Shown here: in pieces, positions 1 to 64,000 of the stretch
How the letters are laid out: every line of letters starts with the position of its first letter
Numbering within the stretch: position 1 is the stretch's first letter
Assembly: GCF_000328765.2 (NCBI RefSeq)
Contig: NC_019954.2
Location: 124,001-188,000, forward strand
DNA length: 64,000 nucleotides
Direction of reading: 5' to 3'
DNA from: Tepidanaerobacter acetatoxydans Re1
Lineage (GTDB): Bacteria > Bacillota > Thermosediminibacteria > Thermosediminibacterales > Tepidanaerobacteraceae
Notes under the pieces: model-generated
Told to the model about the DNA's origin: nothing
The model's input: the letters and a program-made list of their open reading frames with translations, nothing else
Databases searched by the model: none
Program-made: the position numbers and the translations under genes

Positions 1-2
1 AC

Positions 3-317
3 CTTGCAGTCAAAAGACATGTAGGAAGAATCGAAACAGTCTATAGCCCATTCGGTGCGGCATATGTTCAGCATGGGAAAGACCTTACAAAGCTTGATTT
101 TATGATAGCAACCGGCGGAGTCCTCATATACAGCGAAAATCCAAAGGAAATATTAAGACATGGCCTATACGACAGCAGCCGGCCGGAAGTGCTGGCACCG
201 GAAAATCCCAAAATGCTTCTTGATGAAAAATACCTTTTATCATCTTTAGGGTTATTAAGTGAAATCGCGCCTGACAAGGCTTTAAACTTGGCAAAAAAAT
301 ATCTTAAAGAGCTTTAA
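3..317 (+). CDS. glmL: GlmL/MutL-type glutamate mutase accessory protein (3' end only)
   Basis: The reading frame is open from base 3, so only the last ~104 residues are present; the ATG at 102 is internal. The visible part contains [10 protein letters not shown] and [16 protein letters not shown], typical of the C-terminus of the GlmL/MutL family, actin-like ATPases encoded with adenosylcobalamin-dependent glutamate mutase and thought to reactivate it by exchanging damaged cofactor. It ends 19 nt before glmE and is clearly in the same operon. The cobalamin-binding subunit glmS is expected just upstream, outside the window. The identification rests mainly on this short tail plus the neighbour. 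Confidence 0.85.
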
Positions 318-336
318 TTTTAAGGAGGCATGTACT

Positions 337-1791
337 ATGGAAGTTCAAAATAAAAAATGGGATATGAAAAAATTTAGTGAAATGAGGCAGGAGGTTTTAA
401 ATCAGTGGCCCACGGGAAAGGAAGTAGATTTTGAGGAAGCAGTAAGGTATCACCAAAACCTTCCCAAAAATCAAATTATGACAAATAAGCTGCGGGAGGC
501 TGCCACTAAAAATAATACACTGATACAACCTCGGGCCGGTGTAGCCCTGCTTGATGAACATATAGAACTTTTGAAATTCCTCAGGCAGAAAGGAAAGGCA
601 GATGTGCTGCCTACCACAATAGACAGCTACACTAGGCAAAACAGGTATGAAGAAGCCGAAAAAGGCATTAAAGAAAGCGAAAAAGCAGGGCGGTCGCTGC
701 TGAACGGTTTTCCCGCAGTAAATTACGGCGTAAAAAAATGCAGAAAAGTAATTGAATCTGTAGACTGTCCTGTTCAGGTAAGACACGGAACTCCTGATGC
801 TCGGCTGCTAGCTGAAATTACACTGGCAGGAGGTTTTACAGACTTTGAAGGCGGCGGTATATCCTATAACGTGCCATATGCCAAGAAAATCTCTATTGAA
901 CAATCGATTTATTATTGGCAGTATGTGGATAGGCTTGTAGGCATTTACGAAGAAAACGGGATTTCTTTAAACAGAGAACCCTTCGGCCCGCTGACCGGAA
1001 CGCTGGTTCCTCCTTGTATATCTCACAGCATAGGAATCATTGAGGGACTCCTTGCTGCAGAGCAGGGTGTTCGAAATATTACCCTCGGATACGGCCAGTG
1101 CGGCAATTTAATCCAGGATGTTGCAGCTGTTGAGACATTAAAAGAGCTGTCAGCGGAATATCTAAAAGATTATGATGTTATGCTGACTACGGCTTTTCAT
1201 CAATGGATGGGCGGATTCCCGCAGGATGAAGCTCAAGCCTTCGGAGTTATATCTTGGGGAGCTGCCACTGCAGCGTTGAGCAAGGCTACTAAGGTTATTG
1301 TAAAAACACCTCATGAAGCATTTGGCGTGCCCACAAAAGAGGCGAATGCCGAAGGCTTAAGAGCTACAAGACAGGTAATCAACATGCTAAAAGACCAGAG
1401 GATGATTTCCAGCCAGGAACTTGAAAAAGAAAAAGAGATTATAAAAAGAGAAACACGGCAGATTTTATCCAAGGTGTATGAACTTGGAGAAGGAGATTGG
1501 GCAAAAGGTGCAGTAAGAGCCTTTGAAGCAGGGGTACTTGATGTTCCCTTTGCGCCCAGCCAGTTTAATGCCGGAAAAATCTTGCCTGCCCGGGACAACA
1601 GCGGAGCGGTCAGGTTTTTGAATTTCGGCTCAATTCCCTTTGATGATAAAATAAAAGAATTCCACAGAAGAAAATTAGCTGAAAGGGCCAAGGCAGAAAA
1701 CAGAGAAGTAAGCTTTCAAATGGTCATAGACGATATATACGCAATAGGACAGGGAATGCTTGTAGGAAGAATGGATTCTAAAATTGCATGA
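337..1791 (+). CDS. glmE: glutamate mutase epsilon subunit (methylaspartate mutase E chain)
   Basis: Catalytic TIM-barrel subunit of coenzyme-B12-dependent glutamate mutase, which with GlmS converts L-glutamate to (2S,3S)-3-methylaspartate, the first step of glutamate fermentation via mesaconate. The 484-residue length matches the clostridial enzyme. Family-typical segments include [17 protein letters not shown] near residue 65, [14 protein letters not shown] near 150, [15 protein letters not shown] and [14 protein letters not shown] in the middle. The AAGGAGG at 322-328 is well placed for the ATG at 337. It follows glmL by 19 nt, and its last codons overlap the ribosome site of the ammonia-lyase gene, so translational coupling is likely. 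Confidence 0.96.
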
Positions 1792-1804
1792 AGGAGACAA
1801 GGCA

Positions 1805-3045
1805 ATGAGTAAAATTAAGGAAGTTATAGCATCTAAAGGTCTTGCCGGCTTTTATTTCGACGATCAGGCGGCAATTAAAAGCGATGCAAAAGAGGATGGG
1901 TTTATTTACAAAGGCACACCAAAAACAAAAGGATTTACAGATGTAAGGCAGGCAGGGGAATCTATTTCAGTAATGATAATAACAGATGACGGCAAGATGG
2001 CTTACGGAGACTGCGCCGCTGTCCAATACTCGGGAGCCGGCGGTCGGGATCCGTTGTTTTTAGCAGAAGATTTTATACCGGTTATTGAAAATGAAATAAG
2101 GCCGATATTGATAGGAGAGGAGCTTGACAGCTTTAGGAGACTTGCAGATAAAATAGACAGCTACAAAATCGACGGCAAAAGCCTTCACACAGCTTTGCGC
2201 TATGGAATCACCCAAGCAATCCTGGATGCAGTTGCTAAGGCGAAAAATACAACGCGCACAGAAGTGGTAGCAGAAGAATACGGCCTTGAATTAGAACTCA
2301 TACCAGTTCCCATTTTCGCCCAAAGCGGCGATGACCGCTATACAAATGCAGATAAGATGATAATAAAGCGGGTGGATGTTCTTCCGCATGCCCTTATAAA
2401 CAATGTTTCAAAACTCGGCAAGCAGGGTGAAAAGCTTATAGAATATATTAACTGGCTAAAACAAAGAATTTACCAAATAGCAGGCGACGACTATAAGCCA
2501 TATTTCACATAGATGTTTACGGAACAATCGGCGAGGCATTTGACGGTGATATTTGCGCCATAACGGATTATTTTGAAAAACTTGAGAAAGCGGCATCGCC
2601 ATTTATGCTAAGAATTGAAGGCCCTATAGATGCAGGCAGTAAATATGAGCAGTTAAAGCAATTAAAGCTGCTTAGGGAGAGCCTTAAAAAGCGAAATATC
2701 AAGGTTGAAATTGTAGCCGATGAATGGTGCAATACTTTAGAAGACATCAAGGAATTTGTGGATGAGGGTGCTGCAGACATGATTCAGGTAAAAACGCCAG
2801 ATTTGGGCGGCATAAACAATACCATTGAGGCGGTGCTCTACTGCAAGGAGCATAAAATAGGCGCATACCAGGGCGGCACATGCAATGAAACCGACCGCTC
2901 GGCTCAGATATGCACGGATATCGCCCTTGCCACAAGACCCTGCCAGATACTTGCAAAGCCCGGCATGGGAGTGGATGAAGGTATGATGATTGTATATAAC
3001 GAGATGAACAGAGTACTTGCTCTTTTAAAATCTAAAAACAACTAA
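1805..3045 (+). pseudogene. methylaspartate ammonia-lyase, split by a one-base deletion near 2500
   Basis: Second enzyme of the pathway, an enolase-superfamily lyase giving mesaconate and ammonia from 3-methylaspartate. Frame 1805-2512 ends in a premature TAG just after YKP; the +1-shifted frame continues at once with FHIDVYGTIGEAF and runs to 3045. Adding one base between 2498 and 2503 gives 413 residues, the length of the clostridial enzyme. Catalytic positions are kept: the His in LPHALINN (~195), the Lys in QVKTPDLGG (~330) and the Cys in GGTCNETDRSA. The ATG at 1805 follows AAGGAG at 1790; the upstream ATG at 1784 lacks a ribosome site. It may be a sequencing error rather than true loss. 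Fragments: 1805-2512 and 2513-3045 (a downstream ATG is at 2605). Confidence 0.9.
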
Positions 3046-3070
3046 AAATACAAAATAGGAGGTCTTCTGA

Positions 3071-4441
3071 TTGGAAGAGTTGAAAGTTCTTTCGCCAACT
3101 GCCATACTTGGCTACGGATTTCCGGAAGAGTCCTTTCAAAGAGGGCTTGAGCAACATCCGGATTTTATAGCGGTGGACGCAGGTTCTACCGACCCCGGCC
3201 CATACTACCTTGGGGCGGGAGTATCCTTTACCGACCGGCAGGCAGTAAAAAGGGATTTAAAGCTTATGCTAAAAGCCGGAAAAAAACTTAAAATACCTGT
3301 GCTAGTGGGTACAGCCGGAGGCTCAGGAGCAAATGAGCACCTATACTGGACTGAAGATATTATAAAAGAAATAGCAAGAGAAGAAAATCTGGAACTTAAA
3401 GTCGCAGTCATAGAGGCACAGATACCTAAGGAAGAGATTTTAAAAAAATATGAGGAAGGAAAAATCGAGCCGCTTGCTCCGGCAGGAGAACTTAGCCGAG
3501 AGGACATAGAAGAGACGACGCGGATAGTGGCTCAGATGGGAGTAGAGCCCATCATAGATGCATTAGAAAATGATGTAGACTTGGTTTTGGCAGGACGCGC
3601 ATTTGACCCTACCGCCTTTGCCGCACCCTGCATTAAAGCAGGATTTCCGAAAGGGCTTGCACTTCATATGGGTAAAATACTTGAATGCGCCAGCATAGCC
3701 GCAACCCCCGGAAGCGGCAGCGACTGCATGATGGGCACATTAAGGCATGACTGCTTTATCTTAGAAGCCTTAAACCCAAAGAGAAAGTGCACCGTCACAT
3801 CCATAGCAGCACACACCCTCTATGAAAAAGACGATCCATACAGATTGCATGGACCGGGAGGGATAATCAATCTGGAAGAAACAGAGTTTACTCAGATAGA
3901 TGAAAGGCGTGTAAAGGTCAGCGGCAGTAAATTCATACCATCTGAAGAATACACCATAAAACTTGAAGGCGCCAAAAAAACCGGCTATCGCACGATTTCT
4001 ATTGCAGGGACAAGAGATCCCATAATGATAAATCAAATTGATGATATTTTGGAAGCAGTCAAAGATATGGCAAAAAATAATTTTTCAAATATAAAAAGCG
4101 ATGATTACCAGATACTGTTTGCACTATACGGAAAAGACGGGGTAATGGGCAAACTTGAGCCGTTAAAGGATAAACCCTCACATGAGATTGGCATCATAAT
4201 CGAAGTAGTAGCCAAAACCCAGGAAATGGCCAACACAATTTGCAGCTTTACTCGTTCAAGCCTCCTGCACTACGGCTACCCCGGCAGAATAGCTACCGCG
4301 GGCAATCTAGCCCTTCGCTACTCGCCATCTGACATAGAGGCGGGAGAAGTGTATGAATTTAGCATTTATCACCTGCTGGCAGTAGAGGATCCAAAGGAAT
4401 ACTTTCCCATTACCGTCAAAACAATAAAAGGAAGTGAATAA
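3071..4441 (+). CDS. AtuA-like protein (DUF1446 / acyclic terpene utilisation family)
   Basis: A 456-residue protein of the AtuA/DUF1446 family, whose biochemical role is not settled. Family hallmarks are the N-terminal VLSPTAILGYGFPEESF, DFIAVDAGSTDPGPYYLG at ~31-48, GTAGGSGAN at ~80, DVDLVLAGRAFDPTAF and the central GSGSDCMMGT. The start is a TTG at 3071 behind AGGAGG at 3058-3063. It sits 25 nt after the ammonia-lyase and shares a boundary with a DUF4387 gene, the usual partner of this family. Because it follows the mesaconate-forming step, a role in mesaconate or citramalate handling is a reasonable inference from context only. Confidence 0.85.
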   Translation: MEELKVLSPTAILGYGFPEESFQRGLEQHPDFIAVDAGSTDPGPYYLGAGVSFTDRQAVKRDLKLMLKAGKKLKIPVLVGTAGGSGANEHLYWTEDIIKEIAREENLELKVAVIEAQIPKEEILKKYEEGKIEPLAPAGELSREDIEETTRIVAQMGVEPIIDALENDVDLVLAGRAFDPTAFAAPCIKAGFPKGLALHMGKILECASIAATPGSGSDCMMGTLRHDCFILEALNPKRKCTVTSIAAHTLYEKDDPYRLHGPGGIINLEETEFTQIDERRVKVSGSKFIPSEEYTIKLEGAKKTGYRTISIAGTRDPIMINQIDDILEAVKDMAKNNFSNIKSDDYQILFALYGKDGVMGKLEPLKDKPSHEIGIIIEVVAKTQEMANTICSFTRSSLLHYGYPGRIATAGNLALRYSPSDIEAGEVYEFSIYHLLAVEDPKEYFPITVKTIKGSE

Positions 4442-4442
4442 A

Positions 4443-4754
4443 ATGGGCATTCCGATTACAGAAGTAGCCGAAGTTATAAGGAGTAAAAACTCAGGTCCAT
4501 ATGAACTTACAATGGATATAATCTTTAAAGACTTTGACTCATACGAGAATGTAAAGCAGAAAAACATCATAAACAAAAAACTTATCAGCAGCCTTTACCA
4601 AATACCCGAAGAAGACATAATATCGATAATAAACTTCGATCCGGCAAAAGCAATAAAAATCACAATAAAAAGGCCCCTTGTGGCAGGCGCGGTAGGAGAA
4701 AGCGATGTCTACGGCGCCCAGCAGCATGCCCCGCTCCTTGGCATTGAAGTTTAA
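4443..4754 (+). CDS. DUF4387 family protein, partner of the AtuA-like protein
   Basis: A protein of 103 residues matching DUF4387 by its pattern ITEVAEVIRSKNSGPYELTMD at the N-terminus and FDPAKAIKITIKRP followed by GAVGESDVYGAQQHAPL at the C-terminus. This family is nearly always encoded next to, or fused with, AtuA/DUF1446 proteins, and the two probably form one complex. The ATG at 4443 with AAGGAAG at 4427-4433 is preferred to the GTG at 4434, which overlaps the ribosome site. It is the last gene of the glm operon, since a strong terminator begins 8 nt after its stop. Confidence 0.85.
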   Translation: MGIPITEVAEVIRSKNSGPYELTMDIIFKDFDSYENVKQKNIINKKLISSLYQIPEEDIISIINFDPAKAIKITIKRPLVAGAVGESDVYGAQQHAPLLGIEV

Positions 4755-4761
4755 ACAAATA

Positions 4762-4804
4762 AAAAAGCCTGAACCCCTAATATTTCAAGGAGTTCGGGCT
4801 TTTT
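4762..4804 (+). terminator. intrinsic terminator of the glm operon
   Basis: AGCCTGAAC at 4766-4774 pairs with GTTCGGGCT at 4792-4800 (one G-T pair), followed by a run of T. The A-rich 5' flank could also let it serve transcripts from the opposite strand. Confidence 0.85.
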
Positions 4805-4866
4805 GCATTACTCATAAAAGTATTGCGATGTAGAAATGTGGCTGCCGTGCTCATCTTATTTTAAGC

Positions 4867-5741
4867 TTAAGAGCTAAACACACTTTGAAGCCAACGTAAG
4901 AAATGATTTATTGCATCTAAAATCTTCTGAATAAGCCCTTTGTTTTCTTCTACGGTTTTTTTCACATCGCCCAGTGTAGAACTTATTTTATCTAATTGTT
5001 TGCTTATTTTATTTATATCAAGGTCCAGCTTGCTGATTCTTTTCATCAAATCCATGATTTGATTGATTTGTTCTTCTGTAAGTTCTATGTCAAGTTCTGC
5101 AGCTATTTTTTTAATCACATTGCGTATATCTTCAGGGTTTTTGATTTTTTGTTTTACAACTTGCTTTTTAACATCTTGTACAAGTTTTGCGGCTTTATCT
5201 TTTCCTATCTCTTCGCCGAGATCCCCTGTTAATACTAATTCCTCGCTGGCTGTTTTCTTGCTTCCTGGTTCAGCTTTTTGCCACTCGCCTTTTCAAATGC
5301 CTTCATAATACCAGTGAGAGCTGCAGTGCCTGATACCTTAAATGGTGCTGCTGCGATAACTTCAGCATCTTCAATACCGGCAGTAACCATAGCATTTGCA
5401 TACATTTCTTTTGTGACCCAAGTTATATTATAAGTTTCGACTTTTATACCAGAATTTTTAGGAGCAAGTTTGACATAAGCGGAGGAGATAGCCCGTGTAC
5501 CAATCTGCTGTTCCGGTACCAGCCCCTCTAAGTATTCCCGCTCCTCATCATTAGTAACGGTTAATATCATTACATCATTTTCATTGGCGTTGAAGATTTT
5601 GAGCATTTCTTGGCGCTGAGATTGAGTAATATCAGCACCAAAGATTACCACATCAGCCTGATCCGCCAAAACGCCAAGAGGCATGAGGGTAATTAAGATG
5701 CTTGTGATAATCAGCATAGATATTAATTTCTTCATAAGCAT
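4867..5741 (-). pseudogene. secreted DUF1002 (YpuA-like) protein, split by a one-base deletion near 5259
   Basis: The upstream fragment (5741-5235) begins MLMKKLISMLIITSILITLMPLGVLA, a clear signal peptide, and continues with the DUF1002 pattern (DVVIFGADITQSQRQEML, AYVKLAPKNSG, GIEDAEVIAAAPF, ALTGIMKAFEKASGKKL). It stops early. The other frame continues with KTASEELVLTGDLGEEIG and on to the fragment ending at 4867, which carries a helical, coiled-coil-like C-terminus. Restoring one base gives 291 residues, the usual length of YpuA-type exported proteins of unknown function. It is monocistronic and divergent from the ATP-grasp gene. Confidence 0.82.
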
Positions 5742-5871
5742 AAACCTCCATTTGGTTTATTTTTACAAATAGGAGCACTTAACTCTGAACAAAATTATAA
5801 CCTATATTGTTATGCTATTCAAATTAGTAGGAGTTTATTTTATTGCAATAGTAGAAAAACTGTAAAAAATA

Positions 5872-5880
5872 TGATATAAT
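5872..5880 (+). promoter_or_regulatory. extended -10 promoter of the ATP-grasp gene
   Basis: TGATATAAT is a full extended -10 element (TG-N-TATAAT). No good -35 is present 17 nt upstream, which fits an extended -10 promoter. Transcription would begin near 5887, leaving a leader of ~110 nt that contains the hairpin at 5927-5976. Confidence 0.55.
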
Positions 5881-5926
5881 AAAATGCGTGAGTCGCTATT
5901 CATAGGTTTTTAATAAGAAAATTTTC

Positions 5927-5976
5927 AAGCAGTACTTAGGCTTACAGATACCTATGGTACTGCTTTTATATTTTTT
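5927..5976 (+). terminator. leader terminator (possible attenuator) before the ATP-grasp gene
   Basis: AAGCAGTAC at 5927-5935 pairs exactly with GTACTGCTT at 5957-5965; TAGG/CCTA extend the stem inside, and TTATATTTTTT follows. No gene lies upstream on this strand, so the terminator sits in the leader of the gene at 6001. CATAGGT at 5901-5907 is complementary to ACCTATG at 5950-5956 inside the hairpin, so an alternative antiterminator fold is possible. Confidence 0.6.
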
Positions 5977-6000
5977 AACAATCAGGAGGTAGTATGTTTA

Positions 6001-6957
6001 ATGAAAATTGCTATATTAATAGACGAACCGCGAGTTTCTTATCTTCCCGGAGAAGAAGGTCTAAATGAGGATCTGCAAAAGCGCAAAACTGTCAAAAATC
6101 TAAAAGAAGTGCTTTCAAAACGATTTGAATGTTCATTAGTAAAAGCTGACAGTGACATTATATCCAAATTGCAAAATGAAAATGTAAGCCTAGTATTTAA
6201 TCTTTGTAATGGCATTAGAGGAGAAACAAGACAGGCACAAATCCCGGCTATTCTCGAATTTTCAGGCATTCCTTATACTGGCTCATCCATACTAGGGCAT
6301 ACCCTTGCTATCAATAAAAATTATGCTTGTAAAGTATTTAAAGGCTCTGGCGTCACAACTCCGGAGTTTATTTCTATCTACGATAAGGATGACCTAATGC
6401 AGCTCAGAAATAAAGAAATCAAATTTCCTGTCCTCGTAAAACCTTGTGACGAAGGTTCAGGGAGAGGCATTCATCAAGACAGTTTAGTTTATGATTTTCG
6501 TTCGCTAAAAAGAAAGGTTCAGCAAGAACTAAGATTATATAATCCGCCGATTATGGTAACGGAATATATCAAGGGGCGCGAGTTTACCGTTGGCATATTA
6601 GGTAATGGCAATAACTTGAAAGTACTGCCTATACTCGAAATAAGCTTCGAAGCTCTTCCCGATGACTTAGCTAAGTTTTATAGTTTTGAAGTCAAAGCGA
6701 ATTATGCGGATAAGACTATTTTTCGATGTCCTGCACCGCTGGACAATAAGCTCAAAACTAAAATAGAAAACACTGCAAAAAAAGCCTACAATGCTCTAAG
6801 CTTAAGAGATTATGCCAGAGTTGACGTAAGAGTAAAAGACGATACTCCATATGTCCTTGAGGTTAATTCATTACCAGGCCTGCAAAAAGGCTATAGCGAT
6901 ATCACCAAAATGGCCAGTGCCTGCAATCTAGCTATGAAGGCCTTATCCTTAAAATAG
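6001..6957 (+). CDS. D-alanine-D-alanine ligase-like ATP-grasp protein
   Basis: A 318-residue ATP-grasp enzyme resembling D-Ala-D-Ala ligases. Visible features are GIPYTGSSILGHTLAINK (~89-106), the nucleotide loop LVKPCDEGSGRGI (~147), and the C-terminal metal/substrate segment VLEVNSLPGLQKGYSD. Canonical Ddl ends in a longer PGMT-type motif, so this is probably one of the paralogues that ligate other amino acids or dipeptides, and peptidoglycan synthesis is not certain. AGGAGG at 5984-5989 precedes the ATG at 6001 by 11 nt. The gene is monocistronic and seems to be controlled by a leader terminator. Confidence 0.78.
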   Translation: MKIAILIDEPRVSYLPGEEGLNEDLQKRKTVKNLKEVLSKRFECSLVKADSDIISKLQNENVSLVFNLCNGIRGETRQAQIPAILEFSGIPYTGSSILGHTLAINKNYACKVFKGSGVTTPEFISIYDKDDLMQLRNKEIKFPVLVKPCDEGSGRGIHQDSLVYDFRSLKRKVQQELRLYNPPIMVTEYIKGREFTVGILGNGNNLKVLPILEISFEALPDDLAKFYSFEVKANYADKTIFRCPAPLDNKLKTKIENTAKKAYNALSLRDYARVDVRVKDDTPYVLEVNSLPGLQKGYSDITKMASACNLAMKALSLK

Positions 6958-7097
6958 TTGAAAATGCCATAAATCGCTACAAACAAGCCAGTGAACAAAA
7001 GGTAGTATAACCTAAAAAATCAAATAAAAATCGTCAACCATCTCCGACCAGGGCAGCATATATAATTTGACATGCAACATGCTTTTACGCAATTAAT

Positions 7098-7274
7098 GTC
7101 GTCGACCTCCGATAGCGCAAAAACCCCTGGAGATCGACGACAACCCAAAATTACCCCCAAATAAAGAATATTACTGGAAAAGAAGGACTTTTCGATTTAA
7201 TGCAGAAATTATTAATAGAAAATTGAACAAATTATTTTTCTCGCTCTTTCTTTATTTTTTACCCCAAATTACGG
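7098..7274 (+). promoter_or_regulatory. CRISPR leader 1 (177 nt)
   Basis: AT-rich leader directly before repeat 1. The same 177-nt unit precedes the other two arrays. Its distal end is an inverted repeat, GTCGTCGACCTCC (7098-7110) and GGAGATCGACGAC (7129-7141), with one C/A mismatch. The repeat-proximal part (TTTATTTTTTACCCC then AAATTACGG) is nearly invariant. It differs from leader 2 at about three positions and from leader 3 at about twelve. Between 6958 and 7097 I see no gene. Confidence 0.85.
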
Positions 7275-8441
7275 GTTTATAGCCTACCTATAAGGAATTG
7301 AAACTATTTTCTTTTTTTTATGCATCATAGACACTTCAAGTATTTATAGCCTACCTATAAGGAATTGAAACGGGAAAATACAGGTAAGGAATTGTTTATA
7401 AATGCGAAGTTTATAGCCTACCTATAAGGAATTGAAACTCACCAGGAACAAAATCAATTTCAGCAATCGATGAAGTTTATAGCCTACCTATAAGGAATTG
7501 AAACAACGATATAAAAGTCAAAGATACTGATGTCATAGTGGGTTTATAGCCTACCTATAAGGAATTGAAACTCTCTTTCAGCAAATCTACGGGCTATCCT
7601 CTTGGCGTAGTTTATAGCCTACCTATAAGGAATTGAAACGTGCTGAGCCGCTAAATGTGATTGTGCTGTTTACTTTGTTTATAGCCTACCTATAAGGAAT
7701 TGAAACTCTGTTCCGTATCCTTTTTGCCATAAACCAGTTTTGTGTTTATAGCCTACCTATAAGGAATTGAAACATTGCTTCTTCAACACCTTTTTCAATT
7801 CCAGTGTGGTTTATAGCCTACCTATAAGGAATTGAAACGTAGATAGAAACCCATACTTAGATAGAAGCCTTCTTAACGTTTATAGCCTACCTATAAGGAA
7901 TTGAAACACCAATGCAGTTAAATAAACTTTTTAATGATCTACTAAGTTTATAGCCTACCTATAAGGAATTGAAACGTAATTATGGGGCCTTTTATTATCC
8001 TAACGTCAAGAGGTTTATAGCCTACCTATAAGGAATTGAAACCATTTTATGCAGAAGAGGATGGATTAGACTTTGAAGAGTTTATAGCCTACCTATAAGG
8101 AATTGAAACTCTTCTCTCCGTTGTCTTTGTTTCGCTGTCTCCCTCTCGTTTATAGCCTACCTATAAGGAATTGAAACGTCCAATCGGTCTTTACCTCCAC
8201 CATTTGAAACCTCGTTTATAGCCTACCTATAAGGAATTGAAACTCATCATGGTTATCCAGCTTATTAACGAGCTGGGCCGTTTATAGCCTACCTATAAGG
8301 AATTGAAACTATCATCAGCCGCCGCTCCTTCCGCCGGTATGAATTGTTTATAGCCTACCTATAAGGAATTGAAACTTTGGTATGATTTTCAGGGTGTTGG
8401 TGGTAGAACAGGTTTATAGCCTACCTATAAGGGATTGAAAC
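7275..8441 (+). CRISPR. CRISPR array 1: 18 repeats, 17 spacers
   Basis: Repeats are 30 nt, beginning GTTTATAGCC and ending GGAATTGAAAC, with an internal stem TTATAG-CCTAC-CTATAA. The ATTGAAAC end and upstream leader set the direction as plus. Repeat starts are 7275, 7342, 7409, 7475, 7542, 7610, 7677, 7744, 7809, 7878, 7946, 8013, 8080, 8148, 8214, 8280, 8346 and 8412. Spacers are 35-39 nt and all differ. Repeat 2 starts with A instead of G. The last repeat carries GGGATTG in place of GGAATTG, the form used throughout array 2. Confidence 0.98.
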
Positions 8442-8486
8442 AAATATTCTTTTTTAAGGCATCGCATATCCTCAAGCAAGTTGTTA

Positions 8487-8570
8487 ACATACCTATAAAG
8501 GCTTGAAATAACACCGTATGTAATATATATATTTGGTTTATGGTTTTCTATGGATGGATGTGCATTAAAA
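8487..8570 (+). repeat. degenerate repeat and trailer of array 1
   Basis: ACATACCTATAAAGGCTTGAAATA at 8488-8511 is a decayed repeat copy. The following stretch (ACACCGTATGTAATAT, then a GGTTTATGGTTTTC-like part and ATGTGCATTA) recurs with changes after array 3 at about 24574-24632. The two arrays therefore share both flanks and probably derive from one ancestral locus. Confidence 0.7.
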
Positions 8571-8585
8571 AAATATGTGTTAATG

Positions 8586-8614
8586 TGTAGAGGCGGTCGA
8601 TGACCGCCTCTACA
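8586..8614. repeat. perfect palindrome with 13-bp arms
   Basis: TGTAGAGGCGGTC (8586-8598) and GACCGCCTCTACA (8602-8614) pair perfectly around a 3-nt loop. It is GC-rich against an AT-rich background and has no T-run, so it resembles a dispersed palindromic repeat more than a terminator. Confidence 0.7.
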
Positions 8615-8712
8615 TGTTTGCAATTCCTATATGGGAGAGAAGCCTGCAGTGTAGAAAAAAGATGGGGTACCGGCAAAAAAAGGTTTGTAATTCATATATT
8701 GCAGTCAAGTAG

Positions 8713-8731
8713 GGGAGACCATTGGTCTCCC
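8713..8731. repeat. perfect palindrome with 9-bp arms
   Basis: GGGAGACCA (8713-8721) and TGGTCTCCC (8723-8731) form a tight hairpin, 100 nt after the palindrome at 8586, in the gap between array 1 and the effector operon. No other feature is visible between 8615 and 8919 apart from the ribosome site GAGGTGA just before the first gene. Confidence 0.6.
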
Positions 8732-8919
8732 GCTTATTACTCATTATTGCCTTTGGTCGCCAGCCTGCTTATCTAGAGCCTTAGGGCGCATTTCTTTTGA
8801 TTTATATCTAGCATTTAAAGAATTAGAGAAAAAAATCACTTTTAGGCAGGATTTTTAGGTAAGTTAGTCGAAATATTTCTTAAATATCAAAAAAATTTTA
8901 ATAATAAGAGGTGAGATAA

Positions 8920-10299
8920 TTGGATATTTTTACTAGTTTTACTGATCTAGTGCTTTTGGTTGGAACAAATCCTTTGCCAAATTATATAGTAATAAAGTAT
9001 TTTTTAAAACATAATGAAAAATTAAAGCGGATTTGGCTTATATACTCGGAAGAGACAAATGTACAAGCAGGAACCGAAGAATTGGCCGAAAATATCACTT
9101 CAGTAATCAAAAAAGAATTCTTAAGTAATAAGCCGGATCTTAAATTTAAGCATATGCCGCTTAGCGATGTGGGATCTGCTTCTACGATATTAGATGAGTT
9201 ACAGAGAAATATGAAAATCGAGGTATCATCGCCTAATATTTTTCACCTAAATTATACCGGCGGCACTAAATCTATGGCAGTCCAAACTTATAAATATTTT
9301 CTAGAAAATTTTGGCAAACGATGTACATTTTCCTACTTAGATGGCAGGGATTTTAAACTAAAAGGAGATCAAAGCTCAGCACATGTAACAAAAGATTTAA
9401 GGTATGAAATAGGTATATCTGTTGAAAGTCTCTTCGAACTTCATGGTTATGAGAAAAAAGGCGGTCAAAATAATCCTTCATATCCTGATACTGTTAAAAA
9501 GTTTGAAGAAATTATAAGGCTTGGCAAACTAAATGAATACCTCTCCTGGAAGAAAAGCACAATAAGAGAGTTTTTTTATGAAGGAAGCAATTGTATAAAA
9601 AAGAAGAATCGTTTTTTGACACATAATAATATCTACAGTGATGAAGATGTAAAAAGATTTAAACAGAATTTCAAAGATAAAATGACTGATGAAATCATTC
9701 TTGAATTGCTAAAGAGCATTCCAAAAGAAAACTCCATATTAGATGAAAATGGAGATATATGGGTGCCTGATAAATCAACAACAAATAAAGAATATAAAGA
9801 GAGAGTGGGAGATAGCGTAGAAAATTTTCTAGACGGAAAATGGTTGGAGGTTTATGTTTATAATGTGATATGCCAAAAAATCAAACAAAATGAGAAGCTC
9901 AATGAACTATATAAAAAAGGCCAACTAATTATTGATAATAATTATGAAATAAAAAAGAAAAATACTGAGAAGAAACATTTTGAGATCGATGTAATATTGC
10001 TAAATGGCTATCAAGTCTGCGGTATTTCTTGTACAACCGCCTCAGATGACTCGACATGCAAAAATAAAGGATTTGAAATCATACATAGAGCAAGGCAAAT
10101 GGGAGGGGAGGAGGCAAAATCTATATTAATTGCATGCCTTGAGGATAAAGAATCAAGATCTATAGAAGATTTTTATGAAGACCTAAAAGATACATCAGGT
10201 TCTAGGACACATGAATTTATGGTATTAGGTTTAAAGGATTTAACTCCTGAAAAGCTTTGGGAGAAGATTTATGAGCATATATGGGGGGCTGATTTATGA
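8920..10299 (+). CDS. CARF-domain, Card1/Can2-like protein (DUF1887 type) with altered nuclease motif
   Basis: First gene of the type III operon, 459 residues. The N-terminal CARF domain, which binds cyclic oligoadenylate, shows VGTNPLPNY (14-22) and NYTGGTKSMA (111-120). The C-terminal part matches the restriction-like domain of Card1/Can2 with FEIDV at 354-358, but the expected Glu-X-Lys is Ser-Cys-Thr (370-372, ISCTT). A CKNKGFE segment follows and might supply a shifted Lys. Whether it cuts nucleic acid is therefore uncertain. The start is TTG at 8920 behind GAGGTGA. Its end overlaps cas10 by 4 nt. Confidence 0.85.
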   Translation: MDIFTSFTDLVLLVGTNPLPNYIVIKYFLKHNEKLKRIWLIYSEETNVQAGTEELAENITSVIKKEFLSNKPDLKFKHMPLSDVGSASTILDELQRNMKIEVSSPNIFHLNYTGGTKSMAVQTYKYFLENFGKRCTFSYLDGRDFKLKGDQSSAHVTKDLRYEIGISVESLFELHGYEKKGGQNNPSYPDTVKKFEEIIRLGKLNEYLSWKKSTIREFFYEGSNCIKKKNRFLTHNNIYSDEDVKRFKQNFKDKMTDEIILELLKSIPKENSILDENGDIWVPDKSTTNKEYKERVGDSVENFLDGKWLEVYVYNVICQKIKQNEKLNELYKKGQLIIDNNYEIKKKNTEKKHFEIDVILLNGYQVCGISCTTASDDSTCKNKGFEIIHRARQMGGEEAKSILIACLEDKESRSIEDFYEDLKDTSGSRTHEFMVLGLKDLTPEKLWEKIYEHIWGADL

Positions 10300-11864
10300 G
10301 CAAAGTAACTGCAATATTAGCTGATACTGTATCTATACAAAAATATGTATATTCAAGCAATAGATTAAAAGAAAATATAGGGGCATCTAGCATAATTGCC
10401 AACATCTATAAAGAAAGTTTAGCAAATACTCTGGAAAAAACGTTAGAACATGGTGTGAGTTTAGACGAGTGGGAGAAACAGCCTGAAACTATTGCAATTA
10501 AAAATTCAAATACGGATTTTGAAGTAGGATATATAGGCGGTGGTAATGCCCTGCTATTTTTCAATAATGAGGCAACGGCAAAAGAGTTTATCAGTGAGTG
10601 GACAAGAAGCCTTCTTCTCGAAGCTCCAAGTTTAAACGTAGCTTTTGCTATCTCTGAATTTAATATAGATAATTTCCAAAATGAAATGAAAAATTTATTT
10701 AAACAACTTGAGATTAATAAAAGCAAGTATTTTCCTCAGACATTTTTGCCAAAACATGGGATTACGGCAGATTGTCCATATTCGGGACTTTCGGCAGAAG
10801 TTTATAAGCCCGGCACCAATGATGAAAAGGGAGCATATATATCCTCAGCTTCATACGTAAAGTATAAACATATCGATATAGATGATGCCAAAGTTGAGGT
10901 AGAGAGAATCTCAAATGGAAAATTTTCTCTTACAACTAACATAGAAAAGCTCGGACAAACTAAAGGACAAAACCATATCGCCATTGTTCATATAGACGGC
11001 AATTCAATGGCAGAGCATTTTAAGTCCTGCGAAAATCTTGTTGCCATAAGGAAACTTTCCAAGAGATTAAAGGATATTATGCAATCTGTTTACGAGGAAT
11101 TTTTAAATTATATTTTTGAACAAATGGATTTATTATTATCAGATGAAAGCGGATTTAATATACAGCTAGAAAACGGTAAGTACATAATACCATTTAGGCC
11201 TATTCTGAGAGAAGGAGACGATATTACTTTTATTACAGATGGGCGCTTAGGGATTCCTTTTGCACAAAAGTATCTGGAATTAATGTCAGATAAGACGTTG
11301 TATAACGAGAATAAGCTGTCAGCTTGTGCCGGTGTCGCAATAATTAAAACAAAGTATCCATTTTTTAGAGGATATAATTTGACAGAAGAACTATGTCAGA
11401 GCGCAAAGCGTGAGGCTAGAGAGAATAAAGGCACATCTTGGCTTGATTTTCACATATCATATGGAGGCTTTTCGGGAACTTTAGAGGGAATACGTAAAAA
11501 TAAATACACAACATCAAGTGGTCAACTGCATTTTGGGCCATATTTGGTAGCAAGCAGTGATATAAGCAATGAGAAAAACATATTCCACTTAAAGCGTGGC
11601 ATAAAAACCTTTAAGAATAAAGAAGAATGGCCACGTTCAAAAGTTAAAGAGTTTCGTGAGTATTTAACATTAGGGAAATCTGCATCTCAACAATTCATAG
11701 ATGAAGCAAGATTTAAAGGTAGAAAATTATATGGATTTAAAGAAACAAGCAAAACTTATAATATAAATGTATGGCAAGATGGCTTTACACCATATTTTGA
11801 TATGATCGAATTAATGGATTTGATTCCGGAGTATTTTCTAGCTGAAACAAGGCAGGTGAAGTAA
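10296..11864 (+). CDS. cas10: type III-D-like Cas10, lacking the HD nuclease domain
   Basis: Large subunit of the type III effector, 522 residues, short for Cas10. There is no N-terminal HD domain: the protein begins directly with a palm-like SIQKYVYSSNRLKENIGASS segment and YIGGGNALLFF (~79-89). A first palm motif HIDGNSM is at 232-238. The cyclase motif is LREGDDITF with E306-G-D-D309 in place of GGDD; the two Asp that bind metal are kept, so cyclic oligoadenylate synthesis is plausible and is supported by the CARF gene and Csx20 nearby. Single-stranded DNA cutting by this subunit is not expected. ATGA overlap with the upstream gene. Confidence 0.88.
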   Translation: MSKVTAILADTVSIQKYVYSSNRLKENIGASSIIANIYKESLANTLEKTLEHGVSLDEWEKQPETIAIKNSNTDFEVGYIGGGNALLFFNNEATAKEFISEWTRSLLLEAPSLNVAFAISEFNIDNFQNEMKNLFKQLEINKSKYFPQTFLPKHGITADCPYSGLSAEVYKPGTNDEKGAYISSASYVKYKHIDIDDAKVEVERISNGKFSLTTNIEKLGQTKGQNHIAIVHIDGNSMAEHFKSCENLVAIRKLSKRLKDIMQSVYEEFLNYIFEQMDLLLSDESGFNIQLENGKYIIPFRPILREGDDITFITDGRLGIPFAQKYLELMSDKTLYNENKLSACAGVAIIKTKYPFFRGYNLTEELCQSAKREARENKGTSWLDFHISYGGFSGTLEGIRKNKYTTSSGQLHFGPYLVASSDISNEKNIFHLKRGIKTFKNKEEWPRSKVKEFREYLTLGKSASQQFIDEARFKGRKLYGFKETSKTYNINVWQDGFTPYFDMIELMDLIPEYFLAETRQVK

Positions 11865-11865
11865 A

Positions 11866-12525
11866 ATGAGTGAATATAAGATAACTATAAAACTTGAGTC
11901 AAACTGCATGCTGGGAGCAGGTGAAGGATGGGGATCGGTTATTGATGCGGATATTGTTTTTGATAATGTTGGATTGCCATATTTACCGGCGCGCCGCTTA
12001 AAGGGTTGTCTTAGAGAAAGTGCAAAAGAAGTATTGGAAATGATGGAATGTGCAGGTATTAAAAAATTTGAAAGTCAAATAATTGATAAGGTTTTTGGCT
12101 GTTCAGGCGATGCCACTGGCGCCGGTATAGTTTTTAATAATTTATATTTACCAAATTATAAAGATGTATACGATTGGTGCAAGTGGGCTTTACAGGAATG
12201 TAATAGTGCAGTATCTCCTGAAATAATAGTTAATTCATTTACAAGCATAAAACAGCAGACGTCAATTAATAATGAAGGGATAGCAGATGATAAAAGCTTG
12301 AGAACGTTCAGAGTTTTAAAGCGAGGGATAGAATTTGAAGGTGCTGTTAACATAAAAGAAGAAGATAAGGAAGCCGTTGATCTACTTGCTCTTGCCTGCC
12401 TAAACCTTCGATATATAGGCACTATGCGCAATAGAGGCTATGGGAAAATTGTATGCAGATTTAAGAAGGGAAATGAGGATTTATCACAGAGCTGTATAGA
12501 GCAGATAGAAAGAGAGGCGATATAG
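11866..12525 (+). CDS. RAMP protein, Cas7/Csm3-like backbone subunit
   Basis: A 219-residue single-RAMP protein. It opens with a beta strand and MLGAGEGWGSVIDADI, followed by the RAMP helix motif YLPARRLKGCLRES (~39-52), and ends with the glycine-rich loop IGTMRNRGYGKIVCRF. Proteins of this kind line the crRNA in type III complexes, and Asp residues in the loop before the helix (D27/D29) are candidates for target-RNA cutting by analogy to Csm3. It starts 1 nt after the cas10 stop and abuts csx10 directly. Confidence 0.87.
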   Translation: MSEYKITIKLESNCMLGAGEGWGSVIDADIVFDNVGLPYLPARRLKGCLRESAKEVLEMMECAGIKKFESQIIDKVFGCSGDATGAGIVFNNLYLPNYKDVYDWCKWALQECNSAVSPEIIVNSFTSIKQQTSINNEGIADDKSLRTFRVLKRGIEFEGAVNIKEEDKEAVDLLALACLNLRYIGTMRNRGYGKIVCRFKKGNEDLSQSCIEQIEREAI

Positions 12526-14082
12526 ATGGCTTATTTAAAAATAACAATAAATCTTCTATCCCCTATAATATTAAGCGCTGACGTGCCGGACAACAACTTA
12601 ACAGAAACATTTGACTATATACCTGCCAGCTCTTTAATTGGTTTATTCGCAGCAAAATATATTTCTCAGGAGCATCTTGAATATGCACATAATAATACTA
12701 ACTTTTATAAGTGGTTTTTAAAGGGCGATTTAGTATTTACCAACGCTTATATAAGCGAAAAAGATGATTATGATGAAATAGATATGTTGCCTACTCCGTT
12801 ATGTATTAAAAAACAGAAAAAAGGTGAAAGAATATTAAATATTTTGCTTAATACAGAAGATGAGCAAACTGTATTTATATCACCTTATTCTTATATCGAA
12901 AGAAGTACAATAAAGACAGGCGAACTAGCAAAAAAAATAAACTTTCATCACATGAGAGACAGGCTAAGAGGACATACGAAAGATGAAGCTATGTTTAACT
13001 ACGAAGCCCTTATGCCAGGGCAAATATTTAAAGGAGAAATTTATGGCGATTCAACAACCTTAAGAGAATTTAGAAAAACTTTTGGCGAGAAAATCATTGG
13101 CAGGTTAGGAAAATCAAGAAACACTGAATATGGAGAAGTTGAGATAAGTCTTTCCAAAATTATTAATGAAGATATAGATGCATTAACTGATGAAGACTTA
13201 GAGGACGAGGATTATATTTTACTGACCTTTATATCGCCATGCATATTAGTCAACGAAAATGGGTTTCCCGATCCCTCTTTACCTAATTTAAAATGTTATC
13301 TTGAAAATATTTGGGGCAAGGATTCATTTGAGATAGAAAACTGTGTAATGAGAACAACTTCTATAGAAAACTATATTTCAGTTTGGAAGATGAAGCGGCC
13401 TATAGAAACTGCAATCTCAGCTGGCTCCACAGTCAAACTGGTATTTAAAAATAACTTACCTTTTGAAAACATAAAAAATGGCTTTGAAAAGATGGCAAAC
13501 GACGGAATAGGAGAGAGAAGGAATGAGGGATTTGGCAGAATTAAGCTGAATATGGCTACTGCCGAAGAATACTATAAAAAAACTATAAAACCAAATCAAA
13601 ATAAACCAGAAAGTAAGGTTCCTCAAGGAGCTAAACAGATTTTTGAAAATGTTATACAGAACATGTTTAAAGAGGAATTTGAGCGTAAAGCTTATGAAGA
13701 TGCTGCTGGATTCAGTTGTTTGCCGAGCAATAGTCTTCTCGGAAAATTAGGGCTGATACTTAGTAAATGCCAAAAAGAAGAAGAATTTAAAAAATCTATA
13801 GATGAATTAAGGAATAATGCAAAGAGTCAACTTGAGGATTGTAGGAACAAGACTAAAAGGTGTAATTTGTATGAGTATATAAAGAATTTTGATACAACTA
13901 AAATAATAGAAAGTATTTATAATGACATTACAAAAGCGGATTATCTAAAGTTGACAAAGATATCTGAATATAATGTCAAGGACGAAAAAGAATTATTACT
14001 GGAACTTTGGAAAATATATTTTGGAGTATTTTTTAGACGTATGCGGCAAAGACAGAAAGTTGCAAAGAAGGAGGTGCTTTGA
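12526..14082 (+). CDS. csx10: Csx10 (type III-D Cas5-like RAMP protein)
   Basis: Csx10 is the signature subunit of subtype III-D and takes the Cas5 role at the crRNA 5' handle. The family pattern is clear in the first ~350 residues: INLLSPIILS at the start, YIPASSLIGLFAAKY (~31-45), the conserved IGRLGKSRNTEYGEVEI (~190-206) and a second RAMP loop GIGERRNEGFGRIKL (~325-340). A Lys/Glu-rich, mainly helical tail of ~165 residues follows; its role is unknown and it could replace a missing small subunit, which is speculation. It abuts the Cas7-like gene and overlaps the next start in a TGATG junction. Confidence 0.9.
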   Translation: MAYLKITINLLSPIILSADVPDNNLTETFDYIPASSLIGLFAAKYISQEHLEYAHNNTNFYKWFLKGDLVFTNAYISEKDDYDEIDMLPTPLCIKKQKKGERILNILLNTEDEQTVFISPYSYIERSTIKTGELAKKINFHHMRDRLRGHTKDEAMFNYEALMPGQIFKGEIYGDSTTLREFRKTFGEKIIGRLGKSRNTEYGEVEISLSKIINEDIDALTDEDLEDEDYILLTFISPCILVNENGFPDPSLPNLKCYLENIWGKDSFEIENCVMRTTSIENYISVWKMKRPIETAISAGSTVKLVFKNNLPFENIKNGFEKMANDGIGERRNEGFGRIKLNMATAEEYYKKTIKPNQNKPESKVPQGAKQIFENVIQNMFKEEFERKAYEDAAGFSCLPSNSLLGKLGLILSKCQKEEEFKKSIDELRNNAKSQLEDCRNKTKRCNLYEYIKNFDTTKIIESIYNDITKADYLKLTKISEYNVKDEKELLLELWKIYFGVFFRRMRQRQKVAKKEVL

Positions 14083-15467
14083 TGGATAACGCAAAAGTAA
14101 CCGGGCGATTTTTGATTAGGGGAAAGCTTGACCTAGAATCTCCACTTTTAATAGGAACAGGTGAAAAAGGCTATATAGATATCTCTGTTCAAAAAGATGA
14201 TAACGGCATCCCGTACATACCTGCATCATCTATGCGCGGTGTTCTCAGACATTATTTTTTTAACAATCTTACTATCCAAGGCACTGACAAGACACAGATA
14301 GAATATTTTTGGGGTTCGAGCAAAAATCAGGATGATAAAGATACATATCAAAGTTCTTTTATCTTGGAAGATTTATATGCTTTAAATAAGCCCAATATTG
14401 TTGTCAGAGATGGGATTAAGATTGACAACAAGCGAGGAATCGCCGAAGATGAGAAAAAGTTTGATTATGAAGTTGTTGAACCGGGGGCAGAGTTCGGTTT
14501 TAATGCTGAGGTTGTGCTTAGAGAATGCTTTTCTAAAGAAATGTTTTTAAAAATTATTTCAACATTAATAAGTGCGTTAGAAAATGGTCAAATATCCCTA
14601 GGGTCAATGACTACAAAAGGGTTTGGAAGATGTCGACTGTCGGAATGCAAAGTTTATGAATATGATTTTACACAAGGTACTAATAAAACCAAAGATGTTA
14701 TACTGTGGCTGAAAGGTGAAAGTACAGAGGAACAATTAATCACCTTGGATTTAAATGAGATATTCTTACCTAAAAAAAATAAATTTTCATTAAAAGCTAC
14801 TTTTAATATAAGAAATTCACTTATAGTCAAAGCATATACTGGAATGCCAAAAGAGCCTGATTCTATTCACATAATTTCGGCAGGAAAAGATATTCTCCCT
14901 GGGACATCGTTGAAAGGCGCGCTTAGAGCAAGGGCAGTTAAGATAATTAATACATTAGAAGGGCAAAGCGATGAGCTGGTAAAAGAACTTTTTGGCTGGG
15001 CATCAGATGAAGCTTCAGATAAGAACAAAAAAATAAAGAGTCGGTTAATTTTAGATGAAGCATATATTCAAAATTCCGTAAAAGAGACACAGTTTAGAAC
15101 AAAAATTGACAGATTTACTGGAGGCGTTATCAAAACAGCACTTTTTGATTCAACTCCTGTCTGGAGCGGAAAGGATAATGCCAAGGTTACAATAAATATT
15201 GAAATAAATGACTGCAAAAACTGGGAAGCGGGCCTTGTGATGTTGCTTTTAAAGGATTTGTGGACGGGCGACCTTGCTGCAGGTGGCGAGAAAAATATAG
15301 GTAGAGGTACCTTCGAAGGACAATCAGCAGAAATTTACTTTAATGGAAATCATTATATTATAGAACAAAGAGGAGATAAGTTGCGAGTTAATTGCGGTAA
15401 AGATGAACTCGAAAATTTGGTAAGTGCTTTTGTGGAAAAATGCAAATCCGGGAGGGCAGGAGTATGA
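14082..15467 (+). CDS. double RAMP protein (fused Cas7-Cas7)
   Basis: Two RAMP units in one chain of 461 residues. The first has LLIGTGEKGYIDISV, YIPASSMRGVLRHYF (~43-57) and the loop LGSMTTKGFGRCRL (~180-193). The second has DILPGTSLKGALRARAVK (~270-287) and GGEKNIGRGTFEG (~405). Fused Cas7 subunits are a known trait of type III-D. AAGGAGG at 14068-14074 favours the ATG at 14082 over the TTG at 14079, giving a TGATG overlap with csx10. The end shares ATGA with csx19. Confidence 0.87.
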   Translation: MDNAKVTGRFLIRGKLDLESPLLIGTGEKGYIDISVQKDDNGIPYIPASSMRGVLRHYFFNNLTIQGTDKTQIEYFWGSSKNQDDKDTYQSSFILEDLYALNKPNIVVRDGIKIDNKRGIAEDEKKFDYEVVEPGAEFGFNAEVVLRECFSKEMFLKIISTLISALENGQISLGSMTTKGFGRCRLSECKVYEYDFTQGTNKTKDVILWLKGESTEEQLITLDLNEIFLPKKNKFSLKATFNIRNSLIVKAYTGMPKEPDSIHIISAGKDILPGTSLKGALRARAVKIINTLEGQSDELVKELFGWASDEASDKNKKIKSRLILDEAYIQNSVKETQFRTKIDRFTGGVIKTALFDSTPVWSGKDNAKVTINIEINDCKNWEAGLVMLLLKDLWTGDLAAGGEKNIGRGTFEGQSAEIYFNGNHYIIEQRGDKLRVNCGKDELENLVSAFVEKCKSGRAGV

Positions 15468-16021
15468 ACGGATTAAAACTAGCTAATATTAAAAGCACCT
15501 CAAAGCCCATGGAATTAAATATTGCAAGCTGGCAAGATCTGCAAAAAAACATAAATGAAAACTTTAAAGAAAAAAGTTACGCAGTTGTTTATCTGGATTA
15601 CAAAGTTTTAATAGGAAAAATAAATGAAAAAAATTTGAAATTTTATAATGATGAAGTATTTGATCCGAAGTTTATAGTAAAAATGCGAGTATTTAATGAA
15701 GAGAAAGAACTTTTGTTGTGGCGACGGGATGAATATAAATTTGAAGGCAGAATGAGACTGGATAATGAAGGCGATAATATTCAGTACTTCGTAGAAGTCG
15801 ATCAAGTGCTCTGGGGAAACCCAAAAAGCATTAATAATGAATGGACTGTGCTGAAGGAAGCGAGAGGAACAGAAATTTACATTCCATACCTATATAAACC
15901 GGAATATTCTAGCAGTAAGAGGCTGGCGATAAGAACACGAAATTATGTTGGCTATAATGAAATTGGACAGGCTGGATATACTGACTGCCGTTTCGTGAGC
16001 TTTTGTGAAGGGGGAAAATAA
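15464..16021 (+). CDS. csx19: Csx19 (TIGR03984 family)
   Basis: A 185-residue protein recognised as Csx19 by YAVVYLDYKVLIGKI near residue 40, MRVFNEEKELLLWRR (~80), the paired FEGRM and VDQVLWG segments (~100-122) and a late REARGTEIYIP-like strand. Csx19 is found with Csx10 in III-D loci; in cyanobacterial III-Dv it is an auxiliary complex subunit. The ATG at 15464 overlaps the previous stop (ATGA) and has GGGAGG upstream; the in-frame ATG at 15440 has no ribosome site. The next gene starts 2 nt after its stop. Confidence 0.82.
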   Translation: MNGLKLANIKSTSKPMELNIASWQDLQKNINENFKEKSYAVVYLDYKVLIGKINEKNLKFYNDEVFDPKFIVKMRVFNEEKELLLWRRDEYKFEGRMRLDNEGDNIQYFVEVDQVLWGNPKSINNEWTVLKEARGTEIYIPYLYKPEYSSSKRLAIRTRNYVGYNEIGQAGYTDCRFVSFCEGGK

Positions 16022-16023
16022 TA

Positions 16024-17640
16024 ATGGAAAAGGCAAAGCTAATTAACATAAGAAAAAGCAAAAAAGGCAAACTCATAGGAGAAGTTCAGTTTGAAGATGG
16101 CAAAACTATGTCAATACCACCCGGAGCAAAATTGAATGTATCTTTAAATAACATAGAATGCAGTATAGAACGAAACAGTGGAGCAATTACAAATATTACG
16201 ATTGATGAAAAGGTTATATTCTCAAAAGCAAGTAACAGTGATCCGGTTTCCCAAAAAATAAATAAAAAACATTATACTAACAAAACTACAAAGCAGGCTA
16301 GTAATAAAGCTGCGCAACCTTCAAAAGCCCATGCCCCATATAATTTCATACCATTAAATGATACTGTGATCGAAGGACAGCCAATACCTGATTTTGATTG
16401 TTATCACAGCGAGCATGCTGGTTTAAAAAGATTTAACGGTTATATAGAATGTCAACTTGAGAGCATAACACCCATATATATAAGAGATACATATACAACT
16501 GAAGAGATAATAAAAAAAGAGGAAAGTAACGAAGATAATCCTGATTTTTTCTCGCCTGGAGGTATTGCTCGAATTCCGGGAAGCAGCTTAAGAGGTATGA
16601 TAAGAACCATGGTTGAGATAATGAGTTGGGGGAAGTTTGGATTCTATGAAGATAAGCGCTTGTTTTATCGCGGACTTGCTGACAAATCAAATTTAAGACT
16701 AGAATATCAGAACAATATGTCATCTTATGATAGAAACACAAGAAAATCCTCTTATAAATATACTATTGGCGATCATATTCCGGAAAATCTCAAACGAAAA
16801 GAACTAATAGATATACCTGAATCAATCTTTGGAAAGATATCAGAGAAACAAAGCTTTGCTTCACGAGTATTTTTCGAAGATGCTACCTTAATGCCTGGTC
16901 AAAATGATATTTTTGTCTCTGACGAGCCCCTTACGCCAAAAATACTTTCCAGTCCTAAGCCTACAACGTTCCAACACTATCTAGAACAACCTTCAGATGT
17001 TACTGTAAAAAATTTAAACCATTGGAATACTAAAGAGGCGAAAATACGAGGGTACAAGCTTTACTGGCATAAAGATGGTTTAGGTTGGGAGTATGAAGGC
17101 AACGATGAAGAGAAAGCAAAGAATAAAAGAATATTAACTAAAATAAAGCCAATTAAACCCGGAATAAAATTTAAATATAGGATTAGATTTGAGAATTTAT
17201 CTCAAGAAGAAATAGGGGCCATACTCTTTGCAATTGATTTGCCTGAGAACTGTTACCATAAAATAGGTATGGGGAAACCGCTAGGCCTCGGGACAATTAA
17301 AATAAGGCCGGCATTATTCCTTATTAATCGAGAAAGCCGATACACTAATCTTTTTGAGAATGAAAATTGGAATCTAGGAGTCGAAGAAAGCAACATACAA
17401 AAATTTAAAGATGCCTTCGAACAATATGTACTTAACCAAGTAAATAAACTCGAAAACAGCGATTTATCTTCACTCTGGAACCATGAGAGGATGAAACATC
17501 TTAAAGTAATACTCGATTTTGAAAATACTAAGCTTAAGGGTTGGAAACAAGAAACTGACTATATGGAACTTAAAGAGTTTAAAAATAGACCTGTTTTATC
17601 AAAACCGCTTGAAGTTTATAATAAGTTTACAACTAATTAA
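16024..17640 (+). CDS. RAMP protein of the TIGR03986 type
   Basis: Last gene of the effector operon, 538 residues. Residues 1-120 form a separate lysine-rich, OB-like N-terminal segment and linker (SNKAAQPSKAHAPYNFIPLND) that is probably part of the TIGR03986 architecture. The RAMP core follows with GYIECQLESITPIYIRD (~140), RIPGSSLRGMIRTMVEI (~185) and the late loop KIGMGKPLGLGTIKIRP (~420). A large insert lies between helix and loop. It likely caps or extends the Cas7 backbone. The operon seems to end here, as the next gene lies 237 nt on. Confidence 0.83.
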   Translation: MEKAKLINIRKSKKGKLIGEVQFEDGKTMSIPPGAKLNVSLNNIECSIERNSGAITNITIDEKVIFSKASNSDPVSQKINKKHYTNKTTKQASNKAAQPSKAHAPYNFIPLNDTVIEGQPIPDFDCYHSEHAGLKRFNGYIECQLESITPIYIRDTYTTEEIIKKEESNEDNPDFFSPGGIARIPGSSLRGMIRTMVEIMSWGKFGFYEDKRLFYRGLADKSNLRLEYQNNMSSYDRNTRKSSYKYTIGDHIPENLKRKELIDIPESIFGKISEKQSFASRVFFEDATLMPGQNDIFVSDEPLTPKILSSPKPTTFQHYLEQPSDVTVKNLNHWNTKEAKIRGYKLYWHKDGLGWEYEGNDEEKAKNKRILTKIKPIKPGIKFKYRIRFENLSQEEIGAILFAIDLPENCYHKIGMGKPLGLGTIKIRPALFLINRESRYTNLFENENWNLGVEESNIQKFKDAFEQYVLNQVNKLENSDLSSLWNHERMKHLKVILDFENTKLKGWKQETDYMELKEFKNRPVLSKPLEVYNKFTTN

Positions 17641-17877
17641 ATGACATATACTATATAGGTTTATTCCACATTCAAGAAAAATTTTATATCGCTATTAATG
17701 TTATAAAAAGTTAATATTACAAAATATTTATTAGCTTTAAAGTCGAATATAGAATAAGTGACAAGGATTACCTTTTAAACTCAAACCCATTATAAGTATG
17801 CAAAAGCAGGTGAGATACATCATTTTTGATGATAAAATTTGAGAAATTACGCTTACTATAAATGATGGAGGCAAAAT

Positions 17878-18273
17878 ATGAGACAAGCATTTTTACTTTT
17901 TTCACACCAACTTACAAAATCGCAGCAAGATGAACTTGAAAATAAATTTAAAGTAGATAAAATTATTTACCTTCCGTCAGACCTGCAAAGTATTTGGTCA
18001 AATGTTCCACCGGAACTTCCTTCAATAAAGGATTATCTAGAAGAAATTTTTTGTTGGCTAAAAGAACATTCAAAGCCAAATGATATAGTATTAGTCCAAG
18101 GAGAATTTGGAGCGGTCTTTTTAACGGCTAACTTTTGCATAAAAGAAGGACTTGTTCCTATATATTCTACTACTAGAAGAGATGTGGCAGAGACAATTCT
18201 TGATGATGAAACCATTCAGACGAAACGAAATTTTATCCATGTAAGATTTAGAGAGTTTGAAAAATGGGACTAA
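17878..18273 (+). CDS. csx20: Csx20 family protein, candidate ring nuclease
   Basis: A 131-residue CARF-like protein recognised as Csx20: AFLLFSHQLTKSQQDEL at the N-terminus (FSHxLT is family-typical), PSDLQSIWSNVPPEL (~39-53), DIVLVQGEFGAVFL (~74-87) and IYSTTRRDVAE (~98-108). Csx20 proteins accompany type III systems and have been proposed to degrade cyclic oligoadenylate, which would switch the response off. It stands apart from the effector operon, 79 nt before leader 2, with GGAGG at 17869. In the 237-nt gap before it I see no gene; it probably has its own promoter. Confidence 0.85.
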   Translation: MRQAFLLFSHQLTKSQQDELENKFKVDKIIYLPSDLQSIWSNVPPELPSIKDYLEEIFCWLKEHSKPNDIVLVQGEFGAVFLTANFCIKEGLVPIYSTTRRDVAETILDDETIQTKRNFIHVRFREFEKWD

Positions 18274-18351
18274 AATTTTAAAAAATATCTTATGGGTGAA
18301 GAAGAGTAATAAGCATTTGTAGCAAAATGGTAAATTGTATATTCTAAAATT

Positions 18352-18528
18352 GTCGTCGACCTCCGATAGCGCAAAAACCCCTGGAGATCGACGACAACCA
18401 AAAATTACCCTCAAACAAAGAATATTACTGGAAAAGAAGGACTTTTCGATTTAATGCAGAAATTATTAATAGAAAATTGAACAAATTATTTTTCTCGCTC
18501 TTTCTTTATTTTTTACCCCAAATTACGG
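18352..18528 (+). promoter_or_regulatory. CRISPR leader 2 (177 nt)
   Basis: Same 177-nt unit as before array 1, with about three base differences. It includes the inverted repeat GTCGTCGACCTCC (18352-18364) and GGAGATCGACGAC (18383-18395), with the same C/A mismatch as leader 1. Confidence 0.85.
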
Positions 18529-19156
18529 GTTTATAGCCTACCTATAAGGGATTGAAACTGGACTTAAAGTTCATCCCATCGCTGTCGCAATGTGGTTTAT
18601 AGCCTACCTATAAGGGATTGAAACACGACATGAACCAACCAGCAGAGATAACAGATACACAGTTTATAGCCTACCTATAAGGGATTGAAACTTTGTTATT
18701 ATAAGGCTATTATGTTCTTTACATCTATAGTTTATAGCCTACCTATAAGGGATTGAAACCGGAAGCAAGAGAACCAATTACAATAACATTCAAAGGAGTT
18801 TATAGCCTACCTATAAGGGATTGAAACCTTGCAACAGTGTGGGAACCAAAAAGGAACTTTAGTGGTTTATAGCCTACCTATAAGGGATTGAAACTTTTTT
18901 TACGTAGGCCGTTGTAATCCCTAATGATAGCGTTTATAGCCTACCTATAAGGGATTGAAACTTCCCAACCGCCCCAGGATCTTTCCCGCCATGCTAAGTT
19001 TATAGCCTACCTATAAGGGATTGAAACTTTCTTGTGATGATCTTGATACATTGTAGTTAGGGGTTTATAGCCTACCTATAAGGGATTGAAACCGTCTCCA
19101 AATTCGTTGTATTCTAGACCTATACTGGTTTATAGCCTACCTATAAGGGATTGAAC
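18529..19156 (+). CRISPR. CRISPR array 2: 10 repeats, 9 spacers
   Basis: Repeat starts are 18529, 18595, 18662, 18730, 18798, 18865, 18932, 18998, 19063 and 19128. The repeat differs from arrays 1 and 3 by one base, with GGGATTGAAAC at its end. Spacers are 35-38 nt. The last repeat is 29 nt, lacking one A (GGGATTGAAC), and no recognisable trailer like that of arrays 1 and 3 follows. Confidence 0.98.
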
Positions 19157-19220
19157 TTTCTTATAACTCTATAACCTTGGCATGAAAGGCACAGCAGCAC
19201 TTGAAATTATGGAGGTAAAA

Positions 19221-19619
19221 ATGAAAAAATATTGTATTATCATACTTATTGTATGTATGATGCTTGTGCTAACTGCTTGCGGGAATCCTAACAGTGAAGT
19301 AGTAGGCGAATATGATACAAGCAAACTTGGAGGTGATTTTGTTAAAAGCAGTAATGAAGCTTATGCTATAGGAGCTAATAAGGATAAAATGCCGGTTTTT
19401 AAAGATACTGACAAAGCTTTTAAACAAGCCCTTATTGATTATGCAGAGGGATTTAAAGCCATTCAAAAAGAATTTAATTTAAAACCGATTAATAAGAAAA
19501 ACTGGGAAGCATATAAAACTTATGGATGGCAATTATCTGCTGATAATGATGAGGAAATCCGCAAACAGGGAAGGGAGATAACGCAATTTTTCGATATATA
19601 TGAGAACAGTTTTAAGTAA
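19221..19619 (+). CDS. small lipoprotein of unknown function
   Basis: A 132-residue product with a lipoprotein signal (MKKYCIIILIVCMMLVLTAC, lipobox LTAC with Cys20). The mature part is polar and probably helical, with no family I recognise. The ATG at 19221 has GGAGG at 19211-19215; the in-frame ATG at 19182 overlaps CRISPR flank sequence and has no ribosome site. It lies 64 nt after array 2 and is followed by a hairpin. No link to CRISPR is evident beyond position. Confidence 0.75.
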   Translation: MKKYCIIILIVCMMLVLTACGNPNSEVVGEYDTSKLGGDFVKSSNEAYAIGANKDKMPVFKDTDKAFKQALIDYAEGFKAIQKEFNLKPINKKNWEAYKTYGWQLSADNDEEIRKQGREITQFFDIYENSFK

Positions 19620-19680
19620 ATAAGTGGTCTTCATATCAAAAGTATAAATAAATTCATTAACGAAGTGCATGAATTAAAAG

Positions 19681-19712
19681 AGGGACATGTCATACATTTA
19701 TGATATGTCCCT
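19681..19712. terminator. hairpin between convergent lipoprotein and XRE genes
   Basis: AGGGACATGTCAT (19681-19693) pairs with ATGATATGTCCCT (19700-19712) with one G-T pair. There is no strong T-run on the plus side, so the terminator role is moderate in certainty; the position between convergent genes supports it for both strands. Confidence 0.55.
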
Positions 19713-19808
19713 TAATATCTTTCGTTAGACATTAGTATACTTTTTACTCGGTTTACTTATGTCTATTTTTTTAATTTTTCAGAAATGGCTAATTTATCTA
19801 TTTGAATT

Positions 19809-20111
19809 CTATTGTCTTAACGTCTTCAAAAATTCATTTAACAGCTCTAATTGTTTAGGGGAAAGCACCTTAACATTTTCAATAAGCTCTTGATATTCAG
19901 GAGGTAGATTAGCATTTTCATCCATAAAAAATTCGGAGAGCGTAATGCCCAAAGCATCGCAGATTTTTTGGAGGGTTTCAATAGAAGGAATTTTAGTTCC
20001 ATTTTCTAAATAGCTCAAATACACATTGGTAATTCCAACTTTCTCTGCAAGCTGAATGCCCTGTAATCCCTTGGCTATTCTAATTTGTTTTATTCGGTGC
20101 CCTATATTCAT
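19809..20111 (-). CDS. XRE-family transcriptional regulator
   Basis: A 100-residue DNA-binding protein. The helix-turn-helix of the Cro/C1 type spans about residues 7-60 (IKQIRIAKGLQGIQLAEKVG, YLSYLENGTKIPSIETLQKI). The C-terminal 40 residues are helical (ELIENVKVLSPKQLELLNEF) and probably dimerise. It is transcribed away from the cysteine-desulfidase-like gene; the intervening 268 nt hold three copies of a TAGTTTAATT element, likely its own operator. Targets beyond itself are unknown. Confidence 0.9.
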   Translation of the reverse strand: MNIGHRIKQIRIAKGLQGIQLAEKVGITNVYLSYLENGTKIPSIETLQKICDALGITLSEFFMDENANLPPEYQELIENVKVLSPKQLELLNEFLKTLRQ

Positions 20112-20135
20112 TATCTAACCTCAATTATAAACCAA

Positions 20136-20274
20136 TAGTTTAATTAAAATATACATGAGAGTGCCTGGAATGTCAAGAAAAAGCAAGTAAATCAAAGGAA
20201 AATGGTAGTATCTGATGTTAAATTAAACTAATAGATTAAATTAAGATTGATATTATTAAAATAATAGTTTAATA
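20136..20274. promoter_or_regulatory. candidate XRE operator copies
   Basis: TAGTTTAATT occurs at 20136-20145, its reverse complement AATTAAACTA at 20221-20230, and TAGTTTAATA at 20265-20274. The first lies close to the XRE start and the third ~105 nt before the enzyme gene. The region is very AT-rich, so chance is a real alternative. Confidence 0.4.
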
Positions 20275-20379
20275 TAAAGAAGTGGATGTATAAAATTAAT
20301 AGGTGATTTTCTTATTTAATTACAAGATTCTAAAATATTTATAAATACTTTAAACAACATAGGCGATGGAGGTATTCGT

Positions 20380-21669
20380 ATGTCAAATGAACTTTATCAA
20401 AAGGCCATAGAACAGGTAAAGGAGGAGATGGTTCCAGCTTTGGGGGTTACAGAGCCTGCTGCTATTGCGCTTTCTGCAGCTAAAGCTTATGAAGTGATTG
20501 GAGGTGAGGTAAAGAAGGTTACTGTTTGGGTGGATGAGGGCGTTTTTAAAAATGGGTTTTCGTGTGCTATCCCAGGAACTTGCGAAAAAGGAAATGAGAT
20601 GGCGGCAGCACTTGGTGTAATAGCCGGAAAGCCGGATTTTGGTTTAAGGGTTCTAGAAGATGTGACAGAGGAAGATGTTTCAAGGGCAAAGGAGCTGATC
20701 AAAGAAGGAAAAATTGAGATAAAAGTAAAACGAGGCGTATCAGACATTTTCATAGATGCGATAGTTGAAACTGATAAGGGTAAAGGTAGAGCTGTCATCA
20801 AAGATAAACATACCAATATAGTTTTAGTAGAAAAAGACGGAAAAGAAATTTTTAAAAAACAGCTGGAAACCAAAACTTCAGAAGGCAAGGCTTTTGATAT
20901 ATCAAGGCTAAAACTCAAAGACCTGATAGATATAGCAGAGCACGCACCATATGAGGATATAAGCTTTATATTGGAAGCAGTTAGGGTCAATGATGAACTT
21001 GCCCAGGCAGGCAAGCAGGGTGAAGGCATGGAATTAGGAAGGGGGATATCAGATCTTATAGAAGAAGGATATTTGAAAGAAGACATATTAACTTATGCTA
21101 TGGCTTATACGGGATATGCTGTTGATGCACGTATGGGAGGAGTTTCAAAACCTGCCATGTCCATATGCGGAAGTGGTGACCATGGTCTTGTAGCAACGCT
21201 GCCCCTCATAGCAATAGCCAATAAAAAAGAAATACCAGAAGAAAAACTTGTAAGATCAATACTTCTAAGCTATCTTGTTACAATGTACATAAAAACTTTT
21301 GCCGGTAGGCTTTCAGCTTTTTGCGGCTGTGCTGTTGCTGCAGGCACAGGATCAAGTGCGGGCATATGCTACCTTTTAGGCGGAAATAATGAACAAATAG
21401 GATTTACCATAGATAACATGGCAGCGGATATCACGGGTATAATCTGTGACGGCGGTAACTTTGGCTGCTCACTTAAAGCTGTAACAGCTGCAAGCACCGC
21501 CATACTTTCGGCACTTTTGGCATTAAAAAATATCCATATACCCAAAGACAGCGGTATCGTAGGAAATACAGTGGAAGAAACCATGCAAAACATTGGGAAA
21601 ATAGCATCACCGGGAATGACAAAGACAAACGATGTTATTTTGGACATTATGATAAATAGACATGATTAA
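20380..21669 (+). CDS. L-cysteine desulfidase / UPF0597 (serine dehydratase alpha-like) family enzyme
   Basis: A 429-residue member of the CyuA/UPF0597 family, iron-sulfur enzymes that split L-cysteine to pyruvate, ammonia and sulfide; some relatives may act on serine. Conserved parts include ALGVTEPAAIALSAAKA (~20-36), SCAIPGT (~60), ICGSGDHGLVATLP (~260), FCGCAVAAGTGSSAGICYLL (~307-326) and ICDGGNFGCSLKA (~350); the cysteines there are the likely cluster ligands. GGAGG precedes the ATG. It is followed by an antiporter gene, which suggests an amino-acid use module, although the link is only positional. Confidence 0.88.
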   Translation: MSNELYQKAIEQVKEEMVPALGVTEPAAIALSAAKAYEVIGGEVKKVTVWVDEGVFKNGFSCAIPGTCEKGNEMAAALGVIAGKPDFGLRVLEDVTEEDVSRAKELIKEGKIEIKVKRGVSDIFIDAIVETDKGKGRAVIKDKHTNIVLVEKDGKEIFKKQLETKTSEGKAFDISRLKLKDLIDIAEHAPYEDISFILEAVRVNDELAQAGKQGEGMELGRGISDLIEEGYLKEDILTYAMAYTGYAVDARMGGVSKPAMSICGSGDHGLVATLPLIAIANKKEIPEEKLVRSILLSYLVTMYIKTFAGRLSAFCGCAVAAGTGSSAGICYLLGGNNEQIGFTIDNMAADITGIICDGGNFGCSLKAVTAASTAILSALLALKNIHIPKDSGIVGNTVEETMQNIGKIASPGMTKTNDVILDIMINRHD

Positions 21670-21683
21670 GAAAAAATAAAAAA

Positions 21684-21711
21684 ATCGCAACTTCATAAAA
21701 GAAATTGCGAT
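21684..21711 (+). terminator. weak hairpin between the desulfidase and antiporter genes
   Basis: ATCGCAA (21684-21690) pairs with TTGCGAT (21705-21711), flanked by A-runs but without a clear T-tract on the plus strand. It may be a processing or partial termination site inside a two-gene operon. Confidence 0.35.
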
Positions 21712-21781
21712 GAAAAAATAAACCGTAAATTTATTTTAACATAAAGCTTCATTAAAAAACAATGCATCAGGAGGCTTAATA

Positions 21782-23232
21782 ATGGATAAAAAAGACTCTG
21801 GAATATTATCCTTTAGACCCAGTCAATTTGCGGCCCTAGTGCCATTTGCCATATTTATAATAATCACCATTTCGCTTTCTTTTATGAAAGCAGCAGACCT
21901 TAATATGATGATAGCATCTGGGATAATTGGGCTGATTATCGGTATGTTTTTTTGCGAAGATAAAGAAGAGTATTGGAACGTCATTATAGAAGGATTAGGT
22001 TCTGATGTGGGCATGACCGCAGTCCTAATTTGGATAGTAGTAGGGATATACGGAAGCGTGCTAAAAAGCGGCAAAATAGTAGAAGGGTTGGTGTGGCTAA
22101 GCTGTAAACTAGGAGTAAAAGGCGCAGCTTCACAGTAGCAGCATTTATATTTTCTGCTATTTTTGCGGTAGCAACCGGCACGGGTTTCGGCACTATTGCC
22201 ACAATGGGCTTTATCCTTTACCCTGCCGGACTTCTTTTAGGCTCAAATCCTGCTGTGCTGGGAGGAGCTATTTTAAGCGGTGCAGCCTTTGGAGATAATC
22301 TGGCACCGGTTTCGGATACCACCATAATATCTGCAACCAGTCAAACATATAAATACAAAGAAGGAACTGCAGAGATAGGCGGAGTGGTCAAAAGCCGTTT
22401 TAAGTATGTAATAGTTGCCGGAATTATTGCAGCGGTGCTGTTTTGGTTTTTTGGAGGAAGTGCAACTTCAACAAATACAGAAAGCGCAGCAAAAATACTT
22501 ACAGAATACCAAAATCCAATGGGCCTTCTCCTTCTTATCCCAACTGCTGTTGTAATTTGGATGGCAGTAAAAGGAAAGAGCATCTTTGCGACACTTAGCA
22601 CAGGGATAATACTTGCTATAATAATCGGGCTAGCAGCCGGGCTGTTTAGCGTGGCGGATCTTGCTATGATTGAAGATGGTGCGGTTGTAGGAGCAATTCC
22701 TGATGGTGTTGCAGGCATGACGACAGTTTCTATACTTTTGATGGTGGTTGTATCCATGGGTAATTTGCTTGTTAAAAGTGGCTGTATGGAAACTACTGTA
22801 AATTGGTTAAATGAGAAAGTCATCAAAACTCCAAGAGACGCAGACCTTGCAATATTCTTACTGTCGACGATCTTTGGCATACTTATAGCTGCTATAAATA
22901 CTATAGCAAATATATGTGTATCACCGTTTGTAAATGCAATAGGGCGAAAAAGCGACCTACACCCATATAGACGTGCCGATATCCTGAGTACAGCTGTTTG
23001 CTCGTTCCCATTTTTCGTGCCTTATGGCGGATGCGTTTTGCTATTGCTAGGCACCATGAAATCAGTGTCTTCCACATATCCTTTTGTGCAACCCCTAGAC
23101 CCCTCCTCGCTCTTTTTCACCGTTTTTTACAGTTGGGCAGTTTGGTTTGTGACACTATTCGCATGCATTTCAGGCTGGGGCAGGGAGCTTGAAGGAGAAG
23201 ACGGAGGAAGAGTTAAACACCCATCGGCATGA
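21782..23232 (+). pseudogene. NhaC-family Na+/H+ antiporter, split by a one-base deletion near 22128
   Basis: Fragment 21782-22138 carries the first helices (FAALVPFAIFIIITISLSF, MTAVLIWIVVGIYGSVL) and stops at LGVKGAASQ. The shifted frame resumes with FTVAAFIFSAIFAVATGTG and continues through 22204-23232, containing SGAAFGDNLAPVSDTTIISA, the signature of NhaC-type antiporters. One added base gives ~483 residues with about 11-12 membrane spans. Members exchange Na+ or organic substrates for protons. It is probably co-transcribed with the upstream enzyme, and a substrate role linked to that enzyme is possible. The break may be a sequencing error. Confidence 0.85.
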
Positions 23233-23373
23233 TAAAGGTAAAGGCTTGGTTTTTCACTTTATAAAATATTGAAATATAAAATAAGTAAGAAGCTTAGAAA
23301 TGTAATTTAATGTATGATATACTTTTATGTGATTATAGTGAGAAAATCGCATAGAAAAAACTCACTTTAAAAA

Positions 23374-23550
23374 GTCGTCGACCTCCGATAGTGCAAAAAC
23401 CCCTGGAGGTCGACGACAACCTTAAATTACCCACAAATAAAGAATATAACTGGAAAAGAAGGACTTTTCAATTAAATGTAGAAATTATTAATAGAAAATT
23501 GAACAAATTATTTTTCTCGCTTTTTCTTTATTTTTTACCCCAAATTATGG
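23374..23550 (+). promoter_or_regulatory. CRISPR leader 3 (177 nt)
   Basis: Third copy of the 177-nt leader, the most divergent (about twelve changes). Its inverted repeat is perfect: GTCGTCGACCTCC (23374-23386) with GGAGGTCGACGAC (23405-23417). The final ~75 nt before the first repeat are almost unchanged. Nothing else is seen between 23233 and 23373. Confidence 0.85.
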
Positions 23551-24516
23551 GTTTATAGCCTACCTATAAGGAATTGAAACATGCTTCTAAAGGCGGGACT
23601 AACAATCAAATACTAGTTTATAGCCTACCTATAAGGAATTGAAACTTTAATACATATATGCCTTGGCGGGTCTGGAAAACGGCTGTTTATAGCCTACCTA
23701 TAAGGAATTGAAACAATTTTCGGCTCTGATGGATTTAGCCCCGATGCTCTGTTTATAGCCTACCTATAAGGAATTGAAACTATCGTACACCTTAAAAGGT
23801 GTCTTGATAACTTTGAAGTTTATAGCCTACCTATAAGGAATTGAAACAATTCTAAAATCGTATTGGCTAAAAAACTAATATTACGTTTATAGCCTACCTA
23901 TAAGGAATTGAAACAAATATGAATTTATAGATAAAATGGAGCAACAAGGCGTTTATAGCCTACCTATAAGGAATTGAAACTGTTTTTAAGTGCCCATGAT
24001 TTTCCGGTCAGCGGCAGTTTATAGCCTACCTATAAGGAATTGAAACATCTTCTCGTATACATGATGGATAGCGAAAAAAGAAGTTTATAGCCTACCTATA
24101 AGGAATTGAAACGGGAAGAAACCTTACAACTTGTGCTAGAAATGCGATGTTTATAGCCTACCTATAAGGAATTGAAACGGTAATAGATAAACTGTATGGA
24201 GAGCAAAGCGAAATATGTTTATAGCCTACCTATAAGGAATTGAAACAGCTATTTAATCTGGCAGTTTTATTCGTTACTGGGTCTGTTTATAGCCTACCTA
24301 TAAGGAATTGAAACGCGAGTATATCATCTCTCATTTCACTTATGGCTTGGTTTATAGCCTACCTATAAGGAATTGAAACATAGTAGTAACCGGAATAAAC
24401 TCCTTCCAAAGCTCTCGTTTATAGCCTACCTATAAGGAATTGAAACACATAATTTATCCGTTTATCTATATCAACTGTAGCCATGGTTTATAGCCCTACC
24501 TATAAGGAATTGAAAC
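23551..24516 (+). CRISPR. CRISPR array 3: 15 repeats, 14 spacers
   Basis: Repeat starts are 23551, 23616, 23685, 23751, 23818, 23885, 23951, 24017, 24083, 24149, 24217, 24285, 24350, 24417 and 24486. The repeat is the GGAATTG form of array 1. Spacers are 35-39 nt and do not match those of the other arrays by eye. The last repeat is 31 nt through one extra C (TAGCCCTACC), as expected of decay at the old end. Confidence 0.98.
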
Positions 24517-24573
24517 ACTAAGTCTGTTACGTTTCAATGCAATATAAATACGTTGTTTTAATTTCCCCCCCAA

Positions 24574-24632
24574 GAGCCTTGAAATAGCACCGTATGTAAT
24601 ATTTGATTTGTGGTTTCCTGCGGATGTGCATT
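24574..24632 (+). repeat. trailer of array 3, homologous to that of array 1
   Basis: GCCTTGAAATAGCACCGTATG followed by TAATATTTG, TGGTTTCCTGCGG and ATGTGCATTA matches, with substitutions, the trailer after array 1 at 8500-8570. It begins with the tail of a decayed repeat (CCTTGAAAT). Confidence 0.65.
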
Positions 24633-24666
24633 ATCCTCTATGAGATATTCATGGAGGATTTTTTAA
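24632..24666 (+). terminator. intrinsic terminator after array 3
   Basis: ATCCTCTATGA pairs with TCATGGAGGAT, followed by TTTTTT at 24659-24664. It would end transcripts from array 3 and insulate the dehydrogenase gene. From 24667 to 24885 only AT-rich sequence and the AAGGAG ribosome site at 24871 are visible. Confidence 0.75.
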
Positions 24667-24885
24667 AGCTTAAAAGAAAGTTATGTAAATATAAAATTGA
24701 ATGAACAATGAAGATTGATAAAAAGTTTATAATATGATATTATATTCTAAGAAGGCAGTATAATCAGATAACATAATCCCATCAGGCTTAAAAATTAAAC
24801 TCCCCAATTTTAACTTAACTAAGGACAAGAAAATAATTTTATAGGCGTTATGCCTAAATAAAAAAAATAAAAGGAGACGATTGTC

Positions 24886-26361
24886 TTGAATAAACCTATT
24901 GACAAAAATTATCAATTGTTAATTGGAGGTCGATGGGTGGATGCAAAGGATGGGGAGACGTTTGAGACTAACAACCCGGCAAATGGCGAGCTGTTAGCAA
25001 CTTGTGCCAATGCCGGTAAGGAAGATGTGGATGAAGCAGTTAAAGCTGCATGGAAGGCATTTGAAACGTGGAAAGATGTTAGTGCACAAGAAAAATCAGG
25101 AATATTACTTAAAATAGCCGATCTGATTGATGAAAATGCTGAAAAACTTGCTATGATTGAAACTCTCGACAACGGTAAACCCATTCGAGAAACACGAAAC
25201 ATTGATGTGCCGCTAAGTTCTGATCATTTTCGGTATTTTGCCGGAGCTATCAGGGCTGAAGAAGGCCAAGCCGTAATGATTGACAAGAACACCTTAAGCA
25301 TTATCTTAAGAGAGCCGATTGGAGTTGTCGGCCAGATAATTCCATGGAACTTCCCGCTGCTGATGGCGGCATGGAAGTTGGCACCAGCATTGGCTGCAGG
25401 ATGTACGGTTGTTATTAAGCCGTCGTCTTCAACACCTTTGAGCATTTTAGAATTAGGTAAATTGATCAATGATGTTCTTCCCCCGGGAGTTGTGAACATC
25501 GTAACTGGCAGCGGAGCCACCACAGGAAATTATATGTTGGAACATCCGGGATTTAGAAAACTTGCCTTTACAGGTTCAACCGAAGTAGGCTACAGTATAG
25601 CCGAGGCGGCAGCTAAAAAGTTGATTCCGTCAACACTAGAGCTTGGTGGAAAATCCGCAAATATTTATTTCCCAGACTGCCCATGGGAGAAGGCTATAGA
25701 AGGGGTGCAACTGGGCATCTTGTTCAATCAAGGGCAAGTTTGCTGCGCAGGCTCCAGGGTATTTGTGCATGAAGATATTTATGAAGAATTCCTTGCAGAA
25801 TGTGTTGAAGCCTTTAAGAAAATCAAGGTTGGTTTGCCATGGGAAGAAGATACTATTATGGGAACGCAGATTAATGAAGGTCAGTTGAAAAAGATTTTAA
25901 ACTATATTGAAATTGGAAAACAAGAAGGGGCAAGACTTGCCTGCGGCGGTTCTCGCATCACTGAAAATGGCTTAGATAAAGGATGCTTTATGCAGCCTAC
26001 GATTTTTGCCGATGTTGATAACAAAATGAGGATTGCTCAAGAAGAGATTTTTGGGCCGGTAGCATGTTTCTTGAAGTTTAAGGATGAAGAAGAAGTAATA
26101 AAAATGGCAAATGACAGCGAATACGGATTGGGCGGCGCTGTGTGGACTAAGGATATAAACAGGGCGCTTAAAGTTGCAAGAGGAATAGAGACAGGCCGTA
26201 TGTGGATAAATGATTATAACAACCTGCCTGCTCATACTCCCTTCGGAGGCTATAAGAAATCCGGAATTGGCCGCGAAACTCACCATATGATGCTTGACCA
26301 TTATACTCAGAAGAAGAATATAATGATAAGTATGAATGAAAATAAGGCTGGCTTATACTAA
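24886..26361 (+). CDS. NAD(P)-dependent aldehyde dehydrogenase
   Basis: A 491-residue aldehyde dehydrogenase of the classical betaine-aldehyde/retinal type, oxidising an aldehyde to the acid in the cytoplasm. It has the cofactor segment IIPWNFPLLMAAWKLAPALA (~147-166), FTGSTEVG (~226), the general-base STLELGGKSANI (~248-259) and the nucleophile segment NQGQVCCAGSRVFV with tandem Cys (~283), plus EEIFGPVACFLKF near 390. The start is a TTG at 24886, 9 nt after AAGGAG. Substrate cannot be read from sequence. It is monocistronic, ending at the hairpin at 26478. Confidence 0.93.
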   Translation: MNKPIDKNYQLLIGGRWVDAKDGETFETNNPANGELLATCANAGKEDVDEAVKAAWKAFETWKDVSAQEKSGILLKIADLIDENAEKLAMIETLDNGKPIRETRNIDVPLSSDHFRYFAGAIRAEEGQAVMIDKNTLSIILREPIGVVGQIIPWNFPLLMAAWKLAPALAAGCTVVIKPSSSTPLSILELGKLINDVLPPGVVNIVTGSGATTGNYMLEHPGFRKLAFTGSTEVGYSIAEAAAKKLIPSTLELGGKSANIYFPDCPWEKAIEGVQLGILFNQGQVCCAGSRVFVHEDIYEEFLAECVEAFKKIKVGLPWEEDTIMGTQINEGQLKKILNYIEIGKQEGARLACGGSRITENGLDKGCFMQPTIFADVDNKMRIAQEEIFGPVACFLKFKDEEEVIKMANDSEYGLGGAVWTKDINRALKVARGIETGRMWINDYNNLPAHTPFGGYKKSGIGRETHHMMLDHYTQKKNIMISMNENKAGLY

Positions 26362-26477
26362 AGCGTAAAGAGCTTAAATTTGCAAATGCGCTTACATAAG
26401 GGAGGCCATATAAAATATTATAAGCAGCCGAAAGAATTGTCCATCAAGTATATAATGTTGTAATGAGAATAAATAGG

Positions 26478-26524
26478 AAAATCCTCCTTGAGTGCAAAGT
26501 GCAAGCGCAGCAAGGAGGATTTTC
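26478..26524 (+). terminator. intrinsic terminator of the aldehyde dehydrogenase gene
   Basis: AAAATCCTCCTTG (26478-26490) pairs perfectly with CAAGGAGGATTTT (26511-26523). The rest of the 306-nt gap to 26667 holds only the promoter region and GGAGG site of the next gene. Confidence 0.85.
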
Positions 26525-26667
26525 TGACAAATTTAAATTTCACTCATTATAAAGCCTATTTTTGCGAAGTTAACCAGTATCTCGAATAAAAAATAGTGCC
26601 GAAAAGTAACTATTTGCCGACTTTTTTACTAGAATAATAGTAAAGACTTTAATGGAGGGGTTATATA

Positions 26668-27240
26668 ATGAGTGAAGACTTTGTTGATTTAAAAGGGTGC
26701 AAAACTCCTGAAACCTATAATAAATGTGCGTATCCGGCACCTTATCCGGAAATTAAGGTGGCAAGGGAAAATCCTTACTACGGCAAACTTTTGCTTGAAG
26801 ATTATGCAGGTAGAGCCGGTGAACTTACAGCAGTAAATCAATATATTTATCATCATTTTGTGTTGGAACCGGAATACGAAGAAGTAGCTGAACTCTTGTC
26901 CTGTGTAGCATTGGTGGAAATGCATCATATGGAAATTCTTGCTGATACCATATTAAAATTGGGAGTAGATCCCCGTCAAAGAACCATAGCGACAAACGAA
27001 GTCGAAATATACTGGGATGCAGGCTTCGTATATTATGGAACAGTCCTTTGTGACATGATAACTGCTAATATTGCCGGTGAATGGGCGGCCATAAGCAATT
27101 ACCGCAAACATCAACAGATGATAAACGATCTTTATGTGAAAAAGATTTTGGAAAGGATTATCTTGGATGAAATATATCATGTTCAGTTATTTAGCCAAGT
27201 AACTGAAAAATACTGTAAACCGAATATAAAAAAAGAGTAA
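26668..27240 (+). CDS. ferritin-like di-iron/di-manganese protein
   Basis: A 190-residue protein of the ferritin/rubrerythrin superfamily. A short Cys-containing N-terminus (KGCKTPETYNKCAYP) precedes a four-helix bundle with the metal-ligand pattern GELTAVNQYIY (~52), VEMHHMEIL (~84-92, ExxH), AGEWAAISNY (~133) and LDEIYHVQLF (~170, ExxH). It is close in style to bacterioferritin-like and spore-coat manganese-catalase-like proteins; oxygen or peroxide defence is the likely role in an anaerobe. Single gene between two strong terminators. Confidence 0.78.
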   Translation: MSEDFVDLKGCKTPETYNKCAYPAPYPEIKVARENPYYGKLLLEDYAGRAGELTAVNQYIYHHFVLEPEYEEVAELLSCVALVEMHHMEILADTILKLGVDPRQRTIATNEVEIYWDAGFVYYGTVLCDMITANIAGEWAAISNYRKHQQMINDLYVKKILERIILDEIYHVQLFSQVTEKYCKPNIKKE

Positions 27241-27246
27241 ATTTAT

Positions 27247-27277
27247 AACCTCCTTGAAAAACTCAAGGAGGTTTTTC
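27247..27277 (+). terminator. intrinsic terminator of the ferritin-like gene
   Basis: AACCTCCTTGA (27247-27257) pairs perfectly with TCAAGGAGGTT (27263-27273), followed by a T-run. Confidence 0.9.
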
Positions 27278-27287
27278 CAGTAATACA

Positions 27288-27350
27288 TTCTAACAAAATC
27301 AATATATGTTATAAAATATTAGGTGTTTTATAACATTTTCTAACAAAATC
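27288..27350. promoter_or_regulatory. candidate enhancer (UAS) for the sigma-54 activator
   Basis: A perfect inverted repeat, GTTATAAAA (27308-27316) and TTTTATAAC (27326-27334), is framed by two identical direct repeats TTCTAACAAAATC at 27288-27300 and 27338-27350. It lies ~200 nt upstream of the -24/-12 promoter, the usual distance for an enhancer bound by an AAA+ activator. The gene for such an activator closes the operon at 34602. Confidence 0.6.
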
Positions 27351-27533
27351 TATGTTTAATATTATAATAAGATATCGTAATATCTCGAAAATATAATTAA
27401 TATTATTGAGTTTTATTGTAAAAATGCATTAGTCAAAAGTTAGATTTAGCTTGCAATAGCAGTAAATATGGAAGAAATTTTGCATGTAATACTTTTATGA
27501 TAAGTTATATTATCAATATGTAATAAAAATAAC

Positions 27534-27547
27534 GGCATGATATTTGC
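27534..27547 (+). promoter_or_regulatory. sigma-54 (-24/-12) promoter of the TRAP operon
   Basis: GGCATGATATTTGC keeps the two invariant doublets GG and GC with exactly 10 nt between them, and TTTGCA around the -12 matches the consensus. It is 42 nt before the transporter gene. The sequence between 27351 and 27533 is AT-rich with no gene. Confidence 0.75.
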
Positions 27548-27588
27548 AATATAAAATATAATTATAAAACTATGAAAGGAGTTTTTTT

Positions 27589-28620
27589 ATGTCAAAAAAA
27601 AACCTAGCATTATTACTCATTTCTTTATTGATTATTGGTCTATTAGCAGGTTGTGGAGGAGGCCAACAGAACGGTAACGATGCAGCTCCATCCGGAAATC
27701 AAGACAAAGGTGGCACTATAACAATTAAAGTTGGTCATGTTCTTGCCCCCACCCATCCTTATACTCTTGGTTTGCAAAAGTTTGCGGAATTAGTTGATGA
27801 GAAAACCGATGGTAAAATCAAGGTAGAGGTATTCCATAGCTCTCAACTGGGCAACGAGAGAGATATGGTAGAAGCACTGCAGCTCGGGACCCAAGAGATG
27901 ACATTGGTATCAACAGCTCCTTTAGCCAGTTTTACAAAGCAGTTTTTGGTTTTTGACTTACCCTTTGTTTTCAAAGATACAGAATCCGCCAGAAAGGTTT
28001 TAGACAGCGAATTGGGTCAGGGACTGCTAAATTCTTTAGAGAGCCAAGGGATTATGGGTCTTTGCTATTTTGAAAATGGATTCAGACATGTGACAAACAG
28101 CAAACATCCTATAAACAAACCTGAGGATTTAAAAGGAATTAAAATACGGACCATGGAAAATCCAATCCACATGGCTACTTTTAAGGTTATGGGTGCTGAT
28201 CCTACTCCAATGGCTTTTGGAGAATTGTTCACAGCTCTACAGCAGAAAACCATCGATGCACAGGAAAATCCCTTACCAATAATAGAAACTTCAAAATTCT
28301 ATGAAGTTCAAGAATATCTTTCTTTAACAGGTCACTTTTATGCACCAGCCCCATTGCTTATCAGTAAATCATTTTTTGAAGGTTTAGCTCCAGAACTTCA
28401 GGCAGCTCTAAAAGAAGCAGCTATTGAGGCTAGAGACTATGAGAGAGGTTTGCTCGACGACATGAATGCCAAACTTGTGGAAGAATTGAAGGAAAAAGGC
28501 ATGAAAGTTAACGAGCCTGATAAAACTCTTTTTGTAGAAGCGGTTCAGTCGGTCTACAAGCAGTTTGAATCAGATATTACTCCTGAGTTAATTCAGAAAG
28601 TAGTCGATGCTCAGAAATAA
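27589..28620 (+). CDS. dctP: TRAP transporter substrate-binding protein (DctP family)
   Basis: A 343-residue extracytoplasmic solute receptor. It has a lipoprotein signal with LLAGCGGG (Cys22), then the DctP fold: KVGHVLAPTHPYTLGLQKFA (~46-65), FHSSQLGNERDMVEALQLGT (~84-103), the conserved KGIKIRTMENPIH region with the carboxylate-binding Arg (~182), and TALQQKTIDAQENPL (~224-238). These receptors bind organic acids and hand them to DctQM. A hairpin after the stop suggests it is made in excess over the membrane parts. The ligand is unknown; the downstream LarA-like gene hints at a 2-hydroxy acid. Confidence 0.93.
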   Translation: MSKKNLALLLISLLIIGLLAGCGGGQQNGNDAAPSGNQDKGGTITIKVGHVLAPTHPYTLGLQKFAELVDEKTDGKIKVEVFHSSQLGNERDMVEALQLGTQEMTLVSTAPLASFTKQFLVFDLPFVFKDTESARKVLDSELGQGLLNSLESQGIMGLCYFENGFRHVTNSKHPINKPEDLKGIKIRTMENPIHMATFKVMGADPTPMAFGELFTALQQKTIDAQENPLPIIETSKFYEVQEYLSLTGHFYAPAPLLISKSFFEGLAPELQAALKEAAIEARDYERGLLDDMNAKLVEELKEKGMKVNEPDKTLFVEAVQSVYKQFESDITPELIQKVVDAQK

Positions 28621-28624
28621 GAAA

Positions 28625-28648
28625 GGAAGGCAGATTTCCTGCCTTCTT
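28625..28648 (+). promoter_or_regulatory. intercistronic hairpin between dctP and dctQ
   Basis: GAAGGCAG (28626-28633) pairs with CTGCCTTC (28639-28646) in the 50-nt gap. With only a short T-rich tail it may act as an RNA-stabilising or partial termination element that raises receptor levels relative to the permease. Confidence 0.55.
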
Positions 28649-28670
28649 CATATAACAAGGAGTGACATTT

Positions 28671-29147
28671 GTGGAAAAGGTAAAAAAAATCTTCAATAAT
28701 ATAGAAGAATTTTTTGTCGTTATTTTATTGCTTATTATGACAGTGGTGGTTTTTTGGCAGGTTGTATGTCGGTTTGTGCTTAAGGCATCATTACCTTGGT
28801 CAGAGGAATTATCCCGCTATATTTTAGTATGGGTTACATTTTTAGGAGCGAGTATTGGTGTAAAACGTGGTGCTCATATAGGTGTAGAAGCATTTTTAAT
28901 GTTGCTTCCCAAGCAGGCAAGAAAATTGGTAAACTATCTTATTTCTGCTGTTTGTGTAATATTTTGCTTTATAGTATTTAAAGAAAGCTTAAGTATCATT
29001 GAAATGCAAATAGCAAATGCTCAGGTTTCGCCGGCTATGCAGATCCCCATGTGGTGGGCTTATTTAGCAATACCGGTGGGCATGGTGCTTATGAGCATTA
29101 GATTTATTCAAGTTTCTTTGAAGTTAAAATCGGAAGGTGAGGTTTAG
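28671..29147 (+). CDS. dctQ: TRAP transporter small membrane subunit (DctQ family)
   Basis: A 158-residue, four-helix membrane protein: helices near residues 15-35 (FFVVILLLIMTVVVFWQVV), 50-65, 88-108 (LISAVCVIFCFIVFKES) and 125-145. The DctQ-typical PWSEELSRYILVWVTFLGAS follows the first helix. GTG at 28671 with AAGGAG 8 nt upstream is preferred over the GTG at 28662, which overlaps that site. It is 2 nt before dctM, as usual for the pair. Confidence 0.9.
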   Translation: MEKVKKIFNNIEEFFVVILLLIMTVVVFWQVVCRFVLKASLPWSEELSRYILVWVTFLGASIGVKRGAHIGVEAFLMLLPKQARKLVNYLISAVCVIFCFIVFKESLSIIEMQIANAQVSPAMQIPMWWAYLAIPVGMVLMSIRFIQVSLKLKSEGEV

Positions 29148-29149
29148 CT

Positions 29150-30430
29150 ATGTCAGCGATATTATTTGGTAGCTTTATTCTTTTTGCAATAATGGGCTTG
29201 CCCATCGCTATTGTGCTAGGACTTTCATCTGTCATGGCTATATCTATGGCCAGTAATATTCCTTTGATGGTTGTGGCTCAAAGGATGTTCACAGCATGTG
29301 ATTCCTTCCCGCTTATGGCTATACCATTTTTTATGATGGCGGGATCACTTATGGAAAGTGGTGGTATATCCAGAAGACTCATTAATCTTGCCAATAAATT
29401 AGTTGGATCCATGACCGGGGGGCTTGCCCAAGTTGGAATACTGACATGTATGTTTTTTGCAGCAATTTCCGGTTCCGGCCCTGCTACTGTTGCTGCTATA
29501 GGTTCAATTCTTATTCCTGCGATGATAGAAGCAGGATATGATGCTGGTTTTGCAGCAGCTATTATGGCAGCAGCTGGAGCTATTGGGGTCACTATTCCTC
29601 CCAGTATTCCCATGGTCACATATGGTGTTGTGGGAGGAGTTTCTATTGGTTCGCTTTTCATGGGCGGGTTCGGTGCAGGTCTTGTGGTCGGATTATCTCT
29701 TATGGCTGCAGTTTATATAATTTCAAAAAAAAGAGGTTACTATGGCGAAAAAGAGCGTCCTACTTTTTTAGATATATTAAAAGCCGTAAAAGAGGCCTTT
29801 TGGGCTATCCTTATGCCTATTATTATTTTAGGCGGTATATATGGCGGCATTTTTACACCGACTGAAGCTGCTGCCGTTGCTGTTGTCTATGGGTTTGTCA
29901 TAGGATTTTTTATATATCGTGAGCTTAGTGTCAAGGATCTGCCTAAGATATTTGTGAATACTGCCGTTAGCACTTCAGTGGTTATGTTCATTATTTCTAC
30001 CGCCCAAGTTTTTGGCTGGATAATGACGAGTCAGAGAATACCGGACCAGATTGCTCAGGCCTTTATTAATTTCTCCACAAGTCCTTATGTAATACTGCTG
30101 CTTATAAACCTATTGCTGCTTGTTGTAGGTTGCTTTATGGAAACTAATGCCGCAATTATTATATTGGCTCCTATATTTTTGCCTCTTATAGTCAAACTGG
30201 GGATAGATCCTATTTTGTTTGGACTGATTATGGTGGTCAACCTTGCTATAGGAATGATTACACCACCTCTTGGTGTTAACCTGTTTGTGGCTTGTGGCAT
30301 ATGTGACATGACACTGGAGAGAATATCAAAGTCTGTATTACCTTTCCTGATTGCCATGATAGTAGCCCTCATGCTGATAACATATATCCCAGGAATTACG
30401 ATGTTCTTACCGAACTTGCTGACGAAATAG
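29150..30430 (+). CDS. dctM: TRAP transporter large membrane subunit (DctM family)
   Basis: A 426-residue permease subunit with about 12 membrane spans. Typical segments are RMFTACDSFPLMAIPFFMMAG (~45-65), ISGSGPATVAAIGSI (~107-121), GVTIPPSIPMVTYGV (~145-160), GIFTPTEAAAVAVVYG (~235-250) and GMITPPLGVNLFVACGI near the C-terminus. It uses a sodium or proton gradient to import the receptor-bound acid. It completes a standard dctPQM order and ends 15 nt before the LarA-like gene. Confidence 0.95.
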   Translation: MSAILFGSFILFAIMGLPIAIVLGLSSVMAISMASNIPLMVVAQRMFTACDSFPLMAIPFFMMAGSLMESGGISRRLINLANKLVGSMTGGLAQVGILTCMFFAAISGSGPATVAAIGSILIPAMIEAGYDAGFAAAIMAAAGAIGVTIPPSIPMVTYGVVGGVSIGSLFMGGFGAGLVVGLSLMAAVYIISKKRGYYGEKERPTFLDILKAVKEAFWAILMPIIILGGIYGGIFTPTEAAAVAVVYGFVIGFFIYRELSVKDLPKIFVNTAVSTSVVMFIISTAQVFGWIMTSQRIPDQIAQAFINFSTSPYVILLLINLLLLVVGCFMETNAAIIILAPIFLPLIVKLGIDPILFGLIMVVNLAIGMITPPLGVNLFVACGICDMTLERISKSVLPFLIAMIVALMLITYIPGITMFLPNLLTK

Positions 30431-30445
30431 AAGGGAGTTATTATT

Positions 30446-31696
30446 GTGGACTATCCGGTTATATATAGAATCAAACAAAGGTTCGATGAATATAAAATAG
30501 TAAACATTGAACAAGCTGTTCAAAAGGAGCTGGAGGTTTTAAAAGAACGGAATGCTATCAAACCTGGTATGAATATTGCAGTTACTTGTGGTAGCCGTGG
30601 CATAGCCAATATTTCCCTTATTATCAAAACTACCATAGATTATCTAAAGGATTTAGGTGCTAGGCCTTTCGTCATTCCTGCCATGGGTAGCCATGGAGGG
30701 GCTACCGCAGAAGGCCAGACCATGGTACTTGAAAAACTGGGAGTAACTCCTGAGACCATGGGAGTTCCGGTGGTATCATGCATGGATGTAGTAAAAATCG
30801 GAGAAACCCCTGAAAGTGTACCGATATATATGGACAAAAACGCTTATAATGCCGATGGAATTATTGTTATTAACCGAGTAAAGCCTCATACGGACTTTAA
30901 GGGTAATATAGAAAGCGGTCTTTTAAAAATGCTGGCTGTAGGTCTCGGTAAGCATAAAGGATGTTCTACTATCCATGCTAACGGCCTAGAAGATACCATA
31001 CCCAAAGTAGCTCGAGCGATTCTTGAGAAAGCTCATGTAATTTTTGGTTTAGCAATCCTAGAAAACTCCAAGGATGAGACCTATAAGTTAAAAGGCCTGT
31101 TCCCTCAGGATTTTGAAAGAGAAGAACGGCTTTTATTAAAAGAAGCAAAATCCATAGTTCCCAAACTTCCATGGGATTATTTAGACATATTAGTAGTGCA
31201 AGAGATGGGCAAGACCTTTAGCGGCACCGGTATGGATACTAAAGTAATCGGCAGAATAAGGGTTTTTGGAGAAGAGGAAATGGAAAAGCCTTGTATTAAT
31301 AAAATCGTAGTTTTGGATCTTTCCGATAACTCTTATGGTAATGCTCTTGGTGTAGGTCTTGCAGATATAACTACAAAAACCTTAGTAGATAAAATCGATT
31401 TTGATGTAACCTATGCCAATACAATACCTACAACGTATTTAGAAAGAGGAAAAATTCCTGTAATAATGAAAGATGACAGGGAAGCAATAAAAACAGCAAT
31501 GATGACCATCGGAAATGTTCCTTTAGACCGACTGAAACTTGCCATAATCCCTAATACGCTGCATCTTGAGGAAATATATGCTACAAAAGCAGCAATTGAG
31601 GCTCTAAAGGATAAGGACAAAATATCTGTTCTTGATGAAGGACATCCATTGAATTTTGATGAGTCTGGTTCATTGATAGTAAATTGGAGGAGATAA
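30446..31696 (+). CDS. LarA-like protein (DUF2088 / lactate racemase family)
   Basis: A 416-residue homologue of the nickel-pincer racemase LarA. Recognisable parts are NIAVTCGSRGIANISLII (~44-61), VIPAMGSHGGATAEGQTM (~77-94) and INRVKPHTDFKGNIESG followed by LLKMLAVGLGKHKG (~142-172), which hold the family's conserved His and Lys. Family members racemise or epimerise 2-hydroxy acids, or do related chemistry. No larB, larC or larE cofactor gene is present here. GTG start behind AAGGGAG. The coupling to a TRAP transporter suggests action on the imported acid; the substrate is not known. Confidence 0.8.
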   Translation: MDYPVIYRIKQRFDEYKIVNIEQAVQKELEVLKERNAIKPGMNIAVTCGSRGIANISLIIKTTIDYLKDLGARPFVIPAMGSHGGATAEGQTMVLEKLGVTPETMGVPVVSCMDVVKIGETPESVPIYMDKNAYNADGIIVINRVKPHTDFKGNIESGLLKMLAVGLGKHKGCSTIHANGLEDTIPKVARAILEKAHVIFGLAILENSKDETYKLKGLFPQDFEREERLLLKEAKSIVPKLPWDYLDILVVQEMGKTFSGTGMDTKVIGRIRVFGEEEMEKPCINKIVVLDLSDNSYGNALGVGLADITTKTLVDKIDFDVTYANTIPTTYLERGKIPVIMKDDREAIKTAMMTIGNVPLDRLKLAIIPNTLHLEEIYATKAAIEALKDKDKISVLDEGHPLNFDESGSLIVNWRR

Positions 31697-31698
31697 TT

Positions 31699-32079
31699 AT
31701 GAAGTTAATGCATACTAGCTTACCTGAATTTAAGCTCAAGCTGCAGTCAGCGGTGATAAAACAGTCCCCCAACAAGACCTTTGAGTTAAAAGGAATAGAA
31801 AATCTTAAATCTGCAAAAATGCAGTCACTTCGCACGGGAAGAATAGAATTTGCTATTCAAGAAATAGCAGAAGATAAAGATATAGATAAGGTGGAAGTGG
31901 TGGTAATGCCGAGAGTGCCTGAGACCATGCATACGGTTATAGTAAAAGGTATAGAAAAAGACGGAACTTGCAAAAAGGCAATTTTAGAAGTTATAAATAT
32001 AATTCATCCTACTGAAGAAGCTGAACTTGTTGATGCAAAAGAAGTGGATGATCGAAGACCACCCATTGGGAGACATTAG
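31699..32079 (+). CDS. conserved protein of unknown function (unknown module, gene 1)
   Basis: A 126-residue soluble protein I do not recognise. It has a basic N-terminal half and a tail rich in acidic residues; VVVMPRVPETMHTVIVKGI (~70-88) is the most distinctive stretch and the C-terminus (DDRRPPIGRH) is strongly polar. The ATG at 31699 is placed after GGAGGAG at 31686-31692. It begins 2 nt after the LarA-like stop and precedes gene 2 by 15 nt, so it is an integral part of the operon and probably a subunit of a complex. Confidence 0.7.
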   Translation: MKLMHTSLPEFKLKLQSAVIKQSPNKTFELKGIENLKSAKMQSLRTGRIEFAIQEIAEDKDIDKVEVVVMPRVPETMHTVIVKGIEKDGTCKKAILEVINIIHPTEEAELVDAKEVDDRRPPIGRH

Positions 32080-32094
32080 AAGGAGGTAAAAAGC

Positions 32095-33117
32095 ATGGGA
32101 GAACTTACCGTAAGATTTATAAAGCAGGGAACCGGTCCAAAGCAAGGAGCTCCGATTAATATTGCTCTTATTGACAAAAGAGATGTAGAAGCATCCGGTA
32201 AAAGCTTGGAAGATGTTATACACATGGTTGCAAAAGTAGTAGGAGGACCAGTTGGGATAAATGTGTTTGATATGGATGCGGTGACAACCACCAGCGACGG
32301 CTTGGTAGTGGAGGGAGCTATTATTACCATGGCCGCCGGAGATATTGGTAAGGTTCATAAAGAATTCGGCATCCTGCATATGGAGGAGATGGAGGTTACC
32401 CATGAACTTATAAAAGAAGAACCCCATCTTGTACAGTGGGAAAAATATTATAAAGGCAAAAAACTCTTTAGGGGACCGGATCCTAATAAAAAGCTGATTC
32501 CGGTGCACAATGTAGTCATGACGGGGAAAGCAGTAAACAACAACTCGGCTACGGAAATGATGAACGCCGTTACTATGGAAGAGATCCTTCTTCCTATACT
32601 AGGGCAGTTGCAAATAATGAAGGACGAGCCTATTGTTTTTGGACTCACTGGAGAAGTGATTTCAGTAGGTATCGGGATGACTGTGGCAGAGAAATATGGC
32701 CGGGTATTTCCAACTCGTCAGTTTAGAGCAGGAGATACAGCCCACGGTTCAGGGGAGTATGCAAAAACCTTGAAAGCCAACATACCGTGTATTGTTGCAC
32801 CTAAGAGCGTGCTGGCAGGGTATATAATTCAGGCACTGGATGCCGGTATGATTCCGGGGCTGCACATCGGTTGCTCACCAGCAGTTCTTGCAGTAGCAAA
32901 CGCCAAGGGAGCTAAAATCGCCCTTGACAAAATTACTGAAAAAGCTAAAATCGAGTTAAAGAGTGTAGGAGTAGATGTAGATCATATGAAACCAGCGGTA
33001 TCTTTGATGACTAATAAAGAGATAATTGAAAAGGCCGATGATATAATACCCGGTGTGGTGGATCCTGTTCTAATAAGCTCATCTAATATAGTGACTAAAC
33101 TAACGCTTTCTATTTAA
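32095..33117 (+). CDS. conserved protein of unknown function (unknown module, gene 2)
   Basis: A 340-residue soluble protein without a family I can name. Glycine-rich, ordered segments suggest an enzyme: VVGGPVGINVFDMDAVTTTS (~47-66), EGAIITMAAGDIGKVH (~73), VFGLTGEVISVGIGMTVA (~182-199), RAGDTAHGSGEYAKTLKAN (~211-229) and GLHIGCSPAVLAVANAKGA (~258-276). The invariant-looking HGSGEY and GCSPA could be active-site parts. No signal peptide or membrane span. AGGAGG precedes the ATG. It is the largest of the unknown set. Confidence 0.72.
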   Translation: MGELTVRFIKQGTGPKQGAPINIALIDKRDVEASGKSLEDVIHMVAKVVGGPVGINVFDMDAVTTTSDGLVVEGAIITMAAGDIGKVHKEFGILHMEEMEVTHELIKEEPHLVQWEKYYKGKKLFRGPDPNKKLIPVHNVVMTGKAVNNNSATEMMNAVTMEEILLPILGQLQIMKDEPIVFGLTGEVISVGIGMTVAEKYGRVFPTRQFRAGDTAHGSGEYAKTLKANIPCIVAPKSVLAGYIIQALDAGMIPGLHIGCSPAVLAVANAKGAKIALDKITEKAKIELKSVGVDVDHMKPAVSLMTNKEIIEKADDIIPGVVDPVLISSSNIVTKLTLSI

Positions 33118-33127
33118 CTGGGGTGAG

Positions 33128-33493
33128 ATGGTGGATAATCAGGTCATAGTTTTTGTAGATAAAACCTATGTACGCATAACCGGAATTCAAATCAAGGGTT
33201 TAAAACCATTTGAATTGGAACAAACACTAAAAAATACTCTGCAAAGACCTATCAGAGTTATTGGTGTTACCGGCAGTGCAATAGAGATGGATATATATGG
33301 CATGGAACCAGAGGCAGTATATAAAGATGAAAAGGGGATAATAAAGGCTATTTCTACGGTTTCGGGAATAACCGCTGCCGACGTCATAAAAATAGCCCAA
33401 GCCGAAAGATCCGTAGAAGTTTCCGTTGAAAAGTTTCCGAAAGGTAAATACTCTGGGTGCGCCAGGGAAAGGTGGTTAAATTTTGACAAGTAA
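33128..33493 (+). CDS. conserved protein of unknown function (unknown module, gene 3)
   Basis: A 121-residue protein, not recognised. Alternating strand and helix pattern (VIVFVDKTYVRITGIQIKG, PIRVIGVTGSAIEMDIYGM, GITAADVIKIAQAERSVEVS) and a Cys near the end (KYSGCARERW). The start is ATG 33128 or GTG 33131; the GGGGTGAG just before fits the latter slightly better. Its 3' end overlaps the MoaB/CinA-like gene by 11 nt, which suggests coupled translation. Confidence 0.65.
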   Translation: MVDNQVIVFVDKTYVRITGIQIKGLKPFELEQTLKNTLQRPIRVIGVTGSAIEMDIYGMEPEAVYKDEKGIIKAISTVSGITAADVIKIAQAERSVEVSVEKFPKGKYSGCARERWLNFDK

Positions 33494-34013
33494 GGCCATC
33501 ATTATTCCTACTGGGGATGAGATATTAAACGGAACGGTAGTCGATACCAATAGTCCGGCTATAATGGCTCTAATTCTTGAGAGATTCCCGGGGTGTGAAG
33601 TTACACGGATAACTCCTTCAGTGGACAATGAAACTACAATTATAACAAAACTTAAGAGGGCTATTGAAGAAAAAGCCGATCTCATTTTTATCATAGGTGG
33701 TTCTGGAGGAGGCCATCGTTTTATACCTAATGCAGCTCGAGATTTTACCCATACGGCTATATTGAAGATGTTCCCCAATTCTTGTTTTAAGGAAATATAT
33801 GGAAAAAACGGACACTTGTGGTCAAAATTGATAGCAGCGAAAGAAAGCAATAGTTTATTGGTAAATGTTCCAGGCCCCTATGTGGAAGCCGTTGCGGCGG
33901 CTGAAGCTGCTCTAGATTCCATATTAAAGGGCGAGACAGATCCTCAAATTATTGTGGAAAGGACATCGGAAGCGGTATCCCGGCAGTATCCTTCTGGTGG
34001 AGAAATTAAATGA
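33483..34013 (+). CDS. MoaB/CinA-like (molybdopterin-binding fold) protein (unknown module, gene 4)
   Basis: A 176-residue protein with the MoCF_biosynth fold: IIIPTGDEILNGTVVDTNSP at the N-terminus and LIFIIGGSGGGHRFIPNAARDFTH (~65-88) in place of the family's GGTG...D.T. CinA N-terminal and MoaB/MogA domains share this layout. It is unlikely to be a general molybdenum-cofactor gene, since the rest of that pathway is absent; a nucleotide- or pterin-like ligand is possible. TTG start at 33483 inside the previous gene; its TGA overlaps the next ATG. Confidence 0.72.
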   Translation: MTSKAIIIPTGDEILNGTVVDTNSPAIMALILERFPGCEVTRITPSVDNETTIITKLKRAIEEKADLIFIIGGSGGGHRFIPNAARDFTHTAILKMFPNSCFKEIYGKNGHLWSKLIAAKESNSLLVNVPGPYVEAVAAAEAALDSILKGETDPQIIVERTSEAVSRQYPSGGEIK

Positions 34014-34612
34014 ATGGATTTGCTACTTTTTTAGTAAAAGATTTGACAAAGGACGGATATGCTATGGCGATAGCCGGGATCTGTCCTTTTTCCTTTACTG
34101 ATTCAATGGAGGACGAAATAAGTGGCTTAATAAGGAATTACAGTTTTAAACCCATTGATGATGTATTTATGACAGATTATTTCATGGCTCAATACTTTTC
34201 CAGATTTGCTCCAGAATATGTTTTAGCCTGGGGTATAACGATGCATGTGCCCCAAATGTCAGGCCCTACTGGAGGAATTATAGGGAATCCGCACATCGAA
34301 GCGAATTCGGCGAATAGCACCGGTGAATATATCGGCAGCGGTTTGAGTGTAGCCGCCCACCCCGGCGGCCCCGGGATTGTTATCGCCGGAGATCCCCAAA
34401 CGGCCCGGGAAATTCTTTCACTTTCGGAACCTTCGGATGGAGGGAAAACGCCTTTACTTGCGATGGCAAAGAGATCTATAGACTTTAATATCCCAGCTGC
34501 TATAATGATAACAGATGGTACAGGTTTTAATGCTGTGGGCTGTGCTTTAACCATTGAAGGCAGTGAAATAAAATATATATCTCTCGATAGGAGTGCACTT
34601 AATGAATATTAA
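34010..34612 (+). CDS. conserved protein of unknown function (unknown module, gene 5)
   Basis: A 200-residue soluble protein, not recognised. Distinctive parts are VLAWGITMHVPQMSGPTGG and IIGNPHIEANSANSTGEYIG (~75-113), AAHPGGPGIVIAGDPQTARE (~118-137) and IMITDGTGFNAVGCAL near the C-terminus. The run of Gly, Asn and Ser looks like a ligand- or metal-binding surface. It overlaps its upstream neighbour by ATGA and the regulator gene by 11 nt. Confidence 0.68.
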   Translation: MNGFATFLVKDLTKDGYAMAIAGICPFSFTDSMEDEISGLIRNYSFKPIDDVFMTDYFMAQYFSRFAPEYVLAWGITMHVPQMSGPTGGIIGNPHIEANSANSTGEYIGSGLSVAAHPGGPGIVIAGDPQTAREILSLSEPSDGGKTPLLAMAKRSIDFNIPAAIMITDGTGFNAVGCALTIEGSEIKYISLDRSALNEY

Positions 34613-36065
34613 TATGCTGTCTGATGAAGACAAGATGCCGATGCTGGAAACCACACTGGACAATCTTCGGGAAGGTGTAAATGTAGTTGATGAAAATGGA
34701 ACCCTTATATTCTCTAATAGGGCATCAGCAGATTATGCTCATTCTACCGTTTCGAAAATGATAGGTTCTCAAATAACCGAATTTTATCCCCGTGCCGCTT
34801 TGTTAGAGGTATTAAGAACTAAAAAACCTCAATTAGATGTAAAAATTGAACACGATGACGGCCGAAAGTATGTAGTAAATGCCGTTCCACTTATAATAAA
34901 TGGTAAGTTTAAAGGCGGTGTAGCAACTTTTCGTGATGTTACGGAGATTGAGAATTTGGGACAAAAATTAGAACTTTTAAAACAGGAACTCACTTTCAGT
35001 AAAGTAGATGACGCCTTTGAATTAATAGTAGGAAAGGACGGTAGCTTAAAAGAAGCTATAATAATAGCCCAGAGATCCATCGGTGCATTAGGAGGACCTA
35101 GGCACTCAGTTATATCAGGGGAATCAGGGACCGGTAAAACACTGCTGGCTCGAGCCATGTTCTATTTTGCTAAGAAAATCCATGTTATTTCAGAAGATGC
35201 CAGTTTTATAGAGGTGAATTGTGCACAATTTACAAATCCTGATATAGCAGCGGTAGAAATATTTGGATCAGAAAAGGGTGCTTTTACCGGCGCCACCGAA
35301 AAAAGAGGTTTATTTGAGCTGGCGGATGGAGGTGTGCTCTTTTTGGATGAGGCTCATGCATTAGCACATTATCAAACAATGCTTCTTAAAGCAGTTGAAT
35401 CAGGCAAGATCCGAAGGATAGGTGGCAGAAAGGATATAGATATCAATGTGATTGTTATTGCAGCCTCAACCAAAAATCTAAAAAATGTGCTTTTGCCAGA
35501 ACTGTACCAAAGACTTGCCCAGTATGAAATAAAATTGCCGCCTCTTCGGGAGAGACCGCTATCAGAAAAGGAAAAACTACTGAACTGTTTCATAGAAAAT
35601 TATGAGTACAATGCTGGTGACAAATATAATGTCAAACTCAAAATAGATTTTACAAATGAAGCTAAGGGTATTCTCTTAAATGCCTATTATCCGAGGAACA
35701 TCCGGCAGTTCAGAGATATAACTTATGCTACTATTGATGCGGCAGTACCTCTGATAAGCGATGTGCCTGCATCCAAAAAAGTCACTGCTGTGGTAGATAT
35801 AAATCATATACCCTTTTATATGTTTGAAAGCAGTGGAAGTGATGGAGTATATCAAGAACAGGAAGAGCCTAAAACCATAGAAAGTTTTAATTTTGATGAC
35901 AGCAAGATGGATAGAGAAGAAATATTAAACAAGATAATTTTTACTCTAAATGAGAAGGGTCTTGGGCCAAGGAAAATCGCTCGAGTGTTGGAAGAAAAAG
36001 GGTATGATATAAAGTACTATCAGGTAGCATATCGATTAAAAAAACAACGTAATTCAAATATATAG
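34602..36065 (+). CDS. PAS-domain sigma-54-dependent transcriptional activator
   Basis: A 487-residue enhancer-binding protein. An N-terminal PAS domain (~10-110, NLREGVNVVDENGTLIFSN) is followed by the AAA+ domain with Walker A GESGTGKTLLA (~178), the sigma-54 contact loop KGAFTGATEKRG (~227), Walker B GGVLFLDEAHA (~243) and R-fingers (LPPLRERPLSEKEK). The C-terminal ~50 residues (LNEKGLGPRKIARVLEEKGY) form a DNA-binding helix-turn-helix, not the common Fis type. ATG 34602 lies 9 nt after AGGAG; GTG 34593 overlaps it. It most likely activates the operon's own promoter at 27534 in response to a small molecule bound by PAS. Confidence 0.92.
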   Translation: MNINMLSDEDKMPMLETTLDNLREGVNVVDENGTLIFSNRASADYAHSTVSKMIGSQITEFYPRAALLEVLRTKKPQLDVKIEHDDGRKYVVNAVPLIINGKFKGGVATFRDVTEIENLGQKLELLKQELTFSKVDDAFELIVGKDGSLKEAIIIAQRSIGALGGPRHSVISGESGTGKTLLARAMFYFAKKIHVISEDASFIEVNCAQFTNPDIAAVEIFGSEKGAFTGATEKRGLFELADGGVLFLDEAHALAHYQTMLLKAVESGKIRRIGGRKDIDINVIVIAASTKNLKNVLLPELYQRLAQYEIKLPPLRERPLSEKEKLLNCFIENYEYNAGDKYNVKLKIDFTNEAKGILLNAYYPRNIRQFRDITYATIDAAVPLISDVPASKKVTAVVDINHIPFYMFESSGSDGVYQEQEEPKTIESFNFDDSKMDREEILNKIIFTLNEKGLGPRKIARVLEEKGYDIKYYQVAYRLKKQRNSNI

Positions 36066-36071
36066 TAATAT

Positions 36072-36095
36072 AAAATAACCCCACAGGGTTATTTT
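36072..36095. terminator. bidirectional terminator
   Basis: AAAATAACCC (36072-36081) and GGGTTATTTT (36086-36095) pair perfectly, A- and T-rich on both sides, between the convergent activator and aminopeptidase genes. Confidence 0.8.
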
Positions 36096-36115
36096 GTTGG
36101 GGGTATTGGTATTAG

Positions 36116-37527
36116 CTAAGCCTCGCTTAAGAATGCATAATATGCTTTTTTGGCTTCATAGAGGTCGGCCTTGCTGGAGATTTCCCAAGGTGCGTGCATA
36201 TTGTGCAGGGCTATGCCTGCATCGATGACTTGCATACCGTAGTTGGCGAGGATATAGGCTATGGTACCGCCGCCACCCTGATCTACTTTTCCAAGTTCTG
36301 ATGTCTGCCAGATGACCTTGTGTTTATCCATGATGTTTCTGAGTTCTGCAATAAATTCCGCATTGGCATCATTGCTGCCGCTCTTTCCTCTTGATCCGGT
36401 GTATTTATTAAATACGATTCCCCTGCCAAACCTTGCACAATTCTTCTTTTCCATGACATCGGGATAATTTGGGTCAAAGGCCGCACTTACATCGGAGGAT
36501 ATCATCTTTGAATTGGCTAAGGCTCTTCTAACTTTCAGCTCACTATAGTCCCCAAGCAAGTTAGCAATTTCCGCTACGGTATTTTCAAAAAATCTTGAGT
36601 GCATGCCAGTAGCTCCGACACTGCCAATTTCCTCCTTATCAACAAGCAAAGCTACACAAGTCTTTTCAGGATTTTCTATTTCGGTTATAGCTTCAAAAGA
36701 TGTATAGGCACAAACTCTGTCATCCTGCCGTAAGCCATAATCATACTCTTATCTATTCCATAATGTCTCGCCTTTCCGGCAGGAACGATTTCAAGTTCCG
36801 CTGAGACGAAATCTTCTTCAACTATGCCGTATTTCTCATTTAGGATTTTCAAGATATTATGTTTGACTCTGTTCTTTGCCTCTTTACCCTTTAAGGGTAT
36901 ACTACCAACAAGTATATTAAGGTTTTCACCTTCTACACCATCGGCCAAGGTCTTTTTCATTTGGTCTTGTGCAAGATGGATTAGTAAATCCGATACTCCC
37001 AGCACTGGATCGCCCTCGTCTTCGCCCATAACTATGTTTATGCGGGAACCGTCTTTTTTCGCGATTACTCCGTGTAAGGCAAGGGGCAGCGTAACCCATT
37101 GATATTTTTTAATTCCGCCGTAATAATGGGTTTCAAAAAGTGCCAAGTCTGCGTCTTCATACAGAGGGTTTTGCTTTAAATCCAACCTTGGGGAGTCTAT
37201 ATGTGCTCCTATTATACAAAGACCTTCTTCTAAAGGCTTTTTTCCGATAACAAAAAGAGCAATAGTTTTTCCCATAATTTCCGCATATACTTTGTCTCCG
37301 GGCTTTAATGATTTTCCCTGGTTTATAAGTTCCTGTAGATTCCTGTAACCTTTCTTTTCTGCACGGCTTGTAAATTCTTCGACACATTCTCTTTCAGTTT
37401 TACAACGGGACATAAAATCGATATATTTCTCGGATAAATCAAATACTTTTTTTAAATCTGTTTTTGAATATTTATCCCATGCGATTTCGTATTCCTTTTC
37501 AAAGGGAGATTTATTATCTTCATTCAT
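36116..37527 (-). pseudogene. M18-family aminopeptidase, split by a one-base deletion near 36727
   Basis: Zinc aminopeptidase of the M18 family (aspartyl/aminopeptidase I type), which removes N-terminal residues from peptides in the cytoplasm. Fragment 37527-36685 begins MNEDNKSPFEKEYEIAWDKY and contains GAHIDSPRLDLKQNPLYED (metal His/Asp) and ends wrongly after SMIMAYGR. The shifted frame continues with DDRVCAYTSFEAITE and then, from 36649 to 36116, LLVDKEEIGSVGATGMHS (metal Glu-Glu). One added base gives ~470 residues, normal for the family, with the metal-binding residues of both halves intact. GGAGG precedes the start. The break may be a sequencing error. Confidence 0.88.
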
Positions 37528-37723
37528 CGAAATTTACCTCCAATATTTTAATTTACTCACACACTATATTTTACCAAAGATGAAAAAATATATAACAAAA
37601 AAACCTATGACTTGATTTCAAGCAAATAAAACGATAAATGCGGTATAATAAGGAAAAGGCATTTTTGCAAATGTCATATATATTTAATATAATAATTTTA
37701 TTTAAGCAGCTGGTTTTACCGTA

Positions 37724-38095
37724 TTACCGCATATAAGGAAGAATAGTTTTTATGAGTTTTTTAAATAGTTCTATTTCATGTGGAGAACACTTTTTAAGCA
37801 AATTATTTATTTCATAGAAGCCTTCATCCCAAGTTTCATATGTATTATTATTTGGATCACATATGTAAGCCGCATCAAAGCTTAACCTTCCCAGAACAAG
37901 GTAATCCAAAGAAACATGCAAACAGTTTGCGACTTTGATTAAAGTCGGCATACTCATTTGCCGCTCACCTCGCTCTAGCTGACCTATATAATAGTCTGAA
38001 AGTCCGATTATCTCTGCAAATTCTTCCCGTGATAATCCCAGTTTTTCTCTTTCTTCACGTATTCTTTTACCGATAGCATCGTTGTCTATTTCCAA
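37724..38095 (-). CDS. XRE-family transcriptional regulator
   Basis: A 123-residue protein with an N-terminal helix-turn-helix (IREEREKLGLSREEFAEIIG, YYIGQLERGERQMSMPTLIKV, ~11-60). The rest holds VSLDYLVLGRLSF and a helical C-terminus (LLKKCSPHEIELFKKLIKTI) similar in layout to regulators that sit near sporulation genes. It is divergent from the small Spo0E-like gene at 38239, with 143 nt between starts, so it may control that gene; this is inference. Confidence 0.88.
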   Translation of the reverse strand: MEIDNDAIGKRIREEREKLGLSREEFAEIIGLSDYYIGQLERGERQMSMPTLIKVANCLHVSLDYLVLGRLSFDAAYICDPNNNTYETWDEGFYEINNLLKKCSPHEIELFKKLIKTILPYMR

Positions 38096-38238
38096 TTTTC
38101 AATTCACTCCTTATTAGAATAACCTTATCTAATTTTCGAACATAAAAAAATTAGCAGTAAGCATATATTTATTATTTGCAATGAGAATGTATTTAATGTA
38201 TATTAAATGCATTACTATATAACATGGGAGTGTGAATA

Positions 38239-38391
38239 ATGAATATAGAAGATAAGATAGAAACAGCGAGGAAAGCACTGCATAATGCTTTAAAGGGAAA
38301 AGACAATGAAGAAAAGGTGCTCGAAATCAGCCGAGAAATTGATAAATATATTATAGAATACTATAAAGAGGACAAATCTAAAAAATATTAG
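38239..38391 (+). CDS. Spo0E-like aspartyl-phosphate phosphatase
   Basis: A 50-residue protein. It carries the Spo0E-family pattern: ARKALHNAL, then VLEISREIDKYIIEYY, equivalent to the SQELD motif, where the Ser and Asp lie in the active site. These small helical-hairpin proteins remove phosphate from Spo0A and delay sporulation. The ATG at 38239 is preceded by GGGAGTG. No partner gene is next to it apart from the divergent XRE regulator. Confidence 0.82.
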   Translation: MNIEDKIETARKALHNALKGKDNEEKVLEISREIDKYIIEYYKEDKSKKY

Positions 38392-38446
38392 CTGTTTATG
38401 TTAATGGAAAAATGATGTTTTGGTGCATGGCGAAAAACCTCAGCTA

Positions 38447-38475
38447 TTGACACCTGCTAATTGCCGTGTTAATAT
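38447..38475 (+). promoter_or_regulatory. promoter of the FMN riboswitch-ribU transcript
   Basis: TTGACA (38447-38452), 17-nt spacer, TAATAT (38470-38475). Transcription would start near 38482, just before the riboswitch. Confidence 0.75.
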
Positions 38476-38497
38476 AAAATTAAATAAAACCGGATAT

Positions 38498-38620
38498 AAT
38501 CTTCAGGGCAGGGTGTGATTCCCGACCGGCGGTAATGCGGCAAGTTCCGTTAGCCCGCGAGCGAAAGCAGACTCGGTTAGATTCCGAGGCCGACAGTAAA
38601 GTCTGGATGAAAGAAGATTG
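38498..38620 (+). ncRNA. FMN riboswitch (RFN element)
   Basis: The conserved RFN blocks are all present in order: CTTCAGGGCAGGGTG, GATTCCCGACCGGCGGTAAT, GCCCGCGAGC, GATTCCGAGGCCGACAGT and GTCTGGATGAAAGAAG. It binds FMN and, with the terminator that follows, shuts off the riboflavin transporter when flavin is plentiful. Confidence 0.97.
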
Positions 38621-38639
38621 ATTTTTTATGATGGATTTT

Positions 38640-38674
38640 AAAATTCCCTGAGATTATGTCTTTGGGAATTTTTT
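38640..38674 (+). terminator. riboswitch-controlled terminator
   Basis: AAAATTCCC (38640-38648) pairs with GGGAATTTT (38664-38672), followed by further T. It is the expression platform of the FMN riboswitch. Confidence 0.88.
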
Positions 38675-38697
38675 AAATTAACGGAGGGTGTGTAGCA

Positions 38698-39270
38698 ATG
38701 AAAAGTGAAGTAAATAAAATGGCAAGACTTGCTATGCTTGCAGCTCTATCAATACTTTTAATGTTTTTAATCAGGTTTCCGCTTATTCCTTCAGCGCCAT
38801 TTTTGGAATATGAGCCGGGTGATGTGCCGGCATTAATAGCAGCATTTTTGTTCGGCCCGGGAGCAGGTGTTTTAGTGACTCTGATAGTTTCACTTATACA
38901 GGCTTTAACGGTCAGTGCAGGAAGCGGCTGGATCGGTGCGATAATGCATTTTATAGCTACTGGAACGATGGTTGCGGTTGCAGGATATATTTATAAAAAA
39001 ATCCACACACAAAAAGGTGCAATAATTGCACTGGCTGCAGCGTCAATTAGCATGACACTTGTGATGATACCCCTTAACCTAATATTTACAACAAAATTCA
39101 TGAATGTTCCTATGGAAGCCGTAAAAGCCATGATTATCCCGATTATAATACCTTTTAATTTACTGAAGGCATCCATTAATTCGACACTGACGTTCTTGGT
39201 TTATAAACCGGTTGGGAAGGTCATGAGAGTGGAAGTAAAACCCATAAAACCGTTAACAAAAAACTGTTGA
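38698..39270 (+). CDS. ribU: riboflavin ECF transporter substrate-binding subunit RibU
   Basis: A 190-residue S-component of an energy-coupling-factor transporter, with about six membrane helices (MLAALSILLMFLIRFPLI, PALIAAFLFGPGAGVLVTL, MHFIATGTMVAVAGYIY and others). The segment FLEYEPGDVPALIAAFLFGP is typical of RibU. The FMN riboswitch upstream makes riboflavin the firm assignment. The shared ECF energising subunits are not in this window. GGAGG precedes the ATG. Its stop codon overlaps the -35 box of the following T-box promoter. Confidence 0.94.
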   Translation: MKSEVNKMARLAMLAALSILLMFLIRFPLIPSAPFLEYEPGDVPALIAAFLFGPGAGVLVTLIVSLIQALTVSAGSGWIGAIMHFIATGTMVAVAGYIYKKIHTQKGAIIALAAASISMTLVMIPLNLIFTTKFMNVPMEAVKAMIIPIIIPFNLLKASINSTLTFLVYKPVGKVMRVEVKPIKPLTKNC

Positions 39271-39296
39271 CATTTATCCAAAGCCTGTGATACAAT
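39267..39296 (+). promoter_or_regulatory. promoter of the tryptophan T-box operon
   Basis: TTGACA (39267-39272), 18-nt spacer, TACAAT (39291-39296), giving a start near 39303. The -35 box overlaps the ribU stop codon. Confidence 0.75.
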
Positions 39297-39302
39297 TATC
39301 TA

Positions 39303-39640
39303 AATCAATCGGAAATTCGATGACAGGAAAGAGTAGCTTTGATGGAAGGTTAAAGAGAGCCGCCGGCGGTGGGAGTGCGGCACCGAAAGTCATAGTGAAT
39401 GGGTCTTGGAGAAGGCAAGGCGAAATACTTTAAGTAGCTTTGCACGGCATGTCCCCCGTTAGCGAAGGACAGGATATCGCGAGAACATCGCCGTATCTGA
39501 GAAAAGTGAGTTTTACATTGAGGTGGCAAGCATTTCATCCTGAAGATGAGATGCTTTTTTGTTATATACACCCGGTGTAAGGCTAATTTGGGTGGCACCA
39601 CGGAAGCAACCGTCCCTTTTATGTAAGGGACGGTTTTTTT
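39303..39640 (+). ncRNA. T-box leader with a tryptophan specifier
   Basis: Classical T-box architecture: AGAGAGCC and GGTGGGAGTGCGGCACC of stem I, then GTGAA followed by the specifier TGG at 39400-39402 (Trp), the core TGGGTGGCACCACGG at 39589-39603, and the terminator AACCGTCCC/GGGACGGTT at 39608-39636 with seven T. TGGC in the core pairs with the ACC end and a G discriminator base, as in bacterial tRNA-Trp. Uncharged tRNA-Trp should allow read-through into trpB2 and the tryptophan transporter. Confidence 0.95.
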
Positions 39641-39648
39641 ATATTCTA

Positions 39649-39680
39649 CTGTCGTTCTGAGCGTAGCGAAGAATCTTACT
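39649..39680. repeat. REP-like element, half copy
   Basis: CTGTCGTTCTGAGCGTAGCG followed by AAGAATCTTAC matches one arm of the hairpin element at 58285-58356. Elements of the TGTCATTCTGAGCGAAGCGAAGAATCT kind are scattered in many bacterial genomes. It lies between the T-box terminator and trpB2; in the remaining bases to 39888 I see only the ribosome site. Confidence 0.6.
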
Positions 39681-39888
39681 TAATAAAATATTCCGGTTTG
39701 AGGTGATAGATATGACATGAAAGCGCAAAATTAATATATACAGCAGTGAAAAACCTATCAATAATATGCAATGAACTTTTCTAGCATTGCTTGTAAATTT
39801 GAAAACCTTTGAGGAGAAGAATTACGACCTAAGATAGAAAATAAAAGTATTGAAAAATAATACTTGATTTAAAGAGGAGATGACAGAA

Positions 39889-41238
39889 ATGGAAGATACA
39901 AAAATATTACTTAAGGAAAGCGAAATTCCAACAAGCTGGTATAATATTCAGGCAGATATGCCGACTCCTGTAAAACCGCCGCTTAGCCCTGTTACAGGGA
40001 AGCCTGCGACGCCTGAGGAGCTAGGGGCAATATTCCCTGAAGAAATCATAAAACAAGAAGTAAGTACAGAGCGTTTTATAGAAATACCCGAGGAAGTTCA
40101 AAAGTTATACAGATTGTGGAGGCCGTCGCCCGTCTATAGAGCACACAGGCTGGAAAAGGCTTTAGATACGCCTGCCGGGATTTACTTTAAGTATGAAGGA
40201 GTGAGTCCCGCCGGCAGTCATAAGTTAAATACCGCCATTCCTCAGGCCTATTATAATAAAAAACAGGGGATAAGGCGGCTGGCCACCGAAACAGGTGCAG
40301 GGCAGTGGGGAACAGCACTTTCTATGGCTTGCAAGTTCTTTGACATGGAATGCTCGGTTTACATGGTGAAGGTAAGTTATGAGCAAAAGCCCTATCGGCG
40401 CTCAATAATGCAGCTTTTCGGAGCAGAGGTGTTTGCAAGCCCCACCGATAAAACCGATGCGGGCCGTGCCGTGCTAAAAGAGCATCCGGATTCCTTAGGA
40501 AGCTTAGGTATTGCAATAAGTGAAGCGGTGGAAGATGCCGTAAAAAATTCTGATACGAACTATGCTTTAGGCAGTGTATTAAACCACGTAGTTCTTCACC
40601 AAACAGTCATTGGTCTTGAAGCTAAAAAACAAATGGAAAAAGCAGGCTACTATCCGGATGTGGTAATAGCCTGTTCCGGCGGCGGCAGCAATTTTGGCGG
40701 AATTGCCATGCCATTTGTGCACGATAAAATCAAAGACGGCAAAAAAACACGTATAATCGCAGCTGAGCCTGCCGCCTGTCCAAGTCTTACAAAGGGCAAG
40801 TTCACTTACGATTATGGCGATGTGGCCCATTTGACTCCAAAGATGATGATGTATACCTTGGGAAGCGATTTTGTTCCACCGGGAATCCACGCAGGAGGCT
40901 TGCGCTACCATGGAGCATCTCCAATCCAAAGCCAGCTTTTGCATGATGAGCTGATTGAGGCTGTTGCTTATGACCAGCAGGATATTTTTGAAGCAGCGAT
41001 GCTTTTTGCACAAAATGAAGGAATTGTGCCGGCACCTGAATCAGCTCATGCTATAAAAGCAGCAATCGATGAAGCCTTAAAAGCCAAAGAAGCCGGAGAA
41101 AAAAAGACAATTTTGTTTAACTTGAGCGGTCATGGATATTTCGACATGGCATCTTACGACAATTATCTTTCCGGCAAGCTGCAAAACTCCAGCCTGTCTG
41201 ATGATGTCTTGCAGGAAACCTTAAGTAAACTACAGTAA
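39889..41238 (+). CDS. trpB2: tryptophan synthase beta chain, TrpB2 type
   Basis: A 449-residue PLP enzyme of the TrpB2 group, which makes tryptophan from indole (or related nucleophile) and serine. The long N-terminal part ([20 protein letters not shown]) and overall length are TrpB2 traits. The PLP lysine is in [19 protein letters not shown] (~104), [14 protein letters not shown] follows, and the phosphate loop is SGGGSNFGG (~262). No trpA or other trp gene is adjacent, so it probably salvages indole. The ATG at 39889 lies 9 nt after GAGGAG; ATG 39880 overlaps that site. Controlled by the Trp T-box. Confidence 0.95.
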
Positions 41239-41339
41239 GACAGTATTTGACAGATAAGCAAACAAATATAGACTTTATAATTGCAATTAAATGCTGATTT
41301 TAGATATTTACAATAAATTAAAAACTGGAGGGAATTATT

Positions 41340-41852
41340 ATGAAATTGAGAGATATGATTTTGACATCACTTCTGATAGCAATCGGATTGGTGCTTCACT
41401 ATATCGTTCCGCCTATTATGGGAGGTATGAAACCGGATTTTCTGCTGTCAATGCTATTTGTAGCACTTTATATAGACAGCAGCCCGAAAAATGCTCTGCT
41501 TGCAGGCATACTTGCAGGTATATTTTCTGCCATGACTACCGGATTTCCCGGAGGCCAAATAGCAAATATGTGCGACAAAATGGTTACAGCTTTTGCAGTG
41601 ATAGCGATGATAAAGGTATTTTCTAAATTGAACCAAAATGCTGCGGTAATAATTACCGCAATTATTGGAACTATAATAAGCGGTACTGTCTTTTTGGGCA
41701 CAGCTCTTTTTGTAGTGGGAAGCCTGCCTCTTGCGTTTCCGGTACTTTTTACGACAGTAGTTTTGCCGGCAGCGGCAATAAACACTGTTGCTACTTTTAT
41801 ATGCTACAAAGTGGTAGCCTCAATGCAAAAATCGGTGCTGCATAAAGCATAA
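41340..41852 (+). CDS. trpP: tryptophan transporter (TrpP/TrpT-like)
   Basis: A 170-residue membrane protein with about five or six helices. MILTSLLIAIGLVLHYIVPP and GGMKPDFLLSMLFVAL at the N-terminus and the loop TTGFPGGQIANMCDKMVTA (~62-80) mark the bacterial tryptophan-transporter family found in Trp-regulated operons of Firmicutes. It follows trpB2 by 101 nt without a terminator, so the same T-box leader should control it. GGAGG precedes the ATG. Confidence 0.88.
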   Translation: MKLRDMILTSLLIAIGLVLHYIVPPIMGGMKPDFLLSMLFVALYIDSSPKNALLAGILAGIFSAMTTGFPGGQIANMCDKMVTAFAVIAMIKVFSKLNQNAAVIITAIIGTIISGTVFLGTALFVVGSLPLAFPVLFTTVVLPAAAINTVATFICYKVVASMQKSVLHKA

Positions 41853-41864
41853 GCAAATCTTACG

Positions 41865-41888
41865 GGGCAGCCGGAATTCCGGCTGCCC
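41865..41888. terminator. 24-bp perfect palindrome between trpP and tex
   Basis: GGGCAGCCGGAA and TTCCGGCTGCCC form an uninterrupted palindrome between convergent genes. There is no T-run, so the terminator role is inferred from position and stability. Confidence 0.6.
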
Positions 41889-41922
41889 AAGTGCTTATTA
41901 TAGCGTTTTATTATTTATAGGG

Positions 41923-44040
41923 CTATACTCCCTTCATAGTAAGGCTTATCCTGTTTCTTTCTGCATCGACGGATAATACCTTAACCTTTACCACATCGCC
42001 GACACTTACCACATCAAAGGGGGAACGCACAAAGCCTTCGGAAAGCTCCGATATGTGGCATAGGCCGTCCTGATGGACGCCGATGTCGATAAATGCTCCA
42101 AAGTCCGTGATGTTGCGCACACTGCCCATTAAGGCCATGCCGGGCTTTAAGTCTGAGATTTCCAGCACATCAGTGCGAAAGATGGGGGCAGGAAGTTCTT
42201 CGCGAGGATCGCGGCCCGGCTTTTTAAGCTCTGACAGGATATCTTTTAGGGTAGGGATGCCGATATCAAGATTTGAAGCCATTTGAGCGATTTCATTTTC
42301 AGAAAATATTTTTATCTTAAGCTCATCTAAAGTGTAAAGCTTCATAATCTTTTCGGCTATATCATAACTTTCAGGATGGACGGCGGTATTATCTAAGATA
42401 TTACTGCTTTCCGGCACGCGAAGAAATCCTGCACACTGCTCAAAAGTCTTAGGCCCCAATTTAGGCACCTTTAAAAATTCCTTTCTTGATTTAAACATGC
42501 CATTTTCTTCCCGATATTTTACGATATTTGAAGCAGTAGATGCGGTAATGCCGCTTACATAGCCAAGAAGCGAAGGCGATGCGGTGTTTACGTCTACGCC
42601 TACGCTGTTGACGCAGTCTTCTACAACACCCGAGAGCTTTTCTGAAAGCCGCTTTTGGTTTACATCATGCTGATACTGGCCCACACCAAGTGATTTGGGG
42701 TCTATCTTTACCAGCTCTGCCAAAGGGTCTTGAAGGCGCCGCGCAATGGAAACAGCTCCTCTAAACGAAACATCCAGATTCGGAAATTCCTCCGTTCCAA
42801 GTTTTGATGCAGAGTATACCGAAGCTCCCGCTTCGCTTACGATAACATAGGAAACAGGTCTTGAGCTTTCCTTTAAAATTTCCGCCAGGAATTTTTCGCT
42901 TTCACGGGAAGCAGTGCCATTTCCCAATGAAACAACATCGACTCGGTATTTTTCTATTAAATCCAAAATAATCTTCTTGGATTCATCAAACTTATTTTGT
43001 GGTGGTGTAGGATAGCAAACCGTGTATGCTAAAAGCTTTCCGGAAGCATCTATTACTACAATTTTGCAGCCGGTTCGATATGCTGGGTCAAAGCCCATTA
43101 TTACCCGACCTTTTATAGGGGGCTGGAGAATCAAGTGTTTGAGATTTTTAGAAAATGTAGAAAGTGCCTGCTCCTCAGCTTGTTCTGTAAGCATATTCCT
43201 GATTTCGCGCTCTATGGATGGCCAAATAAGTCGCTTATAGGCATCTTCGATTGCATTTTCCATAAGATGAGAGGTAGGCGAAGACTCCTTTATGTATTCG
43301 GCCTTTATGATACTTATGATTTCATCATCGGGAACCAAGATTTTTACCTGAAGATATTTTTCCCTCTCGCCGCGATTTATGGCAAGGATGCGGTGTGAAA
43401 CAATTTTTTGTACAGGTTCCTTAAAGTCATAGTACATAGAATAAGTCGATGTTTCCTCGGTAAGACCGGATGTCTGAACAATTCCCTTTTTATAGGCTGT
43501 ATCTCGTATAAGCTTGCGAATTTTGGCATCATCTGATACAACCTCGGCAATGATGTCAAGGGCTCCGGCCAGAGCTTCCTCGCAGGTTGCTACACCCTTT
43601 TGCGGGTCTATAAAGGATGCGATAGCTTGTTCGTCAACCATGTCTTCCTGAGCCAAAATCTTTGCTGCCAGAGGCTCAAGCCCTTTTTCCCTTGCAATGG
43701 TAGCCCTGGTTCTTCGCTTGGGCCTAAAGGGCCGGTAGATATCTTCTACTTCCTGAAGGGTTAAAGCCCTATCAAGATTTTGTCGAATTTCCGGCGTGAG
43801 TTTTTCCATTTCCTCCAAAAGCTTTACAACTTCAGTCTTTCTTGTTTCAAGATTTCTAAGATAGGAAAGCCGCTCAAAAAGCAGGCGAAGCTGCTCATCC
43901 GACAGACCTCCGGTTACCTCCTTCCGATAGCGGGCTATGAACGGTACGGTATTTCCCTCGTCTAACAGTCCGACAGTTGCCGCAACTTGTCTTTCGCCTA
44001 TATTTAATTCTTGAGCTAAAGTTTTTATGATTTTTTCCAT
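41923..44040 (-). CDS. tex: Tex-family S1 RNA-binding protein
   Basis: A 705-residue Tex/YqgF-HhH-S1 protein, thought to act in transcription or RNA metabolism. Order of domains: helical N-terminus (GNTVPFIARYRKEVTGGLSD, ~29-48), YqgF-like nuclease fold (MGFDPAYRTGCKIVVID, ~315-332), the helix-hairpin-helix region (VNTASPSLLGYVSGITAST and KLGPKTFEQCAGFLR, ~495-560), and a C-terminal S1 domain (GMALMGSVRNITDFGAFIDI, ~637-656). Length and order are normal. The gene is single, with GGAGG before its ATG. Confidence 0.97.
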   Translation of the reverse strand: MEKIIKTLAQELNIGERQVAATVGLLDEGNTVPFIARYRKEVTGGLSDEQLRLLFERLSYLRNLETRKTEVVKLLEEMEKLTPEIRQNLDRALTLQEVEDIYRPFRPKRRTRATIAREKGLEPLAAKILAQEDMVDEQAIASFIDPQKGVATCEEALAGALDIIAEVVSDDAKIRKLIRDTAYKKGIVQTSGLTEETSTYSMYYDFKEPVQKIVSHRILAINRGEREKYLQVKILVPDDEIISIIKAEYIKESSPTSHLMENAIEDAYKRLIWPSIEREIRNMLTEQAEEQALSTFSKNLKHLILQPPIKGRVIMGFDPAYRTGCKIVVIDASGKLLAYTVCYPTPPQNKFDESKKIILDLIEKYRVDVVSLGNGTASRESEKFLAEILKESSRPVSYVIVSEAGASVYSASKLGTEEFPNLDVSFRGAVSIARRLQDPLAELVKIDPKSLGVGQYQHDVNQKRLSEKLSGVVEDCVNSVGVDVNTASPSLLGYVSGITASTASNIVKYREENGMFKSRKEFLKVPKLGPKTFEQCAGFLRVPESSNILDNTAVHPESYDIAEKIMKLYTLDELKIKIFSENEIAQMASNLDIGIPTLKDILSELKKPGRDPREELPAPIFRTDVLEISDLKPGMALMGSVRNITDFGAFIDIGVHQDGLCHISELSEGFVRSPFDVVSVGDVVKVKVLSVDAERNRISLTMKGV

Positions 44041-44109
44041 ACTAACCTCCTGCTTGTCTGTGCGAGTCTGATTAAAATATTTTCTTTTTTAAACACAGTT
44101 TGATTTTGC

Positions 44110-44841
44110 CTATAGATCTAATATCTCCACTGCCGGAGTAAACCGGTATATTACATCTTTGCGTTCTATTATAATTGTGGCCTTTTTTGAAAGCTCATCA
44201 TCCTTCTTGATAGCCGTAAGCAGCTTTTTGACGGGATTTACAGCAACAGGATTGCCCACCATTTTTAGCATCGAAAGGTCCCCTGTGGTATCTCCATATG
44301 CAAAACTTGCATCTAAATTTACATCATACGAGCTTACAAGTTGATTTATCGCCTTTTGCTTATTTTCCGAGTCCCACATGCTGAGAACCTCGCCTGTAAA
44401 ATTATTATTTTCATCTATAATATACTGAGTTGCCTTATATGCCGTAACTTTATATTTTTCAGCCATTTTTTCCACTAGAAAGTCAGGAGCCCCTGAGATA
44501 AAAAATATCATGTGGCCCTGCTGCCTATGCCAGTTAATCCTTGATCTGGTATATCGGTAAACCTTATCCCAGTTCATGTTTATTACCTGACTTGCCACAA
44601 ATTCGATGTAGGATTTATTTATCCCTCTAAGTTCTTTTACATAAATTTTTACCAGCTCATCCATATAATCATTGAAATCACCATAGCGCTTTTCCCACTC
44701 AGAATAATAATCCTTAAGGCTGCCGTGCCAAACGCGAGGGTCTATTACTTCATACTTTATTAATTTTTTAAAATGTTCAATCATAAGAGAATTTCGAAAA
44801 AGCGTGCCGTCAATATCAAAGAATGAAGCTATATTCCCCAT
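44110..44841 (-). CDS. HAD-superfamily (subclass IB) phosphatase
   Basis: A 243-residue HAD hydrolase, subclass IB, related to phosphoserine-phosphatase-like enzymes. Motif I is FFDIDGTLFRNS (~7-18), motif II FFISGAPDF (~123), motif III an isolated Lys near 160 and motif IV YGDTTGDLSML (~190-200). The substrate is unknown. The start at 44841 follows AAGGAGG; the in-frame ATG at 44868 lies upstream of that site. It is adjacent to, but divergent from, serC, and a serine-pathway role cannot be shown. Confidence 0.85.
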   Translation of the reverse strand: MGNIASFFDIDGTLFRNSLMIEHFKKLIKYEVIDPRVWHGSLKDYYSEWEKRYGDFNDYMDELVKIYVKELRGINKSYIEFVASQVINMNWDKVYRYTRSRINWHRQQGHMIFFISGAPDFLVEKMAEKYKVTAYKATQYIIDENNNFTGEVLSMWDSENKQKAINQLVSSYDVNLDASFAYGDTTGDLSMLKMVGNPVAVNPVKKLLTAIKKDDELSKKATIIIERKDVIYRFTPAVEILDL

Positions 44842-45201
44842 GACTTTCACCTCCTTGAAATCATTCATTGGGGGCAGGCAAATAATCCATTTTTTCTATA
44901 TTATATTATATCATATCATTTGAATAGAATAAGACACCAGTAGGAATTAGTCTATCGACATAAAAATGATCCTTATTTTGGACCTTGTAATCCTCATTAG
45001 AGGGTAAAAGAAACGGGCGAGGATTTTTATATATTTCCAAGGCTTAGCAAAAAATATCACGGGCGAAAATTTTATTATATAAAAAAAAGGAAAAGTAAAA
45101 TCGTTATAGAATATATTAAGTTAAACTTCTGCATTCAAGGTTGCATACTTCAACGTTTGATAAAAGAGTAAAACAAAGTAAAAAGGATTGGAGTGTTATA
45201 A
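44842..45201. other. 360-nt intergenic region, HAD phosphatase and serC diverging
   Basis: AT-rich. A plus-strand hairpin, AATCCTC (near 44990) with GAGGATT (near 45019) and a following T-rich stretch, resembles a leader terminator for serC, but no T-box or riboswitch core is visible. No gene is supported. Confidence 0.4.
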
Positions 45202-46293
45202 ATGGATTACAACAGAGTGTATAATTTTTCTGCCGGCCCCGCCATTATGCCCACCCCGGTGCTGGAAGAGATTGCTAATGAAGTGTTAAACTACAGAGGA
45301 AGCGGCATGAGTGTCATGGAAATGTCACACCGATCCGAGGTTTTCCAAACCATCATCGACGAGGCTGAAGCGGATTTGCGTGAACTTATGAATATTCCTG
45401 ATAATTATAAGATATTGTTCATTCAGGGTGGTGCCACGCTACAGTTTGCAATGGTTCCTATGAACCTTATGAAAAACGGTGTTGCAGACTATATTGTAAC
45501 CGGTGCGTGGTCAAAAAAGGCCTATTTGGAAGCTAAGAAATATGGGAAAGTTAATTTACTTGCAACCAGTCAGGATAAAAACTACACATATATTCCCGAT
45601 TGCTCGGATCTGCCTGTTGATCCTAATGCCGATTATGTTTACATCTGTGAAAACGAAACAATACATGGCTCAACCTTCCAAAAGCTCCCGAACACCAAGG
45701 GTAAGATATTGGTTGCTGACCAGTCGTCAATGTTTCTATCCAAACCTTGCAATGTTTCAGACTACGGTCTAATCTTTGCTGGAGTACAAAAGAATGTTGG
45801 TCCGGCTGGCTTAGCAATAGTGATCCTCCGAGAGGACCTTATCCGTGAAGATTTGGACGAAAAAGTGCCTACCTATATGCGCTACGACATACACGCAAAA
45901 AGCGGTTCCCTGTACAATACGCCGAACTGTTGGAGCATCTATGTTTGTGGTAAAGTTTTCAAACACCTTAAAAAAAGCGGCGGACTTTCTGCTATGCAGA
46001 AAAGGAATGAAGAAAAGGCTGCGATTTTATATGATTTTCTTGACAGCAGCAAAATGTTCCGCGGCACAGTGGAAAAGGAATACCGCTCCTTGATGAATGT
46101 CACCTTTGTGACGGGAGATGAAGAACTTGATGCAAAAGTCGTTGCGGCAGCCAAAGCGGCCGGCTTCGATAACCTGAAAGGGCATAGGAGCGTTGGCGGC
46201 TTACGTGCATCTATCTATAATGCCATGCCTAAGGAGGGCGTTGAGGCCCTAGTTGCATTCCTTGAAAAATTCGAGAATGAGCATAAGGCATAA
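45202..46293 (+). CDS. serC: phosphoserine aminotransferase
   Basis: A 363-residue class V PLP aminotransferase converting 3-phosphohydroxypyruvate and glutamate to phosphoserine and 2-oxoglutarate. Typical features: YNFSAGPAIMPTPVLEEIA at the start, GSGMSVMEMSHRSEVF (~34-49), LFIQGGATLQFAMVPMNL (~73-90), the PLP lysine in IFAGVQKNVGPAGL (~196) and the C-terminal GLRASIYNAMP. No serA is adjacent. GGAG-like site before the ATG. Terminator at 46370. Confidence 0.96.
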   Translation: MDYNRVYNFSAGPAIMPTPVLEEIANEVLNYRGSGMSVMEMSHRSEVFQTIIDEAEADLRELMNIPDNYKILFIQGGATLQFAMVPMNLMKNGVADYIVTGAWSKKAYLEAKKYGKVNLLATSQDKNYTYIPDCSDLPVDPNADYVYICENETIHGSTFQKLPNTKGKILVADQSSMFLSKPCNVSDYGLIFAGVQKNVGPAGLAIVILREDLIREDLDEKVPTYMRYDIHAKSGSLYNTPNCWSIYVCGKVFKHLKKSGGLSAMQKRNEEKAAILYDFLDSSKMFRGTVEKEYRSLMNVTFVTGDEELDAKVVAAAKAAGFDNLKGHRSVGGLRASIYNAMPKEGVEALVAFLEKFENEHKA

Positions 46294-46369
46294 CATAAAT
46301 TTTCAGGAAATCCATGAGGCGGATTTAGCGGCAAATTTTAGATGCTAAATTAAGTTCGGTATTTATATC

Positions 46370-46399
46370 AAAAACTCCAACTATCTGTTGGAGTTTTTG
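46370..46399 (+). terminator. intrinsic terminator of serC
   Basis: AAAAACTCCAAC (46370-46381) pairs with GTTGGAGTTTTT (46387-46398). Confidence 0.88.
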
Positions 46400-46489
46400 A
46401 TTTGTTTTTTCAAACTATTTACAAACAATTATAAAACAGCTTGACCATCACCTTGTATATTAACTTATGGTTTTGTTGAGGCGGCAGCT

Positions 46490-46681
46490 ATGCTGATTAA
46501 AGAAGTATGTACAATAACAAAATTGACTAAAAAAGCAGTGAAATATTACGAAGAACAAGGTTTGGTTTGTCCCAAGGTTTCGGAAAAGGGTTACAGAGAT
46601 TCCAGTAAAATTTCGCCTATGGGTGCGGGGCTTAGTAATACGCGGAAAGAAGCTGCTGATATTATTAAAAAAAACTCTTGA
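46490..46681 (+). pseudogene. MerR-family regulator remnant
   Basis: The first ~40 residues (MLIKEVCTITKLTKKAVKYY, then EEQGLVCPKVSEKGYRD) are the DNA-binding half of a MerR-type regulator. After residue ~42 the match is lost and the frame ends at 63 residues, so the dimerisation and effector parts are missing. It lies between serC and the NifV-like gene and could be a former regulator of that operon. Whether the short product still binds DNA is unknown. Confidence 0.6.
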
Positions 46682-46745
46682 CGAAGTGCAAGTAAACAGG
46701 TATAATTGTATACAATTATACAAAAGTGCAAGGGGAGGAAGTCTT

Positions 46746-47897
46746 ATGAAAACGGAAAATCAAAAAATATATCTGGTGGATACGACTTTGCGGGATGGCG
46801 AGCAGACGGCAGGAGTAGTTTTTGCAAATAGAGAAAAAATCCAGATAGCCCGGATGCTGGATGAGATAGGTGTAGACGAGATAGAAGCAGGGACTCCTGT
46901 TATGGGCGGAGATGAAAAAGAGGCGATTACAGCTATTGCAAAGCTTGGACTCAATGCGCGCATTATGGCTTGGAACAGGGCTGTAATAAAAGACATACAA
47001 GAATCTTTGCGGTGCGGAGTAGACGCAGTTGCAATTTCTATAGCAACTTCAGATATGCACATAAAAGATAAACTGCACTCTACGAGGGAAGAAGTGCTGG
47101 AAAAGATGGTAAAGGCAGTGGAATACGCCAAAAAAGAGGGCGTATATGTTTCGGCAAATGCTGAAGATGCAAGCCGCAGCGATGAGGAATATCTGATTCA
47201 ATTTATAAAAGCTGCAAAGGAGGCCGGTGCCGACCGCATCAGGTACTGCGATACGGTAGGGATAATGACTCCGCTTGAAATCTATGACAGGATTAAGAGA
47301 ATCAGGCAGGCAGTAGACATTGACATAGAGATGCATACACACGACGATTTTGGCATGGCGACAGCAAACGCGATTACAGGTGTAAGCGCAGGTGCTACAC
47401 ATGTAGGTGTTACGGTAAACGGCCTTGGCGAGCGGGCAGGAAATGCGGCATTAGAGGAAGTCGTAATGGCATTAAAACATCTGTTGGGTTTTGATATGAA
47501 ACAGGATACAAAAAAATTCCGCGAGCTTTGTGAATATGTAGCAAAGGCGTCCGGTCGTGATTTGCCTTCATGGAAAGCTATAGTAGGCACAAGCATCTTT
47601 ACACATGAGTCGGGAATTCATGCAGATGGTGCTATTAAAAATCCAAGAACTTATGAGGTGTTCGATCCTGATGATGTAGGGCTTACACGGCGTTTTGTAA
47701 TCGGCAAACACTCAGGAACTGCGAGCATTAAGAAGAAACTCGGCGAGTATAATATTTTTATTGAAGATGATTTGGCAAACGTTATCCTTGAAAGTGTCCG
47801 CAAAACATCAGTAGAACTCAAACGGCCTTTGACCGATATGGAGCTTCTAAACCTTTATTATGAATATGTCAATAATGATATAGAACATGCGATTTAG
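46746..47897 (+). CDS. NifV-like homocitrate synthase / possible Re-citrate synthase
   Basis: A 383-residue DRE-TIM aldol condensing enzyme. Motifs are LVDTTLRDGEQTAGVVF (~10-26), the metal-binding MHTHDDFGMATANAITGV (~198-215), VNGLGERAGNAALEEVV (~226-242) and HESGIHADG (~288). Size and motifs fit NifV-type homocitrate synthases, but no nif gene is here, and clostridial Re-citrate synthases belong to the same wider family. Followed by aconitase and an isocitrate-dehydrogenase-like gene, the product may be citrate (leading to 2-oxoglutarate) or homocitrate (leading to 2-oxoadipate). The ATG at 46746 has GGGAGG upstream; the in-frame ATG at 46623 lies in the MerR remnant. Confidence 0.82.
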   Translation: MKTENQKIYLVDTTLRDGEQTAGVVFANREKIQIARMLDEIGVDEIEAGTPVMGGDEKEAITAIAKLGLNARIMAWNRAVIKDIQESLRCGVDAVAISIATSDMHIKDKLHSTREEVLEKMVKAVEYAKKEGVYVSANAEDASRSDEEYLIQFIKAAKEAGADRIRYCDTVGIMTPLEIYDRIKRIRQAVDIDIEMHTHDDFGMATANAITGVSAGATHVGVTVNGLGERAGNAALEEVVMALKHLLGFDMKQDTKKFRELCEYVAKASGRDLPSWKAIVGTSIFTHESGIHADGAIKNPRTYEVFDPDDVGLTRRFVIGKHSGTASIKKKLGEYNIFIEDDLANVILESVRKTSVELKRPLTDMELLNLYYEYVNNDIEHAI

Positions 47898-47908
47898 GAG
47901 GTTTACAA

Positions 47909-49846
47909 TTGGGACTTAATTTGACGCAAAAGATTATCAAAGAACATCTAATTTCCGGATCAATGGAAACTCAGAAGGATATCGAAATTGCCATAGATTC
48001 CACATTGACACAGGATTCTACAGGGACTATGGTCTATCTTCAGCTTGAAGCTCTTGACATTGATAAGATAAAGACAAAATGTTCCGTTGCGTATGTGGAT
48101 CATAATATGCTGCAAACCGGATTCGAAAATGCCGATGACCATCTATATATAAAAACTGTAGCGGGCAAGTACGGGATAATTTTTTCCCGCCCGGGCAACG
48201 GCATTTGCCATCAGGTTCACCTGGAACGTTTTGCAAGACCCGGGTGGACCCTTTTAGGTTCCGACAGTCATACACCAACTGCCGGAGGTATCGGCAGCCT
48301 TGCCATAGGTGCAGGGGGGCTGGATGTGGCGGTTGCCATGAGCAACGGAACTTATTCGATGGTCATGCCTAAAGTGTGCAATATTATTTTAGAAGGTAAA
48401 CTGAATCCGCCTGCCACGGCAAAAGATGTAATTCTTTATATCTTAGGGAAGCTTACCGTAAAGGGCGGTGTAGGCAAGATATTCGAATACTCGGGCGAGG
48501 GAGTAAAAACCCTTTCCATTCCTGAGCGAGCCACTATTACAAATATGGGTGCGGAACTGGGAGCTACTACTTCCATCTTTCCATCGGATGAAAAGACCCT
48601 TGAATTTTTAAAGCTGCAGGGAAGGGAAGATGATTTTGTAGAACTTAAGGCAGATGATGATGCGGTATATGATGATACTCTTACCGTAGACCTTTCAAAG
48701 ATTGTCCCCATGGCGGCATGTCCCCATAGCCCTGACAATGTAAAACCTATAAGCGAGCTAGAAGGCACTCGCGTAACCCAGGTAGCTATAGGAAGCTGCA
48801 CCAATTCTTCTTACAGGGATTTGACCATAGCCGCTCGAATATTGAAAGGCAAAAAGGTTCATCCTGATGTGAGCCTGGTTATTTCTCCCGGTTCAAAGCA
48901 GGTGCTTACAAAGCTTTCCATGTCAGGCGCATTAAAAGATCTTATAGACTGTGGAGCCCGAATTTTGGAATGTGGCTGCGGACCGTGCATAGGCATGGGG
49001 CAGGCACCGGAAACGAACGGTGTTTCCCTTCGCACATTTAACAGGAACTTTGAGGGAAGATGTGGCACAAAATCTGCCAAGGTTTATCTTGTAAGCCCTG
49101 AAGCTGCCGCTATATCTGCCATATATGGCAAGATTACAAACCCTGGTATGCTGGGAGAAGATGTATTTACAGATGTTGAGGAATTTTCCTATATAAATGA
49201 CAACATGATACTTAGGCCTGAGGAAAATCCATCAAAAGAAGTAATAAAAGGACCCAATATAAAACCGTTTCCTTTAAATACTCCTTTAAGGGACAGTATA
49301 AAAAAGAAAGTTGTCTTAAAAGTGGGAGATAACATAACAACCGACCATATAATGCCGTCAGGAGCAAAACTGCTGCCATACAGGTCGAATATACCACATC
49401 TTTCAAACTTCTGCTTTTCAGGAGTAGACCCGGATTTTGCCAAAAACTGCAAAGAAAATGATGGCGGTTTTATTGTAGCAGGGGAAAACTACGGCCAGGG
49501 TTCAAGCAGGGAACATGCGGCATTAGTGCCATTATATCTTGGAATAAAGGTGGTATTTGCCAAGTCCTTTGCCCGCATACACAAGGCAAACCTTATAAAC
49601 AGCGGAATCATTCCTTTAGTTTTTAAAAATCCGGCAGATTATGATAAAATCAACGCATTTGATGAAATACAGATTAAGGACATAGCTGGCCAGCTTAAAA
49701 GCGGGAAGACAATTCTTGCATCGGATAAAACTTCAGGCAGGAATTTAGAGCTAATTTTGGATGTTACCGAAAGAGAAAAAGAAATACTGCTTTGTGGCGG
49801 GTATATAAACTACATGAAAAGCAGGAGGGAAAACTGTCATGCATAA
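47909..49846 (+). CDS. acnA: aconitate hydratase (aconitase/homoaconitase family)
   Basis: A 645-residue monomeric aconitase with both the large iron-sulfur domain and the C-terminal swivel domain. The three cluster cysteines are in AIGSCTNSSYRDL (~294) and CGCGPCIGMGQAPETNG (~358). The swivel part has DNITTDHIMPSGAKLLPYRS (~476) and NYGQGSSREHAALVPLYLG (~530), the substrate-binding Ser-Arg. It isomerises citrate to isocitrate, or homocitrate to homoisocitrate. TTG start at 47909 behind AGGAGG. It overlaps the next gene by 8 nt. Confidence 0.93.
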   Translation: MGLNLTQKIIKEHLISGSMETQKDIEIAIDSTLTQDSTGTMVYLQLEALDIDKIKTKCSVAYVDHNMLQTGFENADDHLYIKTVAGKYGIIFSRPGNGICHQVHLERFARPGWTLLGSDSHTPTAGGIGSLAIGAGGLDVAVAMSNGTYSMVMPKVCNIILEGKLNPPATAKDVILYILGKLTVKGGVGKIFEYSGEGVKTLSIPERATITNMGAELGATTSIFPSDEKTLEFLKLQGREDDFVELKADDDAVYDDTLTVDLSKIVPMAACPHSPDNVKPISELEGTRVTQVAIGSCTNSSYRDLTIAARILKGKKVHPDVSLVISPGSKQVLTKLSMSGALKDLIDCGARILECGCGPCIGMGQAPETNGVSLRTFNRNFEGRCGTKSAKVYLVSPEAAAISAIYGKITNPGMLGEDVFTDVEEFSYINDNMILRPEENPSKEVIKGPNIKPFPLNTPLRDSIKKKVVLKVGDNITTDHIMPSGAKLLPYRSNIPHLSNFCFSGVDPDFAKNCKENDGGFIVAGENYGQGSSREHAALVPLYLGIKVVFAKSFARIHKANLINSGIIPLVFKNPADYDKINAFDEIQIKDIAGQLKSGKTILASDKTSGRNLELILDVTEREKEILLCGGYINYMKSRRENCHA

Positions 49847-50840
49847 AATAACATTGATTTTTGGGGATGGCATCGGACCGGAGATTACCGAGGCGGTAAA
49901 GACTGTTATTGCTGCCGCAGGAGTAGATATTTTGTGGGATGTGCAGGAGGTGGGGCAAAAAGCTCTCAAGGCTTATGGAAATCCCCTGCCGGATGCTGCC
50001 ATTGAAAGCATTAAAGCCAATAAGATCGCATTAAAGGGGCCTGTGACAACACAAATAGGCAATGGCTTTAAGAGCATTAATGTTACCCTTCGCCAGACCT
50101 TTGACCTTTATGCTAACATACGGCCGGTAAAATCACTGCCCGGCGTAAAAACACCTTTTACCGGCATAGATATGGTGATATTTAGAGAAAATACCGAGGA
50201 CCTGTACGCCGGCATAGAAAATGTTATAAATGAGGATAGAGTAGAGGCTATAAAAGCAATAACCCGTAAGGCCAGCCGCAGGATCGCCGAAAGGGCTTTT
50301 GAGTATGCACACCAAAATAACCGCAAGAAGGTGACAGCAGTACATAAGGCCAATATTATGAAAAAAGCCGACGGCCTTTTTCTGGAAGAAGTCCGAAAGG
50401 CCGCCGATAAATATAGCGATATAGCCTATGATGAATTGATAGTCGACAATGCCTGCATGAAACTTGTGCAGCAGCCGCAAAAGTTTGATGTGATAGTTAC
50501 CGAAAATTTATACGGTGATATCATCTCTGATTTATGTGCCGGCTTGGTAGGCGGTCTGGGGGTTGTGCCGGGAATGAATGTGGGCGAGGAGTGCATGATT
50601 TTTGAAGCAGTCCACGGCAGTGCTCCCGATATTGCAGGTAAAAATATAGCAAATCCTTTGGCCCTTCTTATGTCGGCAGTGGAAATGCTAAAAGCCATTG
50701 GCGAAACTGAGGCGGCCGATTCTATACAAAGTGCAATTTATAAATTGTTAAAAGAAGGCAAGTGCTTAACTCCCGACCTGGGTGGCAGTGCTACAACATC
50801 TGAGGTGGCGCAAGAACTGTGCAGGCTTGTTGCAAATTAA
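49839..50840 (+). CDS. NAD-dependent isocitrate/homoisocitrate dehydrogenase family protein
   Basis: A 333-residue beta-decarboxylating dehydrogenase. Features are LIFGDGIGPEITEAV (~5-19), KSINVTLRQTFDLYANIRPV (~76-95, substrate loop), FRENTEDLYAGIE (~112), the Lys-Ala-Asn-Ile-Met-Lys site (~163-172) and VHGSAPDIAGKNIANPLAL (~260-278). The Ser-Asn-Thr substrate loop with TFDLYANIRP is of isocitrate-dehydrogenase style; homoisocitrate dehydrogenases are close relatives. With the two upstream genes it forms an operon for 2-oxoglutarate or 2-oxoadipate. Confidence 0.88.
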   Translation: MHKITLIFGDGIGPEITEAVKTVIAAAGVDILWDVQEVGQKALKAYGNPLPDAAIESIKANKIALKGPVTTQIGNGFKSINVTLRQTFDLYANIRPVKSLPGVKTPFTGIDMVIFRENTEDLYAGIENVINEDRVEAIKAITRKASRRIAERAFEYAHQNNRKKVTAVHKANIMKKADGLFLEEVRKAADKYSDIAYDELIVDNACMKLVQQPQKFDVIVTENLYGDIISDLCAGLVGGLGVVPGMNVGEECMIFEAVHGSAPDIAGKNIANPLALLMSAVEMLKAIGETEAADSIQSAIYKLLKEGKCLTPDLGGSATTSEVAQELCRLVAN

Positions 50841-51295
50841 GTATACGTAACTAGGTGCCCGGCGGCATACGCTTTTGCATTTAATATCTCTTTTAAAGAA
50901 GATAAAAAATCGCTATGGTATAATTCCAAGAGAGGTTGTAGGCGATAAGGTATATAGAACTTATGAAAAATTATAAATATGTCTAACCCGAAAGACCATA
51001 TAAGGATAAAACCAACCCTAAATGGTCTTTCATATTGTTTATAAGTATTTATGGCATTATGTATACTTGCATAAAATATGTCTGGCCGGTCTTATTCTTT
51101 TAATCAATATCCTTTCAATTTAATCAGTTGAAAAATCAAAACCGCTGTTATATCTATCTGGGTGCTATAAAAAGCTAATTTTTTTAAGTGGGGCATTTTT
51201 GCAATTAAATAATTGAAGGATTACAGTGTTGGATGTTTGAATTAAAAAATGATATGATATTATTTATATAACAAGATGATTGCAAATTTATTACG
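50841..51295. other. 455-nt intergenic region with a terminator-like hairpin
   Basis: GAAAGACCAT (50990-50999) pairs with ATGGTCTTTC (51022-51031), followed by ATATTGTTT; it may end the aconitase operon. The rest is AT-rich. A TGATATTATTT stretch near 51250 could be a -10 region for the S4-domain gene. No gene is supported. Confidence 0.5.
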
Positions 51296-52072
51296 GTGGT
51301 GGAACATTTGGATAATATTAATGAGGAAATTACGGAAGCCAGAATTAGGGATATTTTTACCATAGCTCGAAAGAATAGGGGAAAAAAGGCATCTAATTTT
51401 TTAGATCCCGGACAGCAGCAGATGGCTGAAATGGTAGCAAGAAGTTTTCCGGGTATGGGATTCTATTTTAACGGTGGTTATGAAAAAGCTGAGCGAAAGA
51501 TATTGGTAGCATATCCTGAAGACATGCTCGATGAACCATTCAGGGAACCTTTGGGGGCACTTAGGATAATACCTAAGAATTCAGACGAACATCCGGGACA
51601 TCGAGATTATCTGGGAGCTATCTTGGCACTGGGCATTAATCGGGAAAAGTTGGGAGATATTTTGGTAGGTAAGACAAGTGCTGATATAGTGGTAAAACAA
51701 GAAATCATGGAATACATTGGTCTTAATCTTAAAAAGATAAGAAATGTTTCAGTAGAGGTAGAGGAGATTTCTTTAAAAGAACTTTTGCAGCCGGAAAGAC
51801 CTTATAAGGAACTAAAGAGTACGGTAGCATCACTGCGACTTGATGCGATTGCCGGCATAGCATTTGGGATTTCTCGCTCAAAGATGGCACCTTTTATTAA
51901 AGGAGAAAACATCAGGCTGAATTTTAAAGTGGTAAAAGACCCGGCCGCACTTGTTAAGGAGGGAGATATAATTTCTGCAAATCGCCTTGGCAGGGCAAAG
52001 GTAGTGGAAGTAGGAGGACGAAGTAAAAAAGGCCGCATTTATGTAAAAATACATAGGTATATATCAAGGTAG
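51296..52072 (+). CDS. YlmH-like S4-domain RNA-binding protein
   Basis: A 258-residue protein of the YlmH family. An N-terminal region (KKASNFLDPGQQQMAEMVAR, ~27-46), a middle part with HPGHRDYLGAILALGINREK and LGDILVGKTSADIVV (~97-126), and a C-terminal S4 domain (LRLDAIAGIAFGISRSKMA, ~177-195, then VKEGDIISANRLGRAKV) are as expected. YlmH proteins bind RNA or ribosomes and have been linked to ribosome rescue. The GTG at 51296 is taken, but a TTG at 51308 with GGTGG upstream is equally possible. The usual sepF/ylmG/divIVA neighbours are absent. Confidence 0.83.
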   Translation: MVEHLDNINEEITEARIRDIFTIARKNRGKKASNFLDPGQQQMAEMVARSFPGMGFYFNGGYEKAERKILVAYPEDMLDEPFREPLGALRIIPKNSDEHPGHRDYLGAILALGINREKLGDILVGKTSADIVVKQEIMEYIGLNLKKIRNVSVEVEEISLKELLQPERPYKELKSTVASLRLDAIAGIAFGISRSKMAPFIKGENIRLNFKVVKDPAALVKEGDIISANRLGRAKVVEVGGRSKKGRIYVKIHRYISR

Positions 52073-52087
52073 TTTTTTGTTACTGGG

Positions 52088-52699
52088 GTGTTTGCGGTGT
52101 ACTATCTATTTAAGGTGTTATGTCAATGCCTTTTAAAATTAATCGGGTATCCAAGTGTACTTGGTCGTGAGCATATTCCTTCAAAGAGCCCTTTCATACT
52201 TGTGGCTAATCATCAGAGCATACTGGACCCACTGGTGCTTATGGCGTGTATTCCTAGGAGAATTACATTTCTTGCGGCAGCATATATTTTTAAAATTCCT
52301 CTGGTAGGTCAAATTGTCCGTGCCGGTGGAGCACTGCCTGTAAAGAGCCAGAAGGGAGATTTTGCAAGTATGAAACAGGCATTGTCTCAACTTTCCAGGG
52401 GAGGCGTTATCGGAATTTTTCCGGAAGGCGGAGTCAGCATGGACGGGCAAATGAGGCCTTTTCTGCCGGGATGGGCTTATCTTGCCTTGAAGGCTGGTGT
52501 GCCGGTGGTACCGGTGGCTATATCCGGTACCCGGCAAATATTACCAGCGGGGAAATATATTCCCAGGCGTGGAAAAATCAAAGTAAATATTGGAGAACCG
52601 CTATATGTAGAAAAGAAATCTAGAATTCATAGGAAAGATTTAGATCAGTTGAATGATAAGATGATGCAAATAGTGTCCAGGTTGATGGAAAATAATTGA
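52088..52699 (+). CDS. plsC: 1-acyl-sn-glycerol-3-phosphate acyltransferase
   Basis: A 203-residue membrane-associated acyltransferase making phosphatidic acid. Block I is VANHQSILDPLVLM (NHX4D, ~37-50), block II PLVGQIVRAGGALPVKS and block III IGIFPEGGVSMDGQM (~119-133), with VPVVPVAISG as block IV. One N-terminal hydrophobic stretch. The start is a GTG at 52088 after GGGG. It follows the S4-domain gene by 15 nt and is probably co-transcribed. Confidence 0.92.
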   Translation: MFAVYYLFKVLCQCLLKLIGYPSVLGREHIPSKSPFILVANHQSILDPLVLMACIPRRITFLAAAYIFKIPLVGQIVRAGGALPVKSQKGDFASMKQALSQLSRGGVIGIFPEGGVSMDGQMRPFLPGWAYLALKAGVPVVPVAISGTRQILPAGKYIPRRGKIKVNIGEPLYVEKKSRIHRKDLDQLNDKMMQIVSRLMENN

Positions 52700-52765
52700 T
52701 TTTAGCTGTGCAAATGAATATATTTTATATCAATTCTTGGTAGTTTAAGCTGTCTTTACCAGTTT

Positions 52766-54420
52766 TTATTTCATCAAGTCAATAGCTTCTTGAGATACAT
52801 ACCACTTGCTTATATCAAATTCATCAAATTCACCGGTATATACTACGACTCCGGGAAGCTGGATTTCCTTACCGTTAATAATAGCTATATCTTTATTAAC
52901 CGGAAACTTCATCTCTTTTTTACCATTGTTTACAATAAGAATTGGGTTTTCAGGGTCTTTTGAATCTACTTTAAGAGATGCTCCTATAGCAGTAAAAGCA
53001 TCATAAGCATTAACAAATAATTTTTCGGTAGTTTCTGTTAAATTAATGTCTAAAACGTCTTGCATATATTTATTGATATCGGAATTATCAATAACACCAC
53101 AATACCTATAGCCTCTTGGATGATACATGTAGAGTACTACATCATTTCCGGTATGTCCGTGGCTGGTCCATCCGAGTAATGCCCGTCGGCTGATAATGGG
53201 CCCTACGACTTCGTTTACAGCGCCGGCTTTGACTGTGGCAATGGCGTGAATTTCATCTTCTGTAAGGTCGCAGATTCCAAAAAATTCTTCCATAACTTCT
53301 ATAATATTTGACCTGTCGCTATTTAGCTTCTTTTCTAGTCCTTCACCTGTAACTTTTGCTTTTTTCAAAGGCTCAATAAAAGCTGAGACATGCTGGATAT
53401 CATAATCTTTATCCAGGTTCCCGATGCTCATACCTCCGGTGAAGTGATCGGCGGCCACTATTAAGGCAGTGTTGCCGTCGCTTAAAGCAAAATCTAATGC
53501 TACTTTTACCGCATCATCGAATGCCATTATATCACTTATAACACCTATGGGATCATTTGCATGTGCGGCCCAATCGATTTTACTTCCTTCTATCATGAGA
53601 AAGAAGCCGTCGGAATCCTTAGATAGTATTTCAAGGGCTTTTTTAGTCATTTCGCTAAAGTCGGTTCATGTTCCGGCCTGTCAAAGTCATAGGCCAAGTC
53701 TACAGGAGCAAACATGCCCCATACTTTGTCGCCTTTTGTTGTTAAAAGTTCATCTCTTTCGGTTATATACTCATAACCCCTATTTTTTAGAGCTGATATA
53801 AGATTTTCTTTGTCTTCACGTTTTTCTAGATATTGATAGCCTCCGCCAAAAACTACATCGATATTATTGTATACCTGCTGTTCTATAAGCAGCTCATACT
53901 TGTTGCGATTGGGATAATGAGCGGAAAAGCCTGCAGGAGTGGCATGCGGAATTTGAGAAGTCGCTACAAGGCCGGTGGCAAGACCTTTTAGTTTGGCGGC
54001 TTCTAGTATAGTAGCCACAGGGCGCCTTTCTTCTCCAGGCTTGATTGGATCAAGGCCGGGCATATTAGCTATGTCTGGAAGCGTGCCTATAAATCCGGTG
54101 TGAGATTTGTAACCTGTAGCCATTACCGTAGCTGCCGGAGCTGAGTCTGTTATAGCCGAATCGGAAGCATAGGTTCTTACCAGGCCGCAGGCCATTTGGT
54201 CCATAGTAAAAAGTTCTCCGCCCTTATACCATCGTGCAAGGGTTACATGAGGAAGACCCATTCCATCCGGAATCATCATGATTAAGTTTTTAACTTGTTT
54301 TTGTTCTGCGGGCATTTGCGGGATAGCTAACTGTTGGGCCGAAACGGTTCCAACCATTGATAATAAGAAAACCAGAGCTAACACCAATGAAATTAAACGT
54401 TTTTTAGCAAAACCAGTCAT
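52766..54420 (-). pseudogene. secreted alkaline phosphatase, split by a one-base deletion near 53653
   Basis: The upstream part (54420-53647) has a signal peptide (KKRLISLVLALVFLLSMVGT, cleavage near VSAQQ), the metal segment LIMMIPDGMGLPHVTLAR and the nucleophile Ser in AITDSAPAATVMATGYK. It ends wrongly at EPTLAK. The other frame reads EMTKKALEILSKDSDG and goes on to 52766 with MIEGSKIDWAAHANDP, VAADHFTGGMSIG and LGWTSHGHTGNDVVLYM, the remaining metal ligands. One added base yields ~551 residues. It releases phosphate from organic esters outside the cell. The break may be a sequencing error. Confidence 0.9.
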
Positions 54421-54726
54421 TTTTTATACCTCCCTAAATTTAAAATTTTTTTTATTAAAGGATGACCTTTATTTTAAAGTTATGCGGGTAAGAAACGATT
54501 TATTAAACGAGCATGAATTTTATGTTTTAACATTTTGTCTAATATTTACGTATATAATTTGAGAAAAATAAAAGCACTTAGTTACAGCTTTATAGTAAGT
54601 AGTACTGTAAAAAGGCATGTCGAGAACCTTGCACATTTATCGTACAATGTTTCCTAAGAGAAAAAATTTTTATCATGAGAAGGATTTTTTACTTAAAAGC
54701 AGAATATATTACATCGAGGTGATTTG
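54421..54726. other. 306-nt intergenic region between divergent genes
   Basis: AT-rich sequence containing the GGAGG of the phosphatase on the minus strand and the GAGGTGA at 54716 of the regulator on the plus strand. No PHO-type operator or gene could be made out. Confidence 0.35.
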
Positions 54727-55398
54727 ATGGGAAAAGGATATAATAATGCTTTGAAAGCATATATTCCTCTAGTGGATTTCATTGCCGGTATAGTGGGACC
54801 GAACTGCGAAGTGGTTTTGCATGACTGCAGCAATGTGGATGAGTCAATCATAGCCATTAAAAATAATCATATAAGTGGTAGAAAAGTTGGCGGCCCGCTG
54901 ACAGATTTGGGTCTTAAGCTATTGAAGGAAGGTTCATATAAAAAGAAAAATTTCCTGCTCAACTATCCCGGTAAATCATCCGATGGTAGAAAACTCCGCT
55001 CATCTACTTATTTTATTAAGGATGAAAAAAACGAATTAATAGGCATGTTGTGTATAAATATAGACCTAACAGATGCACTTGCAGCCCAAAAGTTCATTAA
55101 TGTTTTTATAAAAACCGATGGCGATAATAATAATTTTAGAGAATCTGCCGGCACAGAACCTTTTCTTGGCATCCCTGAGAATCTCAGCTGCTCTATTGAT
55201 GAAATAGTATATGCTACCATTGATAATACCATCAGTGGGCTGGCTATACCTCCGGAAAGGCTTTCACCTGATGAAAAGACTGCTGTTGTTCAGCAATTAA
55301 ACGAAAAAGGTGTATTTCTTCTTAAAGGTGCTGTTGCATCGGTGGCAAAGATATTAAAAGTTTCCGAAAATACCGTTTATCGGTATTTAAATAAATAA
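54727..55398 (+). CDS. YheO-like PAS/helix-turn-helix regulator
   Basis: A 223-residue cytoplasmic regulator. The N-terminal YheO-like PAS domain spans ~8-115 (YIPLVDFIAGIVGPNCEVVL, HDCSNVDESIIAIKNNHISG, KNELIGMLCINIDLTDAL). The C-terminal helix-turn-helix covers ~170-223 (NEKGVFLLKGAVASVAKIL, VSENTVYRYLNK). Members often regulate nearby amino-acid catabolism genes, as here with ridA and threonine dehydratase. ATG at 54727, after GAGGTGA; the TTG at 54724 is also in frame. Confidence 0.87.
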   Translation: MGKGYNNALKAYIPLVDFIAGIVGPNCEVVLHDCSNVDESIIAIKNNHISGRKVGGPLTDLGLKLLKEGSYKKKNFLLNYPGKSSDGRKLRSSTYFIKDEKNELIGMLCINIDLTDALAAQKFINVFIKTDGDNNNFRESAGTEPFLGIPENLSCSIDEIVYATIDNTISGLAIPPERLSPDEKTAVVQQLNEKGVFLLKGAVASVAKILKVSENTVYRYLNK

Positions 55399-55422
55399 AA
55401 AAATTAATTGGAGGTATTATTA

Positions 55423-55800
55423 ATGAAAAAAGTTATTAATACGAACCTTGCACCAAAAGCAATCGGACCTTATTCACAGGCAATAATGTTGGAAGATTTA
55501 TTATTTGCATCGGGGCAAATTGCCATTGATCCGAAAAAGGGTGAAATAGTAGAAGGCGGAATTGAAGCTCAAACATCTCAGGTAATGGAAAATATTAAGA
55601 ATATATTAAGTGCAGCAGAAATGGATTTTTCTAACATAATAAAAACTACTATTTTTTTAACTGATTTAAATAACTTTTCCTTGGTAAATGATATATATGG
55701 AGGTTATTTTACTAAGGAGCCACCTGCCCGTTCCTGCGTGGAAGTAAGCAGATTGCCGAAGGGTGCTTTGATCGAAATTGAAGTAATAGCACAGAAATAA
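55423..55800 (+). CDS. ridA: RidA family reactive enamine/imine deaminase
   Basis: A 125-residue RidA (YjgF/TdcF) protein, which speeds hydrolysis of 2-aminoacrylate and 2-aminocrotonate released by PLP dehydratases. Family segments: KAIGPYSQAIMLEDLLFASG (~12-31), the middle QVMENIKNILSAAEMDFSN, and PPARSCVEVSRLPKGALIEI with the key Arg (~98-117). The ATG at 55423 follows GGAGG; the upstream in-frame codon at 55408 precedes that site. It sits between a regulator and threonine dehydratase, the main source of its substrate. Confidence 0.95.
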   Translation: MKKVINTNLAPKAIGPYSQAIMLEDLLFASGQIAIDPKKGEIVEGGIEAQTSQVMENIKNILSAAEMDFSNIIKTTIFLTDLNNFSLVNDIYGGYFTKEPPARSCVEVSRLPKGALIEIEVIAQK

Positions 55801-55959
55801 AAATATATCTTACTAATTACGACCCGAGTTTAAGTATAAAGCAGTCCTGCTTAGTGGAAATACTTAACACCATTTTCATTTAAGCCACTTTTAGCCTTAA
55901 AATCAACTACAAGTTGGACTGCAGAGAGAAAAAAGAGAAAGATTGAAGGGTGAAATGTT

Positions 55960-57168
55960 ATGGAGATTACTTTAAAAGATATTCAAGAAGCCAAAAGCTC
56001 TTTAAGGAATGCAGTTTACAAGACCAGCTTGGTTCATAATACGACTTTCAGTGAAATGGCTAAAAGTTCCGTATATCTTAAGATGGAAAATCTCCAAAAA
56101 ACCGGGTCTTTTAAGTTAAGAGGAGCTTTTAATAAAATTAGCCGTTTACCCGAAAAAGACAGGAAAAACGGTGTTATAGCTTCATCAGCGGGAAATCATG
56201 CACAGGGCGTGGCAATGGCAGCTACATCTTATGGAATCAAATCTACCATAGTAATGCCGAAACATGCACCGCTTTCAAAAATTGCTGCAACTAAGAGTTA
56301 TGGAGCCGAAGTTATACTATATGGTGATGTTTATGATGAGGCCTATGAAAAAGCAAAAGAAATTCAAAAACAAACCGGTGCTGTATTTGTACATCCTTTC
56401 AACGATCCGGAAGTAATAGCAGGGCAAGGCACTATTGGTCTTGAAATTCTTGAAGATTTGCCCGATACAGATATAATTGTGGTTCCCGTAGGCGGAGGCG
56501 GCTTAATATCCGGTGTTGCCATAGCTGCAAAAAGCATAAAACCCAGCATTAAGATTATAGGTGTTCAGGCAAAAAATATGCCATCAATGGCCGAGTCTAT
56601 TTCACAAGGGCATATAGCTACCATAGAAGGTATGCCTACCATAGCCGATGGTATTGCTGTTAAAACCCCGGGTGAACTTACATTTAATATAATAAGACAC
56701 TATGTAGATGATATTATCACCGTTGACGAAGACGAAATAGCAAATGCCATACTGCTTTTAATGGAAAGAGCCAAGGTTATTGCAGAAGGATCAGGAGCAG
56801 TTTCGGTTGCGGCAATTTTAAATCGACTGGAATATATAGAGAATAAAAAAGTAGTTGCACTTATCAGCGGCGGTAATATCGATGTAAATATGCTGTCAAG
56901 GATAATCGACAAAGGTCTTGCAAAAAGCGGCAGGAGAATTTTAATCGATACCCTCATACCGGATAAACCTGGGACACTGGGCATATTACTTAATCGTGTA
57001 GCCGAAACCGGTGCTAATGTATTATCAGTTACACACAATCGTTCTACCAGAGACATACCCATCGGATATGCCAAAGTTGAGCTGGAATTAGAAACCGCCG
57101 ATGAAGAGCATGCAGAAGAGATTAAGAAGCTTTTGCTTTTAAATGACTATAACTTCTTATTATTATAA
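55960..57168 (+). CDS. threonine ammonia-lyase with ACT domain
   Basis: A 402-residue PLP enzyme making 2-oxobutyrate and ammonia from threonine (TdcB/IlvA type). The PLP lysine is K52 in KTGSFKLRGAFNK, followed by SSAGNHAQGVAMAA (~75-88) and the phosphate loop VPVGGGGLISGVA (~178-190). A single C-terminal ACT domain (~327-402, IPDKPGTLGILLNRVAETGA) suggests allosteric control. With ridA and the YheO-like regulator it forms a threonine-breakdown unit. A terminator follows at 57189. Confidence 0.95.
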   Translation: MEITLKDIQEAKSSLRNAVYKTSLVHNTTFSEMAKSSVYLKMENLQKTGSFKLRGAFNKISRLPEKDRKNGVIASSAGNHAQGVAMAATSYGIKSTIVMPKHAPLSKIAATKSYGAEVILYGDVYDEAYEKAKEIQKQTGAVFVHPFNDPEVIAGQGTIGLEILEDLPDTDIIVVPVGGGGLISGVAIAAKSIKPSIKIIGVQAKNMPSMAESISQGHIATIEGMPTIADGIAVKTPGELTFNIIRHYVDDIITVDEDEIANAILLLMERAKVIAEGSGAVSVAAILNRLEYIENKKVVALISGGNIDVNMLSRIIDKGLAKSGRRILIDTLIPDKPGTLGILLNRVAETGANVLSVTHNRSTRDIPIGYAKVELELETADEEHAEEIKKLLLLNDYNFLLL

Positions 57169-57188
57169 TATGTGTTATGTGCATGCAT

Positions 57189-57237
57189 AGGGATAGCTTG
57201 ATAAAGTGTAAATCAAGCTATCCCTAACTTGTTTTTT
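57189..57237 (+). terminator. intrinsic terminator of the threonine dehydratase gene
   Basis: AGGGATAGCTTGAT (57189-57202) pairs perfectly with ATCAAGCTATCCCT (57212-57225), followed by a T-rich run ending in TTTTTT. Confidence 0.9.
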
Positions 57238-57325
57238 GGGAAATTATATTTAAAAGAAGGTAAAACAGAAATTTTATATAATTAAGTAAGTAATCAGGGA
57301 AATATTTTTATGAGGTGATTTCTAA

Positions 57326-58147
57326 ATGACAATAAAATTAATTGCCCTTGATATTGATGGTACAGTGGTTGATGGTGAGAATAACATTTCACCGGCAAAC
57401 GAGGAAAATATAAAAAAGGCAATCAATCACGGCATAAAAATTGCTTTGGTAACCGGCAGGCATCGCAAGGGCGTAAGAAAAGTAACGGAAGTTTTAAACC
57501 TTGGCCCGGAAACTGCATTAATTTTAAACAATGGTGCATTAATATATTGGCAAGGTCAAATTGTATGGAAAGATTTTTTGACTGAGGATGAGGCAGATGG
57601 AGTTATTAAATTCAGCACAAAAATACCCGGTGTTGCCACAACAATTTTTAAACAGGAGGATGTAGAACTGCATTGCAACTTGCCATTGGATAGAGAATGG
57701 ATATTGGACAAGCTCGGGGTTTTTGAAATAACCCCAAAAAAAATTGCGGAAAAACCCGAAGAACTTACCAGGGAAAATGTTGCTAAAATAATGCTGGTCA
57801 CCGAGAGCGGAGATAAGGCTCTGGAAATTTATAAAATATGGCCACAAAAGCTTTCGCACTTAAAACGCTCTCGTTCATATCCTTATCTTTGTGAAATAAA
57901 CAGCAGCACATGTGACAAGGGCCGTGGGCTTAAGATGTTATGCGAAAAGCTGGGTATTGCACCAGAAGAAGTCTTAGCTGTAGGTGACGGCGAAACTGAT
58001 ATCCCCATGCTAAACTATGCCAAGAATGCGGTGTTCGTAAGACATTCTGACGACTTACCCAAACTGCCTCCTCATGTAAAAGTGACGCCAAAAGGATATC
58101 ATGATAAGGGTGTTGCGTGGGCTATAGAAAATTATTTAAAGTTGTAA
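57326..58147 (+). CDS. Cof-type HAD-IIB phosphatase
   Basis: A 273-residue HAD hydrolase of subclass IIB. Motif I LIALDIDGTVVDGENNIS (~5-22), motif II ALVTGRH (~39-45), the C2 cap in the middle, then CDKGRGLKMLCEKLGI with motif III Lys (~196) and motif IV VLAVGDGETDIPMLNYA (~215-231). Such enzymes dephosphorylate sugar phosphates, cofactors or nucleotides; the substrate is not known. GAGGTGA precedes the ATG. Single gene. Confidence 0.92.
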   Translation: MTIKLIALDIDGTVVDGENNISPANEENIKKAINHGIKIALVTGRHRKGVRKVTEVLNLGPETALILNNGALIYWQGQIVWKDFLTEDEADGVIKFSTKIPGVATTIFKQEDVELHCNLPLDREWILDKLGVFEITPKKIAEKPEELTRENVAKIMLVTESGDKALEIYKIWPQKLSHLKRSRSYPYLCEINSSTCDKGRGLKMLCEKLGIAPEEVLAVGDGETDIPMLNYAKNAVFVRHSDDLPKLPPHVKVTPKGYHDKGVAWAIENYLKL

Positions 58148-58644
58148 TTATTACAAGTGCAATGCTTGAAATTTGAGAAGTGCCGCATAATTACTTTAAG
58201 TAGTTGGCGATAATCTTTTTTATATTGGATTGACGGCCTTCTGAGCAATGATTAATTATTACTATTAAGGGGATGAAAACGATTTGTCATCCTGAACGTA
58301 GTGAAGGATCTTTGTAAGGATTAAATAAGATTCTTCGCTGCGCTTAGAATGACAGCAGTATACAGCAGAATGACAGACCGCTGAATAGTTACATTAATTT
58401 ACAAAATGGCATGTTTTGTTTGAAGATATTATTTGACACAAGAATATTTGTACTGTAAAATGATAAAGTATATAGTATATATATTTTCTGCTTTATGAGG
58501 GCAATTTTATCCAATGTGTCAGAAAAAGTCATATGGTTTCTGGCGTGTTTGCGGATAGCGTATGTATAGTGCGTAAAATGTTCTTCTATTGCAGAGTTAT
58601 ATACTATAATTTTATTTTATAGTTTCCGGGAGGTGTTTCAGTAC
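58148..58644. other. 497-nt intergenic region with a REP-like element
   Basis: No gene is seen. It contains the inverted element at 58285-58356 and, further on, an AT-rich part with TTGACA at 58431-58436 that may belong to a promoter of the MATE gene. GGGAGG at 58628-58633 is the ribosome site. Confidence 0.45.
58285..58356. repeat. REP-like inverted element
   Basis: TGTCATCCTGAACGTAGTGA followed by AGGATCTTTG pairs imperfectly with AAGATTCTTCGCTGCGCTTA followed by GAATGACA. The arms are ~28 nt with ~14 nt between. A half copy lies at 39649. The type is widespread in bacteria and probably mobile or passively spread; its function is unknown. Confidence 0.7.
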
Positions 58645-60141
58645 ATGTCATTATTCGAAGCAAAAGGGTTACGAGGGTTTTTTGCTCCAGACCGTGAATA
58701 CGACGATATCGATGGCTCCGATATAAACGGAACTGATGAAAATGAGGAAAATAAGGAAAGAAAATTGAATGATTCGGATTTTACGGCCTCCTCGTTCCTG
58801 CAGGCGCAAACATCTGCCGATATACGCAGAGCAATACTTAAATTGGCTTTACCTGCCCTGGTTGAGTTCGGCCTTATGATGTTGGTGCAGATGATAGATA
58901 TGATTCAGGTTGGCGTCTTAGGACCATGGGCCATTGCAGCTACGGGGTTAGCTGCTCAGCCGACAATGCTTATTTTTTCGGTATTTAGTGCATTGGTAGT
59001 TGGGACAACTGCTCTTGTTGCACGAGCAGCTGGAGCAGGTGACAGGGATTATGCTTGTCGTGTCACACGGCAGTCTTTTGTAATTGTATTGATTATGGGA
59101 GCTGTTATAACGGCAGTGGGAATTCCTGCTTCCGGCAGCATTATACGCTTAATGGGAGCTGATGTTGACACAATTGCACCTGGGACAATTTATTTGCAGA
59201 TAATCATGGCAGGAACCATATTTACAGTAGGCAATATGGTGCTTGCAGCCTCATTAAGGGGTGCGGGCGATATGGTAACGCCGATGATTTCGAACATGGT
59301 AGCAAATATTGTTAATTTATTTGGTAATTGGGTGCTTATCAATGGAAAACTTGGATTTCCTCGGTGGGAAGTGGCAGGTGCTGCAGTAGCTACATCACTT
59401 TCAAGAATGATAGCATTTATTATTACACTTCATGCAGTATATAGAAGAGATAAGTTTATCCACATTTCTGTTCACGATTCATATCGAATTGAACCTAATA
59501 TAATTCGGGATGTTTTGGATATTGGTATCCCGGCAGCGGTAGAACAGCTGATTATGAGGGGTGGTGCTCTGCTGTTTGCACGGTTGATTGCAGGATTTGG
59601 CACTATAATGTTTGCTGCACACCAAATAGCAATAAATATTGAAGGCCTTGGACTTGTGCCTGTTATGGCATTTCAAATGGCAACTACTACGCTGGTAGGA
59701 CAGGGTTTAGGTGCAAATAAGCCTGAGCTGTCGGAAGAAGCAACTCATCAGTCAACAATTATTAGCGTATGCCTAATGTCTTTAGTTGGGCTAATCTTCT
59801 TCTCATTTGGCAAGTATGCTATAGAAATCTTTACAAGAGATGCGCAAGTAATGTCGCTGGGCGCAAGTGCTTTAAAAATTTTGGCACTTTCTCAACCTTT
59901 TACTGCAGTTTATTTTATTTTAGCAGGAGCTTTACGTGGGGCAGGAGATACAAAATACACCATGTATATAAGCACAATAGGTGTTTGGGGTATTCGCCTT
60001 GTATTAGGCTATTTATTGGCAGACGTGCTTGGAATGGCATTAATAGGTGCATGGATTGCCGTTGTGGCAGATATGTTAGTGAGAATGTTGCTTGTAATCA
60101 AGAGATTTTCGGGCGGCCAGTGGAAGCAGGCTATGGCATAG
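58645..60141 (+). CDS. MATE-family efflux transporter
   Basis: A 498-residue multidrug/toxin exporter with 12 predicted helices in two homologous halves (MMLVQMIDMIQVGVLGPWAI ~80-100; IPAAVEQLIMRGGALLFARL ~300). Conserved spots include GAGDRDYACRVTRQS and RGAGDMVTPMISNMVANIVN in half one and RGAGDTKYTMYIS in half two. An acidic N-terminal extension of ~55 residues (IDGSDINGTDENEENKER) is unusual. ATG 58645 lies 11 nt after GGGAGG; the GTG at 58633 overlaps that site. Substrate not predictable. Confidence 0.92.
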   Translation: MSLFEAKGLRGFFAPDREYDDIDGSDINGTDENEENKERKLNDSDFTASSFLQAQTSADIRRAILKLALPALVEFGLMMLVQMIDMIQVGVLGPWAIAATGLAAQPTMLIFSVFSALVVGTTALVARAAGAGDRDYACRVTRQSFVIVLIMGAVITAVGIPASGSIIRLMGADVDTIAPGTIYLQIIMAGTIFTVGNMVLAASLRGAGDMVTPMISNMVANIVNLFGNWVLINGKLGFPRWEVAGAAVATSLSRMIAFIITLHAVYRRDKFIHISVHDSYRIEPNIIRDVLDIGIPAAVEQLIMRGGALLFARLIAGFGTIMFAAHQIAINIEGLGLVPVMAFQMATTTLVGQGLGANKPELSEEATHQSTIISVCLMSLVGLIFFSFGKYAIEIFTRDAQVMSLGASALKILALSQPFTAVYFILAGALRGAGDTKYTMYISTIGVWGIRLVLGYLLADVLGMALIGAWIAVVADMLVRMLLVIKRFSGGQWKQAMA

Positions 60142-60273
60142 TTTAACACAGTTAGTCGTATCGGAATTAGCTCTTGTGAAGAAGTGAGAATTGAAATAGG
60201 AGCTAATTCCCAAAATCCGCAAGAGCTTGCTCTAAAGAACATAATGATTGGATATTTTTTGGAGGCATTTTTC

Positions 60274-60852
60274 ATGACCCTATTTGAAAAAGACAAATGT
60301 GATAACGCTTCTCCAAAAAGCAAGACTGTACTTTATAATCTTATATTCCCCATATGGGTATTTCCCTTTATTCCGGCTCGTATTCCCATTGTTTTTGTTG
60401 TAAATTTTGTAATTGATGCAGCCGTTATTTGGCTGTATCTAAAAAAACATAAAAAGCTCAATAATCCTAAGATATATTGCTTCAGAGCTTTTGGCAGTGA
60501 AAAAACGATTCAGCCGCAGATAGATAACCGAATGGTTTTGAGATATTCTTTCAGAGCCGCACTTTTCGGATATTTTGCTGATTTCTTAGGCGGGATGTTG
60601 ATGGTGGGCTTGTTAGAAACGGCCCGCCTCGCTAAGTATATAGATACATACTTTGTTTGGTCAAATTTTGTCAGCGGTCTTATGCATATTTTAGTTACTT
60701 TATTAGTAGGCTTTTTAATTTACAAGCATCATCGCCGTGTTGGGAAAAAAAGACTCAATCTCAGTGCGGATGAAGCTCGCAGCTTAGGACTTGCAGTGGG
60801 AATTTTGACAGCTCCATGGTTTTTTCTTATTCCTACCGCATGGCTGTATTAA
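60274..60852 (+). CDS. membrane protein of unknown function
   Basis: A 192-residue protein with about four membrane helices (TVLYNLIFPIWVFPFIPARI, PIVFVVNFVIDAAVIWLYL, FGYFADFLGGMLMVGLL, LMHILVTLLVGFLIY) and a late one at the C-terminus. Basic loops face inward. No family recognised. ATG at 60274 follows GGAGG at 60261; the in-frame ATGs upstream (60184, 60244) lack one. It ends 23 nt before the methyltransferase gene and may share its transcript. Confidence 0.75.
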   Translation: MTLFEKDKCDNASPKSKTVLYNLIFPIWVFPFIPARIPIVFVVNFVIDAAVIWLYLKKHKKLNNPKIYCFRAFGSEKTIQPQIDNRMVLRYSFRAALFGYFADFLGGMLMVGLLETARLAKYIDTYFVWSNFVSGLMHILVTLLVGFLIYKHHRRVGKKRLNLSADEARSLGLAVGILTAPWFFLIPTAWLY

Positions 60853-60875
60853 ATAGTTACAATGGAGATGGATCC

Positions 60876-62078
60876 ATGAGCATTAAAGCACCGATAGACT
60901 ATGCCGTTCCACCTCAAAAAGACTGTGCGCGATACAAGATGCACAAGTATTGGGCGGCTAAACCATGGTATGTGGTGGCTGAATACATAAAACATTTTAC
61001 AAGGGAAGGGGAAATCGTGCTGGACCCTTTCTGCGGCAGTGGTGTAGTAGGGTGTGAAGCGTTGATACATCGAAGGAAAGCGGTGCTCAATGATTTAAAT
61101 CCTATGGCTGTATTTATTGCCGGAAACACTTGCCGCTCACCTGTAGATTTAAAGAAGTTTGATGCCGAGTTTATAAAGATTAAGACGAAGCTTAAGAGTA
61201 ATATTATGGATATGTACCGTCTAGCCGAACCTTGTCCGGAATGTGGTGCACCGCTTTATTCAAAACATGTAGTTCGCGGCCCTTCTCTTAAAGGCCATTG
61301 GATTGTTGAAGCAAGATGCAGCAAAGGGCACGGACGAAGCGGCCATATACGAAGATTGCTTTTGCCTGAAGAAAAGGCATTTATAGAAACTGTAGAAAGC
61401 CGTGAAATACCATACTGGGTTCCGCAAAATACATTTCCCGACGGGCGCGAAACCATGAGGCTCAAAAAAGACGGTATTAACACCGTTGATCAACTTTTTA
61501 CACAGCGTAATTTAATCGCCCTTTCACTTATATATCATGAAATACAGAAAATCATGGATGAAAACATAAGAGAGCTTATGCTCCTAGCCTTTTCCAATAC
61601 TCTGCTTCATGTTAGTAAACTCAAGAGTGAAACCTTAAGGCCGATGTCAGCAAATTCTTATTATTGCATGGACGACTGGATTGAGGAAAATGTCTGGGAT
61701 AGATTCGAAAACCGAGTCAAGTGGCATTGGGGCGTTTGTCAAGGAAAAGAGGAAACCAACAGGCTTATAGGTGATTATTTTAATCAGACAGAAAACTTCG
61801 ATGGCCTTTTAAATGGCAAAACTTTTATGAAATTAAACACTAAGGCACAAAACCTCTCCGACATTCCTGATGAAAGCATAGATTATTGTTTTACGGATCC
61901 GCCCTATGGAGGGAGTATTCAGTATTTTGAGCTTACATATCTTTGGCGTTCGTGGCTTGATATGAGCCATGAATTTATCGCAGATGAGATAACAGTTAAC
62001 GATTTTCAAGGTAAAAAGGAAAACAGTTTTGAAAAAATGCTTACCGAGGCATTTTGTGAGATTTATAAGTTTGAATAA
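60876..62078 (+). pseudogene. DNA methyltransferase, apparently truncated at the 3' end
   Basis: A 400-residue product resembling N4/N6 DNA methyltransferases. The S-adenosylmethionine motif IVLDPFCGSGVVGCEAL is at ~48-64 and the catalytic TDPPYGGSIQYFEL at ~348-361. Between them lie a zinc-ribbon-like CPECGAPLY with a distant Cys pair, and a target-recognition-like region. Relatives usually continue past the EAFCEIY segment with ~60-100 further residues (motifs V-VIII); here the frame stops at once (CEIYKFE) and no other frame restores the match. It is therefore probably inactive, without visible restriction partner. GGAG-like site before ATG 60876. Confidence 0.7.
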
Positions 62079-62163
62079 AAAACAACATTCACAGATGTAA
62101 TTTTATCACTTTAATCTTTTATTGATATAGTTACTTAGTTAGGTTATAATAAAAGTTAGCCAG

Positions 62164-62198
62164 CAGCCCTTGTTTAAAAGAATGAAAAGGGCTTTTTG
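62164..62198 (+). terminator. intrinsic terminator before mfd
   Basis: AGCCCTT (62165-62171) pairs with AAGGGCT (62187-62193) and TTTTT follows. It ends the methyltransferase transcript. Confidence 0.8.
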
Positions 62199-62244
62199 GT
62201 ATTTAACTGAAAATTATTATTTTTATTTTAACAGGAGTATATTG

Positions 62245-64000
62245 ATGAAACAGCTTTTAAAAACCACCGAGGAGATAGCGGAATTTCAAAAATTGGTAAA
62301 AGACTTAAGCCGCGGTATGTCGCATTTATTTGCTTATGGTGTGTCAGACTCTCAGCGGGCCTATCTTATAGCTGCATTAAAGAACAGGGCAGTCCCGCAG
62401 ATATTAGTAGTTACTGCCGACTCGCTGGAAGCAAAGAAACTTGCGGAAGACCTCTTGTTTTTTTTAAGTGCCGATGAGGTTGCTGTTTTTCCGGCAAGTT
62501 CTGTTTTGCCATATGAAACGGCTGCACGAAGTCCGGAGTTTACGGCAAAACGGTTGAAGGTAATGGAAAATTTATTGATGAAAAAACCCATGGTAGTGGT
62601 TGCTCCTATTCAAGCGCTGCTTACAAAAGTGGTGGCACCGGATATTGTGAAAAAATTCACTTTAGAGCTCAAAGTTGGGGATATAATTGCTATGGATGAT
62701 ATTGTATCTAAGCTATCGGCCATGGGATACGAACGCGTGGAAATGATTGAGGCTCAAGGCCAATTTGCCGTTCGAGGCGGAATTCTTGACATTTATCCGC
62801 TCACTCAAGAATATCCCTACCGCTTAGAATTTTTTGATGATGAAATTGATTCTATACGAGAGTTCCTTACGGAAGATCAGCGATCGATTGATAAACTCGA
62901 CAAAATATTTGTAGGCCCTGCAAGAGAAGTAGTTTATGATGAGGATACGGCAAAATCGGCTGCAATAGCCATAGCAGAAGAATTAAAGCAGCGGCGGAAT
63001 TTGTTAAATTCTCTGGGACATCCGGAGCTTGCCGAACATCTTGCGGAAAAAGTTGAGGAACATATTGGGAAACTGTCCAATGGACTTTTTTTTGAGTCTG
63101 CAGAACTGTATATATCACATTTATATCCTCGGCTTTGTACGATTTTAGATTACTTTGAAAATCGGCTTATATCAGTATTGGTAGAACCGGGCAGAATTTT
63201 GGAAGCCCAGAAAAATGCTGCCTTCGAAGTGCAGGAAACTTACAAAGGACTCTTGGAAAGAGGCGAAATTCTGGCATCCCAGGCCAACATTTACTGTAGT
63301 CCTTTTGAGATACTGGAAAGATTAAAACAGCAAAGAACGGTTTATTTTTCTATGTTGCCTAAGATACATCCAGAGTTTGAATCTCGTAAGTTATATTCTT
63401 TTCAGTTCCAATCAATTCCTTCTTTTTACGGAAAATTGGATTTAGCAGTCGAAGAAATCTTAAGGCTAAAGCGTAGAAATTACAGAATAGTGCTGCTTTC
63501 CGGCACTGCAGAGAGAGCGAAGTATTTGTCTAAAAGCCTGAGAGAAAAAGATATTGAAGTTAGCATATACAGCGATGAAGACGGACCTTTACAGCCAGGT
63601 CAAGTAGTAGTAATGCCGGGTTCATTAGAGCATGGTTTTGACAATCCTAATATAAGACTGGCTATTTTTTCGGATTCGGAGATATATGGGAGGCCAAAAA
63701 AGCGGCAAACCAAGGCAAGGCCTAAAGCAAAGGGTAAACGGATCACAGATTTTAATGAGCTTGATGTGGGAGACTATGTTGTTCATATAACCCATGGCAT
63801 TGGGAAATATCTTGGTATTGAATCGCTGGAAGTAGGGGGGCATATAAAGGATTATTTTACATTAATGTATGCCGGAGGAGATAAACTCTATGTTCCTACA
63901 AACCAGGTGGATTTAATACAAAAATATGTAGGTGCGGATGATACACCTCCAAAACTTCATAAACTGGGCGGTAATGAGTGGAATAAGGCCAAAAGCAAAG
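62245..64000 (+). CDS. mfd: transcription-repair coupling factor Mfd (N-terminal half)
   Basis: Open to the window end, 585 residues visible of about 1,170. Mfd displaces stalled RNA polymerase and recruits UvrA. Visible parts: UvrB-like module (LPYETAARSPEFTAKRLKVM ~90-110; GQFAVRGGILDIYPLT ~172-188), linker, then the CarD-like RNA-polymerase-interaction domain near 510-570 (ELDVGDYVVHITHGIGKYLG, DYFTLMYAGGDKLYVPTNQV) and the start of the translocase (KLGGNEWNKAK). GGAG precedes ATG 62245. The usual upstream neighbour pth is absent. No stop occurs in frame. Confidence 0.97.
   Translation, partial: MKQLLKTTEEIAEFQKLVKDLSRGMSHLFAYGVSDSQRAYLIAALKNRAVPQILVVTADSLEAKKLAEDLLFFLSADEVAVFPASSVLPYETAARSPEFTAKRLKVMENLLMKKPMVVVAPIQALLTKVVAPDIVKKFTLELKVGDIIAMDDIVSKLSAMGYERVEMIEAQGQFAVRGGILDIYPLTQEYPYRLEFFDDEIDSIREFLTEDQRSIDKLDKIFVGPAREVVYDEDTAKSAAIAIAEELKQRRNLLNSLGHPELAEHLAEKVEEHIGKLSNGLFFESAELYISHLYPRLCTILDYFENRLISVLVEPGRILEAQKNAAFEVQETYKGLLERGEILASQANIYCSPFEILERLKQQRTVYFSMLPKIHPEFESRKLYSFQFQSIPSFYGKLDLAVEEILRLKRRNYRIVLLSGTAERAKYLSKSLREKDIEVSIYSDEDGPLQPGQVVVMPGSLEHGFDNPNIRLAIFSDSEIYGRPKKRQTKARPKAKGKRITDFNELDVGDYVVHITHGIGKYLGIESLEVGGHIKDYFTLMYAGGDKLYVPTNQVDLIQKYVGADDTPPKLHKLGGNEWNKAKSK

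Follow-up and report, generated by a model that had tools for sequence, protein, structure and literature searches.

The operon at positions 27589 to 36065 of the window (the whole 64,000-nucleotide stretch of Tepidanaerobacter acetatoxydans Re1 DNA that was analyzed) points to an uncharacterized enzyme system in anaerobes. With confidence just short of even, we read it as a sigma-54-controlled operon for the catabolism of a small sugar acid, in which a TRAP transporter takes up the acid, a LarA homologue epimerizes it at C2, and five small proteins convert it to a 2-oxoacid. We infer the class of the substrate and the class of the product; that the substrate is a tetronate is our guess, as would be any assignment of the catalytic role among the five proteins. 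In the proposed scheme, the transporter would import a small aldonate, with a four-carbon tetronate (erythronate or threonate) favored, and the LarA homologue, carrying the nickel-pincer cofactor from larE-larB-larC, would invert C2 via transient hydride transfer and yield the isomer needed by the next step. The proteins encoded at 31699 and 32095 would form a core, those at 33128 and 33483 a second unit, and that at 34010 a fifth component, and the five would do the work that, beside other group-22 isomerases, falls to sugar-acid dehydratases and keto-deoxy aldolases. Their product would be a 2-oxoacid, most likely pyruvate, which in related bacteria may be passed to pyruvate:ferredoxin oxidoreductase (PFOR) under the same kind of promoter.

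It may also be, although we place this clearly below even confidence, that the five proteins constitute an undescribed multi-subunit system, comprising at least four families without known relatives, that takes an aldonate to a 2-oxoacid in company with nickel-pincer epimerases by a chemistry unlike the dehydratase/aldolase and kinase/dehydrogenase routes. If true, the operon would represent an additional route of sugar-acid breakdown in anaerobes and would give group 22 of the nickel-pincer isomerases a physiological role. Four families absent from Pfam and NCBIfam would become testable enzyme subunits, and a nickel organometallic cofactor would be connected with a sigma-54 regulon in bacteria important in biogas reactors, namely acetogens and syntrophs.

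Organization of the Operon

An earlier note, made from the sequence alone, had described a tight run of dctPQM, larA, five small genes, and a PAS/AAA+ activator; this run was confirmed on the plus strand, with every open reading frame where the note had placed it. The gene dctP (27589–28620) encodes the TRAP solute-binding protein (PF03480, 352 bits; TIGR00787 over cutoff). The small membrane subunit, dctQ (28662–29147), was assigned by its position and hydrophobic spans and also precedes the module elsewhere, and the large membrane subunit, dctM (29150–30430), has many hydrophobic spans and is kept with dctPQ. With the DctP family match over cutoff, the Q and M genes present, and all three genes directly 5' of larA, the claim of a TRAP-fed operon was borne out. 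The larA homologue (30446–31696; NF052515, 527 bits against a cutoff of 400) is followed by genes for proteins of 126 aa (31699–32079), 340 aa (32095–33117), 121 aa (33128–33493), 176 aa (33483–34013), and 200 aa (34010–34612), which we refer to by their start positions, and by the activator gene (34593–36065). The intergenic gaps are 2 nt (larA/31699), 15 nt (31699/32095), and 10 nt (32095/33128), and the remaining genes overlap, by 11 nt (33128/33483), 4 nt (33483/34010), and 20 nt (34010/activator).

The Five Small Proteins

As the earlier note had claimed, signal peptides are absent from the five proteins, and none has a clear membrane span; one marginal hydrophobic stretch in 32095 (mean hydropathy of 1.75 over 19 residues) lies inside the globular fold of its AF2 model. 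The motifs HGSGEY, GCSPA, and GPTGG, which the note had singled out, are present, and H217 (HGSGEY), P262 (GCSPA), and G88 (GPTGG) are invariant across relatives, as are H5, K14, K40, R45, R48, E75, H78, K93, and E97 of 31699 and D11, K12, C111, and E114 of 33128. Profile searches of Pfam and NCBIfam and sequence searches of the PDB revealed no relative of 31699, 32095, 33128, or 34010; PDB matches of these four proteins to integrin, CoA-transferase, DsbG, and aminomutase, with E values of 0.01–0.06, were taken as chance. The five families showed no mutual homology by hhalign, and their hhalign probabilities against GrdE and PrdA were below 5% for all. Likewise, no hhalign similarity was observed to UxaA/GarD, SAF, IlvD/EDD, KDPG aldolase, DapA, class II aldolase, PdxA, or DUF1537, although the alignments are shallow and the accompanying fold comparison is weak.

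The AF2 model of 32095 (pLDDT 84) gave no Foldseek match at E ≤ 0.001, an absence that we do not read as a new fold; in a further fold comparison, most of the matches listed have the DAP-epimerase/PrpF/proline-racemase fold, with a best Z of only 3.9 (rmsd 3.6, 117 of 340 residues aligned). Nor is a new fold read from the model of 34010 (pLDDT 92), which was also without a Foldseek match at E ≤ 0.001 (E above 0.1 for the Ntn match). This model weakly resembles the alpha-beta-beta-alpha sandwich of an Ntn-hydrolase, the proteasome subunit 7lsx_J, with a best VIA Z of 7.7 (rmsd 3.5 Å, 139 aligned).

Protein 33483 has the MoaB/CinA (MoCF) fold, scoring 57.7 bits against PF00994 (gathering threshold 26.6) and matching gephyrin, MogA, and CNX1 structures at E values of about 1e-4 to 1e-3. 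It shares this fold and the TGDE, DTNS, and GG-G-G motifs with MoaB/MogA and the N-terminal domain of CinA; however, it falls below the TIGR00177 (molyb_syn) cutoff (45.9 against 85.35 bits) and lacks the C-terminal domain of CinA: the protein, of 176 residues, aligns with CinA models only over roughly their N-terminal 75 positions.

The LarA Homologue and Distribution of the Module

The LarA homologue proposed in the earlier note is a full-length member of NPN-dependent isomerase group 22 (NF052515) with intact catalytic and cofactor residues. H83, H148, K161, and H177 are invariant in 16 LarA-homologue sequences; by motif order, we take them to be the counterparts of LarA H108, H174, K184, and H200 (PMC12393405). 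A contiguous larE-larB-larC set, with all three genes over cutoff, is present elsewhere in the genome (C1:1739398-1742249). The literature found assigns no activity to group 22, and we propose that this member is an aldonate C2 epimerase. Here it is linked with five proteins that are absent from most group-22 genomes.

The genes of the module are found together again in 20 other loci, with protein identities of 15–85%, a recurrence beyond chance. The core proteins 31699 (46–85% identical) and 32095 (43–77%) are found in all 20, 33128 in 19, 33483 in 18, and 34010 in 17 of these loci, and the hosts comprise Thermosediminibacter, Clostridium, Fonticella, Sporomusa, Oscillibacter, and a Chitinivibrionales MAG. 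The earlier note had held that its reading would fail if the adjacency were confined to this genome, or if all five proteins strongly matched a known pathway; the adjacency is conserved, no such profile matches appeared, and no described pathway in the literature searched corresponded to the operon. The operon is under purifying selection, with dN far below a saturated dS. Sampling genomes widely a second time added no locus to those already found, and a scan of IMG/VR gave no viral relative. One further candidate, L033 (E 5e-4), was rejected as a chance match to a tyrosyl-tRNA synthetase-like open reading frame.

Group 22 is present in 9 of 9 module genomes and in 75 of the 389 others (398 genomes). 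The LarAs linked to the module are spread over several group-22 branches; a single clade is rejected (p-AU 0.0003), with at least 5 label changes, so different group-22 isomerases have joined the module more than once. Five loci (L013, L015, L018, L019, and L023) have neither a group-22 larA nor a TRAP transporter beside the module, as might be expected if the module had a substrate of its own, another metabolite within the regulon, and shared only its regulation with LarA and TRAP. We consider this unlikely in view of the presence of LarA in 15 of 20 loci, with repeated recruitment, and of TRAP in 10, and of the group-22 match found in every module genome tested, over cutoff in 17 of 18. That constant match would also fit a helper role for the five proteins, not as catabolic enzymes but in the loading, repair, or regeneration of the nickel-pincer cofactor in this LarA branch, with 33483 binding the nucleotide. 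The fold of 33483 handles nucleotides and molybdopterin, and larC occurs near the module, behind a sigma-54 site, in Sporomusa and adjoins it in L015. This explanation appears quite improbable, as the module is absent from 75 of 84 group-22 genomes, the LarAs that accompany it are scattered across several distinct branches, and the five loci named above carry no group-22 gene beside the module.

Gene Neighborhoods and the Likely Substrate

The preferred reading, sugar-acid catabolism, draws on the neighborhoods of group-22 genes that lack the module. Among ten such loci, UxaA/GarD, IlvD/EDD, or MR_MLE dehydratases occur in four and KDPG- or DapA-type aldolases in six; another such context combines a DUF1537 kinase, PdxA, and a class II aldolase. 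Because other group-22 members sit in sugar-acid catabolism, a small aldonate is a likelier substrate than the hydroxyproline or dicarboxylates that the earlier note had also considered. Its broader interpretation, uptake and inversion of an organic acid, stood in part: the sigma-54, TRAP, LarA, and adjacency elements held, and the substrate is now sharpened toward a small aldonate.

The same dehydratases and keto-deoxy aldolases were found in none of the 20 module loci (p 0.008 and 0.0004, with a comparison set of only ten), and no open reading frame in the window matched a known enzyme of either kind. The operon resembles the non-phosphorylative sugar-acid pathways (UxaA/GarD or IlvD/EDD dehydratase, KDG/KDPG aldolase), whose clusters house other group-22 LarAs, in its transporter, proposed C2 epimerase, and expected 2-oxoacid, but differs in having, instead of such a dehydratase and aldolase, five proteins that show no profile similarity to them in shallow alignments. 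Tetronate catabolism by a DUF1537 kinase and a PdxA-type dehydrogenase offers a second likeness: the pair occurs in a related group-22 locus, L091, whose LarA is 49% identical to that of the window (other non-module LarAs, 40–43%), and in three module loci (L010, L016, and L017), and the window's DctP is near erythronate-binding proteins. In contrast, the window and 17 of the 20 relatives have the five proteins and no such pair beside the module. A point against our reading is that, in L010, L016, and L017, breakdown of the imported acid could be the work of the DUF1537/PdxA pair, with the module serving another purpose.

The nearest solved relatives of DctP are 4pdh, 4nq8, 4p9k, and 4pdd, and they include members of a group reported bound to pantoate, erythronate, or keto-deoxygluconate (PMC11668362). 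The pantoate-bound structures would agree with the same operon acting on pantoate or another branched 2-hydroxy acid (e.g., 2,3-dihydroxyisovalerate) to give a product of the 2-oxoisovalerate type. Some LarA homologues racemize 2,3-dihydroxyisovalerate (PMC11770544), and a 2-oxoacid oxidoreductase of the Kor/Vor type is encoded within the L055 cluster, together with an SDR and an alcohol dehydrogenase. Pyruvate-type enzymes in other loci and the sugar-acid enzymes that neighbor group 22 elsewhere make a branched substrate doubtful, and we judge it unlikely.

For the small-aldonate reading, the expected product is consistent with the Por, PFOR, or Kor genes located within or next to the module of five loci (L012, L013, L015, L021, and L055), and with the sigma-54 sites that precede porC and PFOR in relatives. 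Weighing against it, 2-oxoacid oxidoreductases in 5 of 20 module loci versus 0 of 10 without the module give p 0.14, two of the five being close relatives, and the window's species is reported to use pyruvate formate lyase rather than PFOR (PMC4374699).

Sigma-54 Control

The activator has a PAS_9 domain and an AAA+ domain (PF00158, 123 bits) with a GAFTGA loop, and copies 49–68% identical to it lie near the module in L007, L009, L011, L012, and L015. Its best NCBIfam match is PrdR (NF041552), at 231 bits against a cutoff of 795, so that it does not qualify as PrdR. This match, the multi-protein composition, and the hosts, which are clostridia-like fermenters and acetogens, recall the prd and grd operons for D-proline and glycine reductase, multi-protein clostridial operons with a PAS/AAA+ sigma-54 activator, and could indicate a reductive system of that kind using the acid as electron acceptor. 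We regard this as very improbable: no homologous subunit was found, the five families show no profile similarity to GrdE or PrdA, the genome has no GrdE/PrdA gene (PF09338 absent), and relatives carry 2-oxoacid oxidoreductases, a sign of oxidation.

A sigma-54 type -24/-12 promoter, CGGCATGATATTTGCA (27533–27548, plus strand), matches 10 of 12 consensus positions and lies 41 nt before the dctP start; such sites are expected by chance about 0.02 times per kb and strand. A -24/-12 site occupies the same place before dctP in five other dctP-first loci (L007, L009, L011, L012, and L014), and together with the GAFTGA activator these conserved positions support the sigma-54 control claimed previously. 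Elsewhere, sigma-54 sites occur before por genes in two relatives and before larC and PFOR in Sporomusa.

A palindrome with perfect 11-nt arms, GTTATAAAA-N9-TTTTATAAC (27308–27334), is a candidate binding site for the activator and the sole match to its pattern in the 64 kb, where 0.03 were expected. The assignment stays tentative because the exact pattern recurs in only one other locus (1 of 98), L015, where it lies before the porC promoter. Both the promoter before dctP and the palindrome are additions to the features listed in the earlier note.

Gene organization and protein families of the operon

Sugar-acid operons that include a LarA epimerase belong to a known type, and, judged by the open-access literature, the module of five small genes described here (31699, 32095, 33128, 33483, and 34010, named by their start positions) is an undescribed part of such an operon. 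No account of the module, or of the activity of the isomerase group to which its LarA belongs, was found in that literature. The window belongs to a genome of one contig with 2,761,252 bases, very probably that of Tepidanaerobacter acetatoxydans, as judged in part by relatives such as Thermosediminibacter and by an aldehyde dehydrogenase numbered 0142 in PMC4374699, whose position suits the one at 24886. The earlier note had described a tightly coupled run of genes, and all of its ORFs were found exactly where it had placed them. The coupling was likewise borne out: successive genes are separated by 2, 15, and 10 nt or overlap by 11, 4, and 20 nt, and the operon starts with dctP (27589), upstream of the interval 30446-36065 first proposed.

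Searches of Pfam and NCBIfam gave clear family assignments for dctP, larA, 33483, and the activator gene. The LarA-like protein (30446) was identified as an NPN (nickel-pincer) isomerase of group 22 (NF052515), scoring 527 bits where the cut-off is 400, and the proposed PAS/AAA+ activator (34593-36065) indeed contains both domains and a GAFTGA loop. In line with its description as MoaB/CinA-like, 33483 has the MoCF fold, scoring 57.7 bits (cut-off 26.6); it fell below the cut-offs of MoaB and CinA themselves. An extra MoaB-like protein of 163-168 aa (cluster c14), closer to canonical MoaB than 33483, follows 33483 in four loci of other genomes (L014, L020, L021, and L054).

Pfam and NCBIfam, as well as sequence-profile searches of the PDB, gave no significant match to 31699, 32095, 33128, or 34010. 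The predicted structure of 32095 was fairly confident (pLDDT 84, pTM 0.88); a Foldseek search gave no significant match, and a second alignment returned mostly DAP-epimerase/PrpF/proline-racemase folds at Z < 4, too weak to use. The very confident model of 34010 (pLDDT 92) had no Foldseek match at E <= 0.001 and showed a resemblance to proteasome subunits, which have the Ntn-hydrolase sandwich (139 residues aligned, Z 7.7), a score in the range where common arrangements occur.

Conservation of the module

The adjacency on which the earlier note had built its reading proved to be conserved. Scanning 84,980 genomes with a sequence pattern and searching sampled genomes yielded 20 further 32095 loci with a nearly constant gene order, in which 31699 (20/20), 33128 (19/20), 33483 (18/20), 34010 (17/20), and larA (15/20) were present; these counts cover the available stretch of each locus, and several missing genes fall at contig ends. 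The hosts were Thermosediminibacter, Clostridium, Fonticella, Sporomusa, Oscillibacter, and one Chitinivibrionales MAG. The module is rare, occurring in 9 of 398 genomes sampled evenly across the phylum; a tenth match (L033) was spurious. Comparison with two relatives gave dN values of 0.13-0.71 while dS was at or near saturation, indicating that all five genes are selected as proteins. Genes 31699 and 32095 were always together, were the most conserved, and encode many invariant charged residues, features that would probably place the active site in 31699/32095. The pair 33128 and 33483 also travels together, and in L015 both stand apart from the other module genes. In an extended cluster (L055, genome G072), the module is interleaved with genes for a GlcD/GlcF-like oxidoreductase, an SDR, an alcohol dehydrogenase, a Kor-type oxidoreductase, and an HpaB-family protein.

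Association with group-22 isomerases

The genome carries larE, larB, and larC contiguously, and the cofactor-binding and hydride-transfer residues were invariant in 16 module-linked LarA proteins. Far more genomes have a group-22 protein (84/398 over the cut-off) than have the module; a group-22 match was present in all nine module genomes versus 75 of the 389 others (p 6e-7), and in a second set of module genomes again in 9/9, eight of them over the cut-off. In a tree of 45 group-22 proteins, the module-linked members were spread over several branches, a single clade was rejected (p-AU 0.0003), and the starred branches required at least five changes between module-linked and unlinked labels. 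The module has therefore repeatedly gained different group-22 isomerases as neighbours, a pattern that favours a functional requirement. A second group-22 larA gene lies elsewhere in the same genome (L088, C1:1857000-1876500) without the module, near genes for DapA-type aldolases, malic enzyme, an FAA hydrolase family protein, SIS and pfkB-type proteins, and an ABC transporter.

Substrate class and proposed reaction

Ten group-22 loci without the module served as the comparison set; several neighbouring genes were named by BLAST to Pfam-checked representatives or by reading the sequence. Sugar-acid dehydratases (UxaA/GarD, IlvD/EDD, or MR_MLE) occurred in four of these ten loci and in none of the 20 module loci (p 0.008), and keto-deoxy aldolases of the KDPG or DapA type in six and none, respectively (p 0.0004). 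Sugar-type kinases were also present in the comparison set, one member of which (L091) carries a DUF1537 kinase, PdxA, and a class II aldolase; DUF1537 and PdxA occurred in 3/20 module loci. The closest solved relatives of DctP were 4pdh, 4nq8, 4p9k, and 4pdd, which we take to be proteins crystallised with erythronate or pantoate, ligands that may have been co-purified. These ligands are in agreement with PMC11668362, and LarA-type enzymes epimerise deoxy-tetronates and glycerate (PMC11770544). Taken together, the group-22 contexts, DctP relatives, and LarA-type activities point to a small aldonate as the substrate, with tetronates in front.

Genes for 2-oxoacid oxidoreductases were found in or beside module loci: PFOR one base after the activator gene (L012) or upstream of larA behind its own sigma-54 site (L021), por genes upstream of 31699 behind a sigma-54 site (L013 and L015), and a Kor-type set within the cluster (L055). 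This placement suggests that the product is a 2-oxoacid, pyruvate in most cases, the frequency of 5/20 versus 0/10 loci without the module not being significant by itself. In the proposed route, the TRAP transporter would import an aldonate, LarA would invert C2, and the five proteins would turn the inverted aldonate into a 2-oxoacid. For a tetronate, we offer as a suggestion only that loss of water and retro-aldol cleavage could yield pyruvate and formaldehyde, both of which would be readily usable by an acetogen.

Regulation and surroundings

A sigma-54 type -24/-12 site (CGGCATGATATTTGCA, 27533-27548) lies 41 nt before dctP. Equivalent sites, matching 10-11 of 12 consensus positions, were found before dctP in L007, L009, L011, L012, and L014, before porC in L013 and L015, before 31699 in L013, and before larC and PFOR in the Sporomusa locus L021; 0.01-0.03 sites of this quality are expected by chance per kb and strand. 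Loose consensus matches across the whole window were not above chance frequency, and the weight of the sigma-54 evidence therefore rests on the conserved position. A DeoR-type gene replaces the activator gene in L010, L016, and L017, where no sigma-54 site was found, and none was present at the cluster start in L008, L018, L019, L023, L054, L055, and L056. The activator may bind at a palindrome located at 27308-27334.

On the minus strand at 36116-37527, an M18 aminopeptidase gene is split into two frames (36685-37527 and 36116-36649), representing a frameshift or pseudogene. Between an aldehyde dehydrogenase gene (24886) and the operon, 26668-27240 on the plus strand encodes a ferritin-like protein weakly similar to manganese catalase and encapsulin cargo, and just past its end lies a terminator-like inverted repeat with T's after it.
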